DNA from: Bacillota bacterium
Lineage (GTDB): Bacteria; Bacillota; Sulfobacillia; RBS10-35; JAJYVN01
DNA length: 64,000 bases
Assembly: GCA_021806565.1 (NCBI GenBank)
Contig: JAJZXK010000003.1
Coordinates: 18,512 to 82,511 of the forward strand
Direction: 5' to 3'
Under the pieces are notes generated by a model. It was given only the letters and a program-made list of their open reading frames with translations. It was not told where the DNA came from and ran no database searches. The position numbers were made by a program, and so were the translations under genes. Below, piece after piece: positions 1-64,000 of this stretch. Numbering within the stretch: position 1 is the stretch's first letter; every line of letters begins with the position of its first letter.

Positions 1-1
1 C

Positions 2-205
2 CGCCGCCTGCTCTCGGCCGGCACGGTGCTGCTCGAAGGCCTCGCCCACCTGGAGCGCGTGCCCCAGGGGAGCTTCTGGCTCTCCGCCCTGCCGCTACGC
101 CTCGGCGGCGCCGACGCCTCTCCGGTGCGCGCGATCGGACTCGTCCCGGAACCGGCAGCGGAAACGCGCGCAGAAAGCGCGGCGGCGGGCGGTGCCACTC
201 CCTGA
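2..205 (+). CDS. Cyclase family protein (kynurenine formamidase-like), C-terminal fragment cut by window edge
   Basis: Frame 2 is open from the edge to TGA at 203-205: ...RRLLSAGTVLLEGLAHLERVPQGSFWLSALPLRLGGADASPVRAIGLV..., resembling the C-terminal strand region of cyclase family proteins (LEGL..V..G.y.l..LPL...GaDg.P.Ra). Confidence 0.6.
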   Translation, partial: RRLLSAGTVLLEGLAHLERVPQGSFWLSALPLRLGGADASPVRAIGLVPEPAAETRAESAAAGGATP

Positions 206-245
206 AGCCGCGCCGGGCTTCGGCAAGGCACGCGCGGCCGGCGGC

Positions 246-881
246 TCAGCCGCCGGCGGCCGCGGCCCCCAAGGCTGGAGCCAGGTGGGCGGTGTCGTTG
301 AAGCGCACCAGGACCACCCGGCCGTGGGCGAACCGCAACTGATGCACGGCGGTGTTGTCCTGGAGCAGTTCCACCGACCCGTCCTGTGGCGCCCCGAGCC
401 AGGCACGGACCAGATACTGGCCGAAGCCGCCGTGACCCACCAGGGCCACGCGATCCACTCCCGCCAGGGACGCCACCCGGGCCACCACCCGCCGGGCCCG
501 CGCGACGGCACCCTCCGGATCCTCGTCGCCCGATTGGTCCGGCCAGTGGATGCCCGGCTCGAACTCCGCCTCCGGAAACGCCGCGGCCAACTCCGTCACC
601 GGCTGTCCGTCCCCGGGGTGGCTGCGGTGGACCTCGGCCAGGTCCGCCCACACCTGCCAGGGGACCCCGAGGCGCGCCGCCAGCGGGGCCGCCGTGGCCA
701 TGGCCCGCCACAGCGGGCTCGAAAGGATCCGCTGCGGCCGCAACGCGGTCCAGAGATCGGCGCGGGCCAGTTGCGCCACCTGAAGCCGGCCGAGCTCGGT
801 CAGGGGTGGATCCGGCAGGTGGTGGCTCCTGGGAAGAGTGTTGTTCCGGGACTCGCCGTGGCGCACCAGGAAAAGCTCCAC
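246..881 (-). CDS. Histidine phosphatase (phosphoglycerate mutase-like) family protein
   Basis: MELFLVRHGESRNN... with the LVRHGES motif and VALVGHGGF second catalytic His region. Confidence 0.9.
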   Translation of the reverse strand: MELFLVRHGESRNNTLPRSHHLPDPPLTELGRLQVAQLARADLWTALRPQRILSSPLWRAMATAAPLAARLGVPWQVWADLAEVHRSHPGDGQPVTELAAAFPEAEFEPGIHWPDQSGDEDPEGAVARARRVVARVASLAGVDRVALVGHGGFGQYLVRAWLGAPQDGSVELLQDNTAVHQLRFAHGRVVLVRFNDTAHLAPALGAAAAGG

Positions 882-885
882 CGTA

Positions 886-1170
886 TCAGTCCTCCTGCGC
901 GACGTTCAGCCAGGCGCCGAAGCGGCCCCGACCGACGGTGACGCGAAACCTGCCCCGCAGGGTCGGCGCGATCGCGACCGGCAGGCCGTCCACCACCAGG
1001 CGCTCGTCTTCCGGCTCCGCCGGGGCGGGCGCGGCGACCGGCCGCCTCAGCCCGCAACTGCCGATCGCGATGCGCAACACCTTGTTGCGCACCCCGTCCA
1101 GGGAGTCCGCCTCCAGCAGTTCGCGGGCCTCGCGGACCGCCTCCGGCGTCAGCACCACCCGATCGATCAT
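886..1170 (-). CDS. Small HesB/IscA-like protein (putative)
   Basis: 94 aa, VVLTPEAVREARELL...LRIAIGSCGLRR...ERLVVDGLPVAI; resembles the HesB-like fold but lacks the C-terminal CxC; 4 bp downstream of the phosphatase in the convention of the minus strand. Confidence 0.4.
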   Translation of the reverse strand: MIDRVVLTPEAVREARELLEADSLDGVRNKVLRIAIGSCGLRRPVAAPAPAEPEDERLVVDGLPVAIAPTLRGRFRVTVGRGRFGAWLNVAQED

Positions 1171-1239
1171 AAATCACGCGGCGCGGGGACTGCCGCCCTC
1201 AGACGACAGCGGCAACGCCGCTCCCCCCCTTGCGGCAGA

Positions 1240-1500
1240 ATTAGTCGGAACCTTGAAAACCGAGCGTAGCGGGTTCGGCTGGGCAGCCTGCCACCCGGAA
1301 AAACGCTCGCAGCGTAGCGGAGAGGAGACGCGGCCCAAAGGCACCGGCTTGCCGGACAATCGCTGTGGGCACATGGCTCCGGATCGCTCCTTTGCTTGCC
1401 GGGGTGGGTACATCCGACCCCGGCGGGCCGCCGTCCACCGGCCTAACGTCCGCCGATTCGGGTGGACAAGCCGTCGGCTTCAGCCGACGGTAGTTGACCG
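1240..1500 (+). mobile_element. Candidate orphan TnpB-type transposon right end / omega-RNA-like relic
   Basis: No convincing CDS. Ends in perfect hairpin CCGTCGGCT-TC-AGCCGACGG (1471-1490) followed by TAGTTGAC, the layout of IS200/IS605/IS607 right ends downstream of tnpB; partial TnpB C-terminus-like reading GGYIRPRRAAVHRPNVRRFGWTSRRLQPTVVD. Confidence 0.45.
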
Positions 1501-1698
1501 CGCGTCCCCCCACACCACCACCTCAGCCGGTGGTGAAGCATCCGATCGATCCCGTGCCAATATCTTCACGCCCGGGCGGGCCCGCTGCAAGCCCAGAGCC
1601 ACGGGGCGGCGGGTCGCGGCGGCCTGTGCCACACGGCGGCACAAGCGGGCGCCCGCACAGACCGGAGGCGGGGCCGCCGGGGACCACCCAACGCGCGA

Positions 1699-2943
1699 TC
1701 ACCGCACGCCGCGAACCCGCCACACCAGCGCCGAGCCGACCACCGCATACAGCCCGGCAAGCACAAACACGACCTGGTAGGCGAAGGCCTGCCGGGGCAG
1801 CAGCAGGAACACAGCGCCGGCCAGTGCCGGGGCCAGCATCTGCGGCACGGTGATCGCCAGCCCCCAGATGCCCATGTCGCGCGCCACTCCGGCGGAGTCG
1901 GGCAGCACATCGGTGGCCATGGCCCAGTCCACGGAGATATAGGCCCCGTAACCCGCACCGAACAGCGCCCCCACCGCGCAAACCGGCCAGAAGCCGCGCA
2001 CGGCCAGGAAGGCGAGCGAGCCACACGCCATCGCCAGCCCGGCGGCCGAGACGATGGCCCGCCGTCCGACGCGGTCGGACAGGCGGCCGCACCAGAGCGT
2101 GACGGCACTGGCCGCGAGGATGGTCACCGCCACGACATAGGAGGTCGCCTGAATGTAGTGCGGCAGGTGCACGACGTCGTGGAGGTAGTAGGCGAGGTAG
2201 GTGAGGAGGGTGTAGAAGCCGAGCATCACCAGGGCCCGGGTCACGATCACCCACACGAGGTTGCCGTAGTTGCGGGCCGTGTGGCGCACCTCGGGCGGTG
2301 GCGGCGGCATGCGGCCCTCCGGCACGCCCAAGACGGTGACCAGCACCCCGGCGGCGAGCAGCAGGGCCAAAAAGAGCAGCATCCAGTGGTAGCTGGCCGG
2401 CCGCACCAACAGCGCCGCGCCGATCGCCCCCGCCAGCGCGCCCAGGCTGGACATCAGCCCCTGGAAACCGCTGGCCTTGCCGCGACCGGTCTCGGGGACG
2501 ATCTCGGGAATATAGGCCTGGTAGGCGGCGATGGCGACGTTGTACGCGAACTGCAGCGCCAGCACCGCCACAATGAGCTCGGTATACCCCCGCGTGAATC
2601 CGAGCCACGCCGTCGCCGCAACCGCGAGCGCCCCGCCGCCCAGGACGTACGGCCGCCGCCGCCCGAAGCGCGAGCGCGTGCCGTCGGACAGCCAGCCGGC
2701 GAGGGGATGCACGACGCTGGCCAAAAGCGTGCCCACCATCGCGATCAGGCTGAGCGCCACGACCTTGCGCGCCTCGCCCACCGCCTGCAACACCAAAAGG
2801 GGCAGCAGGACGGTGAGCAGGGCCTCCCACAGGGCGTTGCCGGAAAACCAAAGAAAACTCAGCCGGAACTGATCCGCCCAACTCCCCGGATCAAAGGGAC
2901 GCCGCGCGGCCGAGGGCGTCGCCCGCTCCACAGTGCCCATCAC
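1699..2943 (-). CDS. MFS transporter
   Basis: 414 aa, ~12 hydrophobic segments; GWLSDGTRSRFGRRRPYVLGG and GRLSDRVGRRAIV loop motifs of MFS carriers. Confidence 0.9.
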   Translation of the reverse strand: MMGTVERATPSAARRPFDPGSWADQFRLSFLWFSGNALWEALLTVLLPLLVLQAVGEARKVVALSLIAMVGTLLASVVHPLAGWLSDGTRSRFGRRRPYVLGGGALAVAATAWLGFTRGYTELIVAVLALQFAYNVAIAAYQAYIPEIVPETGRGKASGFQGLMSSLGALAGAIGAALLVRPASYHWMLLFLALLLAAGVLVTVLGVPEGRMPPPPPEVRHTARNYGNLVWVIVTRALVMLGFYTLLTYLAYYLHDVVHLPHYIQATSYVVAVTILAASAVTLWCGRLSDRVGRRAIVSAAGLAMACGSLAFLAVRGFWPVCAVGALFGAGYGAYISVDWAMATDVLPDSAGVARDMGIWGLAITVPQMLAPALAGAVFLLLPRQAFAYQVVFVLAGLYAVVGSALVWRVRGVR

Positions 2944-3010
2944 CCACCGCCACTCCCGAAGGATGCAGCCGGATCACAGCCGCGCGTGAAGGCACCGACC
3001 CGCCCCGACC

Positions 3011-3571
3011 TCAGAGACCGCGATCCGGCCGGAGCATGTGCTGGGCCAGCAGGGCATCGATCTCCGCCACCTGCACCTGCGCCAACCACGGGTGCTCCCC
3101 GTGCGTGCGGCACCAATCCAAAAAGGTGAACGGGTCCCAGGCGCCGGCCCGGCGCAGGTCGGCCACCCTGGCCTCGCACCAGGAATCGCCCCCGGCCGCC
3201 ATGGACTCGCCGACGCTCAACGCCAGCGTCCACACGCGCGAAAACAGCGGGTGGTCGCCCACGCGGCGAAACCAGTGGGCGGAGTTGTCCAAATCGCCTT
3301 CGCGCCGATGCATCAGCCCGTGCCAGTACGAACCGGAAGGATTCTGCAGCCGCTGGCTCAGGGCATGGGACTCCGCCAGGTCGTCGTTCCACAGGTGCAG
3401 CCCCGCGCGCACGGCCGTCCCGCCGTCTCCGGACTCGAGCCCGAGCGCGTCGCCCGCGATCTCGGCCCTCAGGGCCTCGTCCCAGGACACCCAGGGCCGC
3501 GGTGCGAACAGCGGCAACGACCGGCCGCGCAGGCGCGTTACCACGGCGGCGAGCCCCGGATGGTCCGGCAT
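3011..3571 (-). CDS. Conserved hypothetical protein
   Basis: MPDHPGLAAVVTRLRGRSLPLF...LHLWNDDLAESHALSQRL..PSGSYWHGLMHRREGDLDNSAHWFRRVGDHPLF; recognisable conserved family of unknown function; start chosen inside the longer ORF 3011..4486. Confidence 0.65.
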   Translation of the reverse strand: MPDHPGLAAVVTRLRGRSLPLFAPRPWVSWDEALRAEIAGDALGLESGDGGTAVRAGLHLWNDDLAESHALSQRLQNPSGSYWHGLMHRREGDLDNSAHWFRRVGDHPLFSRVWTLALSVGESMAAGGDSWCEARVADLRRAGAWDPFTFLDWCRTHGEHPWLAQVQVAEIDALLAQHMLRPDRGL

Positions 3572-3829
3572 CCATCGCTCCACGCGCACCCCTCCGGCGG
3601 CCGCCCACAGGAACAACCGCGCGCCGACCCTTCCCGCAGTGGGAGGCGCTTCCCTGCCGTGGCGCGGCGCAGGACCGAACCCCGGGGGGAAGGAATGCCT
3701 CCGCCGCGGTGGTGGCGGTGGGGCCGCCAAGCCGGGCTCCCGCGGCGGCCAGGGGGCGCGGGCCGCGCGGAAACCCGCGGACTGCCGGCCTCCGGGCGCG
3801 ACCTGGATCGAGGAGAGGGACGGTGGCAA

Positions 3830-4648
3830 ATGCGGATCGGACTGAACGCGGGCATCTTCCCCGGGAATCCGTTGCCGACGGAGGCGGTCCGGCTCGCGCG
3901 GGCCGCCGGGGCCGACGGTCTCGAACTCAACGTCGCGGCCGAAGGCCCGTTTTCCCTGGAGACACCCGAGCGTGATCTGGCGGCGCTGCGCACCGCCGCG
4001 GCGGAGGCGGGCGTGGACCTGCCGACGCTCCACTGCGGACTGCACTGGAAGTACCCGCTCACGGACCCCGACGCGGAGGTCCGGCAACGCGGCCTGGACG
4101 CGCTCGGTCGATCGCTTGAGATCGGCGCCGCGCTCGGCGGCACCGTCCTGCTGGTGGTACCGGGCGTCGTCACGCCACAGGTGCGGTACGCCGACGCCTA
4201 CGCGCGCGCCCAGGAGGGAATTTCCGTGCTCGCCCGGCGCGCGCAAACCCTCGGCATGCGCATCGGCGTCGAGAACGTCTGGAACCGCTTCCTGCTGTCG
4301 CCGCTGGAGATGGCGGCCTTCATCGACGCGGTCGGCTCTCCGGCCGTCGGCGCGTACTTCGATGTCGGCAACGTGCTGGCCTTCGGCTATCCCCAGGACT
4401 GGATCGCCACCCTGGGCCGGCGCATCCTGGCCGTCCACTTCAAGGACTACCGCAGCGACGTCCCGGGCATGGGCGGCTTCGTGCACCTCCTGCAGGGCGA
4501 TGTCCCGTGGGCCGCCTCACTCGCGGCACTGCGGGCCATCCCCTACGAAGGCTACGTCACGGCCGAACTCGGTCCATTCCGCCACCTGCCGCAGCGGACG
4601 GCCGGTGACACCGTTTCGGCCATGCGCGCCATCCTCGCCTCCGGATGA
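3830..4648 (+). CDS. Sugar phosphate isomerase/epimerase (xylose isomerase-like TIM barrel)
   Basis: MRIGLNAGIFPGNPLPTEAVRLARAAGADGLELNVAAEG...IGVENVWNRFLLSPLEM...YFDVGNVLAFGYPQDWI..VHFKDYR; purine-rich SD upstream. Confidence 0.85.
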   Translation: MRIGLNAGIFPGNPLPTEAVRLARAAGADGLELNVAAEGPFSLETPERDLAALRTAAAEAGVDLPTLHCGLHWKYPLTDPDAEVRQRGLDALGRSLEIGAALGGTVLLVVPGVVTPQVRYADAYARAQEGISVLARRAQTLGMRIGVENVWNRFLLSPLEMAAFIDAVGSPAVGAYFDVGNVLAFGYPQDWIATLGRRILAVHFKDYRSDVPGMGGFVHLLQGDVPWAASLAALRAIPYEGYVTAELGPFRHLPQRTAGDTVSAMRAILASG

Positions 4649-4721
4649 CCGACGCCGCCACCCACCGCTACCTGCACCACGGCGGCCGCAGGCGGGAGCA
4701 GGAGGAGAAGGGAGAGGCGGC

Positions 4722-6692
4722 ATGGGTGCGACCACGACACCGCAGACGCAGGCGCAGCGACCCTGGCCGCGGCGGGCCGTCCACATCGGCGCCATCGCCG
4801 TCGCGGCGGCGTTTGCGGCATGGAGGCTCGGCCACTTCTGGGCCCAGGTCGCGCCCATCTACCACACGACGGCCCTGAACAGCCGCCTGGACTTCACCTG
4901 GTATGACTACGCCTTCCAAACGGTGTGGCGGCACCTCAACCCGGCGCGGCACCTCTACGACGTCGCGCGCGAAGACCGCTGGATGGCGGCCCACCACCTC
5001 CCCTATGACCATACCGACCTCTACAGCTACCCCCCCCAGTTCGCACTCTTATGGTCCCCCCTGGCGGCCCTGCCGCTGATCGCCGCCCGCACCCTGTGGA
5101 CCCAGATCAACCTGGGGGCCTTCTTTCTGGGCGTGGCGGCGGCGGCGGTCTACGCGCGGCCGCGCCTGGAACCCGCCGGCTGGCTGCTTCTCGCGGGGTT
5201 GGGACTGTGGGCCCACCCGGTGCGGGGTAACTTCTTCTGGGGCCAGAGCGACGCCCTGACGCTGCTCTTGGTCACGCTGGGTCTGGCGGCCTGCCTCCGG
5301 CCGAACCCCGGCCGGGGCGCCGCGGTGTTGGGCGGCGCCTGTCTGGGCTTGGCCGCCGTCTTCAAGGTGACCCCGGTGATCCTGCTGGTCTACCTCCCCC
5401 TGCGCTGGGCCCTGGCACGCGGCACGCCGCGCGGACGGGCGGCCGGACTGGCCGGGCTGAGCGGCTGGGTCCTGGTGGGTGCGAGCAGCCTGGCGGTCGG
5501 CTGGACGATGGGCTGGTCGCTGCTGACCACGTATCTGCGGCGGACCCTGCCCGCCGTCGAACACTCCGCCTGGCTGCACGGGCCGGCCCCGTGGAACCAG
5601 TCCTTCCGCGGCATCCTGATGGTCTGGGGGCCCAACCGCCCCGGTCTGACCGCGGCCGCCGACGGCTTCGCGCTGGCCGCCGTGGCCGCACTCCTGGCGC
5701 TGGTCGCCCTGCGTCCGCGCCTGGACGTGCGCCTGGAGGCCGCCGGGGCCGCCCTGCTGGTGCTCTTGTGTTCCCCGTCACTGGAGGGCCACCATTTCAC
5801 CGCGGCCGTCCTGCCGTGGCTACTCCTGGGCGGATACCTGCTGGACGTTTTGCCCCGGCGCGCCTGGGCTTGGCCCGCGGCCGCCATCTTCGTCCTGGGC
5901 TCGGCGGCGTTCGTCCAACCCACGATCATCCATTGGCCGCCCGGTTGGTGGACGCCGGCCGGCCGCCGTCTTTCGGTACCACCGGGCCGCTACCGCCGCG
6001 TCTACCTCCTGGGCGCCTCCAGCTACGGGCCGATCCACTTCACGCTGCGCCTGCGCTACCAGGGCGGCGCCCAGGGATCGGTGGCCGCCATTTGGCCCGA
6101 CTGGTGGACGCCCGGCCGGCCGCTGAAGCCCGCGATCGCCGGGCTGGCGGTGGGACACGCACCCCGAGGCCAGCGGGCGGGACTCTATGCCTTCCGCTAC
6201 CCGGTGAATCCCTCCCGCACCCTGGACGCCCTGGTGCTGCCGGCCCGGCTGGCCGCTCAACACGGAGGAGCCCCATCCCTGCACCTGGTCGCCGCCACAC
6301 TGCGCGCCGCGGGAGGCGGCCTGCGGACCGTGCCGCTGGGCGGGGTCGCCAACGCCGACGGCATCGTGCCCGGCCCGAGTGCCGGCGGCCTGGACCACAC
6401 CAGTTTCGACGGCGTCGGCAACGACTTCTGGAGCGCCCACTGGCCGACCGCTGAACCCTGGCACACGCGGGTCGACGGCCGCGCAGTGGACTTCCGCTTA
6501 CCCCCTGCGAACCGGCAGGCATTCAATGTCCTGTCCACCCCGGCCACAACCCCCACCGCCGCCACCACCTGGCCGTCGGTGGTGCTGAACCGCGCGCCCC
6601 ACTTCGTCAGCATCGCCGCCTTCTTCACCAGCACCCTGGCGCTGATCCTGGCCGAACCAGCGCTCCGGCGCCGGCCGCCGCCCGGTGGGTGA
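4722..6692 (+). CDS. Glycosyltransferase family 87 / DUF2029-like membrane protein
   Basis: 656 aa, multi-TM, YDYAFQTVWRHLNPARHLYD..., NLGAFFLGVAAAAVY, GNFFWGQSDALTLLLVTLGLAAC, AAVFKVTPVILLVYLPLRWALA; GT87 topology. Confidence 0.75.
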   Translation: MGATTTPQTQAQRPWPRRAVHIGAIAVAAAFAAWRLGHFWAQVAPIYHTTALNSRLDFTWYDYAFQTVWRHLNPARHLYDVAREDRWMAAHHLPYDHTDLYSYPPQFALLWSPLAALPLIAARTLWTQINLGAFFLGVAAAAVYARPRLEPAGWLLLAGLGLWAHPVRGNFFWGQSDALTLLLVTLGLAACLRPNPGRGAAVLGGACLGLAAVFKVTPVILLVYLPLRWALARGTPRGRAAGLAGLSGWVLVGASSLAVGWTMGWSLLTTYLRRTLPAVEHSAWLHGPAPWNQSFRGILMVWGPNRPGLTAAADGFALAAVAALLALVALRPRLDVRLEAAGAALLVLLCSPSLEGHHFTAAVLPWLLLGGYLLDVLPRRAWAWPAAAIFVLGSAAFVQPTIIHWPPGWWTPAGRRLSVPPGRYRRVYLLGASSYGPIHFTLRLRYQGGAQGSVAAIWPDWWTPGRPLKPAIAGLAVGHAPRGQRAGLYAFRYPVNPSRTLDALVLPARLAAQHGGAPSLHLVAATLRAAGGGLRTVPLGGVANADGIVPGPSAGGLDHTSFDGVGNDFWSAHWPTAEPWHTRVDGRAVDFRLPPANRQAFNVLSTPATTPTAATTWPSVVLNRAPHFVSIAAFFTSTLALILAEPALRRRPPPGG

Positions 6693-6855
6693 ACCGCGAC
6701 GACGCCACGGCGCCACAGTGCAGCGTTTCGGCTCGGCGGAACCGTGCAGGTCCCGTGGCCCGCTACGGCCTGCCCTGGGCGTTACGAGATGTGCCCGGCC
6801 GGTCCACGCCGGAGGATTGGCTCGGTGACCGGACCGGCGGCGCACCGCGCCCGGG

Positions 6856-7857
6856 TCATCGGGCCACGGCGACCGGTTGGCCGAGTCTGGCCGAGCGGTA
6901 GGCGGCCAGGCAGACCGCCAGGGAGCGCGCGCCCTCCTCTCCACTCGTTAGCGGCTCCGCCCCAGTTGCGACCGCGTGGGCAAAGTGCCGGATCTCCTCC
7001 GTGAACGAGTCCGCGGCTGTGAGCGGCACGCGGATGAAGCCCGCGTCGCAGTCGGCGAGGACCTCCCTGTCCAGGTGCAGGCCCGAGACGTTGTGCATGC
7101 TGCCCCGGGTCCCATAGAGCCACATCAACTCATACCAGGGAGCGCGGCGTACGGCCCAGTTGGTGCTCAGCGAGGCGATGGCGCCGCTGGCGAAACGCAG
7201 CGTGGTCAGCGCGACCGCCTCGCCCTCCAGCCGGTCGGGGAGGGTGCGCTGAACGCTGTAGACCTCGGACACCTCGCCCAGAAACCAACGGAGCAGGTCG
7301 ACGCGGTGGATGCCCGAGCCGATCAGCGCACCGCCGCCGGATCTCACGGCACTGCGCAACCAGTGGCCCTCCGGCAGTCGCACGTGCTGGTTGTGGTCGG
7401 CGCGTGCCGCAACGATCGCACCAAGGACGCCGTCGTCGATGCGGCGCTTCATCTCCTGGTACTGCGGGTCGAAACGCTCGTTATGGCCCACCTGCAGCAC
7501 GACCCCCGCCGTCCGGGCCGCGCGTACCATGCGTCCGGCGTCCTCCAACGTCGTGGCCAGAGGCTTCTCCACCAGGGTGTGCTTGCCACGCGCCATCGCC
7601 GCCAGGGCGACTTCGGCGTGCAGGTCATGCGGCAAGCAGATGTCCACCGCATCGACCTCCAGGGACAGCAGGTCTCGGTAATCAGAAACGGCATGCGGCG
7701 CCGACAGTTCCCGGGCCCGCCGCGCCGCGGCGTCAGCCACGGCGTCGCACACCGCGGCCACCCGCACCAGCCCCTCCGCGGCCAGATGCCGGTAGGCGCG
7801 GACATGCGCCTGGGCAATCCCGCCCGCACCGATCAAACCGATCCGGACCGCGTCCAT
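6856..7857 (-). CDS. Gfo/Idh/MocA family oxidoreductase
   Basis: MDAVRIGLIGAGGIAQAHVRAY...DYRDLLSLEVDAVDICLPHDLHAEVALAAMARGKHTLVEKPLATTLEDA...VGHNERFDP; Rossmann GxGxxG and EKP motif. Confidence 0.93.
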   Translation of the reverse strand: MDAVRIGLIGAGGIAQAHVRAYRHLAAEGLVRVAAVCDAVADAAARRARELSAPHAVSDYRDLLSLEVDAVDICLPHDLHAEVALAAMARGKHTLVEKPLATTLEDAGRMVRAARTAGVVLQVGHNERFDPQYQEMKRRIDDGVLGAIVAARADHNQHVRLPEGHWLRSAVRSGGGALIGSGIHRVDLLRWFLGEVSEVYSVQRTLPDRLEGEAVALTTLRFASGAIASLSTNWAVRRAPWYELMWLYGTRGSMHNVSGLHLDREVLADCDAGFIRVPLTAADSFTEEIRHFAHAVATGAEPLTSGEEGARSLAVCLAAYRSARLGQPVAVAR

Positions 7858-7975
7858 CGGCGCCACTCCCCCGTTCAACCGCATTCGGTCTGGCACCCAC
7901 CGGCCGACCCCCTGGGCGCGCGGTTCCCTTGGGCCAGAGCGCCGGCCCCGCACCGGCCCACCTCCGGGCGGGACG

Positions 7976-8863
7976 CTACCCGGCATCCTCGGGGCTGGCG
8001 GCAAACTCCGCCTGGGTGGCCGCCAGCCGCGCGGGGTCGGGGGCCCCCGGATAGACCAGGACCCTGTAGCGCAGCACGAGTTCCTCCTCGACTCCCAATT
8101 CCAGGGGCGCGGCCAGCAGTGGCGACGGGTTGAGGTACGCGAAACCGGGCTCGTCGATGAAGCGCCACGGCGTGGGGTGGCGCCGATTTGCCGGGTGGTC
8201 GAAGATGGCCACTCCGGCACGGAGGTCTGGACCGCCATCGAGGCGGCCGAACATCGTGGCCCATGCCGCCCGCTGGTGTTCGATGGCCTTTCCCCGCCGG
8301 CCGGACGCATCCAGGCCGCCGACGGCTCCCAGACCGCGCGAAAAGCGCCAGGACAGCCCCCCGTACCCGCCCCACGGGGTTTCGGGCGTGATGGGCGTGC
8401 GGTCCAGGGTGACGCGTGCGGGGCCGGTGTGGAAGCGGACACTGCAATCCACCAGGTAACTACCCTCGGCGCACGGGCGTCGCCATGCCGTGCGGCGCAC
8501 CTCGCGGCCCACCTCCACGCCCAGCGGATCCATGTAGGTGTAGGAAGCGGTCACCACCACCTGATCGGCCACCGCCTCCAGGCGTTCGGGGGGATCGAAG
8601 CGGATGACCCCGTCGGGCCGCGGGCGGTCCGCACCGTTCTCCCAATAGTTCACGCCATTGATCAACTTCCAATTGAACCAAAAACCGGTGTGCCAGACGT
8701 GGTCGTGCGGCGCGAAGCAGGTGAGCGGCGGGCCGCCCGGCAGGGACACCGGGTCGGCGTGCGGCCGAGCGCCGCGTTCGGTCCCCAGGTGCTGGCGGAA
8801 GTACTCGTCCCCGCGCCAGAACAGCCGCACCTCGGATCCCAAACGGTGCTCGTACCTCCACAC
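7976..8863 (-). CDS. DUF6807 / PmoA-like protein
   Basis: PLTCFAPHDHVWHTGFWFNWKLINGVNYWENG...GGYGGLSWRFSRGLG...GVAIFDHPANRRHPTPWRFID..GFAYLNPSPLL: signature of the PmoA-like/DUF6807 family commonly next to Gfo/Idh/MocA genes. Confidence 0.8.
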   Translation of the reverse strand: MWRYEHRLGSEVRLFWRGDEYFRQHLGTERGARPHADPVSLPGGPPLTCFAPHDHVWHTGFWFNWKLINGVNYWENGADRPRPDGVIRFDPPERLEAVADQVVVTASYTYMDPLGVEVGREVRRTAWRRPCAEGSYLVDCSVRFHTGPARVTLDRTPITPETPWGGYGGLSWRFSRGLGAVGGLDASGRRGKAIEHQRAAWATMFGRLDGGPDLRAGVAIFDHPANRRHPTPWRFIDEPGFAYLNPSPLLAAPLELGVEEELVLRYRVLVYPGAPDPARLAATQAEFAASPEDAG

Positions 8864-8962
8864 CTTGGACGGCGCCAGCCGCGGGGCCCGGCCGGACGCC
8901 CCTCCCCCCCTCCGCGCTGGCGGTGGACCACTGCCATCCGGTCGCCCGCACCTGGCCGTCCC

Positions 8963-10060
8963 CTACAGATCGGCCAACTCCACCCAGGAGCCGGTCTCCG
9001 CCGAGCGGTAAATCCCGAAGACCGCCTTCATGGTCCCGAGGTTGTCCTCACCGCTGCTGTCCGGCGTCTGGCCGGTCCGGCAGCAGGTGGCGAAATGCGC
9101 GATCTCGTTGGCGAAGGCGTTGTCACCGGCGGGCAGGCCGGCCGCGTCGGGCGGCACCGGCAGAAAACCCGTGAACTGGCCGTCCCATCCCTTCCCGCGA
9201 GCAGCCGCGTCCTGACGGGCCCGCGAGGCGAAGAACGCGGGTCCGGACCCCTTCCCCGTCGGCGGCAGCGCGTGCACGGCTCCGTCGCTGCCCAGCAGCA
9301 TGAACATCTCGCTGTACGGCAGGCGAAAGCCGCTGTAGGTGGCAAAGTGCTCGCCGATCGCGCCGTTGGCGAACTCAAGGATGGCCGCGGCGTAGTCCTC
9401 CGCGCCATTCCGGTAGGGCTCCGTCCCGCGGCGCGTGATCGCCAGGACCCGCCGGACGTCGCCGATCAGAAAGCGCATCAGGTCGAGGCGGTGGACCGAG
9501 ACGGAGATCACGATCCCGCCCCCGGCCAGGCGGCCGTCGAACAGCCAGTGTTCCTTGGCAAGCAGGTCGGGCGCGTTCTGCATGGAGTCGAAGCGGACGG
9601 CGCGGATGGTCCCAAGTTCACCGGAGGCGCACAACCTCCTGACGCCGCGGTAAGACGGCATGTACCGCTGCGTTTGCGCCACCATCAGCACGACCCCGCC
9701 CGCGTCGGCCGCCCCCACCATGGCGCGGCACTCCGCCATGGTACAGGCCATGGGCTTCTCCACCAAGACGTGCTTGCCGGCCCGCGCGGCTGCGATCGCG
9801 ACCTCGGCGTGCAGGTGGTGCGGCAGGCAGATGTCCACCGCGTCGACGTCCTGGCGTTCGAGCACGGCACGATAGTCGGCGCTGGAGAAATCGGCCCCGA
9901 GCTCCGCAGCGCGTTGGTCGGCGAGGTGCCGGACCGTGTCGGCGGTAGCGGTAACGGGCACCAGGTCCGGACCGAGGGCTCGGTAGGCGGCGGCATGCGC
10001 GGACGCGATACCCCCGCACCCGATGATCGCGACGCGCACTGCCGCCGGTGTGGCAGCCAT
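8963..10060 (-). CDS. Gfo/Idh/MocA family oxidoreductase
   Basis: MAATPAAVRVAIIGCGGIASAHAAAYRAL...VDAVDICLPHHLHAEVAIAAARAGKHVLVEKPMACTMAEC. Confidence 0.93.
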   Translation of the reverse strand: MAATPAAVRVAIIGCGGIASAHAAAYRALGPDLVPVTATADTVRHLADQRAAELGADFSSADYRAVLERQDVDAVDICLPHHLHAEVAIAAARAGKHVLVEKPMACTMAECRAMVGAADAGGVVLMVAQTQRYMPSYRGVRRLCASGELGTIRAVRFDSMQNAPDLLAKEHWLFDGRLAGGGIVISVSVHRLDLMRFLIGDVRRVLAITRRGTEPYRNGAEDYAAAILEFANGAIGEHFATYSGFRLPYSEMFMLLGSDGAVHALPPTGKGSGPAFFASRARQDAAARGKGWDGQFTGFLPVPPDAAGLPAGDNAFANEIAHFATCCRTGQTPDSSGEDNLGTMKAVFGIYRSAETGSWVELADL

Positions 10061-10244
10061 CGCCCACCGCCCCCCGCGGCACCCGGGTCGGCCGGCCGCC
10101 CCGCAAGCGGCCGCCGCCGGTGCCCATCGCGCCCAGGGGGAGTACGCTCCCTGCCGCGACTCCCCTGCCTGGGATTCTCGGTGATCGCCCTCCAACCCGG
10201 CCGGCCGCCGCGCCGACTGCGGCCACCGACGCGGGCGTGGCAGT

Positions 10245-10487
10245 TCAGCGCTGCGTCTGGCCTGAATCCTTGCCCGGGGCGGCGTCGCCCTTGTCCGCAC
10301 CGGGCGCGGAGGGCGCGCCGCCTTCGGGATGCGGGGCCGATGTCCCGGCCATCCCGCGCCGGAACGCGGTGATGGTCCGGCCGACGGCGCCACCCAGTTC
10401 GGGAAGCCGACCGGGACCGAAGACCAGCAACGCGACGACCACCAACACCACGATGTGCACCGGGGTCAAAAGGTCACCGAAATCCAT
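10245..10487 (-). CDS. tatA: Sec-independent protein translocase TatA/TatE family
   Basis: 80 aa: one TM then LLVFGPGRLPELGGAVGRTITAFRRGM amphipathic helix; TatA signature FGPxKLPELG. Confidence 0.88.
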   Translation of the reverse strand: MDFGDLLTPVHIVVLVVVALLVFGPGRLPELGGAVGRTITAFRRGMAGTSAPHPEGGAPSAPGADKGDAAPGKDSGQTQR

Positions 10488-10568
10488 TCGGGCCGCCTTC
10501 CTCCGGACGGAGCCCCGCTCCGTCCCACGCCACCCTACGCCTTTCCATCACCGTCGCGCCAGGTCGCG

Positions 10569-11744
10569 CTACGAAACCTCGGCGAGCAGGGCCTCGCCGG
10601 TGCGGCGCAGGATCTCCCCGGCCTCTGGCGCCAGGGCCGAGGCGAAACCGTAGTAGCGGTGGGCGGCCGCCACCTCGTAGCCGCCGGCCGCGTACGCCGC
10701 GCGCTCCGGCACATACCCACAACTCGCCCCGGCGTGACCCGTCGCCAGGCAATCGGCGGGCAGACCCTGTGCGAGCGCCGCATGGGGCTCGCCCGGCCAG
10801 AACAGCAAGCGGCCGTCCCCCACCCGCCAGGCGCCGACCTCCGCGACGGTGGGCGGCACGGGTCGGCCCGGCCGTGCCACGGCATCCCACCCGGCCGGCC
10901 GCGGCCCCCCGGCCACCGCTGGCCGGTCCCCCGCCAGGCGCGGCAGTTCCACCGACGCACGCACCGCGGCCAGGGCATCCGCGGCCCCAACCCGCACCGA
11001 ACACCACAGGGCGTGCAGGCGTTCCGCCACACCCACCCACTCGGCCAGGGCGGCCTCACCACGCCGCCGGGGGTTTTGGTCGCCGCTGCAGCCCGGGATG
11101 AAAATGGAAGGATAGGGAAGGCCGGCCCGCACCACCCCGACCCAATCGGCCGAGATCCGCCGCTGCGAGGCCTCGAGCACGACCGGATGGCAGGCGGCCG
11201 ACCAAAGCATGCAGACCGGCGCCCGCGTCCCATCGGCCCGCTCGATCTTCAAGGCATGCAACCGCGGGTCGACCATGCCGCCCGGATCGCGCCGATTCGC
11301 CCAGGGAGGGTCAGCGAGTGCCGCGCGGCCCCAGCCCAGGCGGCAGGGTACGAGCGCGTCCATCGCGGCCGCCGCGGTCGCCGCGGCAGTGGCCACCAAC
11401 TGGCGGAGAAACGCGGGATCGGGGCGGCCGCAATCCAACAGGTGGTAGCCGGCTGGCGCGCTGTGCGTGTGAGAGCAGACCACCTGGAGGCGGTCCGCGG
11501 GCAAGCGGCAGGACGCCGTCAACGAAGCGACCAGGGCGGTATCGGCCGCGCACACATCCAGACCGATCAGCAAGTATGGTCCCTGGTCGCCGACGGCCAG
11601 CGCCAGGGCGGCCACCTGCAGTGGGTCCCGCACGCCCGTCGCCGGTTGCACCCGCGCCGCATAGCCGCTGAGTTCGACCGGTCCGGCCGCCTGATCGGGC
11701 AGCAGGTGGCGCACGGCAAACCCCGCCCGCATCCGGACACCCAT
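10569..11744 (-). CDS. Neutral/alkaline non-lysosomal ceramidase N-terminal domain-like protein
   Basis: RAGFAVRHLLPDQ...LSGYAARVQPATGVRDPLQVAALALAVGDQGPYLLIGLDVCAAD...VVCSHTHSAPAGY...PSIFIPGCSGDQNPRRRG. Confidence 0.75.
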   Translation of the reverse strand: MGVRMRAGFAVRHLLPDQAAGPVELSGYAARVQPATGVRDPLQVAALALAVGDQGPYLLIGLDVCAADTALVASLTASCRLPADRLQVVCSHTHSAPAGYHLLDCGRPDPAFLRQLVATAAATAAAAMDALVPCRLGWGRAALADPPWANRRDPGGMVDPRLHALKIERADGTRAPVCMLWSAACHPVVLEASQRRISADWVGVVRAGLPYPSIFIPGCSGDQNPRRRGEAALAEWVGVAERLHALWCSVRVGAADALAAVRASVELPRLAGDRPAVAGGPRPAGWDAVARPGRPVPPTVAEVGAWRVGDGRLLFWPGEPHAALAQGLPADCLATGHAGASCGYVPERAAYAAGGYEVAAAHRYYGFASALAPEAGEILRRTGEALLAEVS

Positions 11745-11773
11745 CCACGCCACCCCTCCGGCGCCGCCGCCGG

Positions 11774-13012
11774 TCACCCCCAGGCCCGCTGCAGCTTCCA
11801 GACCGCCTCCGGGATCGCCCGCAGGTCGGACTCCTCGGCAAGCAGCACCGCCTGATGCAGCCAGCAGCAACGATCGGCCGCCTGGCGCGCCACCGCCAGA
11901 GCTGCGTTCCCACCGTCCGGGAGCGGCACCCCCGCCCGTTGCGCGTTGACCGTCGCCTGACGGGCCACGGCGGCATTCCCGGACAGCAGGGTATATCCAG
12001 CGCTCGCCGGCACACCCTCGGCCCGCAACGCCGCCAGGAAGGCCCTCCGATCCCGTCCGCCGAAGGCCGCCGGGTCGTAGTTGAAGGCGAACAGATGCCA
12101 GGCATGGGCCGTGGCGGCTGGCGGCGGGCACAGCGGGGCGATCCCCGGAACGCGGGCCAGCGCCTCGGTCAGGAGCGACGCGGCGCGCGCCCGCCTGGCC
12201 GCCTGATCGGGAAAGCGTTGTAGCTGCGAGCGCAGGAGCGCAGTCTGCAGCGCCGTCAGGCGCAGATTCTGACCGATGCGCTCGTGCCCATACCAGGCGC
12301 CTTCCCGTGTCCGGCCGGCATTGTGCAGCGACCAGACCCGTTCGAGCGCTTCACCGCGGCCGGTGACCGCCCCGCCCTCACCGGCGCTGAGGTTCTTGCT
12401 CTCCTGGAATGAAAAACAGCCGAACAATCCGAAAGAACCGACCGGCCGGCCCAGCCAGGCCGCCCCCGGAGCCTGACAGGCGTCCTCGATCAGAACGGCC
12501 CCGCGGTCCTGGCAGAGTGCCGCAAACGTCGGTGGGTCCGCCGGGCACCCGGCGAAGTGCACGGGGATGACCGCCCGGGTGCGCACCGACCAGGCGGCGG
12601 CGGCCGCCTGCGGGTCCAGGCACAGCGTCGCGGGATCGAGGTCGGCGAAGACCGGCACCGCCCCCACCTGCAAGCAGGCACTGGCGGTGGCGATGAAGGT
12701 GTATGGCGGGACGATCACTTCGTCCCCCGGGCCGACACCCGCGGCCTGCAGGGCCAGGATCAGGGCCGCCGTACCGCTCGAGACGGAGACGCAGTCCAGA
12801 TCCCCTTCCCCGGGTGGCCGGTGGAGGGCCGCAAACGCCCGCTCGAAGGCGCGAACCTCCGCCGCCCCCGCCGTCGCGGAACACCACGTCCCCGCACGCA
12901 ACACCGCGAGTACGGCCGCCTCATCCTCCGGCGACACCTGCGGCCAGCGCGGCCACGGACCTGGATGGACCGCCTGGCCGCCATCCTGCGCCAGGCGCGA
13001 CGCGTCCGCCAA
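11774..13012 (-). CDS. DegT/DnrJ/EryC1/StrS family aminotransferase
   Basis: SSGTAALILALQAAGVGPGDEVIVPPYTFIATASACLQVGAVPVFADLDPATLCLDP...VLIEDACQAPGAAW...CFSFQESKNLSAGEGGAV. Confidence 0.92.
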   Translation of the reverse strand: MADASRLAQDGGQAVHPGPWPRWPQVSPEDEAAVLAVLRAGTWCSATAGAAEVRAFERAFAALHRPPGEGDLDCVSVSSGTAALILALQAAGVGPGDEVIVPPYTFIATASACLQVGAVPVFADLDPATLCLDPQAAAAAWSVRTRAVIPVHFAGCPADPPTFAALCQDRGAVLIEDACQAPGAAWLGRPVGSFGLFGCFSFQESKNLSAGEGGAVTGRGEALERVWSLHNAGRTREGAWYGHERIGQNLRLTALQTALLRSQLQRFPDQAARRARAASLLTEALARVPGIAPLCPPPAATAHAWHLFAFNYDPAAFGGRDRRAFLAALRAEGVPASAGYTLLSGNAAVARQATVNAQRAGVPLPDGGNAALAVARQAADRCCWLHQAVLLAEESDLRAIPEAVWKLQRAWG

Positions 13013-13158
13013 GGGGCCACCCCCGCTTCCCCACGTCTACCCGTGCGTCTTGGAAGGGGGAATCGACACGTCCGCGGCCCATCCCTGCCGACGGCGCTCC
13101 GGGCCGCACCCGAGATGCGAGGGGCGCCGCGGCGCGCGCCCCGATCCCCGCGCCCGCT

Positions 13159-13716
13159 TCAGCGCACGATCCGTATCCGGTAGGTGCGCAACCAGGCGTC
13201 GACCTGGATCAGATAGGCGTAGAACTGCGCTCCACTCATCGTCTGGCCGAACCATTGCACCCGCGGCGGGCCGTCCTCGCTCAGCAACCGGTGCAGCAGA
13301 GCCGTGTCCACAAGCGGCGTCAACGGTGAGGTCGGATCGGCGAGGATGGCCCGCAGGCGCGAGCGGGTCGCCGCCAGGTAGTCGGGGTTGAAGGTGCGTG
13401 GGTACGGCACCTTCTTGCGCACCAACACGTCCTCGGGCAGCAGACCGCGCAGGGCCCGGCGCAGGATGCCCTTGGCCTGGCCGTCGCAGGTCTTCAGATC
13501 CCAGGGAATGTTCCACACGTAGGACACGAGGCGGTGGTCGCAGAACGGCACCCGCACCTCGAGCCCGACGGCCATGCTCATACGGTCCTTGCGTTCCAAC
13601 AACACCGGCAGGAACCTGGAGATGTTCAGATAGAGGATCTCGCGCATCCGGGCGGCGCGCCCGGTCTCGCCCTCCAGACGCGGCACCTCGGCCAGGGCGT
13701 CCCGGTAGCGGTCGGC
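13159..13716 (-). pseudogene. asnB: asnB 3' part (asparagine synthetase C-terminal domain), separated from its 5' part by an insertion
   Basis: ...ADRYRDALAEVPRLEGETGRAARMREILYLNISRFLPVLLERKDRMSMAVGLEVRVPFCDHRLVSYVWNIPWDLK...: continues exactly where the 15424-16797 part stops. Confidence 0.88.
13708..13716. repeat. 9-bp direct repeat GCGGTCGGC, left copy (putative target-site duplication)
   Basis: Identical to 15424-15432; located at the exact break of asnB. Confidence 0.7.
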
Positions 13717-13981
13717 CACAGCGGAAGCCATCACAACCGGCTTCGGGTCAGGGCCTTTTTGAGCCTATTACCACCGATTGATCACAAGTGGTCACCGACA
13801 CCGTCCAGGGACCGCCCGATGGTTCGCGGTACCGCCGACTGGCCATGAAAGGTCTGCCTGAGAGAGGCGTGCCGCCGAGGGCGTACCGAAGGAGGGTGCG
13901 GCCCCGCGCGCCGCGATACTCCAGCGCGCTACCTGTGTCCCAGTCGCACGCACGACTCGGCACCAAGCACCCCAAGCAACG

Positions 13982-14320
13982 TCAGCCGAGTTTCATGTTG
14001 GCCAAACGTTCCTCCAGCACGGGCAGGTCTTCTTGTATGGTCATCCATACCGTTTCTGGATCCACTCCGAAGTACTCATGAATAAGCACATTCCGCGTCG
14101 CAATGACTTCGCCCCAGGGAATTTCGGGGTACGCATGGCGCGTCGCCCGGCTCACGTGGCCGCACGCCTCGCCGATGATCTCCAACTGCCGGACCACGGC
14201 ACTCTGCGTCTTGAGGTCCTGAAGAAACTCGTCCCTGGTCATGCCCTCGGTGAACTCCTGCGCCAACCGGATGGCGTCACGTACCTCCGCGATATAAACA
14301 GCATCATCCCTCGCAGCCAT
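13982..14320 (-). CDS. HEPN domain protein, HepT-like (DUF86) toxin
   Basis: 112 aa; AIRLAQEFTEGMTRDEFLQDLKTQSAVVRQLEIIGEACGHVS...IPWGEVIATRNVLIHEYFGVDPETVW: RX4HXY motif (RNVLIHEY). Confidence 0.9.
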   Translation of the reverse strand: MAARDDAVYIAEVRDAIRLAQEFTEGMTRDEFLQDLKTQSAVVRQLEIIGEACGHVSRATRHAYPEIPWGEVIATRNVLIHEYFGVDPETVWMTIQEDLPVLEERLANMKLG

Positions 14321-14597
14321 ACAGCACCTCGCGGCTCCGCAGAATCCGCTCTCTGAGATGCCGGCTGAGCCCTCTCTTGCTGACTAGATCCACCCGCCGC
14401 CCAAACACCGCAGAAAGATGTTCCTGCATCTTCACCAGACGGAAGAGCGATGCGGCTCGGCCTGGGGCAAACTCCACCAACACATCCACATCGCTTTCGG
14501 GTCCGAAGTCCTCTCGGACCACCGACCCAAACAGGGATAGTTCGAGAACATGGTTCTCTTCACAGAACTGCCGTATCGCCTCCGGATCAACCACCAT
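14304..14597 (-). CDS. Minimal nucleotidyltransferase (MntA-like) antitoxin
   Basis: 97 aa; LSLFGSVVREDFGPESDVDVLVEF (GSX10DXD motif); stop overlaps start of the HEPN gene. Confidence 0.9.
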   Translation of the reverse strand: MVVDPEAIRQFCEENHVLELSLFGSVVREDFGPESDVDVLVEFAPGRAASLFRLVKMQEHLSAVFGRRVDLVSKRGLSRHLRERILRSREVLYGCEG

Positions 14598-15423
14598 CGC
14601 CGCCACCGGCCCCCTCCCCCCTTGCAAGCAGTCCCAGGGCAAAGTGCACCACCGGCGACATCCCCAGTCTACTCCGGAGCCTGGTTCCACCGTTGCTTCC
14701 GCGGCTCTGACCGCACCCGTTGCACGGCGACCTCCCCACCACCGCCGGACGGTCACGCGCCCGCACCGCAGCCTGTGCGTCGTGCAGCATGGGGGCGAAC
14801 GCCTGGGGGGGACACGGGGGAGCTACGGGGCACCCACAGAAACGCCACCCCCCGCGGTTGGCGCCCCCCGTGGCCCCCTGGGTCCATTAGGACGGGCCGG
14901 ACAAGCAAACAGGCGGGATTGGGGGCCTTGTCCGTTCCTCTCTTCATAGCCTTTTGTCTCCGGCCGCTGGCGCGGTCAGTTTCCTGCTTGGAGATTCCTG
15001 CTTCGTTGCGGCTGGTTTCACCAGGCCGTTCTCCTGGCCAGAGCCCTCCGCTCCACAGGCGTTTTGTGTCTCCGGGGAACTCCCGGCGACAAGTCCGGTC
15101 CCAGACCTGTTTGAGCGTCTGCGTTCTTACGTGCCGGACGCTGTTTCCCGGCACAGCGGCCAAAACACAGGCTTTCAAGATGCGGGGAACGGATCTTATG
15201 CCTATGTTTCGCCACGAACGGCGATACCTCCTGCAGCTACTGGCAACCCTGCAGGTGTCCGCCGCCCTGGCTCCCTCGGTCACAAACGGCCACACAGAGC
15301 CTGAGACCAGCCGCGAACAGGGAGACCAGCGGGCACCACTCATGGTACCGGCGAACCTCGGCGATCCCCGTCTGGACCAGCGCTTCAATCGTTTCTCTCG
15401 GGTGACGGTACCATGACGATGTC

Positions 15424-15432
15424 GCGGTCGGC
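15424..15432. repeat. 9-bp direct repeat GCGGTCGGC, right copy
   Basis: Same 9-mer as 13708-13716. Confidence 0.7.
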
Positions 15433-16797
15433 AATGTATTCCAGGGGGCGCACCAGGCGGCGGGCTTCCGGCGAGAGCACGGCGGCACGCACGTCTGTGG
15501 CGCGCGACCAGGGGAAGGTATCGGCGGTGATGGCCTCTTCCCAATGGCACCAGGGATACCCGCCGAAGACCTCGTCGGCCGCCTCTCCCGAGAGGGCCAC
15601 CGTGGTCTCCTCCCGCACCGCGCGGCAGAGCAAGTACAGAGACGAATCGATGTCCGCCAACCCCGGCACGTCACGGGCGGCCACGGCCGTCTGAAGCGCC
15701 TCCACCTGCTCGGCGGAATCCAGCACCACCGTGCGGTGGTCCGTGCCCAGGGTCGCCACCATGCGGTCCACCCAGGGACCGTCCGGATCGGCGTAGTAGT
15801 CGGTGGACTGGAAATGCCTTCCGCCGTCCGCGAACTCCAGGGCATACGTACGTAACGGACCCCGCCCCTCGCGCTCCAGGGTGTCCACCGCCAGCGCCGC
15901 GACCGCGCTGGAATCAAGCCCTCCGGAGAGCAGGGTCGCCAGCGGCACGTCGGAGACCAACTGGCGGGCCACCGTGTCCTGCAGGAGGTCGCGCACCGTG
16001 CGCGCCGTGGCGGCCGGCCCGTCGTGGTGTGGTTCCGAGTGCAGGCCCCAATACGACCAACGCCGCAACCCGCGCCGATCGAAGACCATCGCCTGGCCGG
16101 GCCGGAGTTCCTCGACACCACGGAACACGCCGTGGCCAGGGGTCCGCCCCGGACCCAGGGCCAGCACCTCCGCCAATCCCTCCGCCCCCACCTCCGGCGG
16201 TACCGCGGGGTGTACCAAGAGCGCCTTCAGTTCCGAAGCAAAGAGCAGGCCCGCCCCGCGCGCGACGTAGAACAGCGGCTTCACCCCGAGCCGGTCGCGC
16301 GCCAGAAAGAGGCGCTGTGCCTCCGCGTCCCAGATACCGAAAGCGAAAATGCCGTTCAGCCGGTCGACGCACTCGGTGCCCCAGGCCAGATAGGCCTGCA
16401 ACAGCACCTCCGTATCCGAACGGCTGGTGAAGCAATGGCCGCGTGCGACGAGCGCGGCCCTGAGCTCCGCCGTGTTGTAAAGTTCCCCGTTGTACGTGAG
16501 CACGACCGGCGATTCGTCCGCAAGAGGTGCCGCCTGGTCGTGGGCCGCCGGCTCCCCCCCGACCATCACCGGCACCACGCCCCGGCGGACGCCGGCCCGG
16601 GTGCGTACCATCGGTTGGCCTCCGCCGACCGGATCGATCACGGTCAGCCGCCGGTGCACCAGCGCGGCGTGCGGTCCGAACCAGGATCCCTCAGCGTCCG
16701 GGCCCCGACACGCCAGACGATCGCACATCGCCGCCAGAATCGGACGCCGCTCTCGTGGGTCCATGTCCCAGTCGATCCAGCCAGCGATGCCACACAT
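15424..16797 (-). pseudogene. asnB: asnB 5' part: glutamine amidotransferase domain plus N-terminal part of synthetase domain
   Basis: MCGIAGWIDWDMDPRERRPILAAMCDRLACRGPDAEG...TYNGELYN...LLSGGLDSSAVAAL...YIADR then switches to insertion-encoded DIVMVPSPERND stop at 15385. Confidence 0.9.
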
Positions 16798-16944
16798 CCA
16801 ACGTCAACCCCCGTACCGTCATGCTCCCGCGGCCTCCGCACCGGCCGCCGCCGCCCGGCCCATCCGGGCGGCGACGGCGGCACGGGCTAACGGCCCAGGG
16901 TAGGCGACGGCACCGGGGGTCTGTGCGTGTCCGCCCCTGCGGGT

Positions 16945-17166
16945 CTAGTTACGGGAGCCGCAGCAGCCGCAGCCACTGTCCGATTCGCCGCAGGGGCAGG
17001 CCGTCTCGGAGGATCCCGACCGCAGGATGGCGTGGACCCGCGGCAGGGTGCGGCGGACCCGCGATTCCGAGCAGCGCGGGCACCGGACGTCGTCCCGCTT
17101 CGCCACCGTCCGCTCCGCCTCGAAGGCCTCGGCGCAAACCTCACAGGTGTAGTCATACCAGGGCAT
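16945..17166 (-). CDS. FmdB family zinc-ribbon protein
   Basis: MPWYDYTCEVCAEAFEAERTVAKRDDVRCPRCSESRVRRTL: CxxC...CxxC FmdB/CxxC_CXXC_SSSS ribbon. Confidence 0.88.
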   Translation of the reverse strand: MPWYDYTCEVCAEAFEAERTVAKRDDVRCPRCSESRVRRTLPRVHAILRSGSSETACPCGESDSGCGCCGSRN

Positions 17167-17357
17167 TTCCCGACCCCTCCCCGATGGACACCGCATCCGG
17201 TGTCCACTTCTTGCGCGACGCGACCATCCCCTCCCCGAAGACCCATCCGGCTTTGGCCGGGTACAGCGGATCCCCGTCCCGCGCCGGCGGGATCAGGCCA
17301 GGAGGGGAAACCACTCCCCCTGCAGCGATTGCCCAGGCTGCAGGCCCAGGTCCTTGG

Positions 17358-17418
17358 TGACCGAGATCGCGGCGCAAGCCCCCGGCTTCAGCCGTGGGGT
17401 GAGCCGCGATCTCGGTCA
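17358..17418. repeat. Nested palindrome: TnpB-type end hairpin enclosed by a 16-bp perfect inverted repeat
   Basis: TGACCGAGATCGCGGC (17358-17373) ... GCCGCGATCTCGGTCA (17403-17418), enclosing AAGCCCCCGGCTTCAGCCGTGGGG (17376-17399). Confidence 0.8.
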
Positions 17419-17431
17419 GCCGCGCCCGGGG

Positions 17432-17770
17432 GTATTAACTGTTGACCAGCAATATCTACACATCTCATCTCCTGTGATATACTGTAGGCATGAAACTGAG
17501 CGCCGGGGCGAAGGAGCAAGGCATCGGCCACCAAGCCGCGTGGCGAATGTACCGCGATGGCATATTGCCCGTGCCGACAGAGCAACTGCCCACAGGCACC
17601 ATCATCTTGAAGCCCCCAAAGGAGGAGCCAACAGGGGTGGCGGTCTATGCGCGTATGCCCTCATCTGACCAGCGTGACCAGCGTGACCAGCGTGCGGACC
17701 TGGATGGGCAGGTGGCGCGTGTGCGTGTGCGTCGAGTTCGTGACGCGCAAAGGCTATTGGCCAAGGCCCT
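17432..17770 (+). pseudogene. IS607-family left end and frameshifted tnpA (serine recombinase with MerR-like HTH)
   Basis: MKLSAGAKEQGIGHQAAWRMYRDGILPVPTEQLPTGTIILKPPKEEPTGVAVYARMPSSDQ...; the expected 'VEFVTRKG' continuation is in another frame. Upstream leader ATTAACTGTTGACNAGNAATATCTA shared with 41590-41662. Confidence 0.8.
17667..17693 (+). repeat. Tandem repeat (GACCAGCGT)x3 within tnpA relic
   Basis: gaccagcgtgaccagcgtgaccagcgt; encodes DQRDQRDQR. Confidence 0.95.
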
Positions 17771-17789
17771 ACGCCGACTGCGGCACCGG

Positions 17790-18025
17790 TAGCGGCTGCA
17801 TGGCCGTAAGCAGCGTGGCTCACGCAACCGCCGCAAGTCGGCGGCCGGCCTTGCGAGACTGCACCGCCGTATCCGCTCTCAACGCACGGACTTCCTGCAC
17901 AGGGCGACCACCTACCTGACGAAAACCAAGTCGGTCATCGTGGTCGAGGACCTTGCGGTGCGTGGCATGATCCGAAACCACTCGCTGGCGCGGTCCATCG
18001 CGGACGCGCCCGTCCGCCAGCTAGT
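17790..18025 (+). pseudogene. TnpB C-terminal region fragment (truncated at both ends)
   Basis: RLHGRKQRGSRNRRKSAAGLARLHRRIRSQRTDFLHRATTYLTKTKSVIVVEDLAVRGMIRNHSLARSIADA, then homology ends and zinc finger/last catalytic Asp region is absent. Confidence 0.85.
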
Positions 18026-18237
18026 TGTCCGGGTTGCCCGCACGCCGCGGTCGGTCGATGTGCCGCTGCAGCCGGCGGACCGCCTGGGCCAGCCGGCTCT
18101 AGATTCGCACTGAAACGTGACCCAGGTTTCGCGTTCAAAAGTGCACCGTCCTGGAATGATTCTCCTCGGTTGGCAGAAGACTTTCCGGGGAGGCTTCAGG
18201 GATGCGGTGGACCGTCGGGCTCCTGGCCGGCGCCGGA

Positions 18238-19317
18238 TCATCCCGCCCAGCGGACGGCGGTCTTGATCCGCTCCGGTCCTCCGCCGATGGCCGAAGCCAC
18301 ATCGGCGGGCGGGACCCTCACGCTGACCAGGCCGGCCAACCAGCCCGGCCAGTTGGCTTCCGCCACCGCCAGGGATTGACCCGCCTGCGCGAAGGCCTCG
18401 CGGCTGGCATTCACCGATCCGAAGACCAGACCGTTGCGCAGCACCAACCCCAGGTTGATCGCGTCCGCCGGGACCTCCAGGCTCACACCCGCGCCCGACA
18501 CGCCCAACAGGCAGAGCACCCCGGCGGGCGCCAGCGCCTGCAGGGCGCCGAACACCAGCGCGCGCGCCCCGGTGCACTCCACGATCCAGTCCACGCCGTC
18601 CGCCCCGGCGACCTGGGCCAGCTCGGCGTCCGCGCTGCAGACATAAGCCGCGCCCAGCGCGCGCACCGCCTGGGCCCGCGGATGGTCCGCTGCGTCGCGG
18701 TCGTAGACGGTGACGTCCAGATGGCGCAGCCGCAGCAGCATCGCGGCCAGGAGCCCGACCGGACCCGCCCCGGTCACCAGGGCACGTTGCGGCTCCCATG
18801 CCAAGCGCGCGCGTTGCACGCGCGCCGCCTCTTCGATCGCCTTGGTGACGACGCTGGTCGGTTCCATCAGCACGCCGAAGTCGGCAAAGCCGTCCGGCAG
18901 CGGCACCAGATAACGGGGCCATTCCGCGAACCGCTCGCACTGATAGCCGTGGGCCCCCTGGATGCCGCGCTCGGTGTATTGCAGGCTGATACACATGTCC
19001 GGGTGGTCGTGTGCGCACGGGTAGCAGCGCGGTTGGCCGCAGGGCCGCCGCACCGTCGGCGCCACCAGTTGGCCGGGCCGCAGGCCACAGCCCTCGGGCG
19101 CCTCCAGCACGCGCGCCAGGCATTCATGTCCCGGGATCAACCACGGGGAACCCCGAGGGGCCTCGCCGTGCCCCCCCGCCAGAATCTCATGGTCCGTCCC
19201 GCAGATCCCCACCTCAATCGTCGCAAGCAGCGCCTGGCCCGCCGCCGGACGCGGATCGTCCACCGTCGCCAACCGCGCGGATCCCGCCACGCCGGGCTTC
19301 ACCGTGATCGCCCGCAA
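18238..19317 (-). CDS. Zinc-dependent alcohol dehydrogenase family, glucose 1-dehydrogenase-like (probable TTG start)
   Basis: EVGICGTDHEILAGGHGEAPRG..LIPGHECLARVLE...VTGAGPVGLLAAMLLRLRHLDVTVYDRD..., C-terminal FGSVNASREAFAQAGQSL..A...W..GLVSVRVPP typical of glucose dehydrogenase C-domain. Confidence 0.82.
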   Translation of the reverse strand: MRAITVKPGVAGSARLATVDDPRPAAGQALLATIEVGICGTDHEILAGGHGEAPRGSPWLIPGHECLARVLEAPEGCGLRPGQLVAPTVRRPCGQPRCYPCAHDHPDMCISLQYTERGIQGAHGYQCERFAEWPRYLVPLPDGFADFGVLMEPTSVVTKAIEEAARVQRARLAWEPQRALVTGAGPVGLLAAMLLRLRHLDVTVYDRDAADHPRAQAVRALGAAYVCSADAELAQVAGADGVDWIVECTGARALVFGALQALAPAGVLCLLGVSGAGVSLEVPADAINLGLVLRNGLVFGSVNASREAFAQAGQSLAVAEANWPGWLAGLVSVRVPPADVASAIGGGPERIKTAVRWAG

Positions 19318-19754
19318 ACGGGGCCCCCCCTTTCCGCCCGCTGGACCGGACGGGGCGCCAGCGCGCCTGCGCTGGGGTTTCCCCTTCGAGTCCGCGTGGC
19401 CTGCCCGCTCCCGCCGGAGCGCCCCCTCCCGCCAAGCCCACGCGCCCACCGGCACGCGAGCCCCGCCGAGCCCTTTGTCGAACCCGGTTTCGAGACCGGG
19501 TCCGCCATTTCAGATTTTCTGCCACGTTCCATCTTGCCGCTCCCCGCTGCGGGTGTCACACTCGGTCCGTCCGGTGGCCGGATCGATGGCCGCCGGGGGC
19601 CGCTAGGCGGCCAAACCCTTCATGCAACCACGGAGGCGCACCCCCGAACACGACACAACATCCGCCTTGCAGACTTAGCCCGGCCGGGGTTTTTCCCGGT
19701 TGCGCCGGTGCATTCGGGCGGCTTGTGCGTTGGGGACAAAGGGAGGCCCGTCGG

Positions 19755-22055
19755 ATGCAGTTGGTCGATGGCGCCGACGCCGCACCGGACCAGGGGGCCT
19801 ACGCGGACCCGCCGCTCCTGTGTGCCGGCAGCGACCTGGACGGACAGGGGCGATTCGGACGCAGCTGGCTGATCGTGCGCGACGGCGAGGTGGTAGTCTG
19901 TACCGGCGACGGCATCTGGCCATCCGCCCAGGGCCCCTACCTGCGCCGCCAACGCGAGCAGATGTGGGACGGCGCCCACCTGTGCCTGGCCGCCCCGCCG
20001 CCGCGCGAGGCACAGGAACTGCAGCGCATGCCGCTCGCGCGCCTGGCTTCTGTCCGCCTGCGCCACGAGATCGGCGCCGTCGTCCTCGTGGCACGCCTGG
20101 AGGATGGCGCCACCATCCCGCTGCTACGCGGCACCGCGCCGCTGGCCCGCCACCTGGCCATCGCCGCCCGCGCCCTGGAGAAGCTGATCAAGGGCGAGCC
20201 CCTGCAGGTCAACGTCCAGGACCTCCCCTCGTACTGCCCGCGCTGCGGCCGGCGCCTGGGCAACGACACGCGCGTCTGCGGTTCTTGTCTGAACCGCGGC
20301 GCCGTGCTGCGCCGGCTGCTCGGCTTCGCCGAGCCATACCGCTACCGCATGCTGACCGCGGCCGCGCTCGTGCTCGTCAGCAGCGCCATCGCCCTGGTGC
20401 CGCCCCTCATCACCAAACACCTCACCGCGGCCCTCATCGTCCACGGCCAGCCCGTCGCCATGCAGGCGGTCGGCGTCTTCGTGCTGCTGCTGCTCGCCAT
20501 CCAGACGGCGAACCGCATCATCGGCGTCATCCAAGCCCGGGTCGGGGTCTGGGTCGCGTCCCGCATCGTCGGCGACCTGCGGGGCCGCGTCTGGAACGCC
20601 TTGCAGCGCCAGAGCCTTTCCTACTTCGACCGCATGCAGGTCGGACAGATCATGGCGCGCATCAACAATGACACCCAGCGGGTGCAGCAGTTCCTCACCG
20701 ACGGTGTTCCCTTCTTCGCGCCCAACGCGCTGCGACTGCTCGGCTCGCTGGCGATCATGCTCGCCCTGAACTGGAAGCTGACCCTGATCGTGCTGTTGCC
20801 CTCCCCCTCGCTGATCATCGCCCGCTACCTCTTTTGGCCGCTGATCCGCAAGGTCGACCGCCGGCTCTGGCAGACGATCGGCAAGCTGAACGTGGTGGTC
20901 GACGACGTCCTATCGGGCATCCGCGTCGTCAAGGCGTTCGGACAGGAGGAACGCGAGCGGGACCGCTTCGGCGAGGTGAACTCCGATCTGGTCTCCCGCA
21001 ACATCCAGGCACAGTACCTCTGGCAGACGATCTTCCCCGCCTTCGCCTTCATCGGCGGGCTCGGCGGGTTGTTCCTCTGGTACTTCGGCGGCCAGTCCAT
21101 CGCCGCCGGCCGGATGACCTTCCCGGACCTGATGGCCTTCATGGGATACATCGGCATGTTCACCGGCCCCCTGGGCTGGTTCGCGAACCTATCCAACTAT
21201 TACGCCACCTCGATGACCTCGGCCGAGCGCGTCTTCGAGGTCCTCGACGCCGAGCCGGACGTGCGCCAGGCCCCCTCCCCCCACAACCTCCCCCAGCTGC
21301 GCGGCGCGGTGCGCTTCGAGTCCGTGGAGTTCGGCTACGTCCCCCATGACCCCGTGCTCAAGGGCGTCTCGCTGGAGGTCGCCCCGGGGGAGATGATCGG
21401 ACTGGTCGGCCACACCGGCGCCGGCAAGTCCACCTTCATCCAGTTGCTGACGCGGCTGTACGACGTGGATTCCGGCTGCATCCGCATCGACGGCGTCGAC
21501 ATCCGCGAGATCTCCCAGGACGACCTGCGCCGCCAGGTCGGCCTGGTGCTGCAGGACACCCTGCTGTTCGACGGCACGATCGCCGAGAACATCGCGTACG
21601 GCAAGCCGGGGGCCACCCTGCTGGAGGTGATGCGCGCCGCCAAGATGGCCAATGCGCACGACTTCATCCTCCGCCAGCCCGACGGCTACGACAGCCGCGT
21701 CGGCTGGCACGGGCACCGCCTCTCCGGCGGCGAGCGCCAGCGCATCACCATCGCGCGCGCCATCCTCCACGATCCCCGCATCCTCATCCTGGACGAGGCC
21801 ACCGCCTCCGTAGACACGCAGACCGAGCGCCAGATCCAGCAGGCCATCGCCCGCCTCATCCGCGGCCGCACCACCTTCGCCATCGCCCACCGGCTGTCCA
21901 CCCTGCGCCACGCCGACCGCCTTGTCGTCTTCGACCACGGGCGCATCGCCGAGGTCGGCACGCACGACGAACTGGTCGCCAGCGGCGGCATCTACGCCAA
22001 GCTGGTCGAGGCGCAGTACGAGGCACTGCGCAGCCGGGAGGTGGTTCTACAGTGA
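19755..22055 (+). CDS. ABC transporter, fused permease/ATPase, with unusual N-terminal domain and zinc ribbon
   Basis: 766 aa; CPRCGRRLGNDTRVCGSC before the TM domain; Walker A GHTGAGKST, signature LSGGERQRI, Walker B ILILDEATASVD. Confidence 0.93.
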   Translation: MQLVDGADAAPDQGAYADPPLLCAGSDLDGQGRFGRSWLIVRDGEVVVCTGDGIWPSAQGPYLRRQREQMWDGAHLCLAAPPPREAQELQRMPLARLASVRLRHEIGAVVLVARLEDGATIPLLRGTAPLARHLAIAARALEKLIKGEPLQVNVQDLPSYCPRCGRRLGNDTRVCGSCLNRGAVLRRLLGFAEPYRYRMLTAAALVLVSSAIALVPPLITKHLTAALIVHGQPVAMQAVGVFVLLLLAIQTANRIIGVIQARVGVWVASRIVGDLRGRVWNALQRQSLSYFDRMQVGQIMARINNDTQRVQQFLTDGVPFFAPNALRLLGSLAIMLALNWKLTLIVLLPSPSLIIARYLFWPLIRKVDRRLWQTIGKLNVVVDDVLSGIRVVKAFGQEERERDRFGEVNSDLVSRNIQAQYLWQTIFPAFAFIGGLGGLFLWYFGGQSIAAGRMTFPDLMAFMGYIGMFTGPLGWFANLSNYYATSMTSAERVFEVLDAEPDVRQAPSPHNLPQLRGAVRFESVEFGYVPHDPVLKGVSLEVAPGEMIGLVGHTGAGKSTFIQLLTRLYDVDSGCIRIDGVDIREISQDDLRRQVGLVLQDTLLFDGTIAENIAYGKPGATLLEVMRAAKMANAHDFILRQPDGYDSRVGWHGHRLSGGERQRITIARAILHDPRILILDEATASVDTQTERQIQQAIARLIRGRTTFAIAHRLSTLRHADRLVVFDHGRIAEVGTHDELVASGGIYAKLVEAQYEALRSREVVLQ

Positions 22056-22669
22056 ACGCGAACTGGAGCGCGGCCGACGGCGATGCCGCCGCCGCGGACG
22101 CTTGGGCGACGGCGACCGAAGGATTGGACCTGGTGACGCTGGACCCGGGTGCCTGCCACCTGAAACCCGGCCCGGCAGGCCGCCTGTGCGGCACCGTCCA
22201 CGGCAGGGAGCATGCCGAGATCGTCCCCTACCGGCCGTTTCCCCTGTCCGAACCGGACTGGGTCTCCCTGGTCACGGTGGAGGATTCCGACTCGGACGGG
22301 CGGCGCAGCGATGGCGACCGCTCGGACTGGGTTGAACTGGGCGTGCTGCCCAATGCGGGCGCCCTGGACCCCGAAAGCCGCGCCGCGCTGGACGCCGCGC
22401 TGGTCCTGCGCTACTTCCTGCCCCGCGTCCAGCAGATCTCGGCGGTGCGCGACGAGGACCCCGGCCAGAGCGGCGCGGTCGTGTGGGACCTGCAGACCGA
22501 CCGCGGTCCCATGCGCCTGCGCATGCCCAATCTGTTCGAAGGCATCCAGCAACTTCCGTCGGGACGCCTGCTGCTGTCCGGCGGGGAGGGCAACCGGGCC
22601 GACATCCCGGACGTGGCGGCCATGGACCCGGCGAGCCGCCGGCTGCTGGAACGCTATTACTGGTTTTGA
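22052..22669 (+). CDS. DUF1854 domain-containing protein
   Basis: VPYRPFPLSEPDWVSLVTVED...ALVLRYFLPRVQQISAVRDED...WDLQTDRGPMRLRMPNLFEGIQQLPSGRLLLSGGEGNRADIPDVAAMDPASRRLLERYYWF; overlaps upstream ABC gene by 4 bp. Confidence 0.82.
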   Translation: MNANWSAADGDAAAADAWATATEGLDLVTLDPGACHLKPGPAGRLCGTVHGREHAEIVPYRPFPLSEPDWVSLVTVEDSDSDGRRSDGDRSDWVELGVLPNAGALDPESRAALDAALVLRYFLPRVQQISAVRDEDPGQSGAVVWDLQTDRGPMRLRMPNLFEGIQQLPSGRLLLSGGEGNRADIPDVAAMDPASRRLLERYYWF

Positions 22670-23196
22670 TGGTTTTGGACGCGCTGCCTGCGCCCGCCGA
22701 TCCCAGGACGGAAGACGACCAGGCGCATGACGAAAAAGCTCATGCTCGACGCGAATGCCATGGCGACGCCCTTGGCCAGGTTGACCTTGACCCAGTGCGG
22801 CGCGATCTGCAGGGCGTGCACCTGGGAGGCGGTGAGGATCAACACGAGGTCGTTGATGCCGATGTTGAGCAGGGACTGGGCGATGAACAGCGTCAGCTGA
22901 CGCGTGCTGCCGTCTGCCTGGCGCCGGAAGGTCCAGCGCGTATTCCACAGATAGGAGTTGAGGATGGCCAGTGCCACCGCCAGGGAGGTCTCCACCGTGA
23001 GCCCGATCCGGCTGGTGGTGGGAAACACCGCCAGGAGGATGTTGAGGATGGCCAGATCCACGGCCGCGTTGACAAAACCCACCGTCGCGAACTGACCATA
23101 CTGCCGCCACGCCAACACGCGCCGACGCACAGCGGCCGGCTCGCCCACCGCACGCCCCTGCGGCGATGCGCCCTCAGCTGGCCAACGATTCTCCAC
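22657..23196 (-). CDS. GtrA-like membrane protein (probable GTG start)
   Basis: YGQFATVGFVNAAVDLAILNILLAVFP...SLAVALAILNSYLWNTRWTFRR...LFIAQSLLNIGINDLVL...AKGVAMAFASSMSFFVMRLVVF. Confidence 0.85.
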   Translation of the reverse strand: MENRWPAEGASPQGRAVGEPAAVRRRVLAWRQYGQFATVGFVNAAVDLAILNILLAVFPTTSRIGLTVETSLAVALAILNSYLWNTRWTFRRQADGSTRQLTLFIAQSLLNIGINDLVLILTASQVHALQIAPHWVKVNLAKGVAMAFASSMSFFVMRLVVFRPGIGGRRQRVQNHQNQ

Positions 23197-23203
23197 CGGC
23201 AAT

Positions 23204-24373
23204 TCAGCGCCCCCCGGCACCCGAGCCCCCCGACGCCAGGTGCGGCGTCCCCGCCCCCGCCCCCGCCAGCCCGAGCGCCTCGTCATAGTAACCCAACAGT
23301 TGGCGCGTGGGGCCATCCCAACCGTGCCGCGCCCCGCGGGCACGGGCGCCGGCCCGCAGCCGGGCCGCGAGTTCGCTGGAGCCCGCCAGGGCATCGACGG
23401 CCTGCATAAGCGCGGACGTATCGTCTCCGTCGTAGAACATGCCGGCCTCGTCCTCACCCAGCAGCAGGTGGCTCGGGTGGCTGTGGGCCGCGATGATGGG
23501 CAGCCCGCACGCCATGGCCTCCAACAGGACCAGCCCGAGCGTCTCGGTCGTCGACGGGAACACAAAGGCATCGGCGGAGGTGTAGGCTGCGATCAGCGCG
23601 TCGCCGTGCAAATTGCCGGTGAACACCGCCGACGTTCCCGCGAACGTCGCTTCCAGCGCCTGGCGCGCCGGGCCGTCGCCCACCATGGCCAGGCGCAGAT
23701 CGGTGCGGCGGGCCAGCGGCAGGAGCCGTTCCAACTGCTTTTCCGCCGCCAGGCGCCCCACATACAACAGCACCAGCGGCACCTTTGCACCGCCGCCCAA
23801 GCGCAGGCGCATCGCCGGGTCGGCCGGCAGCGGGCGGAATCGCTGCAGATCGACGCCATGGCTCCAAACCCGCACGCTGGCGAACCCGTGGCGCACCAAC
23901 TCGACCCGCGCCGCCTCAGAAGTGCAGAGGTTGACGGCCGCCCGGTTGTGCAGCAGGCGCATGTAGGTCCAGATCGCCCCACTCAGATAACCGAAGCCAT
24001 ACAGCTTGGCATAGTGCGGAAAGTGGGTGTGGTAGCTCGCCACCAGGGGCACACCCATGCTGCGGGAAGCGAGGATCGCCCCGATCCCGAACACGGTCGG
24101 GTTCAGGGTGTGGATCACGTCCGGCGAGAAATCCCGCAACAGATCCAGCGTCCGCACCCGCGGCCAGATGACTCGCTTATCCGGATAGAGGAAGAACGGG
24201 TTGCCGGGGAAACCCACCACCCGCGCGCCCGCATACGTCGGCGGGCCGCCGTCGGGGGCCAGCACGAGCACCTCGTGGCCGAGCCGGTTGAGTTGCTCCA
24301 GTGTGGCCAACAGACGCGTCACCACGCCGTCGGTGGAGGGCAGATAGGTTTCGGTGAACATGGCGACCCGCAC
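23204..24373 (-). CDS. Glycosyltransferase family 4, candidate sulfoquinovosyltransferase (SqdX/SQD2-like)
   Basis: MRVAMFTETYLPSTDGVVTRLLATLEQLNRLGHEVLVLAPDG...VSYHTHFPHYAKLYGFG...WSHGVDLQRF...FVFPSTTETLGLVLLEAMACGLP; position next to sqdB-like gene. Confidence 0.88.
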   Translation of the reverse strand: MRVAMFTETYLPSTDGVVTRLLATLEQLNRLGHEVLVLAPDGGPPTYAGARVVGFPGNPFFLYPDKRVIWPRVRTLDLLRDFSPDVIHTLNPTVFGIGAILASRSMGVPLVASYHTHFPHYAKLYGFGYLSGAIWTYMRLLHNRAAVNLCTSEAARVELVRHGFASVRVWSHGVDLQRFRPLPADPAMRLRLGGGAKVPLVLLYVGRLAAEKQLERLLPLARRTDLRLAMVGDGPARQALEATFAGTSAVFTGNLHGDALIAAYTSADAFVFPSTTETLGLVLLEAMACGLPIIAAHSHPSHLLLGEDEAGMFYDGDDTSALMQAVDALAGSSELAARLRAGARARGARHGWDGPTRQLLGYYDEALGLAGAGAGTPHLASGGSGAGGR

Positions 24374-24416
24374 GAGCCGTGGTCCCCCTCTCCCGGATGC
24401 CTCAGGCGGCCGCGCC

Positions 24417-25568
<1,152 letters not shown>

Positions 25569-26043
25569 TCACTCTCCCGCTCCTGCGTCTCGCGCCGCTG
25601 GCCAGCGGGCCGCCACGCGTCGGACCGGTGTGAGTTCCCCTTGCAGGCGCGGAACCCTCCCGGTTTCCTTCACGCCACGACCCTTTGTCCGCCCCGCCTC
25701 CCAGCCATCGCAGCCCTCTGGACGCTCTCGACCCTCTCGATCCCGCCCGCTCCGGATGGCCCCTCCCCGCCGACCGTACACACCGCACGGCGCTCAAATC
25801 GCACCACCATCACAATTTCGGGCGCAAGTACCGACAACATGGGCAGATGCGGAACACGCCCTCCAAAGGCTGCGCAGGAGGTGACACCATCGTGACGAAA
25901 CGTGGTGTGCGCTTGCACATCCTTGCGCTCGCGGTAGGCACGTGCGGGCGATCGCGTATGGTTGCGCCGCTTCGGCGAAGGGGTGGCCGATTGGGGTTTG
26001 GTTGGACACACCTGCCGGCGGGCCCACACCGGAGGCGACCTTG

Positions 26044-26976
26044 ATGGAAACCGCGGCCGTCTCGGTCGAGCGGCAGAACCAGTTTTGGCGCGTGCGTGTC
26101 GGAGGGCTGGTCACCTCCAGCCTGGTGGCCGAGCTGCGCCGTCTGAGCGCACACCCCGGCCCGACCCAGATCAACCTGCGCGAGGCCCTGCTGAGCACCG
26201 ACGGTGTGGAGGCGTTGCGCGCCTGGCATTCCGCCGCGCGCGGCGAACTGGAGTTGTTGTTGCCACGGGCCGTCGCCGCCTTCAGCCCTCCCGCCGCCGC
26301 CACCGCCCCGCCACAGGCGCCGGTCGATCTGCCCGCCATGCTGGCACACGACTTGCGGGGCCCACTCGCGGTCACCCATCTGCGCCTGCAATCGCTGGCC
26401 GCCCGCCTGAGTGCGCACCGCCTGGAGCCCGAAACGGCCGATTGCCGCAGCGCCATCGCGGGCATCGAGGCCGTCAGCCGCCTCTTTGACATCTATCTGA
26501 CGGCGAGCCGGCCATGGCAGACCACCGCCGTCAATGTGGCCGAGATCTGCCGCGCGGCCGCCCAGCTCGCGGAGAACGCGGGCCAAGCCGCCCAGATTGA
26601 AATCCAGGCGCCCGATCCCCTGCCGGTCGAGGGTGAACCGCAGGCCCTGCAGCAACTCGTGTACAATCTTCTGCGCAACGCGCTGGAATCGGGCGCCGAG
26701 CCGCCCGCGGCCCGGATCCGCGCCATCCGGGCCGGCAATCGGGTGCGCCTGGAAGTGACCGACCGGGGGCCCGGCTTCCCTGCGGAGGTCCTGGCCGCCC
26801 CGAGCAAACCGCGGCGCAGCACCAAACCCGACGGCATGGGCATCGGCCTGCCGCTCTGCCACTGGATCGTCGAGCGTCACCACGGCACCATCCGCCTCGC
26901 GAACACCGGTGGCGGCGGCGCGCTCGTGCAGGTCGACCTGCCGACCGCGGCCGGGTTCAGCGAATCAACTGGATGA
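26044..26976 (+). CDS. Sensor histidine kinase
   Basis: MLAHDLRGPLAVTHLRLQ (H-box), LVYNLLRNALESG (N-box), DRGPGFP (G1), GMGIGLPLCHWIVERHHG (G2). Confidence 0.85.
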   Translation: METAAVSVERQNQFWRVRVGGLVTSSLVAELRRLSAHPGPTQINLREALLSTDGVEALRAWHSAARGELELLLPRAVAAFSPPAAATAPPQAPVDLPAMLAHDLRGPLAVTHLRLQSLAARLSAHRLEPETADCRSAIAGIEAVSRLFDIYLTASRPWQTTAVNVAEICRAAAQLAENAGQAAQIEIQAPDPLPVEGEPQALQQLVYNLLRNALESGAEPPAARIRAIRAGNRVRLEVTDRGPGFPAEVLAAPSKPRRSTKPDGMGIGLPLCHWIVERHHGTIRLANTGGGGALVQVDLPTAAGFSESTG

Positions 26977-27121
26977 AGCCGCCGGCCCAGAGCGCCAATA
27001 GGCTCGCCCCGGTCCAGCGCACCACGCGCGGCAGCCCGGGACGGCGCAGAAAGGCAAACGTGCCAAGCAACCAGTAGCATAGGCCGAGCACCGCCATCAC
27101 CAGAATCGGCCGCTCGATCAC
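26957..27121 (-). CDS. Small (54 aa) hydrophobic hypothetical protein
   Basis: V/MIERPILVMAVLGLCYWLLGTFAFLRRPGLPRVVRWTGASLLALWAGGFIQLIR; two TM segments; GTG start inferred. Confidence 0.4.
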   Translation of the reverse strand: MIERPILVMAVLGLCYWLLGTFAFLRRPGLPRVVRWTGASLLALWAGGFIQLIR

Positions 27122-27220
27122 CAGTGCGCCTCCCCGACGGCTTGCGCCGTGCCGCCCCGCCCCGTTACTTTGGACTGCGGCCGCCGGTTCGGTCAACGCC
27201 CGGCCAGGGGGGATCGCGTC

Positions 27221-29014
27221 GTGGACGCCTGGTTGCTCGCCGCGGTCGCGCACGAACTGCGCACCTCCTGGGTGGGGGCCCGCTTGCAGCGCGTCGCACA
27301 GCCGTCCGAGCGCGAGATCGCCCTGCAACTGCATCAGCCGGGCCGGACCGCCTGGCTCTGGCTCGCGGTCGTGCCGGGGGCCGCGCGCGTCCATCTGGCG
27401 TCGGAGCGCGGCGGCGGCGGGGCCGCACCGCCTCCCGCCTTCTGCCAGTATGTGCGCCGCCAACTCGACGGTGCCCGCCTCACCGGCTGCGACCAGCCCG
27501 GTCTGGAGCGGCTGGTCGCCCTCGCCTTCGTGGCCAGGGACGACCTGGGCAATCCCGTCACGCTGAAGCTCGTGGCCGAGGTCGGCGACCGCCGGCCCAA
27601 CGTCATCCTGGTGGGACCGGATGGGCGGATCCGCGACGCCCTGCGCCGCGTCGCCCCCGAGGACGCGCCCACCCGGCTGGTGCTCCCCGGCGTCGCCTAC
27701 ACCCCGCCGCCGCGGCCCGAGGGCCGGTTGGATCCGCTGCAGACGCTTGCCGTAGCGGGGGCCGACGGCCTGCACGCCGCCCTGCGGGCGGCTTGGTCCG
27801 GGCGCCCGGCCCAAGAAACCGGCGAGCAGCGCCTGGCGGCGACCGTCTTCGGCCTCTCGCGCCCGATCACCCGCGCCCTGACGGCGTGGGCGGCGGGCGC
27901 ACCGGATGGACCGCCGTCGCCCGTCCCGGCCCCGGGGGACGCGGTGGATCCCGCCTTGGCGGAGGCGGTCGTGGGCCTGGCCAGCAGCATCGCGGCCGGC
28001 CACTTCCACCCCTGCCTCCTGGTCGACGACCGCGGGCGCACCACACCGGCCGCCTGGCCGCTGCCCGGCCTGACCCACCGGGCGGCCGAGACGCCATCGG
28101 CCGCCTGCGCCTCCGCCGACGCGGCACAGGGCGGGCAGGACCAACTGCAGCACCTGCGGCGCCACCTCGGAGCCGCGCTCCGTTCCCGCCTGGCGCACGT
28201 CGACCGCCGCCTGGAGCGCCAACGCGCCGAGCAGGCGGCGGCGCGGGACGCCGACCGCTGGCGGCTGATGGGTCAGACCCTCCTGTGCCACCTGGGCGAA
28301 GTCCCGCGGGGAGCCGAGGACATCGGCCTGCCGTGCGTGGAAGACCCGCAGATCACGCTGCACATCCCGCTGGATCCGCGCCGCTCTCCGAGCGCCAACG
28401 CGCAGTCGCTGCTCAGCCGGTACCGCAAGGAGAAACGCGGCCTGGAGGTGATCGGCGCGCACATCGCCGGCGGTGAGGCCGAACGCGCCTATCTAGAAGA
28501 GGCGGCGTGCGCGCTGGCCCAGGCAGAGAGCCGCGCCGAACTCACCGCCCTGGAGCAGGAACTCGCCGACGAGGGCGTCCTGCACACCGGGGCCCGCAAA
28601 CGGCGCGCCCGCCCCCCCGTCGGTCCACCGCCCCCCCTGAGCTTCCCCGCCGGTGGTGGGTGGCGTATCCTCGTCGGCCGCAACGCCAGCGGCAACGACC
28701 AGCTCACAATGCGTCAGGCCCGGCCGGACGACATCTGGCTGCACGCGCAACGCATCCCGGGCAGCCACGTGCTGCTGCGGCCGCCGGCCGACGGTCCAGG
28801 ACCGGCCGGCATCCGGCCGCCCCAGGAGACGCTCCTGCAGGCCGCCCGCTGCGCCGCCCACTTCAGCGCCGGGCGTGGCGCCGCCAACCTGCCCGTCGAC
28901 TGGACCCCGCGGCGCAATGTCTGGAAACCGCGCGGCGCCCGGCCGGGCTTCGTCCTCTACCGCGGGGAACACACGCTGGTCGTCGACCCCGCAGCGCCCC
29001 CGCGGGACGCCTGA
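27221..29014 (+). CDS. rqcH: NFACT family protein, RqcH-like (fibronectin-binding protein A N-terminal/NFACT-R)
   Basis: VVDAWLLAAVAHELR..WVGARLQRVAQPSEREIALQL..., ...LGNPVTLKLVAEVGDRRPNVILVG..., WRILVGRNASGNDQLTMRQARPDDIWLHAQRIPGSHVLLR. Confidence 0.9.
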   Translation: MDAWLLAAVAHELRTSWVGARLQRVAQPSEREIALQLHQPGRTAWLWLAVVPGAARVHLASERGGGGAAPPPAFCQYVRRQLDGARLTGCDQPGLERLVALAFVARDDLGNPVTLKLVAEVGDRRPNVILVGPDGRIRDALRRVAPEDAPTRLVLPGVAYTPPPRPEGRLDPLQTLAVAGADGLHAALRAAWSGRPAQETGEQRLAATVFGLSRPITRALTAWAAGAPDGPPSPVPAPGDAVDPALAEAVVGLASSIAAGHFHPCLLVDDRGRTTPAAWPLPGLTHRAAETPSAACASADAAQGGQDQLQHLRRHLGAALRSRLAHVDRRLERQRAEQAAARDADRWRLMGQTLLCHLGEVPRGAEDIGLPCVEDPQITLHIPLDPRRSPSANAQSLLSRYRKEKRGLEVIGAHIAGGEAERAYLEEAACALAQAESRAELTALEQELADEGVLHTGARKRRARPPVGPPPPLSFPAGGGWRILVGRNASGNDQLTMRQARPDDIWLHAQRIPGSHVLLRPPADGPGPAGIRPPQETLLQAARCAAHFSAGRGAANLPVDWTPRRNVWKPRGARPGFVLYRGEHTLVVDPAAPPRDA

Positions 29015-29021
29015 AACCGGC

Positions 29022-30836
29022 TCAAGCGCTGGCGTCGGTGATGTCGCGCGTCAGCGCCCCATACTCCCGGGCCTCGTCCCCGCGCACCAGCACCGTGCCG
29101 ACATGCACCTCCCGCGCATGGAAGACGGCGTCGGCCCCGATCTCGATGCGGGTCTCCACCTCGCCTTCCGAGCCGACCACGCCCAGGAGCGCGCCGCGTT
29201 CGGCCCGGACGCTTCCGCCCCGCACCGACCCGTCACAGCGCAGTTGACCGCCGCAAACGATGCTGCTGCGCAGGGATCCCTGGTCGCCCAGCAGGACGTT
29301 GCCCGTGGCCTCGACCCGCGCGTTGTGCAGATGATCGGCGCGGCAGGAGCCGACGCGTTTGAGGGCGCGGCGCATCGAAACGACGGCCGCCCCGACCACC
29401 ATGGCCGCGCCGCCGGCCTGCGCAGGTTGCAGCCGGTTTTCGGTGATGCGGGCCAGCGCCCCGAGCAACCGCACCAGGTCGCTGACCTCTGGGTCGAGCG
29501 TCGCCTCCGTGCGGCCGAGCTGTTGCACCAAGCGGGAGGCGATCGCGGCCATGCGGCCCGGGCGCGACGGCAGCGTGCCCGCCGCGAGGTCCGAGAGCAG
29601 GTCGCGCAGATCGATGGTTCCGGGCAGGGCCACGGTATAGGCAAGTCCAGGCCCGCCCGCCACCAGGACGGCATTGACCGCCCCTCCCTCCACCCGCACG
29701 CTGCCACGCGCCTCCAGGCGGGCGTGCTGCACCGCCCCCCGCACCCGGACGCAGCCGGAGGCCTGAACGGTACGCCCGGGCAGGATGTCGCCCTCAATCC
29801 AGACGTCACCGTCGAAAAAGATGTCGCCGCAGGCGGCATCGACGTCCCCGGCGACCTGGCGCTCCGGGTAGACGGCGACAAAGACATGCTCTTGGTCGAC
29901 CACCACCTCCGGATGGCCGGAGACCGCCGCGATAGCCGTTTGGCCGTCCGCGCTGGTCCGCACCCCCGGACCACACTGCACTACCGGGGCCCACGGCACC
30001 GGTCCGGTTCCGATCGCCTCTCCGGTCACCGCCTGCCCGGGCGCGGGCGCCACCCCGGGCCGCACCTGGACGACCGGGCAGCCGATCTCGATGAAGGGAC
30101 GGCCGGTCGAGGTCCACACATCCACAGCCTCCGGATCGGCTGGGGATGGTGGCTCCCGCAGGGCGCCGTGGATCGTCGTCCAGACGCTGCCGGATGCGCC
30201 CGGTACCGGCGGGCTGCCTTCCGCGATCAGGACCCGGTGCTCCGGTTGGGCCAACGCCTCCTGCGCCGCGCCCGGGCGCACCGGGCGGTGCACGCCGGCC
30301 TCGACAAGTGCGGTTGCGACATCTTCGGCCTGGAAGGGCAAGGACCCCACGTCGCGCGTCGCTTCGACCTCCAACCGCACCCGCTGGGCGGCCGCGACGG
30401 CGCGCGGCTCCACCCTCCGGCGCGTCGGTGGATGGGCCGTAACCCAGGCCCGCATGCGGTCGTCGGAGATCTCCACGTCGATCCACGCCGGAACCTCTTC
30501 CAAGACCGGCACGAGCCTGGCATCATCCTCGGCGCGCAGCACCACGTCGCCCGACACCCGCTCGCCGTTGAGCCACAGTGCCACCTCGGCGTCCGCCTCC
30601 ACCACCAGGACCGGCCAGCGCCCCCGACCGGCGGGGTTGACGACGCGCAGGCGACCGCCCTCGATGCAAACAGACCCGTCCTGGCCCGCGTCGACCGCGG
30701 GCGGTACCGCCGCGGGGGCCGCCTCGGGTCCAGTATCCGCGGGCGGCTCACCCCGCGGCGGCGGTGCCTCCGCCGTGACCGCCGGCAGGGAGTCCTCTTC
30801 CACGTCCTTGTGTGTCCCGCGGCTCCACCAGCGCAT
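29022..30836 (-). CDS. FapA/DUF342 family protein
   Basis: Beta-helix-like C-terminus: GDIFFDGDVWIEGDILPGRTVQASGCVRVRGAVQHARLEARGSVRVEGG...GNVLLGDQGSLRSSIVCGGQLRCDGSVRGGSVRAERGALLG. Confidence 0.8.
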   Translation of the reverse strand: MRWWSRGTHKDVEEDSLPAVTAEAPPPRGEPPADTGPEAAPAAVPPAVDAGQDGSVCIEGGRLRVVNPAGRGRWPVLVVEADAEVALWLNGERVSGDVVLRAEDDARLVPVLEEVPAWIDVEISDDRMRAWVTAHPPTRRRVEPRAVAAAQRVRLEVEATRDVGSLPFQAEDVATALVEAGVHRPVRPGAAQEALAQPEHRVLIAEGSPPVPGASGSVWTTIHGALREPPSPADPEAVDVWTSTGRPFIEIGCPVVQVRPGVAPAPGQAVTGEAIGTGPVPWAPVVQCGPGVRTSADGQTAIAAVSGHPEVVVDQEHVFVAVYPERQVAGDVDAACGDIFFDGDVWIEGDILPGRTVQASGCVRVRGAVQHARLEARGSVRVEGGAVNAVLVAGGPGLAYTVALPGTIDLRDLLSDLAAGTLPSRPGRMAAIASRLVQQLGRTEATLDPEVSDLVRLLGALARITENRLQPAQAGGAAMVVGAAVVSMRRALKRVGSCRADHLHNARVEATGNVLLGDQGSLRSSIVCGGQLRCDGSVRGGSVRAERGALLGVVGSEGEVETRIEIGADAVFHAREVHVGTVLVRGDEAREYGALTRDITDASA

Positions 30837-30879
30837 ACCACCATCCGGACGGCCGGCGGACGCCGGGCCGCCCGGACGT

Positions 30880-33513
30880 TCACCCCCCGTACGCAGACTG
30901 GGAACCCGGAGGATCGCCGGCGCGCGGCGACGACCACTCCGGCGGCCCCCCGGGCCGCGCCAGCATCGCCTCCAGGGCGGCCGGCCCCAGGGGCCGGGCA
31001 AAGAAATGACCTTGGCCCAAGAGACAACCCATGCGGTGCAACTGGACGGCCTGCTCCCGCCGCTCGACACCCAGCGCGACGACGTCAATGTTCAGCGACC
31101 GGCCCATCCCCAGCACCACGCTGCCGGTGGCACCGCGGAGGATGCCCTGGTCGATCTTGACGATGTCCGCGCCCAGATCCGCCAACCGCTCCAAAGACCC
31201 CTCCTGCGGCCGGAAGTTGTCGACCGCCAGACGCACACCCTGCTGGCGAACGAAGCGGACGAACCCCAGCAGGGGCCCGGGAGCGTCGGCTGCGCCATGC
31301 AGGGCCGGCGCGGCCACCTCCAGCACCAGGCTGGACAGCGGCAGCCCGGTTTCGTCGAGCACCGCACCCAGTTCGTCCACCAGTCCCGGGTGGCGCAACT
31401 GCCGCACGGCGAGGTTCACATGCACCGCGAGCGGGGGAATGGCCGGCCGCCGACTGTGCCAAGCGCGCACCTGGGCGCAGGCCTGCCGCAGGACCCACCA
31501 CCCGATGGGCAGGATCAGCCCCGAATCCTCCAACTGCGCGAAGAACTCGGGTGGTGCCAGCACGCCGCGGTCCGGGTGGCGCCAGCGCACCAGCGCCTCG
31601 ACGGCGGTTACTCGGCCCGTGTCCAACGCGACGGTGGGTTGGTAGTAAACGGCGAACTCCTTGCGTTCGATCGCCAGCCGCAACGCCGGCTCCAGGTCCC
31701 GCCGCACCCGGGCCGGCAGCACGTTTGCGCCGTCACGCTCGACCGGGAGCCCACCGGCCGCCCGCGCGTCCTCCAGGGCGTCCCGCGCCGCCTCCAGCCA
31801 TTGGTCGCCATGGCCGCCCGCCGTTTCGGCCAAGCAGACGCCGACCAGCACGGCGGCATCGAGGCCGGCGCTGACCCGCTCGCGCAGGCGCTCGGCCACC
31901 CGCGCCGCCTCCGGGGCACCTCCGACCATCTCCAGCAGGACGGCGAGTCGCCCTTCGCCCAAGAAACAGGCGCTGTCCCGTTCGCGTAAGTCGAGCCGCA
32001 CCAACTCCGCGATCCGGCGCTGCGCACCGACGGCGGCCTCGCCCACGACCTCGAGCAAGAGCAGCGCCGAGCGCGCCCGCCCTCCCTCGCGCACAAGGGC
32101 CTGGTCGAGCCGGTCCAAAAACAGCGCCGGCGCCGGCAGTCCGGTCAGGGGGTCCTGAAGGGTGTCCGGACCGGCGGCCGCGGGCAGCAGCGTCAGCACC
32201 GTGCCGCGCACGTCCGGGTCAGCCGTCTGTCGGGCCCCGCGGGCCTCCACGGGGAGCCATCCACCCCGGTGGCGCACCCGTAGCCGGATGCCCACTGCCG
32301 ACCCGTCCGCATCGGCCTCCCTGTGCCACGCGACCCAATCCTCGGGATGAACGAAGCCGCGCAGTTCCCCGCCCTCGACCGGCGCAAGTCCATCCCCCAG
32401 CAAGACCTGGAAAGCGGGGTTGGCGGCGCGCACCAAGCCGGCGGGATCGATCAGCGCCACCGCCGCGGCACAGTTGCGCCAGAGGGCGGCGGTCCGCGCG
32501 GCCTCACGCCGGGCCCGCTCCAGGCGGGCGGCGCCCTCCAGCCCCGCGGTCAGGCTGGCAGCGATCTCGGCCAATCCCTCGGCGCGGGATGCGTCAAACC
32601 GGGATGCGCCCAACAGCAGCAGGCCGCTGGGGTGCGCCCCGGCGCCGACTGCCGCGGCCCACACCACCTCCCGCGTCAGCGGGCCACCGCCGGCGACCAC
32701 CGCCGCGCACTCCACCGCCGTCAGCGCCACGGCACGTCCCGCGCCCAGGACGCCGCGCCGCTCCCGGGACAGTCTCTCCCAGTCCACCACCGCATCGGCG
32801 GCAACCCCGCGACCGGCCGCCAACGGCATGAGGCGCACCTCGGCGCCCGCGTCGGCGCCGGCGGAAAAGACGCCGGCCGCCCCGTCGCCGGCCGTCAGCG
32901 CCAGGGCGGCATCGGCTGCGGCCCTGGCCCACCCATCTGGACCCGTGCCGGCAGCCGCCGCCAGGGACGCCCGGGCCCGCTCCAGGGCCCGGGCGTCCTC
33001 CACGCGTTGGCGTTGCTCCGCAAGGCCCGCGGTCAGGGCCTGGAGCGCGGCGGCGGCCACAACCAGCAGCGTCCACTGTGACAGCACGGCGGCCACCGAC
33101 GGCGGGTGGACTCCGGGCGCAAACGCCGTGCCCAAGGCGAAGGCGGCTCCGTACGCTCCGGCCGCCCAGGCGGCCAAGCGCAAATCCGGTGCCGCGATCG
33201 CCCAGAGTCCGACGCCGACATAGACGAGGACAGCCGCCCGCGGCGGGCCGCCCGCAGCCGCAACCGCCACGGCCGCGAGCACAGCCTCCGGTGCCAGCCA
33301 GCCCGCCGGCCGGTCGCGGCCCGCCCCCCACCCCGCGCGCCACCAGACCGCGGCCAGAAGTGGTGGCGCCAGAGCACCAGCGGCCCGCCACGTCCAGGCC
33401 TGACGGGTCGTGAGGGCCAGGACTGCGTCCAGCACCGCCCACGCAACCCCGGAAGCGATCAACCACCGCGCGACGGCCTCCGGCACCGCCGCAGACCTGC
33501 CCGCACCCGCCAT
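30880..33513 (-). CDS. Membrane-anchored degenerate GGDEF / EAL domain protein
   Basis: N-terminal TM segments; PLTGLPAPALFLDRLDQAL...GEGRLAVLLE in place of GGDEF; EALVRWRHPDRGVLAPPEFF EAL core, but AVDNFRPQEGSL in place of DDFGTGYSSL. Confidence 0.85.
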   Translation of the reverse strand: MAGAGRSAAVPEAVARWLIASGVAWAVLDAVLALTTRQAWTWRAAGALAPPLLAAVWWRAGWGAGRDRPAGWLAPEAVLAAVAVAAAGGPPRAAVLVYVGVGLWAIAAPDLRLAAWAAGAYGAAFALGTAFAPGVHPPSVAAVLSQWTLLVVAAAALQALTAGLAEQRQRVEDARALERARASLAAAAGTGPDGWARAAADAALALTAGDGAAGVFSAGADAGAEVRLMPLAAGRGVAADAVVDWERLSRERRGVLGAGRAVALTAVECAAVVAGGGPLTREVVWAAAVGAGAHPSGLLLLGASRFDASRAEGLAEIAASLTAGLEGAARLERARREAARTAALWRNCAAAVALIDPAGLVRAANPAFQVLLGDGLAPVEGGELRGFVHPEDWVAWHREADADGSAVGIRLRVRHRGGWLPVEARGARQTADPDVRGTVLTLLPAAAGPDTLQDPLTGLPAPALFLDRLDQALVREGGRARSALLLLEVVGEAAVGAQRRIAELVRLDLRERDSACFLGEGRLAVLLEMVGGAPEAARVAERLRERVSAGLDAAVLVGVCLAETAGGHGDQWLEAARDALEDARAAGGLPVERDGANVLPARVRRDLEPALRLAIERKEFAVYYQPTVALDTGRVTAVEALVRWRHPDRGVLAPPEFFAQLEDSGLILPIGWWVLRQACAQVRAWHSRRPAIPPLAVHVNLAVRQLRHPGLVDELGAVLDETGLPLSSLVLEVAAPALHGAADAPGPLLGFVRFVRQQGVRLAVDNFRPQEGSLERLADLGADIVKIDQGILRGATGSVVLGMGRSLNIDVVALGVERREQAVQLHRMGCLLGQGHFFARPLGPAALEAMLARPGGPPEWSSPRAGDPPGSQSAYGG

Positions 33514-33616
33514 CGGTCCACCCTCCCCGCGCACCACGCCGGACCGGTGCGGCAACGCCGACCCTCCTGTCTCTGATCGGGCTTGGCGCGCATCGGGTTT
33601 AGCGTGGTCGCCGCGT

Positions 33617-34705
33617 TCAGACGCCGGGTACGGGCCGCGGGTGGTATCCCGCGGCGGGGGCCGCGTGGCTCAGGGCGTCATAGACCGGACGACGCCTGGT
33701 GGCGACAAAAAGGTATTCGACGTTGCGCGTGTGGGACACGGAGCCGACCTTCACCCCGCCGGGGCTGTAGATGCCGATCCGCGAGCCGATGTAGCGCGGA
33801 TGCTCCCGCTGCAACCGCACCACGAATCGCCCGTCTCCGAGACAGTCCTCGATGTCGGCCGCCGTCAGATACCCCTCGTTGCTGAAAGAGACGACCACGT
33901 GGTCGGCCCGCAAGGCCGCGACCAGGCTGCGTAGGGCCTGCGGCGCCGAGCCCTTATGGTTGAAGGCACTCTTGCGCGTGCGGCAGTCCAGGCGCTTGCG
34001 GGCGACGCCGTAGGTCGGCGGGCAGTCCCAGAGCACCAGCGTCTCCCACAGATGGTAGTTGCCAAGATACGAATGTTGGTTGTACGGGGGGTCCAGATAC
34101 ACCAGATCCACCTCAACGGCCTCGGCCGCCGCCTGCGCCTCTCCCTGCAGCGACCAGCCTGGCCCCGCGAGCAGCGGCGGGACGGACAGGTTCAAGTCCC
34201 CGAGGGCCCGCGGCGCCCACCGCTTCAAGTACGCCATCTGCACGCCCGTCGTCGAATCGACCCGGTCGGCCGCCAGCATGAGGCTGGTCAGCAGGATGGC
34301 ACGCAGTTGGTCGTCCGAGCCGCACACATCCGGAATGGCGTCGCGGACCGCCTGGATGCGGCGGGCGTTTTTCGGGTGGAAGAAGCGGGCCTCCTCCGCA
34401 TACAGCGCGGAAAACCACCCGTCGCGGCCGGTGAGCCGGTTCAGGTCCGCCAGGAGGCCGCGCAGTGCGTCCTCACTGTAGTGGCGCGCATCGGCCGCGA
34501 CCAGCGCCGTGGCGAGGACATGCCCGTAGGTCATCAGATCGTTGGCGACGACCTCGAAACCTGCCGCCTTGAATGCGTGCGCCACGCGCGCCGAACCGGA
34601 AAAGAGGTCGCCGACCCGCCGCACGGGCGCGACGCGGCCGACCTCCGCCACGGTCGACAGGATCCAGGGAACAAGCGCGCGTTTGGATCCGATGTACTTG
34701 ATCAC
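33617..34705 (-). CDS. D12-class N6-adenine-specific DNA methyltransferase
   Basis: VIKYIGSKRALVPWI...VGDLFSGSARVAHAFKAAGFEVVANDLMTYGHVLA...VDLVYLDPPYNQHSYLGNYHLWETLV (DPPY). Confidence 0.9.
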   Translation of the reverse strand: MIKYIGSKRALVPWILSTVAEVGRVAPVRRVGDLFSGSARVAHAFKAAGFEVVANDLMTYGHVLATALVAADARHYSEDALRGLLADLNRLTGRDGWFSALYAEEARFFHPKNARRIQAVRDAIPDVCGSDDQLRAILLTSLMLAADRVDSTTGVQMAYLKRWAPRALGDLNLSVPPLLAGPGWSLQGEAQAAAEAVEVDLVYLDPPYNQHSYLGNYHLWETLVLWDCPPTYGVARKRLDCRTRKSAFNHKGSAPQALRSLVAALRADHVVVSFSNEGYLTAADIEDCLGDGRFVVRLQREHPRYIGSRIGIYSPGGVKVGSVSHTRNVEYLFVATRRRPVYDALSHAAPAAGYHPRPVPGV

Positions 34706-34770
34706 GGCTGCCGCCCCCGTGGTGCCGATCGTCGGGTCGCGCACCCGCCGCAGCCCGCACCGCAGAAGAT

Positions 34771-34836
34771 GCCTCGCCTGTGCGAACGGCCCTGCCTCGG
34801 CCCGACGCCGCGCAGGGCCGTTCACACAGGCGAGGC
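34771..34836. repeat. Long inverted repeat (25-bp arms, 1 mismatch, 16-nt loop)
   Basis: GCCTCGCCTGTGCGAACGGCCCTGC (34771-34795) vs GCAGGGCCGTTCACACAGGCGAGGC (34812-34836). Confidence 0.9.
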
Positions 34837-35853
34837 CGCGGCCCGACGCCGGACCGAGCCGGCGGGGACGCCCGCCAGATGAGCCCAGGCCGCCACCAAC
34901 CGCTCCTGCGCGCCGTCCAGACCGATGCCGCGCAACTGGGCCCCGGCGGAGGTCGGATGGCCGCCGCCGCCCAAAAGGTGCGCCAGCGGCAGCACATCGT
35001 GGCCGCGGGAGCGGAAGCGCAGCCGCACCCCCTGGACACCCTCCTGCAGCACGACCAACACGCCGCCGGCGGGAGGCGAAAGGTGCGTCGGGAGCATGGC
35101 GTGCTCGTACGGGCCGATCCCGTGGCGCCTGGGCTGGTCGACCGTCACCGCCACCGCGGCCAACGGCGGCGCCCCCGGTGCGGTGAGCCAGCCCATCGCC
35201 CCTTCGACCTCCGCCAGCAGGGCCCAGAACCCGGGCGAGCGGCGGTGAAAACGCTCGGCGGCGGCCCCACAATCCGCCCCGGACCGGGCGAACCGTTCGG
35301 CCCAGGCGAAGGCGTCCGGTCCACCGACCTCGCGGAAGCCGGAGGTGTCGCCGAGCAGACCCGCATAGAGCGTAGTGGCCAGAGCGCCGTCCGCCTCCAC
35401 CCCGAGCGCGTCGGCCAGCGCCGCCACCAAACAGGTGCAGGACGGGGCCGGAGTCACCCAGTCGGCCTCCACCCCGAAGCCTGGGTTGTCCTCATGGTGG
35501 TCGAGGCAGAAGGTGACCGGCCCGGGAACCTGCAGCCGCTCGGGACGCGCCGTGTCGACGGCGATGCGGACCGCCGCCGCCGCGTCCGCCCGTTGCAGCG
35601 CCGGGTCCAGCACCCAGGCGTGGAGATCCGGCACCTCCGGCGCCTCGACCCGGGCGCGCTTACCCATGTGGCGCAGCACGGTGCAGAGTGCCGCGGCCGA
35701 AGCCAGAGCATCCACATCCGGCAGCACGTGCGGCACGATCACGAACCCGTCCGCCCCGTTCAGCCCCGCAACCAACGCGCGCGGTACCGTCAGGCCGCCC
35801 GCCAACCCGTCCCGCTCCCCTTCCAGCCACCGGGGCCGCACCCAGGCGGCCAT
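34822..35853 (-). CDS. DHH/DHHA1 family phosphoesterase (NrnA-like)
   Basis: HVLPDVDALASAAALCTVL, CLDHHEDNPGF, GLLGDTSGF, LLGGGGHPTSAGAQL. Confidence 0.85.
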   Translation of the reverse strand: MAAWVRPRWLEGERDGLAGGLTVPRALVAGLNGADGFVIVPHVLPDVDALASAAALCTVLRHMGKRARVEAPEVPDLHAWVLDPALQRADAAAAVRIAVDTARPERLQVPGPVTFCLDHHEDNPGFGVEADWVTPAPSCTCLVAALADALGVEADGALATTLYAGLLGDTSGFREVGGPDAFAWAERFARSGADCGAAAERFHRRSPGFWALLAEVEGAMGWLTAPGAPPLAAVAVTVDQPRRHGIGPYEHAMLPTHLSPPAGGVLVVLQEGVQGVRLRFRSRGHDVLPLAHLLGGGGHPTSAGAQLRGIGLDGAQERLVAAWAHLAGVPAGSVRRRAAASPV

Positions 35854-35902
35854 CCGCCGGCTGCCTGCACATCAAAGTGCGGCGCGCCGCCAAGGCGGGG
35901 CG

Positions 35903-36172
35903 TCAGCGCGCCGGCGGGGCCTTGCCGGTCCCGGCCGCGCGAGCATGCGGCGCGCGGCCTTCCGCATCTGCCCGGCCGCGGGGAGCGGCGGCGGCGCGCC
36001 GCAGGTAGCGGACGAACCAGGAGTCCTCCCCGCCGTCCCCGGAGACACGCAGGAACCGTGAGAAGTTGTCCTCGTTAGCGCGGGATGTCCCCCGCGGCGT
36101 ATCCGGCCCCAAAACCGCCTGCCCCCCATGCCCACCCAGGACACGCCGCCGACCGGCCACGGACCCAGACAC
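35903..36172 (-). CDS. Hypothetical protein, possibly translationally coupled to desaturase
   Basis: GTG start overlaps the upstream stop (TAGTG); TSRANEDNFSRFLRVSGDGGEDSWFVRYLRRAA; weak evidence. Confidence 0.3.
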   Translation of the reverse strand: MSGSVAGRRRVLGGHGGQAVLGPDTPRGTSRANEDNFSRFLRVSGDGGEDSWFVRYLRRAAAAPRGRADAEGRAPHARAAGTGKAPPAR

Positions 36173-37086
36173 TACGCCAAGGCGGTGCTTCGACCGGCCG
36201 CAATCCGCTGCGCCAAACGGCCCAGCCGGTCGCGGTGGGCAAGAATCTGATAGCGCGCCTCGATGGCCCCGGCCAGGGTCGGCTGTAACTGCGCGATGCG
36301 CCAGTGGCGGACCAACGTCTCGACCACCTGATGATAATACTCGCAGGGGCCGTAGCCGGCATGGTTGGCGATCATGCGCATGCGGGAACGGAAATCGGGC
36401 ATGCCGCGTCCTGGCATGTTGAAATCGCGCAACACCCGCGCGATCGGCCAGACGTAGTTGGGATCGGCCTGCAGGTGCGCGGCGATCACATCGCGATAGA
36501 AGGTGTAGTGGAGCGTCTCGTCCCGCGCCAGCCGCAGGAGGATGCGCGCCAGAGCCGGGTCCTGTTCGGCGCCCGCCCCGGCCACGCTCTGGTAGAAGGC
36601 ACGCGTGGCCAACTCTTGGATCGTGGTGCAGACCATCATCTCGATGGGCGTCTGGTATTCGCCTTCAAACCCCTGTTCCATCACCTCGTGGCGCAGGCGG
36701 TGCAGGTGCTCCGCCTCACCGTTGCGCGTCAGCAGCAGGTAGGTCTGCAGGAGGTCGCTGTGCTGATCCTCCTCGGCGGTCCAGGCGCGCAGGAAGTCGT
36801 GGAGGACGGTGAGGCTGCCGCGAAACATCCCGTCCAGTGCGGTCGTGAACCACGGCAGATTAGCCTCCGTCAGCAACGCCGTCTCGACCGCCACATACAT
36901 GGGCTCGCTCAGGCGCCGCTGCTGCGGCGTCCACGGCACACGTTGCAGGTCGCGGCCCTGCTCCCATGGCAAGAGGGACGCATAGCTCCAGTCCACCCCG
37001 CGGGCGGCCTCGCGATGCCGGACCAACAACTGTCGCAACTTGGGCTCCAGGGTCGCATCGACCCGGGTGAAGACAGCGAAATCCAC
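36172..37086 (-). CDS. Acyl-ACP desaturase (fatty acid desaturase type 2)
   Basis: RAWTAEEDQHSDLLQTYLLLT...MEQGFEGEYQTPIEMMVCTTIQELATRAFYQSVA...LARDETLHYTFYRDVI (diiron EEDQH / DETLH). Confidence 0.9.
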   Translation of the reverse strand: MDFAVFTRVDATLEPKLRQLLVRHREAARGVDWSYASLLPWEQGRDLQRVPWTPQQRRLSEPMYVAVETALLTEANLPWFTTALDGMFRGSLTVLHDFLRAWTAEEDQHSDLLQTYLLLTRNGEAEHLHRLRHEVMEQGFEGEYQTPIEMMVCTTIQELATRAFYQSVAGAGAEQDPALARILLRLARDETLHYTFYRDVIAAHLQADPNYVWPIARVLRDFNMPGRGMPDFRSRMRMIANHAGYGPCEYYHQVVETLVRHWRIAQLQPTLAGAIEARYQILAHRDRLGRLAQRIAAGRSTALA

Positions 37087-37477
37087 GGAACCATCCCCCT
37101 CCGCCGCACAGCGCGAGCGTACGACCTTGCGGGGCTTGGGCCCAACCGCAGGCCGCCGGCGCGGGCCGCGGAACCGGCCGCGTCGCGCCCAAAGAGGACG
37201 GTGCTGCAAAAGGATGGCACATGGCCGTGCCCGATCAGACCGGGCACCCAACCACCAAGCGGAACCCGCAACCGCAGCCTACCACAGCCACAGGACCGGG
37301 TCACCTTCCGACATTTTCCACACCCACCCCGTCACCGTTGCCTGGGGCACCATCGGCCACACCGGAGGCGGGCGGGCCGGAGCCGATCGCCCGCCCGCCC
37401 GGCACCCGGGATCCCAGATGCGCCGGACCACACAAACCACCTGTCGCGACGCCCTCCTGAGTTGGTAGGCTGGCACC

Positions 37478-37948
37478 ATGGAGACGGTGTATGAGGCTGC
37501 AGGCGGGGCCGGGGGCCTGCTGCGCCTGGCGCAGGCGTGGCATGCCAGGGTGATGGCCGACAAGGTCGTGGCGCACGCGTTCAGCCACGGCTTTGACCCT
37601 CAACACGTCGAGCGCCTGGCGGCGTATTGGTGCGAATCCCTCGGCGGGCCGGCAACCTTCTCCGAGCGGTATGGCGACGAAAGCTCGGTGGTGCGCGTGC
37701 ACAGCGGCAACGGCCGCCACGAGGAGATGGACCGCCGCGCGATCGCCTGTTTCGACCAAGCCTTGGCCGACACCGGTCTTTTTCCCGACGACCGGCTCCG
37801 CCAGACCCTCCACGACTACTTCACCTGGGCCACCACGACCACGATGGCTCGCTATCCGCGCTCCGCCGGCGATGTCCCATCGGGCCTGCGCATCCCGCGC
37901 TGGTCCTGGAATGGAGCCGTCCAGGGATCAGGACCGGCCGAGGCCTGA
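37478..37948 (+). CDS. Truncated haemoglobin (group II-like globin)
   Basis: METVYEAAGGAGGLLRLAQAWHARVMADKVVAHAFSHG...ERLAAYWCESLGGPATFSERYGDESSVVRVHSGNGRHEEMDRRAIACFDQALADTGL. Confidence 0.85.
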   Translation: METVYEAAGGAGGLLRLAQAWHARVMADKVVAHAFSHGFDPQHVERLAAYWCESLGGPATFSERYGDESSVVRVHSGNGRHEEMDRRAIACFDQALADTGLFPDDRLRQTLHDYFTWATTTTMARYPRSAGDVPSGLRIPRWSWNGAVQGSGPAEA

Positions 37949-38244
37949 GCGCGGCAGACGCGAGAGCGCCCGCACACCTCACATTTCAGGTCTCTCGAAG
38001 AAAGCACCACAGGCCAAGCGCGCCCCCCGGCGCGCGGCGCGCAACACCAGGCGGAAGCATTTGAAGCATTGGGTACAGAAGCGACTCCTCTCCGCGTCCG
38101 CCCACCTGACCATCTGGCCGCCGGCCGACCACCACCGGAGGTTGGACACACCGTCCGCCGCCGGCCTGAACGGCTCCGACAACCCCGCACCCAGAGGCCG
38201 GATTCGACCCCCCATACACCAGGGCTGCCGTCCAGATACACCAC

Positions 38245-38274
38245 TTGACAACCGCCTGGAATGCGCGCTAGCAT
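38245..38274 (+). promoter_or_regulatory. Candidate sigma-A-type promoter for sulfate assimilation operon
   Basis: TTGACA (38245-38250), 18-bp spacer, TAGCAT (38269-38274). Confidence 0.6.
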
Positions 38275-38279
38275 CCAGG
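38256..38279. promoter_or_regulatory. Imperfect inverted repeat overlapping -10 (candidate operator)
   Basis: CCTGGaATGC-gcgcta-GCATCCAGG with one bulge. Confidence 0.45.
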
Positions 38280-38284
38280 CACGG

Positions 38285-38318
38285 TAATACACTAATTCCG
38301 ATCGGGAACAGTGCATTA
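38285..38318. promoter_or_regulatory. 34-bp dyad in cysC leader (candidate operator)
   Basis: TAATACACTAATTCCGATCGGGAACAGTGCATTA: 13 of 17 symmetric positions complementary, one more is G-T. Confidence 0.55.
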
Positions 38319-38330
38319 GGGGGAAGCTGG

Positions 38331-38921
38331 ATGGCCACCACCACGCGCGCCGACCGCCTGGAGCAGGGCTTCACCGTTTGGTTCACGGGGCTTTCGGGTG
38401 CAGGCAAGTCCACGCTCAGCAAGGCGCTGGCCGCCGAGTTGCTGCGCAGGGGACGCCGAGTCGAGGTGCTGGACGGTGACGAAGTGCGCACCAACCTCAG
38501 CCGGGGCTTGGGCTTTTCGCGCGAGGACCGCGACGAAAACGTCCAGCGCATCGCCTACGTCTGCCAACTGCTGACGCGCCACGGTGTGGCCGTGCTGTCG
38601 GCGGCCATCTCCCCCTACCAGGAGGCACGGGCACAGGCGCGCGCGCGCATCGGCGCGTTCGTGGAGGTCTACGTGCAGTGCCCGATCCCGGAGTTGGTGC
38701 GGCGCGACGTCAAGGGCCTCTATGCGCGCGCCCTGCGGGGTGAGATCCAGCACTTCACCGGCATCAGCGACCCGTACGAACCACCGGCGCACCCCGACGT
38801 CGTCGTCGACAGCGGCAGCGAAAGCGTGGGCGCCTCGTTGGAGCGCATCGTCCGCCACCTCGAACTGCGCGGCTACATCCCGGTGGCCATGGCCGAACCC
38901 GGCGCGGCCGACGCCGACTAG
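38331..38921 (+). CDS. cysC: Adenylylsulfate kinase
   Basis: GFTVWFTGLSGAGKSTLSKALAAELLRRGRRVEVLDGDEVRTNLSRGLGFSREDRDENVQRIAYV...ISPYQEAR. Confidence 0.95.
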   Translation: MATTTRADRLEQGFTVWFTGLSGAGKSTLSKALAAELLRRGRRVEVLDGDEVRTNLSRGLGFSREDRDENVQRIAYVCQLLTRHGVAVLSAAISPYQEARAQARARIGAFVEVYVQCPIPELVRRDVKGLYARALRGEIQHFTGISDPYEPPAHPDVVVDSGSESVGASLERIVRHLELRGYIPVAMAEPGAADAD

Positions 38922-38953
38922 CCGCCAGACGCCGATAGGGAGGCACAAACGCA

Positions 38954-40585
38954 ATGGATATCCCCGCCGGGGCGGCTCGCCCCCAGGCGCCGGCCCCGAC
39001 GATGGCCGACGTGCTCAAACGCAACGCGATCGAGCGGCTAAAGCAGGAGTTGCACCCATTGGAGATCCGCCATCAGCTCGACCGGCTGATCACCGCCGGC
39101 TACGAAGCGGTGGCGGAAGAGGACATCGTCCGCCTGCAATGGTACGGACTGTACCATGACAAGCCGAAGGTCGGGACGTTCATGCTGCGCGTCAAGCTCC
39201 CCGCCGGGGAGGTCACACCCGACCAACTGCGGACGATCGCCCGCATCAGCCGGCGCTACGGTCGCGAGGAGGCCGAACTGACGACGCGCCAGAATGTGCA
39301 ACTGCACTGGCTGACACTGCCCGACCTTCCCGATGTCTTCGACGCGTTGGAACGGGTCGGCCTGTCGATGGCGGGCGGGTGCGGCGACACGGTGCGCAAC
39401 ATCACCGGTTGCCCGCTATCGGGCCTCGACTCCGAGGAACTGTTCGACGCGCGTCCCTTTGTCGCGGCGGCGGCGCGCTTTTTCTACGGCAACCGCGAGT
39501 ACAGCAACCTGCCGCGCAAGCACAAGATCACGATCTCCGCCTGCCCGCACCAGTGCAACGCGCCGGAAATCAACTGCATCGCGCTGGTCGGGACGAAAGA
39601 CGCGGCAGGGCGCAACGGCTTCGCGATCCGGCTCGGCGGCGGCCTGTCGACCGCACCGCGCATCAGCCGTGACATCGGGGTGTTCGTGCCCGCGGACCAG
39701 GACGAGGTGATCGCGGTACTGCGCGCCGTGATCGACGTCTGGTCCTCCGATATGAAGTACCGCATGAGCCGCGCGAAGGCACGCCTCAAATTCGCCGTCG
39801 ACGACATGGGAGCGGAAGGCTACCGGCAGCGGGTGGAAGCCAGACTCGGGCGTCCCCTGGCCGAAGGGGTCGCGCCGCTGCCTCCACCGGGACCCCACCT
39901 CCACCTTGGCGTCATGGCCCAAAAGGACCCACAGCGGCGCGCCGTCGGCTTCCCGGTGTTCCTCGGCATCTGCCGCGGTCCCCAACTGGAGGCGATCGCC
40001 GACCTGGCATCGGAGTACGGCTCCGGCATCCGCCTGACCCGCCAGCAGAACCTGATCCTGACCGATCTGGCGGCGGACTCGGTGGACACGGTGATCGCCC
40101 GTATGGCGGAGATCGGCTTCCGCCTCGACGTCAACGGACTGCGCGGCTCGGCGATCGGATGCACCGGCAGCCCGCTTTGCAACTACGCCGTCGGCGAGAC
40201 CAAGGCCAAGCTCGCCACCATCGTCGCGCACCTCGAGCAGCGGTTCGGGAACGCGGTCTCGGCCCTACGCCTCAACCTGGACGGCTGCCCGCACGCCTGC
40301 GCGCAGCACTTCATCGGCGACATCGGGTTACAGGGCACCAGCCTGCGCGGTTCCGACGGTGGCAAGATCGAGGCCTACGACATCTTCGTCCGCGGCGGAC
40401 AGGGCTCGGAGGCGGCCATCGGCCGGCCCCTGGTACGCAGGGTACCGACCGACGTGGTCACCGGCTGCGTCGAGCGACTGGTCGGCGCCTACCTTGAGGG
40501 CCACCGGGACGGCGAGAGCTACCGCGCGTTCTTTGAACGCACCGTGGACGCGGAGATCCTGGCCATCGCGGGAGCCGCGGGCTGA
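38954..40585 (+). CDS. Nitrite/sulfite reductase (probable assimilatory ferredoxin-type sulfite reductase)
   Basis: Sirohaem protein repeats; GCGDTVRNITGCPLSG, RKHKITISACPHQCNAPEINCIALVG, RLNLDGCPHACAQHFIGDIGLQG; operon context favours sulfite. Confidence 0.92.
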   Translation: MDIPAGAARPQAPAPTMADVLKRNAIERLKQELHPLEIRHQLDRLITAGYEAVAEEDIVRLQWYGLYHDKPKVGTFMLRVKLPAGEVTPDQLRTIARISRRYGREEAELTTRQNVQLHWLTLPDLPDVFDALERVGLSMAGGCGDTVRNITGCPLSGLDSEELFDARPFVAAAARFFYGNREYSNLPRKHKITISACPHQCNAPEINCIALVGTKDAAGRNGFAIRLGGGLSTAPRISRDIGVFVPADQDEVIAVLRAVIDVWSSDMKYRMSRAKARLKFAVDDMGAEGYRQRVEARLGRPLAEGVAPLPPPGPHLHLGVMAQKDPQRRAVGFPVFLGICRGPQLEAIADLASEYGSGIRLTRQQNLILTDLAADSVDTVIARMAEIGFRLDVNGLRGSAIGCTGSPLCNYAVGETKAKLATIVAHLEQRFGNAVSALRLNLDGCPHACAQHFIGDIGLQGTSLRGSDGGKIEAYDIFVRGGQGSEAAIGRPLVRRVPTDVVTGCVERLVGAYLEGHRDGESYRAFFERTVDAEILAIAGAAG

Positions 40586-40614
40586 AGCGCGAGAAGCGGC
40601 AGGGGGCGAAAGGC

Positions 40615-41445
40615 ATGGCGGAGACCGCCGAGCAGCGGGTACTGCTCGATGATTATGAAGTGGGCGAGCTCGCCGTCGAGTTCGACGACCGGCCGGCCGA
40701 GGAGATCGTGGCATGGGCCATCGAGCGTTTCGGCCACCGGCTCGCGATCTGCAGCTCGCTGCAGGCCGAGAGCGTCGTGCTCTTGGATATGGCGTGGCGG
40801 ATTGACCCGCAGGTACGCGTCTTCACCGTCGACACCGGGCGCATGCCCCAGGAGACCCACGTGCTGATCGACCGCATCCGCGACCGCTACGGGGTGCAGA
40901 TCGAGGTGGTCCACCCGGACGCCGAGGAACTGTCCCGCATGACGACGCGGTATGGCAGCAACCTCTTCTACGAGAGCGTGGCCAAGCGGCTCCTGTGCTG
41001 CGAGGTGCGCAAGGTCGAGCCGCTCAAGCGCAAGCTGGCCGAGTTGGACGCCTGGGTGACCGGCCTGCGGCGTGAGCACTGGCCGACGCGCAGCAACATC
41101 CGCAAGATCGACATCGACCACGACCACGACGGCATCGTGAAGCTCAACCCGTTGGCCGACTGGATCCACGACGATGTCTGGACCTACATCCGCGACCACG
41201 ACGTCCCGTCGCACGACCTCTACGCCCAGGGCTACACCAGCATCTCCTGCACCTGCTGCACGCGCCCCACGAAACCTGGCGAAGACCCGCGCGCCGGACG
41301 CTGGTGGTGGGAAAAGGGCGCACCCAAGGAGTGCGGTATGCACTGCTCCCTGGAAACCGGCGGTTTCGAACACGAGTTGGACGCCCTGCTCGATGACGTC
41401 CTGCGCGGCAAGGCCCCGGAGACGGCGAAGGCGGGTTCGGACTGA
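40615..41445 (+). CDS. cysH: Phosphoadenylyl/adenylyl-sulfate reductase (FeS-type APS reductase motif)
   Basis: AICSSLQAESVVLLDMA...RLLCCEVRKVEPLKRKLAELDAWVTGLRREHWPTR...CTCCTRPTKPGEDPRAGRWWWEKGAPKECGMHC: four-Cys FeS signature. Confidence 0.93.
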   Translation: MAETAEQRVLLDDYEVGELAVEFDDRPAEEIVAWAIERFGHRLAICSSLQAESVVLLDMAWRIDPQVRVFTVDTGRMPQETHVLIDRIRDRYGVQIEVVHPDAEELSRMTTRYGSNLFYESVAKRLLCCEVRKVEPLKRKLAELDAWVTGLRREHWPTRSNIRKIDIDHDHDGIVKLNPLADWIHDDVWTYIRDHDVPSHDLYAQGYTSISCTCCTRPTKPGEDPRAGRWWWEKGAPKECGMHCSLETGGFEHELDALLDDVLRGKAPETAKAGSD

Positions 41446-41498
41446 GGCGCGTCCCGGGCCCCGTCCCGTCCTGCGGTCGGCGGTGCTCCCCCAGCGGA

Positions 41499-41516
41499 GC
41501 CCCGCCGCGGCGGGGC
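41499..41516. terminator. GC-rich perfect palindrome downstream of cysH (candidate terminator stem)
   Basis: GCCCCGCCGCGGCGGGGC; no following T-tract. Confidence 0.35.
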
Positions 41517-41544
41517 GGCGGATCCGCTCCACCCGGAGGGCGAG

Positions 41545-41663
41545 CGCGCTGCCACGCGGCTTGGTAGCTGATGCCTTGCTCCTTCGCCCATCTGCTCAGT
41601 TTCATGCCTACAGTTTCTCACAGGCGCTGATACGTCTAGATATTACTTGTCAACAGTTAATGC
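41545..41663 (-). mobile_element. IS607-family left end with first ~18 codons of tnpA (solo 5' relic)
   Basis: ATTAACTGTTGACAAGTAATATCTAGACGTATCAGCGCCTGTGAGAAACTGTAGGCATGAAACTGAGC...; MKLSRWAKEQGISYQAAW; homologous to 17432-17545. Confidence 0.8.
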
Positions 41664-41889
41664 CCCGCGAAAACACCACCGCCGGCCCCGGTTCGGCTCA
41701 TGGTGGCGGGCGGGTGTGGTGGGAGGGAGGAGGAACTCAGGGCGACGGCGCGAGCCATGGTTCGGCGCAGCAAACCCAGACCCTCCAGCCGGACTCCGCC
41801 AAGCGCCGGACGTATAAGCTGACATCCAGCGGGACGGTGGCGGCCGTGGCCCCGATGCGCACTGCAATCCGCGCCTGGGAGGTCGGCGC

Positions 41890-43341
41890 ATGCGGACCCG
41901 GCGGGACGTGCTGAAATGGGCCGCGTGTGCGTTCGCGCCGGCCGTCTTGGCGGGTTGCGGGCCCTTTGCGACAACCGCCATGAGAGGGCGGCTGCGGATC
42001 GGGATCGTCGGCCTACCGGGCCACATCGCCGACGGCCTCGCCAAGGCGCTCACAGCCTGTTTTCAAGCGTTCGCCCGCCAAGACCGCGTCGCGACTCGGC
42101 TTGAAGTCTCCGCTTACGCCATGCCCCCGCTGCAGTGGTATCGGTGCCGTCCTGGGGGCCCGTGCGGACCGGCCACGACCCGACATGGATCCGGCCTCTT
42201 CCACGTGGGCCCATCCGCCAAGGACCCTCAACTATCGGGGAGCCGCGGCGGCCTGTTCGTGCGCGGCCGCACCGCACTGGGGCTGGTGTACGGGGAATCG
42301 CCTCCACCGGCCGTGGCCGCGAGTGTGGACGCCCTACGGGTGGCGGGCCCCGACATCATCATCGCCTACTCCACCTGGTCCTATTGGATCACGCCCATCG
42401 CGACCCCCTTGATCGATATGCAAAAGACGTATGCCGAGCATCTTTCCGGGGTGGCGCCGTCCGTGATCGAACACGGGATGTTGCTCTCTCCACAGGAGGG
42501 GTTGCAGCCGTACGGCGCCCCGCTGCTCCGCGATCCCCTGGCACTGTTCGTCCCGCCCGCGCTGGACGGGCTGAACCCGCACCAGGCGCCCTGGACCTGG
42601 GATGGTCTCGCGCGCTTGCTCAAACGCGCGAACCCGCCCGTCGGCGGAGGCGGCTTTCTGGCCACGGCCTCCTATCCAGAAGGCGCGGAAAGTGCCCTAT
42701 CCATCCTGCTCGCGCAGGGCGGATCACTCGGCAGGGTCGCGCGCGGCCGCGTCATCCCCACCGGCGATACGGCCGCCGCGCGGGATGCCCTTCGCCTCTG
42801 GGGGCGGCTGGTCCACTCCGGAAAACCCACCTGGGTACCGGAGGGCGCCCCGGCCAACGGGACCACGCTTGCCGCGATGGTGTCGGTCACTGCGCAGCAT
42901 CTGTGGTCTCCGCTCTGGCTGGATCGGTTTCAGTGGAACCCGACCTGGCCGTGTTGGCCGCTTCCCGCCGGACCCAGGGGACCATTGGTGCCGTGCACCT
43001 ACCTGACCGCGTTCATCAACGCCGGCAACGCAAGCGGCTCGCTGGCGCAGGATTTCGTGGCGTTTCTGTGGGGGAGCAGGGCCCAGGTCCTGCTCCTTGC
43101 CGCGGGCGTCGGCCTGCCGCTGCGCCCGCAGCCGGGCGGCAGGATGTCTCTGCTCACCCGGCTCTATCCGTGGATCGGGGATCCATCCGCCTTCGGCAAC
43201 GCGGACGCCGACATCCGGATCAGCCAATTGTTCCACGGCGTGGGCGGGATACGGGACGCCGCTCCCCTCTACGGCGTGGTGGATGCGTTCCAACGCAAAC
43301 TGCTGCGGATCCAGCAACCGACCGCACCCGCCACGGCCTGA
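41890..43341 (+). CDS. Putative lipoprotein, extracellular solute-binding protein-like
   Basis: MRTRRDVLKWAACAFAPAVLAGCG lipobox; ...LFVPPALDGLNPHQAPWTWDGLARLLKRAN..., ...FINAGNASGSLAQDFVAFLWGSRAQVLL. Confidence 0.65.
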   Translation: MRTRRDVLKWAACAFAPAVLAGCGPFATTAMRGRLRIGIVGLPGHIADGLAKALTACFQAFARQDRVATRLEVSAYAMPPLQWYRCRPGGPCGPATTRHGSGLFHVGPSAKDPQLSGSRGGLFVRGRTALGLVYGESPPPAVAASVDALRVAGPDIIIAYSTWSYWITPIATPLIDMQKTYAEHLSGVAPSVIEHGMLLSPQEGLQPYGAPLLRDPLALFVPPALDGLNPHQAPWTWDGLARLLKRANPPVGGGGFLATASYPEGAESALSILLAQGGSLGRVARGRVIPTGDTAAARDALRLWGRLVHSGKPTWVPEGAPANGTTLAAMVSVTAQHLWSPLWLDRFQWNPTWPCWPLPAGPRGPLVPCTYLTAFINAGNASGSLAQDFVAFLWGSRAQVLLLAAGVGLPLRPQPGGRMSLLTRLYPWIGDPSAFGNADADIRISQLFHGVGGIRDAAPLYGVVDAFQRKLLRIQQPTAPATA

Positions 43342-43636
43342 GGCGTCCCACGGGCACGCGCCGGCCGCCACGCCGGCGTCCTCTACGGGCGGCGATCGCA
43401 GGAGACGCCGGCGGGCGGTAAGAACACCTTCCGCGTGATCCGAGCCCCACAGACGCCGTCACGATGGCGGACGGCCGGACCAGACCACGGACGGCGCCCC
43501 CCCACCACAGCGGCCCGTGGAGCGCTCCGCGGGTGTGGAGAACCCCTCGCGCAGATCCCGGGGTATCGGCGCGGCGGCCCGCGATGCGGCGGCGCCCGGA
43601 CCCGACAGGCGAGATTGCACTCTGGAGGCGTCCACG

Positions 43637-44095
43637 ATGGACAGGTTGACCCTCGATCAGGCGGCCCGCGACGTTCTGGAACCCGAACTCACCGCCCTCC
43701 TGGCCGAAGTCGGTCCGGAAGCACGGGGACGCTGGCAGGCCGTGTTCGACGAAGTGGCGGCGGGCGGGGTCTCCGGCGATCAACTGGAGGCTCTGGAGCA
43801 ACTCCTGGCCATGGGCATCGAAACCGGGCGCTTCGAGCGGACGCAGGGGCGCGCCGCGGACACGCTCGCCCGGGGGCTTTATGCGCGCACGCCGGGCGGG
43901 CAGGCACGCGCGCAACAGGCGGACGCGGTCAACTCCGCCCTGAAAGCGTTGGCGGGCAACGTGCTCGAGTCGGTGCGCTTCACGCCGGACGGCCCCACTG
44001 GCTGCCGCGTCACCCTGGAAACCGGCCGGGGTGAGATCTCCCTGCGCATCGACCGCCAGGGCATCCGCCTGGACAGCGTCGGGGTCGGCGGCTGA
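43637..44095 (+). CDS. Hypothetical protein
   Basis: 152 aa, MDRLTLDQAARDVLEPELTALLAEVGPEARGRWQAVFDEVAAG...; codon-periodic high-GC ORF, no recognised domain. Confidence 0.5.
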   Translation: MDRLTLDQAARDVLEPELTALLAEVGPEARGRWQAVFDEVAAGGVSGDQLEALEQLLAMGIETGRFERTQGRAADTLARGLYARTPGGQARAQQADAVNSALKALAGNVLESVRFTPDGPTGCRVTLETGRGEISLRIDRQGIRLDSVGVGG

Positions 44096-44126
44096 ACCGG
44101 CTGGCGATGGCGTAGCGGGAGGGCGC

Positions 44127-44915
44127 TCAGACCCAATCCTCACAACCGCGAAACGGCATGTGCCGGCCGGGCAGGTAGCGCGGACGAGGACGGTAGGGGT
44201 TCCCGCCCGCGAGCGGCCGGCCCCGCAGCAGGAGGGCGCAGGGCCACGCGGGCGAGGTGATGCGCGCGCTGGTGGGAGTGTAGCGGAGGTTGAGGTCGCA
44301 GCGGCGCCGGGGGGTCGGATTCGCCCCCGCGGCATGCAGGAGCAGTGGATGGTATGCCGCCACATCACCGGGCGCCAGCTCGAGCTTGAGCACCGCCGCG
44401 GCGGGGTCGGGACCGCTTTCCACCACGGCCGGCTCGGGCGGTGCGGCCCCACCCTCCGCCAGCCGGTGGGAGCCGGGCAGTACCCGCCAAGACCCGTCGG
44501 GCCGCGGGCGGGCATCGATCGCCACGCGGAACGTCACAAAGCGCGGCGGATCCAGCGGCCATGCAAGCCCATCCCGCCGCCAGCCCCCGTTGCGAGCGTC
44601 GAACGGTGGCGTGCAGCGGTAGTGTGAGGCAAACAGGGCGATATCCGGACCGATCAGCGTCTCGACGACGTCCAGCAGCCGCTCGTCCGACGCCAGGCGC
44701 ACCCAAAAGGGATCCGCGGCGACAAGGCCGTGGCCGGAATCCTCCCACGCCTGGGCCGCGCGGCGCGCCGTCAGCCAGCCGACGTGCGCCGCCGCCTCCG
44801 CAACCAACGCCGCATCCAAGACCCCGCGGAAGATGACGTATCCGTCGCGCTCGAACGCCTCGGACGACCCGTTCAACCGCCCGGCCCCCCGGCCGCTCCG
44901 CCGCCGCTCACGCAA
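44127..44915 (-). CDS. Phytanoyl-CoA dioxygenase (PhyH)-like protein with altered first metal ligand
   Basis: FERDGYVIFRGVLDAALVAEAAAHV...LDVVETLIGPDIALFASHYRC...GWRRDG...VLPGSHRLAEGG...GDVAAYHPLLLHAAGANPTPRRRCDLNLRYTP. Confidence 0.8.
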   Translation of the reverse strand: MRERRRSGRGAGRLNGSSEAFERDGYVIFRGVLDAALVAEAAAHVGWLTARRAAQAWEDSGHGLVAADPFWVRLASDERLLDVVETLIGPDIALFASHYRCTPPFDARNGGWRRDGLAWPLDPPRFVTFRVAIDARPRPDGSWRVLPGSHRLAEGGAAPPEPAVVESGPDPAAAVLKLELAPGDVAAYHPLLLHAAGANPTPRRRCDLNLRYTPTSARITSPAWPCALLLRGRPLAGGNPYRPRPRYLPGRHMPFRGCEDWV

Positions 44916-45897
44916 GCGGCTCGTCGGTGCGATCGTATACGCCGAGCGTCGGCTCTAACCCACCGAGCCACACGCGCACCTCCGACCGCGGGCGCAGGGC
45001 AGCGCCGCAGGCACGCAGCCCACCCCGCAGGTGGCGCCGGTCGGAGGTCAGCACCACCAGACGGGAGCGGGGCCGCAGTATGCGCGCCGCCTCACGCAGC
45101 AGGGCCGGATACAACGCGGCGTTGTCGGCCGCGGTACCCATGCGGTGGCCGAACGGCAGGTTGGTCGCGACCGCCGTGGCCTCACCGGGTTCGAGCGGCA
45201 GGTTGCGGGCGTCGCCGTGGCACAGTCGCGCCACGACCCGGCCCTGCGCCACCCATCCGGAAAGGGTTCGCGAGGCCGCGTCCAACGCCCCGGCATCCAC
45301 GTCCACCCCGACCAGTCTGCAGGGCCCGAGCATCGCCCGCTCAGCCAGCACGGTGCCGGATCCACAACACGGATCGCACAGGAGGTCTCCCTCCCGGGCA
45401 CGACTCGCCATCACCATCGCCCGCGCGAGCGCCGGGTTCAGGGCCCGCGCCATCAGAGCCACCCGGTATGGACGGCGCCGCTCACAGCCCCAGACGCGTG
45501 CGCGGCCGATGTGCAACACGCCGCCGCGGTCCAGGATGGCCACCAGATCCGGTGGCCCGTCCAGATCGGCCTCCACCGGCCCGCCGGCGGCGCGCACGAC
45601 CGCGGCGCGCACCTCGGCCGTCTCCCGGCCGCGGTTGATCCACTGCGCTTCGAACCAGAGCCGTTGCGCCGGCGGCAGTCGGTCCGGCGGCGACTCGGCC
45701 GGCCCCCTCCAGATCAGATCGATCAGGGCCCGCAGCGTCCCCGCCCCGCGCACCTGTTGCGCGGCATCCCCGGACGCCACCTCCACCCAGCCGTCCCCGA
45801 CCCGGCCCAGCGGCACCCCGAGCGCCTTGCACTCACCGACCAGGAAGCTCTCGATACCGGGCAGGGTCAGGGCCACCAACGCGCCGATCTCCACCAC
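44908..45897 (-). CDS. RNA methyltransferase-like (UPF0020/THUMP-associated type)
   Basis: GDLLCDPCCGSGTVLAERAMLGP..LVGVDVDAGALDAA...ATNLPFGHRMG (NLPFG catalytic motif). Confidence 0.82.
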   Translation of the reverse strand: MVEIGALVALTLPGIESFLVGECKALGVPLGRVGDGWVEVASGDAAQQVRGAGTLRALIDLIWRGPAESPPDRLPPAQRLWFEAQWINRGRETAEVRAAVVRAAGGPVEADLDGPPDLVAILDRGGVLHIGRARVWGCERRRPYRVALMARALNPALARAMVMASRAREGDLLCDPCCGSGTVLAERAMLGPCRLVGVDVDAGALDAASRTLSGWVAQGRVVARLCHGDARNLPLEPGEATAVATNLPFGHRMGTAADNAALYPALLREAARILRPRSRLVVLTSDRRHLRGGLRACGAALRPRSEVRVWLGGLEPTLGVYDRTDEPLA

Positions 45898-46125
45898 ACC
45901 TCACCACGGCTGGGGTCGGGTCCCGCCTTCGGGCGCGGCGGCCGCTCCGAGCCTGTACACCGCAGAGGACCATGGCCAGGAAGGCGCTGGACGATTCCAC
46001 CTGCGCCGGCTGCAGCGTACCACACTGGAAAACACACGCAGGACGGCAGGAGGTGCGTTCATGGCGGCGTATCGGGCGGCCAACACTGACAGTGCCAATC
46101 ACTGCCAGACCGGGGGGCAACGTGC

Positions 46126-46854
46126 ATGGGGCGCGCGTCGCGGGGCCGTTCCGTGGTCCTCGGAGTTGCTGCAGCGGTGGTGAGCTTGAGTCTCGGCGGG
46201 TTTGCGTCCGCCGCATCTCTACCCATGGTACAGATCGACCAGAGTTCCCTGTCCGTGGCGGCCATAGGCGCGAGCCATAACCCCTTCGGCCCCCTGGCGG
46301 CGGGCCAGACACTCGCGGAGGTCTTCACCACCACCCAGCCCTTCAGTCTGGTGGGCGCGGACACCCCCACCTGGACCACCAAGACCTCCGGAGGCACGCT
46401 GCTGCTGCGCGCGGGCGCGGGTCTGACGGGCAAGGTCCTCGTCCAAAAGGCCTTCACGAACGTGGCGGACGGCGGCACCCTCACCCTCACGCTGGCCTCT
46501 CCAGCGCCCGCCGGCACCTACACGCTGGAACTGGCCAATCCGACCGGCCCGAGCCCGCTCGGCTCGCCGCCAAAGGGAGGCGCCATCGGTTGGTGGGGAT
46601 CCAACAGCATGGTTCCGGGGGACTACGCGCTCGTCAACGGCAAGAAGCAGCAGGCGGAACTGGTCATGGAGTACCAGCCGGTCGCCGCCGCGGCGAAGCC
46701 GGCGGCCTCCACTCCAGCGGCCGCCAGCAAGGGCACAGCGGGTAAGGCGCTGCCCAAGACCGGACAGGGTCCCGCGCTGCCGCTGGCCGGAGCGCTTGCG
46801 CTGGGGACGGGGCTGTGGCTGGCCGTGGCACGCCGCCGCCGCGGGACCGCCTGA
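46126..46854 (+). CDS. Secreted cell-wall-anchored protein with LPXTG sorting signal
   Basis: N-terminal signal peptide; C-terminus LPKTGQGPALPLAGALALGTGLWLAVARRRRGTA; central module paralogous to C-terminus of 47157..49871. Confidence 0.85.
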   Translation: MGRASRGRSVVLGVAAAVVSLSLGGFASAASLPMVQIDQSSLSVAAIGASHNPFGPLAAGQTLAEVFTTTQPFSLVGADTPTWTTKTSGGTLLLRAGAGLTGKVLVQKAFTNVADGGTLTLTLASPAPAGTYTLELANPTGPSPLGSPPKGGAIGWWGSNSMVPGDYALVNGKKQQAELVMEYQPVAAAAKPAASTPAAASKGTAGKALPKTGQGPALPLAGALALGTGLWLAVARRRRGTA

Positions 46855-47156
46855 CCAGCGGCCGCTGGAGACACCCCGCGCCGGCATGGGCGGGGTGTCT
46901 CATTTTTCCGTCGCACGGGGGTACACCCGGCATGAAGGACGGCCGGGGCCCGTGGCGACCGAGCGCTTCCGCCGGCGTTCCTTCCCACCTGGCGGTCAGA
47001 GCGTGGCCGCTTGTCCGGCGCGAATGGGTGTCGGCGCCCCTCCCCCGCCCCTTGCCCAGTCCGTGTTGCGGCTTCCGGCCGACCCGGGCGCCAGTGACCC
47101 GGGTCGGCCGGAGGGCCGACGGGCTCAGAGCCGGAACGTGAAAGGATGGACGCGAC

Positions 47157-49871
47157 GTGTTGCGGTGTTCCTGGCTGCGCCACGTCGGGGGCCGGCGCGG
47201 CATTTGCCTCCTCTGCCTGACGGCCGCGTGCGCATGGACCACGGCTTGCGGACGGCCCAAACCCGCCGCGGTGCACGTCCGCACCATCCGGCTGGCGCCC
47301 GCACCCGCATCCGTCACCGAAGGGGCGACACTCCGCCTCACCGCCACTGCGCGCTCCGCCAACGGAGCGCCGGTGGCTGGCGCCGTCCTGCAGGCCTTTG
47401 CCAACGGCCAGTCCTGGGGGGCGCCCGAAACGACCGACCACCAGGGCCGGGCCGTGCTGCCGCTACCCATGCCGAGCACGGGAACCACGCGGCTGCAGGT
47501 GGCGACTCCCCCCCGGCGTACGGCGTGGATCTGGCCGGTCAAGACGCCTGCCGGGCGGCCCGTGTATCTCGTGCGAAAGTTCACCCTCGATCCCAAACTC
47601 CTCGGTTCGACGGTCTCCCGGTTGTCGATGCAGGCGACCCTGAGCATCGTGTCGGACCGGCGGTTCGTCGCCTATCTCAACGGTCATAAGGTGGCCTCGG
47701 GCTCGGGTCTGGACGTTCAGACAGTCCAAAGCCTCGGATCGCACCTGCGTGCGGGCGGCAACGTGCTGGCGGTCGAGTCATCGGGCGGACAACAGCCCGG
47801 ACTGCTGGCCCGCCTTTCGCTACGAACCTTCAGCGGTACGCTGACCGTACGGAGCGGCGGCGGGTGGCAGGCCTTTGGCCGGGCTCCGTCCCACTGGAAC
47901 GGCAATGCCGCCGCGTTGAGCCAGGCACGGGCGGTCCGTGTGCTCGGACCGGCGGGCGGCGGCGGCTGGCAAGGGCGTCCGATCCAAAACGGTGCGGCGC
48001 TGGGCCTGACCCCCCTGAGCCTCGGCGCCAGTCTGCCCGCGGGCTGGGTGGCATCTCCGATGGTGCGGGTGGCGGTCCGGCCGGTCCACCTGCCAGTGCG
48101 TCCGAACCCACGCCACATGGTTGGCATGGAATATGAGCCATGGTTCACCTCCATGAACATGACCTGGAAGAGCGCCGAGGCCGTCCCTCTGCTCGGGCCG
48201 TACCGCTCCACCGACACCTCGGCGCTCCGCCAGCATGCCCTGTGGCTGGACCGGGCCGGAATCAACTTCCTCCTCATCGACTGGTCGAATAACCTTTGGG
48301 GTAAGACCAGCTGGTCCCAGCGCTCACCGAACATCCAACAGTTGGTGAACAGCACCACGGTGCTGCTGAACACCTACGCCGCGATGCGAACCCAGGGCTT
48401 ACCAACCCCCCAGGTCACGCTGCTGCTCGGCCTGGACAACGGCCCCACCACGACCACCACCGCCCTGAACGAAGAGATGGCCTGGATCGACCGGAACTAC
48501 GTGCGCAATCCCCAGTACCGAGGGCTGTGGGTGCACTATCTGGGTAAGCCGCTGGTGGTGATCTTCAACGGCGCCGGTCCCAGCGCGCTCTCCGGGCAGC
48601 CGCCGATCTCCACATCGACGTTCACGGTGCGATGGATGGGCAGCCAGTTGCAGCAAAACCACCTGCAGAACGCCGGCTACTGGTCCTGGATGGACGGCTC
48701 GGTGCACCCGGTCGTGACCGCGTACCATGGACATCCCGAGGCGATGACGGTGACCCCGGCGTTCTTCGGCGCCGGTGGCTGGACCGGGCCCCAGGCCCTG
48801 GCGCGGCTCGGCGGGACGACATATCTGCGGGAGTTCGCGCGGGCGATGCAGATCAGGCCCCGGTTCCTGATCATCAACCAGTTCAACGAGTTCGCCGGCC
48901 AGCCGCCCTCGGCGGCCGTCCACGTGGACACATACACCGAGGCCCTGAGCGACGACATCGAACCGACCTCGGTGGGTGACTGCGGCTACGCCAGCTGCGG
49001 CGGCTGGGGCTTTTACTACCTGGATCTGACCCGGGCCCTGGTCTCCATGTACCACGAGGCCAAGCCCAAGAGTACGCTGCTGGCCGTCGGCAGCCCTCTG
49101 CGCGGCGCCACCGTCTGCGGAACGGCGCTGCCCGTCTTTTGGACCACCGTGGGGGCGCGGCCCAGCGGCGTGGAACTGAAGCTGGACGGACGCACCCTGG
49201 CCAGCGGGGCGTCCGGCACCTCGTACCGCCTCTCGCTGGCCGGGTTGCGCCGGGGGCCGCACACGCTCAGCGTGGTCGCCGAGGGCGCCAGCACGCGCTA
49301 TGTGCTCTCCCGCTCCGTGTTCGGGCCGGTACTCTCCCATCCCGTCCCCTCCCAGGTGCGACGCAGCTTCACCTACACCGGACCCTGCTCCGCGGGCACC
49401 CCCGCCGCGGCGAACCCCGCCGCCCCCGCCGCCCGCGACGGGATCGACCTCGGCAGCGTGGCCGCCGGTGCGATCGGGCCGACGCACAACCCGGTGGGGC
49501 CGCTGCTGCCCGGGCACACCCTGGCCGAGGTCTTCACCGTTCCTGGAGCCATGACGTCGGTCGAGGCCACCACCCCGACGTGGAACCACACCGGATCCGG
49601 CGCCACCCTCGTGTTGCGGGCGGGCGCCGGCCTGGGCGGACGAGTGCTGGCACGGCACACCTTCCAGAACGCGCTGGACAACGGCTGGCTGAGGTTGACC
49701 CTGCCGAGCCCCGCACGGGCCGGCGTGTATACGTTGGAGATGATGCACCCGACCGGCCCGGCCATCGGCTGGTGGGGCGCGGCGAAGATGGTCCAGGGGG
49801 CGTACGCGCTGAAGGACGGCCGCCGGCAGGCTCAGGAGTTGGTCGTCCACTGGACGATCGAGGGCGGCTGA
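47157..49871 (+). CDS. Lipoprotein: Ig-like N-term, GH99/GH71-like TIM-barrel core, C-terminal module shared with the LPKTG protein
   Basis: LTAACAWTTACG lipobox-like; VGMEYEPWFTSMNMTW...LWLDRAGINFLLIDWSNNLWG..., LIINQFNEFAGQPPSA..HVDTYTEALSDDIEPTS; C-term SVAAGAIGPTHNPVGPLLPGHTLAEVFTVPG...AIGWWGAAKMVQGAYALKDGRRQAQELVV. Confidence 0.7.
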   Translation: MLRCSWLRHVGGRRGICLLCLTAACAWTTACGRPKPAAVHVRTIRLAPAPASVTEGATLRLTATARSANGAPVAGAVLQAFANGQSWGAPETTDHQGRAVLPLPMPSTGTTRLQVATPPRRTAWIWPVKTPAGRPVYLVRKFTLDPKLLGSTVSRLSMQATLSIVSDRRFVAYLNGHKVASGSGLDVQTVQSLGSHLRAGGNVLAVESSGGQQPGLLARLSLRTFSGTLTVRSGGGWQAFGRAPSHWNGNAAALSQARAVRVLGPAGGGGWQGRPIQNGAALGLTPLSLGASLPAGWVASPMVRVAVRPVHLPVRPNPRHMVGMEYEPWFTSMNMTWKSAEAVPLLGPYRSTDTSALRQHALWLDRAGINFLLIDWSNNLWGKTSWSQRSPNIQQLVNSTTVLLNTYAAMRTQGLPTPQVTLLLGLDNGPTTTTTALNEEMAWIDRNYVRNPQYRGLWVHYLGKPLVVIFNGAGPSALSGQPPISTSTFTVRWMGSQLQQNHLQNAGYWSWMDGSVHPVVTAYHGHPEAMTVTPAFFGAGGWTGPQALARLGGTTYLREFARAMQIRPRFLIINQFNEFAGQPPSAAVHVDTYTEALSDDIEPTSVGDCGYASCGGWGFYYLDLTRALVSMYHEAKPKSTLLAVGSPLRGATVCGTALPVFWTTVGARPSGVELKLDGRTLASGASGTSYRLSLAGLRRGPHTLSVVAEGASTRYVLSRSVFGPVLSHPVPSQVRRSFTYTGPCSAGTPAAANPAAPAARDGIDLGSVAAGAIGPTHNPVGPLLPGHTLAEVFTVPGAMTSVEATTPTWNHTGSGATLVLRAGAGLGGRVLARHTFQNALDNGWLRLTLPSPARAGVYTLEMMHPTGPAIGWWGAAKMVQGAYALKDGRRQAQELVVHWTIEGG

Positions 49872-50068
49872 TGCGATGCCCTCCACCCGGGCCGTAGGGG
49901 CCGCGCCCGAAGACCGCCACCCCGAGACGGCGCCTGTCCCTTGGCGACAGTCAGAACTTGATGGACGCGCCGCCAAGTCACGGCGACGGCAGCGCTTACG
50001 CAGCGCACCTGGAGGTACAGCGGTCCGGAGCGCGAGCGGGCGTCAGAAACCGCGATTTCCGCAGTTCC

Positions 50069-52009
50069 CTACACCCGCCTCTCCCCCCTTCCCCCCCCCC
50101 CCAACTCTCCGCCCCGCCACTCCCGCGCCGCGCCGGTGGCGTTCCAACCCAGCACGCCGTCGTCCGTACGCGTCTCCACTACGCCCCGCGTCGTGGCGAC
50201 CTCGACCTCCGGCAGCCCCAGCGCCCGCGGCAGCGCCTGCAGCAGGTCGCGGACAATCGACTCCGCCGCGCCGGGCACCGCCATCCAGTCGTCTCCCGAC
50301 GCAAGCCCGCCGGTGTGGAACACAGCCGCGCCACGGCCCCACGGCCTGTACCACAGGACCAGCGGCACCTGACCGCTGGCCGGCGTGTGCCGCACCCGCA
50401 GCAGGGGCACGGCGGCGGGGTCGAGGTCGCGGTATGCGTGCGCGAGGTGCAGCGGCGGCAGCGCCGCGTACTCGGGCGTCCGCGCGCCGTCCGCCGGGCG
50501 GACCGCAGAGATGCCGAACACCTCCTCCGCCCGCTCGCCGAAGCCGAAGAGGACGGCAGCGGCGTCCGCACCTCCCGCGTTCTCCAGCGCCTCGGGCCGC
50601 ACCCCCGCGGCCACGACGACGCCGCCCTCCGCGGCGAAGCCCTGCAACCGCCGCAGCGTCTCGGCCGACCACAGCCGCGCCGGTGCGAGGAACACCGCGC
50701 GCAGACCCTGCAACGCCCCCGCGGCCACGAGGTGGTCGTCGAGAACCTCGAAGTCGCAGACGGGCCGCAGAGTTCGTGCGAGCCCCAACGCGCCGCCCAG
50801 GATGCCCGCCTGCCGCAGGGCCAGGTCCGGTAGGGAATGGATCAGGGCCACCTCGTACCGCGGGTGCCGCCGCGTGAGGCATGGGAGGCCGCGCTGCCAT
50901 GCCTCCGCCGCGCCGGGCACCAGGACGGCGTCGGTCCCGCGTTCCGCGACGACGTTGCCCTGGTACTCGTGCAACTGCCGGGCGCCCGAGCCGGTGGCGT
51001 TGAACTCCCGCACGGCGATGCCCGTCGCATTCACGGTCGCCGCGGGCTCGAAGCCGAAGAAGCCGCCGTGGTGGCGCGCGGCGCTGGCGGCCAGGCGCGT
51101 GAGCATCAGGTTCTGGACGTAGTCCGAGCCCTCGTTGGTGATGCGCACCCCCGCGCCGGTCGCGGCGGCCACGCGGCACTGCTCGGAGAAGTCCGAGCCG
51201 TGGGACGGGGTCATGTCCCCGCCGGTGCAGAGGTAGATCTCGCTTCCGGGCAGCCGGGTGCGGGCCTCCACGAGCCAGCGCTCCGCCCAAGCCGTCATGG
51301 CGCCGCGATACCACTCGACAAAGTCCAACCAGGCGCGCGGCGACGGCGCCTGCGGGGGCGAGGACGGGGGCGTTAGCCCGTCCCAGGATGACGGCGCGTC
51401 ACCCCACGCCTGTCGTAATCCGGCCAGGTCACCGTACCGCGCTTGCGTCCAACGGCGGAAATCCGCCAAGGCGTAGCGATCCCCGCACCAGTAGCCGGCG
51501 TGGCCGTGATAGTCGCCGGGCCAGTTGCCGACGACGGTGAAGATGGCCTCCCCGTAGTCGCCGGTGACGCCAAGCAGCAGCGACTCGACGGACTCTGAGG
51601 CGCCGCCCACGCCGTAGCGGGTGGCGAAGGCCGCCATCAGGCGACGGACCTGCGGGAAGAGGTGGGGGCTCCAAATAGATTGGGTACCCGTCTCGCGGCC
51701 GTGCTCCAGGCAGCGGGCAAAGACGCTCTGCTCGCTGCGGCGAAACCACTCCGGCGTGGCGTACCAGGGCCCCGCGATGAGGAACGGCACCCAGCGCAAG
51801 CCGTGCGCCCGCAACGCCTCCAGGTCGGCGTCGAAGACGGACCAATCCCACCGGCCCTGTTCGGGCTCGAAGTCGATCCAGCGAACGTACGTCTCGACAC
51901 TGGTGGCGCCCATGTCGACCAGCCGGCGCAGGACGGCCGCGCCGCCCGGCCGGGCAGCGAACCCCTTCTCCATTCCGATGGTGACTTCCAGTGGCGAGGC
52001 CATGCGCAT
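50069..52009 (-). CDS. GH42-like (beta-galactosidase-type) glycosidase
   Basis: VDMGATSVETYVRWIDFEPEQGRWDWSVFDADLEALRAHGLRWVPFLIAGPWYATPEWF...LGVTGDYGEA...YHGHAGYWCGDRYALADFRRWTQARYG.LAGLRQAWG; C-terminal beta-gal trimerisation-like region. Confidence 0.75.
   Translation of the reverse strand: MRMASPLEVTIGMEKGFAARPGGAAVLRRLVDMGATSVETYVRWIDFEPEQGRWDWSVFDADLEALRAHGLRWVPFLIAGPWYATPEWFRRSEQSVFARCLEHGRETGTQSIWSPHLFPQVRRLMAAFATRYGVGGASESVESLLLGVTGDYGEAIFTVVGNWPGDYHGHAGYWCGDRYALADFRRWTQARYGDLAGLRQAWGDAPSSWDGLTPPSSPPQAPSPRAWLDFVEWYRGAMTAWAERWLVEARTRLPGSEIYLCTGGDMTPSHGSDFSEQCRVAAATGAGVRITNEGSDYVQNLMLTRLAASAARHHGGFFGFEPAATVNATGIAVREFNATGSGARQLHEYQGNVVAERGTDAVLVPGAAEAWQRGLPCLTRRHPRYEVALIHSLPDLALRQAGILGGALGLARTLRPVCDFEVLDDHLVAAGALQGLRAVFLAPARLWSAETLRRLQGFAAEGGVVVAAGVRPEALENAGGADAAAVLFGFGERAEEVFGISAVRPADGARTPEYAALPPLHLAHAYRDLDPAAVPLLRVRHTPASGQVPLVLWYRPWGRGAAVFHTGGLASGDDWMAVPGAAESIVRDLLQALPRALGLPEVEVATTRGVVETRTDDGVLGWNATGAAREWRGGELGGGGRGERRV
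50091..50102. repeat. Homopolymer: 12 consecutive C (G12 on coding strand of GH42-like gene)
   Basis: ...ctcccccctt cccccccccccc aactc... Confidence 0.9.
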
Positions 52010-52089
52010 CCCCTCCACCGCGCGGGGCTTCCTCGGGCACTGCAGGAAACCTGCGCCGGGGGGTCGGGTTGTGCGAGGCGCCAGGGCCC

Positions 52090-52490
52090 AACTTCGCACA
52101 ACTCAGGGCGCTGCATCATTGCCAACTCCTGAAGGACCGAGCAGGCAGGACGACGTTGGACTTTGGTGTTGTCGTGCAGGCACTTGCCGACGACTTCACC
52201 GCACACCTCGAATCCGTGCAGGTGGCAACGCACAAACGTCGCCAAGTCCTGTCGCTCCGCGCCGCGCAGTTTTCCACCTGTTCCTGGCGCACGCGCCGTA
52301 CGATATACTCGGCCCAAGGCGCCAGCGTGGACTTGCGCGGCCCACGTGGCTGCGGCATCGGGATCGTGTCCGCCCGCAGGTACTTCCGACGGTCGCGCGG
52401 GAAAGGTCCAACCGCCTTGCGATCTCCCGGATGCCGGCCCCTTCGGCTCGCAGGTCGTAGATCGTCTTCGCATTCGCGCCCCCCTGCATC
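52090..52490 (-). pseudogene. IS21-family istA transposase relic
   Basis: IYDLRAEGAGIREIARRLDLSRATVRKYLRADTIPMPQPRGPRKSTLAPWAEYIVRRVRQEQVENC (two frames), then DLATFVRCHLHGFEVCGEVVGKCLHDNTKV; internal deletion and frameshifts. Confidence 0.65.
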
Positions 52491-52682
52491 GTCACCTGAC
52501 CCCCTCCTGGATTTCTTTGCCTGGAAACCCAAGCGGGGGCTTCGCTGGGGGGTAGGTCATTTCTTATCCGGCTAACTGGGTCATGTTGAAACCGGCCACC
52601 ACAGGGTCGATAGCACCGGCTTCCAACCCACCGTACCGCCGCGGCCGGGTCACGTTTCCACGCCGCGTCGCGTAGTGCCCGA

Positions 52683-52712
52683 TTGACGCGCGATGCAATA
52701 CCGCGATATCAT
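52683..52712 (+). promoter_or_regulatory. Candidate promoter of vapBC
   Basis: TTGACG (52683-52688), 18-bp spacer, TATCAT (52707-52712), overlapping short palindrome ATCATGAT. Confidence 0.5.
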
Positions 52713-52736
52713 GATACCGGGAGGGAAGCGCCAGTC

Positions 52737-53165
52737 ATGTCGGTCCGGTTCGTGACGACCAACGTCCGATTCGCGCCGGAGGATTACGCCGACCTGCAGC
52801 GTCTGGCCGCGGCGAGTGGCCGCAGCCTGGCGCAGTGCATCCGACTGGCCGTCAGCGCCTATCTGGCCCGTCCCGACGGTGAAACCGATGCGGGTGCGGC
52901 CGAGGACCTTCTCGCATACGGCCCGCCTGGATCCGGCGTCGAAGTGGCCGCGGAGGTGCACGGCGAGACGCTCGTCTTACAGCAACCGTTACCCGGCGTC
53001 CGCGATGGCGATAAGGTGTGGGTCCACTGCATCGGTGCGGCCGACCGGGCCGTGCAGCAACAGCGCCGCCAAGTGGTGGCGGACCTGCTGGCCGAGTTCG
53101 AGGCGATGGAGGCAGGCCCTCCGGCCCCGACCCGCGCCGAGGACAAGGAGATCTACGACCCGTGA
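52737..53165 (+). CDS. vapB: VapB-type/RHH-like antitoxin
   Basis: MSVRFVTTNVRFAPEDYADLQRLAAASGRSLAQCIRLAVSAYL...; overlaps PIN gene start (GTGA). Confidence 0.75.
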   Translation: MSVRFVTTNVRFAPEDYADLQRLAAASGRSLAQCIRLAVSAYLARPDGETDAGAAEDLLAYGPPGSGVEVAAEVHGETLVLQQPLPGVRDGDKVWVHCIGAADRAVQQQRRQVVADLLAEFEAMEAGPPAPTRAEDKEIYDP

Positions 53166-53569
53166 AAGAGGCTTTCGTCGACACCGGTCCGCTCTACGCC
53201 TTCTTCGACACCCGCGACCCCCGCCACGATGACGCCGTCCAGTTGTTTACGGCGGCATGGCCGTTGGTTACGACGAACCTGGTGGTGGCGGAGGTCGTCA
53301 CCCTGGCCATGCAGCGGCGGGAACCGGCTTTCGGCATCCGGCTCGCCGAGCACCTCGTGGAGGGCCGTCCGGCCAGGGTAGAACGGACGACCGCCGCCGA
53401 CGAGGCGCTCGCTGTCCGCTTTTTGAGGCGCTTCGCGCCGACCGGGGTCAACTTCGCCGACTGCGTGTCGTTTTCGGTCATCGCCCGTCTGCAACTGGGG
53501 TTGGTGTATTCCTTCGACCAGAACTTCGCGCCACCGGGCTTCTTCCGGCTCGAGCCCGCCGAATGCTGA
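53162..53569 (+). CDS. vapC: PIN domain ribonuclease toxin (VapC-type)
   Basis: KEAFVDTGPLYAFFDTRDPRHDDAVQLF...LVVAEVVTL...VNFADCVSFSVIARL..GLVYSFDQNF: D..E..D..D PIN acidic residues. Confidence 0.88.
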   Translation: MKEAFVDTGPLYAFFDTRDPRHDDAVQLFTAAWPLVTTNLVVAEVVTLAMQRREPAFGIRLAEHLVEGRPARVERTTAADEALAVRFLRRFAPTGVNFADCVSFSVIARLQLGLVYSFDQNFAPPGFFRLEPAEC

Positions 53570-53589
53570 GGGGCCTCTTGCGACAGGTC

Positions 53590-54225
53590 TCAGCCGGCCA
53601 CACCCGGACGGCTCCCGGGCTTCAGGGCCGGCGCACCACCGGCCTGGCACAGCGGGCACGCATCCGCGGGCCAGGAGGCCCACTCGAACCGGCCCAGGCT
53701 CACGTACGGCACCGTGAACACGCCCGAGGGATCGGCGGTACGGTCGCAGTATGCGGCGACACCGACCAGCCGCGCCCCGGCCGCCTCCACCAACGCTTGC
53801 ACCTCGCGCACCGAGCCCCCCGTGGTCAACGTGTTTTCGCAGATCAGCACCGGCTCTTCGGCCTCGAGGCCGAAGCCGCGGCGCAGAGCCATCCGCCCGT
53901 CGCCATCCCGCTCCGCGAATACGAAGCGCAAGCCCATGGCCTCCGCCAGCGCAAAACCCGGTAGGATCGCACCCAGGGCGGGGCCGAGGATGGTGCGCGG
54001 TCGTAGACCCTGCCCCAGCACGACGGCGGCCAGGGCCCGCGCCAACCGCTGTGCCAGTTCAGGCCACTGGAAAGGGGCGGCCACCTGAAGGTAGCGGTCG
54101 GCGTGGCGCCCTGAACTCAGCACGAAATGCCCCGTGAGCAGTCCACCCGACCGGTGGAGCGTCTGCTCCAGTTCCACCTGACCGCCCCACGGCGCCTCGC
54201 CAAACGCCCCGCCTGACTCCGGCAT
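53590..54225 (-). CDS. pyrE: Orotate phosphoribosyltransferase
   Basis: GGLLTGHFVLSSGRHADRYLQVAAPFQWPELAQ...ILGPALGAILPGFALAEAMGLRFVFAERDGDGRMALRRGFGLEAEEPVLICENTLTTGGSV. Confidence 0.92.
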   Translation of the reverse strand: MPESGGAFGEAPWGGQVELEQTLHRSGGLLTGHFVLSSGRHADRYLQVAAPFQWPELAQRLARALAAVVLGQGLRPRTILGPALGAILPGFALAEAMGLRFVFAERDGDGRMALRRGFGLEAEEPVLICENTLTTGGSVREVQALVEAAGARLVGVAAYCDRTADPSGVFTVPYVSLGRFEWASWPADACPLCQAGGAPALKPGSRPGVAG

Positions 54226-54357
54226 CCGCCAACCCCCTTCCGGTTCTGCGCATATCCCCGGCGCCGGGGGGCCAGACGGCGTGGCGGCGACAGGTCCCAC
54301 CACCGGCGCTCACGAGGCGAGGCCCGCCGGGATGGACCCGCGGCTTTCACGCCGGAC

Positions 54358-55665
54358 CTAACGCCGCAGCCAGCGCCCGGCCGGCGAGCCCCGCGGCGCA
54401 CCGTGCAACCAGACGGGCCGGCCGTCCACCAGGGTCGCCACGACCTCCGCCGTCGGCGGGCAGAGCCGCAAGATCGGCCCGTCGGGATGGCGGCTCCACT
54501 GCGCGGCGGGCTGAGCCGGCGGGTGCGGGCGCACCACCACCAGGTCCGCGTCGGCCCCAAGCGCGATCCGCCCCTTGGACGGCCACAGGCCCCAGGTGCG
54601 CGCCGGCCCCTCGGCGCACAGCCCGACCAGACGCCGCGGGCCCAGCCGCCCGTAGAGCATCGGCAGCGTGAGTTGGACGCCGGCGAAACCCGCTGGCGCG
54701 ACGGCCACGGCCACCGCCTTCTCCGACGTCGCGTGCGGTGCGTGGTCAGACCCGATCTCGTCGATGGTGCCGTCCGCGATTCCGACCCACAGCGCCGCCT
54801 GGTCCGCTTCGGTGCGCAACGGCGGGTTGACCTTGGCCAGGGAGCCGAGGTGGGCGGCCTGGGCGTGCGTGAGCAGCAGGTGGTGTGGACAGGCTTCGCC
54901 GCGCACATCCACCCCGTCGACCTTGGCGCGACGCACCGCCCGCACCGCCCCGGCGGCCGCAAGGTGCGCGATCGCCAGCGGAGCCCCGGCCGCCGAGGCC
55001 AGCAGGCAGATACGCGTCACCGCCTCCACCTCGGCCAGTGCAGGACGCGCGGCCAGGTGGGCGTCCAGTCCGTCGAGTCCGGTCGCGCGACGGGCGGCGG
55101 CGGCCAGCAGGTCCCCGTTTTCGGCGTGCACCATGGTACGCAGTCCGCAGGCCCCAGCGACGCGCAGGGCCTCCAACAGGGCCCCGTCGGCCGGCGCCGG
55201 CAGGCTCGCCGTCGTTTCCCCGAGGAAGAGCTTGAGCCCCGCCGCGCCGGCCGCCGCCAGGGCTTCGATCTGATCGGCGTTGGCGGCCGCCAGCAGCCCA
55301 TAAAAACCGTAGTGACAGCGGCTGCGCCCCGCCACGCGGGCCACCTTTTCCTCCAGCGCGGCGGGCGTGGCCGTCGGTGGCAGCACGTTGGGCATGTCCA
55401 GAACGGTCGTGACCCCACCCGCCACCGCGGCGGTGGAGGCCGATCCCCAGTCTTCCTTGTGCACAAGACCCGGCTCCCGGAAGTGGACGTGGGCGTCCAC
55501 CAACCCAGGGAGCACGATACAGCCGCCGGCATCCAGCGTCGGTGCGTCGGCCGGCGCCGAGCCCGGTGGCGCGAGCGCCGCGAAACGGCCATCGCGCACC
55601 CCCACGTCCATCCGCTCAAGCGCATCCGGCGTACAGACCACGCCACCGCGGATCCAAAGATCCAT
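54358..55665 (-). CDS. pyrC: Dihydroorotase
   Basis: GCIVLPGLVDAHVHFREPGLVHKEDWGSASTAAVAGGVTTVLDMPN...GEACPHHLLLTHAQ...IGSDHAPHATSEK; adjacent to pyrE. Confidence 0.9.
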   Translation of the reverse strand: MDLWIRGGVVCTPDALERMDVGVRDGRFAALAPPGSAPADAPTLDAGGCIVLPGLVDAHVHFREPGLVHKEDWGSASTAAVAGGVTTVLDMPNVLPPTATPAALEEKVARVAGRSRCHYGFYGLLAAANADQIEALAAAGAAGLKLFLGETTASLPAPADGALLEALRVAGACGLRTMVHAENGDLLAAAARRATGLDGLDAHLAARPALAEVEAVTRICLLASAAGAPLAIAHLAAAGAVRAVRRAKVDGVDVRGEACPHHLLLTHAQAAHLGSLAKVNPPLRTEADQAALWVGIADGTIDEIGSDHAPHATSEKAVAVAVAPAGFAGVQLTLPMLYGRLGPRRLVGLCAEGPARTWGLWPSKGRIALGADADLVVVRPHPPAQPAAQWSRHPDGPILRLCPPTAEVVATLVDGRPVWLHGAPRGSPAGRWLRR

Positions 55666-55897
55666 ACCCTCGCCGGGCCGCGACGACGCATCGCCCCGCC
55701 GCTGCCCGAAGCCTCCTCCCAACCGTCTGCCGTCTGGCGTCCCGTCCGCCCGGCGAACGTAGCACAGTGCCAGACCAAGGGCAATCGACCGAGCGAGCGG
55801 GCGCCGCCCACGGGGCCGTTCCTGCTACACTGGCCCTGGCGTCATCGGTGCCGGCCAGGCGACCGTGCGCACGCAGGCACCCACAGGGGGAAACCGC

Positions 55898-56425
55898 ATG
55901 GCATCGCTCCAGGGTCGCAGGGCGATCGTACTCGCGGAGGACCAATATCAGGAACTTGAGCTCTGGTATCCACTGCTGCGGTTGCAGGAGGCGGGGGTGG
56001 AAACCCGGGTCGTAGGGCCTGGGGCCGCCACGTACACTTCGAAGTACGGGTATCCGGTTCAGGCCGATCTCGCGGCGGCCGACGCCGTATCCCAACCCTG
56101 GGACGCCGTGGTCGTCCCGGGCGGCTACGCCCCGGACCGCATGCGCCGCCACCCGGAGATGGTGCGGCTGGTGCGGGATGCGGACCAGCGCGGCTCGGTG
56201 GTGGCGGCCATCTGCCACGCGGGCTGGATGCTCTGCTCCGCCGGCATCCTGCGCGGCCGGCGCGTCACCTCGTTCAGCGCCATCCGGGACGATCTGGTGC
56301 ACGCCGGGGCGCAGTGGGTCGATGAAGCGTGTGTGGTGGACCGAAACCTGATCACCTCGCGCCAGCCCGAGGACCTACCGGCCTTCTGCCAGGCGTTGCT
56401 GACCGCCCTGGACCGGCCGCACTGA
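55898..56425 (+). CDS. DJ-1/PfpI family protein
   Basis: RRAIVLAEDQYQELELWYPLLRLQEAGVETRVVGP...DAVVVPGGYAPDRMRRHPEMV...VAAICHAGWMLCSAGILRGR. Confidence 0.9.
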   Translation: MASLQGRRAIVLAEDQYQELELWYPLLRLQEAGVETRVVGPGAATYTSKYGYPVQADLAAADAVSQPWDAVVVPGGYAPDRMRRHPEMVRLVRDADQRGSVVAAICHAGWMLCSAGILRGRRVTSFSAIRDDLVHAGAQWVDEACVVDRNLITSRQPEDLPAFCQALLTALDRPH

Positions 56426-56469
56426 GCCGCCCCGTCCCGCGACGACCCGCCGAAGGAGGTCCATCCGCC

Positions 56470-57384
56470 TTGGCGCCGGATCCGACACCCGCCCGGCCGT
56501 CCCGGCAGCGGCCCCGCCGCCCCGCCCGCTCCGACCGCGCCCGCATGCTGCTGTCCTGCCCGGATCGCCCGGGGATCGTCGCCGCAGTCTCGCAGTTCCT
56601 CTTCGCGCACGGGGCCAACATCATCCGCTCCGACCAGCACACCACCGACCCCGCCGGCGGCACCTTCTTCATGCGGGTCGAGTTCGACCTTGAGGGGTTC
56701 GCCGCCCGGCGGGAAACCCTGTCCCAAGCCTTCTCGCCGGTCGCGGCGCACCTGGAGATGGACTGGCGGCTCTCAGGCTCGGAGCCGGTGCGGCGCGTGG
56801 CGATCTTCGCCTCACGCGAAGGCCATTGCCTGCTGGAACTGCTCTGGCGCTGGCAGGCCGGCGAGCTGCCGTGCCACATCACCATGGTCGTGGCCAACCA
56901 CGACGAGTTGCGCCCGGTCGCGGAGGCCTGGGGGGTTCCGTTCCACCTCATCCCGGTACGCGCCGGCGCCAAGCACGAGGCCGAAAAGGCCCAGTTGCAA
57001 CTGCTGGGCGGCGGCCAGACCGACCTGATCGTCCTGGCCCGCTACATGCAGATCCTCTCCCCCGAGTTCGTCACGCGGTATCATGGGCGGATCATCAACA
57101 TCCACCACTCCTTCCTGCCCGCCTTCGTCGGCCCCCAACCCTACCACCAAGCGTTCGAACGCGGCGTCAAGATCATCGGCGCCACCGCGCACTATGTGAC
57201 GGCGGAGTTGGACGGCGGGCCGATCATTGAACAGGATGTGCAGCGGGTCACCCACCGCGACAACCCGGACGACATGCGCCGGGGTGGGCGCCAGATCGAA
57301 CGCGCGGTGCTGGCGCGGGCGGTCCGCTGGCACCTGGAGGACCGCATCCTGCTGCACGGGGGCCGCACCGTCGTCTTCGACTGA
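56470..57384 (+). CDS. purU: Formyltetrahydrofolate deformylase (probable TTG start)
   Basis: MLLSCPDRPGIVAAVSQFLFAHGANIIRSDQHT...FFMRVEFDLEG...VRRVAIFASREGHCLLELLWRWQAGELPCHITMVVANHDE...IINIHHSFLPAFVG; GGAGG 14 nt upstream of TTG. Confidence 0.93.
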   Translation: MAPDPTPARPSRQRPRRPARSDRARMLLSCPDRPGIVAAVSQFLFAHGANIIRSDQHTTDPAGGTFFMRVEFDLEGFAARRETLSQAFSPVAAHLEMDWRLSGSEPVRRVAIFASREGHCLLELLWRWQAGELPCHITMVVANHDELRPVAEAWGVPFHLIPVRAGAKHEAEKAQLQLLGGGQTDLIVLARYMQILSPEFVTRYHGRIINIHHSFLPAFVGPQPYHQAFERGVKIIGATAHYVTAELDGGPIIEQDVQRVTHRDNPDDMRRGGRQIERAVLARAVRWHLEDRILLHGGRTVVFD

Positions 57385-57474
57385 TGCAACCGGACCGGGT
57401 TAACGCGGCCGCGGCCGCCGCCGATACCCGTAGTAGCGCCCTGGGCGGGCAGCTGGAAGGGAAGGCACCGCGGC

Positions 57475-59511
57475 ATGGAGGCGCCGGCTCCCCGCTCTCC
57501 CGGCCATCCCCCGTGGGTGACCGCCGCAGATGCGATACCGGTCGCCCTGTTGCGCACGGACGCATCCGGGCGCATCCGGGCCGCCAACGCGGCCGCGGTC
57601 GCGCTCTTGGCGTGGGACGCGGACCACCTGCGCGGGCAGGCCCTCACCGACATCCTCCCCGGGGACCCGCCCGGTCCGGAAGCCGAGGCACGGTTCGCGG
57701 CGCGGGCGGATGGAACACCGTGCGCCGTGGAGGCGCGCGCCCTGCGGCAGGATGACGGCGGCCGCATCGTCTCACTGCTCCCGGACGACGCACGCCGGGC
57801 CCTGGAACGGACCCTGGCGCGGGTGGGCGCGGAGTATCAGACGATCTTCGACGCCGTGCCGACGCTGATCTGGTTCAAGGACCGCCACAACCGCTACCTT
57901 CGCCTCAATCCCGCGGCGGCCGCCGCCTTCGGCCGGCCGGCCGACCAGATCGAGGGCCACACGGCGCATGACTTCCTCCCGGAAGACCTGGCCCGGCGCG
58001 ATCACCAAGAGGACCTGGACGTACTGCGCAGCGGACGGCCCAAGCGGGGTCTGCTGCTCACCCTTCCCTCCGCCTCCGGCCAACCGCTCACCCTGCAGGT
58101 CACCAAACTCCCCAGCCACGGCGCCGACGGTGCCGTCAGCGGGGTGATCGGCCTGGCGACCGACATCAGCGAGCGGCAACGCGTGACCGAGACGGTGCGC
58201 CGCGTCGCGTACTACGACCCCCTCACCGGGCTGGCGAACCGGCTGCTCTTTTCGGACCGCCTGGAGCGATCGCTCGCCGCCGCCCGCCGCCAGGGATCAC
58301 AACTGGCCATCCTGGTGGTGGGCATCGACCGCTTCCAGTTGTTCAACGACGGATTGGGACACTCGGCCGGCGACGAGATCCTCCGGATTCTGGCGCAGAG
58401 GCTCTCGGGTAGCGTCCGCGACCAGGACAGCGTCTGCCGGCTGACCGGCGACGAGTTCGCCCTGGTGGCGCAGGGAATCGAGCAATTCCGTGACGTGATG
58501 CGCCTTGCCCAGCGGCTGCGCCACAGCCTGAGCCAGCCGCTCACCGTGGCCGACCGCGAGTTGTTCCCCAGCGTCACCATCGGTTCCAGCCTGTTTCCGG
58601 CAGACGGCTCCGACGTGGACGTCCTGGTGCGCAACGCCGAATCGGCCCTGCACCGCGCCAAGGAACAACGCATCGACCACGCATTCTACAATCCGGCGAT
58701 CACCCACCGCGCGACCGCACACCTGGAGGTGGAACGCGGCCTGCGCCGGGTGCTGGAACGCGGCGAACTGGTGTTGCACTACCAGCCCATCTTCCGGCTC
58801 GACCCTCCGGGGATCACCGGCGTCGAGGCCCTGATCCGCTGGCAACACCCGGAACGGGGGCTACTGCCGCCTTCGGCCTTCATCGAACTGGCGGAGAGCA
58901 CCGGCATGATCGTCCCCATCGGCGCCTGGGTCATCCGCACCGCCTGTGCGCAGATCGTCGCATGGGAACACGCTGGCCTGGGCCGCCTCGGGGTCTCCGT
59001 CAACCTGTCGGCGCGGCAGTTGCAGGACCGGCGCCTCGTGGAAGAGGTCACGCAGATCCTCTCGGACACCGGCATCGCACCCGATCGCCTCACGCTTGAG
59101 CTGACCGAAGGGACGGTCATGGGTACCCGCGGTCGGCCGGACCAGACGCTTCGCTCCCTGAAGGCCATGGGGGTGCGGCTGGCGATCGACGACTTCGGCA
59201 CCGGGTATTCTTCCCTGAGCTACCTGCAGCAGTTCACCGTGGACGCACTGAAGATCGACCGTTCCTTCCTCGCGCCGGTCCGCAGCCCAGGCGACCCGTG
59301 CCCGGTGGCCCGGGCCGTGATCGCCTTGGCGCACAGCCTCAACCTGAGCGTGGTCGCCGAAGGCGTAGAAAACGACGCCCAGGTGGACTGTCTGCGCCGG
59401 GACGGCTGCGACCAGCTGCAGGGGTATCTGCTGTGCCGGCCGCTGCCGGCGGGCGAGTTGGCGGACCGCCTCGCCGACCAGCAACTGCCCACCCGCCGGC
59501 TCAGTCGGTGA
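57475..59511 (+). CDS. PAS-GGDEF-EAL signalling protein
   Basis: PLTGLANRLLFSDRLERSL...CRLTGDEFALVAQG; VEALIRWQHPERGLLPPSAFIELAE...LTLELTEG...LAIDDFGTGYSSLSYLQQFTVDALKIDRSFL (EAL intact). Confidence 0.93.
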   Translation: MEAPAPRSPGHPPWVTAADAIPVALLRTDASGRIRAANAAAVALLAWDADHLRGQALTDILPGDPPGPEAEARFAARADGTPCAVEARALRQDDGGRIVSLLPDDARRALERTLARVGAEYQTIFDAVPTLIWFKDRHNRYLRLNPAAAAAFGRPADQIEGHTAHDFLPEDLARRDHQEDLDVLRSGRPKRGLLLTLPSASGQPLTLQVTKLPSHGADGAVSGVIGLATDISERQRVTETVRRVAYYDPLTGLANRLLFSDRLERSLAAARRQGSQLAILVVGIDRFQLFNDGLGHSAGDEILRILAQRLSGSVRDQDSVCRLTGDEFALVAQGIEQFRDVMRLAQRLRHSLSQPLTVADRELFPSVTIGSSLFPADGSDVDVLVRNAESALHRAKEQRIDHAFYNPAITHRATAHLEVERGLRRVLERGELVLHYQPIFRLDPPGITGVEALIRWQHPERGLLPPSAFIELAESTGMIVPIGAWVIRTACAQIVAWEHAGLGRLGVSVNLSARQLQDRRLVEEVTQILSDTGIAPDRLTLELTEGTVMGTRGRPDQTLRSLKAMGVRLAIDDFGTGYSSLSYLQQFTVDALKIDRSFLAPVRSPGDPCPVARAVIALAHSLNLSVVAEGVENDAQVDCLRRDGCDQLQGYLLCRPLPAGELADRLADQQLPTRRLSR

Positions 59512-60358
59512 GCGGCAGGACCAGCGACGGCGGATCGATCACGTGGTCGGAGGAGATCTCCTCGACCGCCGTCCCGACCGCGAAGAACTCGATGATGTGG
59601 GCCCCCCAGGTATGGCTGTTTTCGTGCACGTCCGCCCCGACCACCCCCTTGGCGTCCAGGGCTTCGGCCTCCTTCTGCATGCGCTCCATGGCGAGTTCGC
59701 GGCTGTCATAGAGGGCCTGGGTGTACTGGACCATCTCGGTGTTGCGGCCGAGGGTCTGCAGCATTCCGGCCACGCCCTGTTGGGCGACGTGGTAGACGCA
59801 ACTGCCCATCACGAGCCCGAGGGGGCGGTACCCAGAGCGTAGCAGGACGTAAAAGTCCTGGCCCGACAGGTCCGAAGTGAAGGGCCGATTGTGCTTGTTA
59901 CGAAACCGCGCGGGGTCGTTGCGGTGCACGACGGCCGTGCCGATGGCCACGAACTCCGCGACGTGCGAACCCCACTCCTTGTGGCTGACCTCCAGCCGCA
60001 CCCCGACCACCCCGTCGGCGCCCAGGGCCTCGGCCTCCTCCTCCATGCGCGTCATGGCCAACTCCCGCGCGTGGTACATCGCCTGGCTGAGCACCGTCAT
60101 CTCCTGGTTCTGGCTCCAGGCGGCCCGCTGGTACCCGATGTGGTAGATGGAGCTACCGACCACAAGCCCGACCGGATCGAAGCCGGCTTCCTTGACCAGC
60201 AGGAACTCACTGGTCGAAAGGTCCGAGGTGAACAGCCTCCGCCCCTCGGCGGAGCCCCGCATCTCGACCAGGCGCTCCTTGGCATGCGCCGGTAGGGTTG
60301 CGAACTCGGCCTGTTCCGCCTTCTTGTCCTGGTCTCCCTGCACGTGCCTTCCCCCCAT
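59501..60358 (-). CDS. Double YbjQ/UPF0145 (heavy-metal-binding-like) domain protein
   Basis: Two repeats: FTSDLSTSEFLLVKEAGFDPVGLVVGSSIYHIGYQ...ALGADGVVGVRLEV... and FTSDLSGQDFYVLLRSGYRPLGLVMGSCVYHVAQQ...ALDAKGVVGADVHE. Confidence 0.8.
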   Translation of the reverse strand: MGGRHVQGDQDKKAEQAEFATLPAHAKERLVEMRGSAEGRRLFTSDLSTSEFLLVKEAGFDPVGLVVGSSIYHIGYQRAAWSQNQEMTVLSQAMYHARELAMTRMEEEAEALGADGVVGVRLEVSHKEWGSHVAEFVAIGTAVVHRNDPARFRNKHNRPFTSDLSGQDFYVLLRSGYRPLGLVMGSCVYHVAQQGVAGMLQTLGRNTEMVQYTQALYDSRELAMERMQKEAEALDAKGVVGADVHENSHTWGAHIIEFFAVGTAVEEISSDHVIDPPSLVLPLTD

Positions 60359-60385
60359 GGCTGCGGATACGTGTCGGTACGCGCC

Positions 60386-61369
60386 TCAGGAAAACGCCGC
60401 CTCGGCCGCCGAACTCCCCGACTCCAGCCGGCCCGACCGCAACGAGATCACCAGGTTCGTCTGGGGAACCCGCGGGGCCGCGCCATCCCGGGGACGGATC
60501 GCGGTGCCGATCATGCTCAGCACGACGTTGTGGTGTTCCCGCTCGTAGGCCGGATTGTCGTCGCTACCCGTCAGGCGCACCTCGTCGACCCGGCGTGCCA
60601 TGTGGACGCCGACCACGCCGCTGGCGCCGGCCTCACGGGCGATCTGCTTGAGGTGCATGGCGGCCCGCGTACGGCACTGACCCAGGGCGTCGCTGAAGTG
60701 CCCGAGCTCTTGGTTGACCGAACTCTGCTCGTTCCATTCGTCGGCCTGCGTGGTCAGGACGAACCACGTGCAATGGCCGTACGCCAGGGCCGCCGGTTCG
60801 TAGCCCGCGCGCCACAGGGCCCACCATTCCTGGCCGGACAGGTCGGATAACCACGGCTGCGCCGGCGCCGTGTCCTGCTGGCGCACCGCGGTACCCACCA
60901 GGGTCACCTCGACGGTGCGGTCCGCCCACTCGTGCCGGATCAGGGCGTAGCGCACCCCGACCACCCCGTGGGCCCCGAGTGCCACCGCCTCCTGGCGCAG
61001 GCGGCCGACGGCCAGGCGCGTGGCCTCGTTGTAGGCGGCACTGAGTTGCGACACCTCGGTGTCGTGCCAACTGGACGCATAGGCGATCCCGACATGGTAC
61101 ATGGCGCTGCCGCCCACCAGGCACAGCGGGGACAGGCCGTGCCGGCGCAGCAGCCCCGCCTCGTCGGCCGCCAGGTCCGACGTGAAGGCGAGCTTCCCCT
61201 GGCCGCTGCCGATCTCCGCCAGCCGGGCGGCGGCCGCTTCCGGCAATTGGCCTCGTTCCAAGAGGTCCTGATCCCGCTGCTGCCGCACCATTTCCGCCTG
61301 CAGTTGCCGTCGCGCCGCGGCAGGATCCGAGACGGGATCCGGCCCCGCGCCGCGCGACCACCAAGGCAT
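60386..61369 (-). CDS. Second double YbjQ/UPF0145-like domain protein
   Basis: FTSDLAADEAGLLRRHGLSPLCLVGGSAMYHVGIAY...ALGAHGVVGVRYALI... and LSDLSGQEWWALWRAGYEPAALAYGHCTWFVL...AGASGVVGVHMARR. Confidence 0.78.
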   Translation of the reverse strand: MPWWSRGAGPDPVSDPAAARRQLQAEMVRQQRDQDLLERGQLPEAAAARLAEIGSGQGKLAFTSDLAADEAGLLRRHGLSPLCLVGGSAMYHVGIAYASSWHDTEVSQLSAAYNEATRLAVGRLRQEAVALGAHGVVGVRYALIRHEWADRTVEVTLVGTAVRQQDTAPAQPWLSDLSGQEWWALWRAGYEPAALAYGHCTWFVLTTQADEWNEQSSVNQELGHFSDALGQCRTRAAMHLKQIAREAGASGVVGVHMARRVDEVRLTGSDDNPAYEREHHNVVLSMIGTAIRPRDGAAPRVPQTNLVISLRSGRLESGSSAAEAAFS

Positions 61370-61530
61370 CCGCACCACCCCCTCGCGGCGTTCACCGCCA
61401 ACCCCTATACTGCCATCCAGAGGCTGCAGGCGCATCCACGCCCCACCAGAGCGTTTCGGCCGCGGAACGCCGCGGCGCCCACACTGCGTGTGACGAAACC
61501 GTATGTGAACTACGGAAGGCGGAAGCACCC

Positions 61531-61914
61531 ATGGCCGAGGCACCGGACTTCGATCTCGTGGCCGCGTCCCTGCGGGCGGACGCCACCGACAACCGTACCT
61601 TCCTGGAGGTTCTGGCGGCCAAGCTGGAAACGGCCCTGCCCGGCGGGGTCGAGGTCCGGCGCGCCGGCGGCCTGCTGCGGAGGGATCATCCCGTGACGGA
61701 CATCACGGTCTCGCTGGGGGACTGGCGTTTCCATCTCGGGGCCCATAGCGGCGCCGACGTGCGGGCCGAGCGCACCCATCTGGTCGGGGGGATCGCCCTC
61801 AAGTCCGAACCGATGGCACTGGACGCCTGGATCGGCGCCCTGGCGGAGTCCTTGGTGGCCCACGCCAAGGCCAACTCCGTCGCGGCGGCCGCCCTCCACC
61901 AATTCCTCAGTTAG
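61531..61914 (+). CDS. Conserved hypothetical protein
   Basis: 127 aa, MAEAPDFDLVAASLRADATDNRTFLEVLAAKLETALPGGVEVRRAGGLLRRDHPVTDITVSLGDWRFHLG... Confidence 0.65.
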   Translation: MAEAPDFDLVAASLRADATDNRTFLEVLAAKLETALPGGVEVRRAGGLLRRDHPVTDITVSLGDWRFHLGAHSGADVRAERTHLVGGIALKSEPMALDAWIGALAESLVAHAKANSVAAAALHQFLS

Positions 61915-61918
61915 GAGA

Positions 61919-61968
61919 GCGACCGGAGGGGTGAGCCGCCGCCCCCCTCCGGTCGCCGGCGGCTCACC
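61919..61968. terminator. Two interleaved perfect inverted repeats between convergent genes (candidate bidirectional terminator / pseudoknot)
   Basis: GCGACCGGAGGGG (61919-61931)/CCCCTCCGGTCGC (61944-61956) and GGTGAGCCGCCG (61930-61941)/CGGCGGCTCACC (61957-61968). Confidence 0.7.
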
Positions 61969-62935
61969 AGGCGTAGGCTTCGGGAGCCGGCCTGCCCGGT
62001 CCGGGAAACAGCTTGTCGATGCGGCCCAACACCTCGGCCGACAGTTTGATCTCCAGGCTGCGTAGCGCGCCGGCGAGTTGCTCCATGGTCCGCGGCCCGA
62101 CGATGGGCGCGGTCACCGCCTTCTGGTGCAGCAGCCAGGCGATGGCGACGTCCGCCGGTTGCGCCTCCAACTCGGCGCACAGTTCGTGGTAGGCGGAAAG
62201 CCGGCTGCGCTCAGCATCCGCCCGCTTCTGCACGGCCGCCTGTGCCCGGCGGCCCTCGCCGGGCACATCGCGCACCCCGGCCAGGAGCCCCCCGGCCAGC
62301 GGGCTCCACGGCAATACGCCGAGCCCGTAGTGTTCGCAGGCAGGCAGCACCTCGAGTTCCACCGTGCGCGCTGTCAGGTTATACAGGCTCTGCTCGGAAA
62401 CCAGGCCGAGGAAGTGGCGCGCCCGGGCGCTCTCCTGAGCCTGGGCGATGTGCCAGCCGGCGAAGTTGCTGCTGCCGCAATAGAGCACCTTGCCCTCGCG
62501 GCACAACTGCTCCATCGCCTGCCAGACCTCTTCCCACGGGGCGGCCCGGTCGATGTGGTGCATCTGATACAGGTCGATGTGGTCGGTCTGCAGGCGGCGC
62601 AAGCTGTCCTCACAGGCCCGCCGGATGTGCCGGGCGGACAACCGCGACTCGTTGGGCCAATCGCCCATGTCCCCGTACACCTTGGTCGCGAGCACCACCT
62701 TGTCCCGCCGGCCGCCACCCTGGGCGAACCAGCGGCCCACGATGGATTCCGTCACACCCTCTCCCTTGCGGCCCCCATACACGTTGGCCGTATCCAGGAA
62801 GTTGACGCCGCGGTCCAGGGCCTCGTCCATGATGCGGAAACTGTCTGCCTCGTCGGTCCTGGGCCCGAAGTTCATCGTCCCCAGACACAGCCGGCTGACG
62901 CGCAGGCCCGTCCGACCCAGGTGCCGGTACTCCAC
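61964..62935 (-). CDS. Aldo/keto reductase
   Basis: VEYRHLGRTGLRVSRLCLGTMNFGPRTDEADSFRIMDEALDRGVNFLDTANVYGGRKGEGVTESIVGRWFAQGG...; start GTG or upstream ATG (62956). Confidence 0.93.
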   Translation of the reverse strand: MEYRHLGRTGLRVSRLCLGTMNFGPRTDEADSFRIMDEALDRGVNFLDTANVYGGRKGEGVTESIVGRWFAQGGGRRDKVVLATKVYGDMGDWPNESRLSARHIRRACEDSLRRLQTDHIDLYQMHHIDRAAPWEEVWQAMEQLCREGKVLYCGSSNFAGWHIAQAQESARARHFLGLVSEQSLYNLTARTVELEVLPACEHYGLGVLPWSPLAGGLLAGVRDVPGEGRRAQAAVQKRADAERSRLSAYHELCAELEAQPADVAIAWLLHQKAVTAPIVGPRTMEQLAGALRSLEIKLSAEVLGRIDKLFPGPGRPAPEAYAW

Positions 62936-63010
62936 AACCGATCTCCCCCTCCGCATACCTCTGCAGCTTGCCGCGCGGACGCCAGCCCAAGTCCGTCCCC
63001 CGCAGACGGC

Positions 63011-63787
63011 TCAGCCGCGCAGGATGGCCAGGGCCGACCGCACCGCCGCCGCCGATTGCTCGGCACCCTGGCGCGGACGGAACTCCATACCGGCCCAGCC
63101 GTCGAACCCCGCATCGCCAATGGCCGCCGCCACGTTGCCGTAGGCGATCTCCCCGGTGCCGGGCTCGTAGCGGCCCGGAACGTCGGCGAGGTGGAAGTAG
63201 CCGATCGCGTCGATGTGCCGCCGCAGCGTGGCGATCAGATTCCCCTCCATGATCTGCATGTGGTAGATGTCATAGAGGACCCGCACCGCCGGCGACCCGA
63301 CCGCTTCCACCACCCGCACGGCCGTCTCGGTGCGATCCAGAAAATAGCCGGCGTGGTCCACCAGCGTATTGAGCAGTTCCACATTCAACCGCACGCCGGC
63401 CGCCTCCGCCGCCGGCGCGACGGCGCTCAGGGCGGCCACCACCGACGCCTCCTGCGCGTCCAGCGCGAGATCCTTGACCACATTGCCGGTGGTCACGATG
63501 ACGTGGCGCACCCCCTCCTGGCCGGCGACGGCGATCGCTTGGCGCAGCGCCGCCTCGGCGTCCGCCCTGCGCTGCGGATCCGTCAGCGGCGCCCCGCAGG
63601 CGAAGGTCGCGACCTCCAGGCCGAGCGCGCGGGCCCGCCGGCAGACCGCGCCCACGTCCTTGCCCCCGACACCCCAAAACTCCACCCCGTCGGCTCCGGC
63701 GGCCGCGGCGGCGTCCACGCGATCGATGAACGGTAGATTGGTGAACAGCATCTCGATGCAGGCCGAAAAGCGCAGCACCCGGACCAT
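63011..63787 (-). CDS. Hydroxypyruvate isomerase-like TIM-barrel protein
   Basis: MVRVLRFSACIEMLFTNLPFIDRVDAAAAAGADGVEFWGVGGKDVGAVCRRARALGLEVATFACGA...NVELLNTLVDHAGYFLDRTETAVRVVEAVGSPAVRVLYDIYHMQIMEGNLIATL. Confidence 0.88.
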   Translation of the reverse strand: MVRVLRFSACIEMLFTNLPFIDRVDAAAAAGADGVEFWGVGGKDVGAVCRRARALGLEVATFACGAPLTDPQRRADAEAALRQAIAVAGQEGVRHVIVTTGNVVKDLALDAQEASVVAALSAVAPAAEAAGVRLNVELLNTLVDHAGYFLDRTETAVRVVEAVGSPAVRVLYDIYHMQIMEGNLIATLRRHIDAIGYFHLADVPGRYEPGTGEIAYGNVAAAIGDAGFDGWAGMEFRPRQGAEQSAAAVRSALAILRG

Positions 63788-63883
63788 CCCTCCCGCGGAC
63801 GGGACGTCGCCCGCCACGGCTGCGCAGTTTGACGGCCGCACAAGCGGTCCTGCCGACGGCGCACCGGCGCCGGGGAGTCATGA

Positions 63884-63909
63884 CCCCACGGCTAAAGCCG
63901 GGGGCTTGC
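63884..63909 (-). mobile_element. IS605/IS607-type right-end hairpin downstream of tnpB
   Basis: Minus strand CAAGCCCCCGGCTTTAGCCGTGGGG; nearly identical to 17376-17399. Confidence 0.75.
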
Positions 63910-63912
63910 CAA

Positions 63913-64000
63913 TCACCCCGCTTGCGCGGGCGTGGCGTGCGGACGCATGACGGCGCCCCGGCGACCGATGTTGATCGCCGCGATGTGGTCTGCTGGCCCA
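63913..64000 (-). CDS. TnpB C-terminal end, cut by window edge
   Basis: Minus-strand reading GPADHIAAINIGRRGAVMRPHATPAQAG* (D-H-x-A-A-x-N-I-G/A-R-R-G, typical TnpB C-terminus). Not in the supplied ORF list because partial. Confidence 0.8.
   Translation of the reverse strand, partial: GPADHIAAINIGRRGAVMRPHATPAQAG

Follow-up and report, generated by a model that had tools for sequence, protein, structure and literature searches.

An uncatalogued, probably carbohydrate-binding module shared by an LPKTG surface protein and a neighbouring GH99-like protein in a Bacillota bacterium

In the stretch of 64,000 nucleotides analysed here (the window), an LPKTG wall-anchor protein and a GH99-like multidomain protein carry copies of a common module of ~140 aa, which are 53% identical over 147 aa (BLASTP, E = 3e-43). 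A similarity of this extent excludes chance on the basis of the alignment, and confirms the shared module proposed in the original prediction. Phylogenetic analysis placed the two copies as sisters (support 0.96), and module models with 6–8 strands also support their description as paralogous and beta-rich. The favoured explanation, with a probability of roughly 0.55, is that the module represents a CBM-like jelly-roll family, and that local duplication put copies on both the wall protein and the GH99-like enzyme. Most simply, duplication would have carried the module from the LPKTG gene to its neighbour, or in the opposite direction. The features of the locus are listed in table 1.

Table 1. 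Features of the LPKTG and GH99-like genes (positions in the window).
Feature	Position	Strand	Basis
LPKTG wall-anchor protein, 242 aa	46126..46854	+	ORF and translation
Sec-type signal peptide of LPKTG protein, residues 1-30, MGRASRGRSVVLGVAAAVVSLSLGGFASAA	46126..46215	+	read by eye from sequence
Module copy 1, LPKTG protein residues 37-183	46234..46674	+	BLASTP against copy 2
LPKTG motif, followed by hydrophobic stretch and RRRR	46750..46764	+	anchor models and motif
Predicted intrinsic terminator directly 3' of LPKTG gene	46868..46907	+	14-pair hairpin, -29.1 kcal/mol, z -4.27, then UCAUUUUU
GH99-like multidomain surface protein, 904 aa, GTG start, probable lipoprotein	47157..49871	+	ORF and translation
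N-terminal bacterial Ig-like domain, residues about 48-136	47298..47564	+	sub-threshold Pfam: CarboxypepD_reg 3.7e-5, Big_1, Big_3_5
Galactose-binding-like domain resembling alpha-L-rhamnosidase N domain, residues about 140-245	47574..47891	+	match in the G133 orthologue
GH99-like (beta/alpha)8 catalytic-type domain	48084..49106	+	7-member profile against PDB
Big_7-like Ig domain, residues 646-706	49092..49274	+	sub-threshold in window protein; 21.9-18.9 bits in orthologues
Module copy 2, residues 763-899	49443..49853	+	BLASTP against copy 1

The LPKTG protein consists of a signal peptide, the module, a linker rich in Ala, Pro and Lys, and a sorting signal. Its only Pfam match is the Gram_pos_anchor model (23 bits, cut-off 20), and NCBIfam adds only LPXTG_anchor (19.6 bits, cut-off 15.9), so that the C-terminal arrangement typical of sortase substrates (LPXTG, hydrophobic stretch, positive tail) is recognized above the curated cut-offs. 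The presence of a sortase, on which the proposed wall delivery hinged, was borne out by three genes scoring over the Pfam cut-off (best E = 6.5e-26), two of which have an intact GH...TCSG...R pattern. The genome furthermore encodes at least five LPKTG proteins, i.e. the window protein and others on contigs C11, C163, C42 and C207; three of these score over the anchor-model cut-off, and two lie below it and were recognized by their motif. Together, the sorting signal, the sortases and the additional LPKTG proteins make covalent anchoring of the predicted protein to the wall well supported.

The GH99-like gene lies downstream on the same strand, 302 bases from the LPKTG ORF. By eye, the lipobox cysteine could be C25 or C31, each of which has Thr at position -3, and the signal peptide of the orthologue in G002 looks ordinary; a lipoprotein is thus a plausible but soft assignment. 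The galactose-binding-like domain of the window protein did not match Bac_rhamnosid_N when searched alone, and the equivalent region of the orthologue in G133, a genome from another family of the class, did (27.2 bits, cut-off 25). For the barrel, the single window sequence matched the Pfam GH99 model below the cut-off (E = 0.079), while a seven-member profile searched against the PDB detected the GH99 human endo-alpha-1,2-mannosidase (E = 2.3e-5), indicating homology to GH99 structures. The profile is co-linear with GH99 at two motifs, 'PLLGTYxSxD' and 'NE[WF]' (NEF in the window protein).

The catalytic pair of GH99 is formed by E404 and E407 of the EWHE motif in human MANEA numbering, and the equivalent motif of GH71 is DYGE (PMC11025385). 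In the GH99-like group the EWHE position reads EFAG, EFNQ, EFAQ or EFRT. The first catalytic Glu is invariant in the seven aligned members, and the second is absent from all seven, where A, N or R precedes a G, Q or T. As it stands, the motif therefore gives no support to catalysis by the GH99 mechanism, and the domain may use a different second residue or may have lost activity.

A third copy of the module was found in the same genome (48% identical, contig C117), where it is the sole recognizable domain of a stand-alone lipoprotein with an LLAAC lipobox. Two further genera of the family have orthologues of this lipoprotein (G002 and G003, MAG contigs JAJZZC010000318.1 and JAJYVN010000351.1). 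An aminoacyl-tRNA-synthetase-like gene adjoins both the C117 gene and its G002 orthologue. In G004 recognizable pieces of the module lie in different frames, and this copy appears decayed. Within the 154 genomes of the class, G148, G029 and G069 also gave weak matches (E about 0.001). In an even sample of 399 genomes across the phylum, the module was found in the home genome alone; this sample did not include G002, G003 and G133, so the search of the phylum is not exhaustive. No copy was found in phages or viral contigs. The original prediction made no mention of the third copy, the occurrence of the module in relatives and in further enzymes, or the terminator between the two window genes.

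Neither Pfam nor NCBIfam has a model that matches the module, in agreement with its proposed novelty, and sequence and profile searches of the PDB gave only chance-level matches (neuraminidase and titin, E above 0.3). Seven module sequences from two domains of life retain a common set of residues (L, F, V, PTW, S, T, L, G, D, L, G, Y, G, GWW, G). One copy, P0002, is compact and has no loop insertion. The module family is real and uncatalogued, and it is most likely carbohydrate-binding. The invariant residues are nearly all aromatic, Gly or Pro, as in a fold core, and the module occurs in proteins of differing function, both of which would suit a stabilizing insertion or appendage of secreted proteins that has no specific binding and in which PTW and GWW serve core packing. 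This explanation is nevertheless unlikely, since the module is the only folded domain of the LPKTG protein and of the lipoprotein of three genera, where there would be nothing for a pure spacer to stabilize.

Two copies were detected inside glycosidases. In G133 the module (E = 3.9e-20) is located within a six-hairpin glycosidase, where MGH1-like and GH116-like matches at residues 101–285 are followed by the module at about 305–425 and then by catalytic-domain-like sequence. The gene for this protein is arranged head-to-head with that of a GH99-like orthologue (69% identical), with 47 bases between them. When the G133 copy was used as a query against plasmids, a single match was obtained, in a protein of the haloarchaeon Natrinema gelatinilyticum (42%, E = 3e-15). 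The Natrinema copy scored E = 4.9e-17 against a profile of the other five modules, built without it, and its homology is firm. The protein is a GH78 alpha-L-rhamnosidase with Ig_Rha78A_N at residues 58–169 and Bac_rhamnosid_N at 338–512 followed by the catalytic domain, and the module fills the stretch between the first two that is blank in Pfam. Thus, as is the case for CBMs, the module is a discrete non-catalytic domain on or in carbohydrate-active enzymes (GH99-like, six-hairpin GH and GH78). A beta-sandwich within a glycosidase can also be a purely structural spacer, which counts against the CBM-like reading.

The GH99-like orthologues in G133 and G002 are 69–70% identical to the window enzyme over the barrel and have no module at the C-terminus, which ends plainly in G133 and carries a TIG domain in G002. 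These results show that the module is a swappable appendage, gained or replaced at the C-terminus of the window enzyme. That the orthologues manage without it likewise counts against a CBM-like role.

The sister copies on neighbouring proteins, one fixed to the wall and the other on an enzyme, could also be a structural or protein-protein domain whose like-with-like contacts dock the GH99-like enzyme on the LPKTG protein, and the TIG domain in the module's place in G002 fits such a role, since TIG domains are often used as spacers. We regard this arrangement as doubtful, because G002, G003 and G133 were each found to have one intact module and so no partner copy for docking, and because insertion in an enzyme, as in G133 and Natrinema, is the position expected of an accessory domain on the substrate side.

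Two AlphaFold models of the module, built from four sequences, had pLDDT values of 57.5 and 64.3. Foldseek searches with these models retrieved a variety of jelly-roll proteins at E 0.003–0.09, none below 0.001, with TM scores of about 0.35–0.5, which are weak matches on low-confidence models. The small single-domain neighbours were largely CBMs (BT0996-C, CBM6, CBM35 and CBM32), and the jelly rolls of viral capsids and spikes scored equally well. From the predicted strands and the jelly-roll neighbours we conclude that the module would be a CBM-like beta-sandwich that is assignable to no single CBM family.

The original prediction had further suggested a possible two-component system for the capture and degradation of surface glycans. 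In a dedicated system of this kind, the LPKTG protein would capture and the GH99-like enzyme degrade one external glycan; further parts would be a solute-binding-protein-like gene (41890), which matches SBP_bac_1 below cut-off, and a gene with a GH42 domain (50069). The two window genes are indeed adjacent on a common strand, bear sister modules and have both of these genes nearby. Module and GH99-like gene also co-occur in an identical set of four of the 154 genomes of the class (G000, G002, G003 and G133), with a fifth genome containing only a decayed module; the naive hypergeometric probability of this is 2e-7, a value overstated in that three of the four genomes belong to one family.

Other observations argue against such a system. 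A strong hairpin, missed by a simple terminator scan with a loop limit of 8, separates the two genes, which are therefore probably not one simple operon. Unrelated PhyH-like (44127–44915) and methyltransferase-like (44908–45897) genes lie between the solute-binding-protein-like gene and the pair, and the GH42-like gene runs in the opposite direction. Conservation of this neighbourhood did not hold, as in G002 and G133 neither gene was found next to the GH99-like gene. The LPKTG version of the module was found in the home genome only, the only one to pair both proteins; the orthologues without the module and the missing second catalytic Glu point in the same direction. The proposed capture and degradation system is thus supported in part, a dedicated one seems improbable, and we read the co-occurrence as a functional association between module and enzyme rather than a proven two-component system.

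In the favoured reading, this is a CBM-like family whose members occur as a stand-alone lipoprotein, as a sortase-anchored ectodomain, and attached to or inserted in glycosidases (GH99-like, six-hairpin MGH1/GH116-like and GH78). Following local duplication in the home genome, one copy would have passed to the wall and another would have been fused at the C-terminus of the GH99-like protein. A ligand site might be formed by the aromatic and acidic residues that are conserved (PTW, D, Y and GWW). Through it, the wall copy would retain a glycan at the cell surface, and the enzyme copy would direct the GH99-like catalytic domain to that glycan or one similar to it.

Four hints, each weak alone, suggest that the target could be a rhamnose-containing polymer: the GH78 context of the Natrinema copy; the rhamnosidase-N-like domain of the GH99-like partner, matched in the G133 orthologue; the rmlA/rmlB/rmlD-like genes downstream of, and convergent with, the G002 GH99-like gene, rml genes being common; and, in Frondihabitans, a GH78 gene that lies about 2.7 kb away from the GH99-like gene. 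The most far-reaching version, a new CBM family of Bacillota and haloarchaea that binds a rhamnose-containing surface polymer and serves both its retention (sortase-displayed copy) and its cleavage (GH99-like enzyme with a remodelled active site), is speculative and quite improbable as a whole.

If the module does bind sugars, it would constitute a new CBM sequence family that spans bacteria and archaea, occurs in at least three kinds of glycosidase and has been missed by current libraries, and it would aid the annotation of secreted enzymes of poorly studied Bacillota. The stand-alone, wall-anchored, fused and inserted copies form a natural series for the study of module reuse, and of retention versus enzyme targeting. 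The partner domain, in turn, belongs to a GH99-like group in which the catalytic motif is altered.

Comparison with known systems places these proteins as follows. The partner domain is related to the GH99 endo-alpha-mannosidases and mannanases (and GH71), with which it aligns co-linearly at the two motifs given above, but it differs in the EWHE motif and scores well below the Pfam cut-off. The best small single-domain fold neighbours of both module models are the CBM6/CBM35 group and BT0996-C (PDB 7ZVO), which binds polygalacturonic acid (PMC9843283); the scores are weak (E 0.007–0.04, TM about 0.4), without sequence similarity or a Pfam CBM match.

Regarding GH78, the alignment of the Natrinema protein to PDB 3W5M stops at residue 126 and resumes at 314, a gap that we take to be occupied by CBM67. 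The 3W5M structure is that of SaRha78A, which carries an L-rhamnose-binding CBM67 (PMC4690510). The Natrinema copy, and only this copy, occupies the equal slot from the N-terminal Ig domain to Bac_rhamnosid_N of a GH78 enzyme, and both domains are beta-sandwiches, known for CBM67 and predicted for the module. Membership of CBM67 itself was rejected, since neither a single sequence nor the profile matched 3W5M at E up to 10. Finally, the LPKTG protein shares with LPXTG sortase substrates the signal peptide, linker, LPKTG motif, hydrophobic stretch and RRRR tail, and differs from them in having a single uncatalogued module as its ectodomain.

At locus L040 on contig 24 of G133, a genome from another family of the class, the module occurs in a six-hairpin glycosidase encoded next to an orthologue of the window's GH99-like protein. 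No signal peptide was visible in either L040 protein, and the start of the orthologue apparently lies within its own galactose-binding domain. Transposase-like genes were found 1-3 kb from the pair; therefore, rearrangement or truncation at this locus is possible.

A second GH99-like group (L028, L042, L043 and L046; 37-41% to the window's protein) was found in the home genome (G000) and in two other genera of the same family (G002, G003). Its members are short, have a TAT-like or lipoprotein signal, and share the NEF-type motif. Short recurring pieces, presumably resembling the N-terminus of IS607-type resolvase, were also observed, one of them adjoining another GH99-like gene.

The home genome encodes four additional LPKTG proteins (L047, L049, L051 and L053), in all of which no Pfam family except the anchor scored over the cut-off.

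Coordinates of the features
Feature	Location	Remark
Six-hairpin glycosidase, GH99-like orthologue	L040, 4726-8537	head-to-head, 47 bases apart
Resolvase-like piece	window, 17490-17792	
Resolvase-like piece	window, 41144-41605	
Resolvase-like piece	L028, 1207-2553	
GT4 glycosyltransferase, epimerase-family protein	window, 23204-25565	adjoining
D12-class N6-adenine DNA methyltransferase	window, 33617-35272	
Ribbon-helix-helix protein, PIN-domain protein	window, 52683-53569	overlapping; PIN 41.6 bits

Among the other window genes, the ribbon-helix-helix and PIN genes are a predicted VapBC-like toxin-antitoxin pair. The GT4 and epimerase-family genes are possibly a sulfoquinovose lipid pair, because the N-terminus of the epimerase-family protein recalls, as we assume, that of SqdB.
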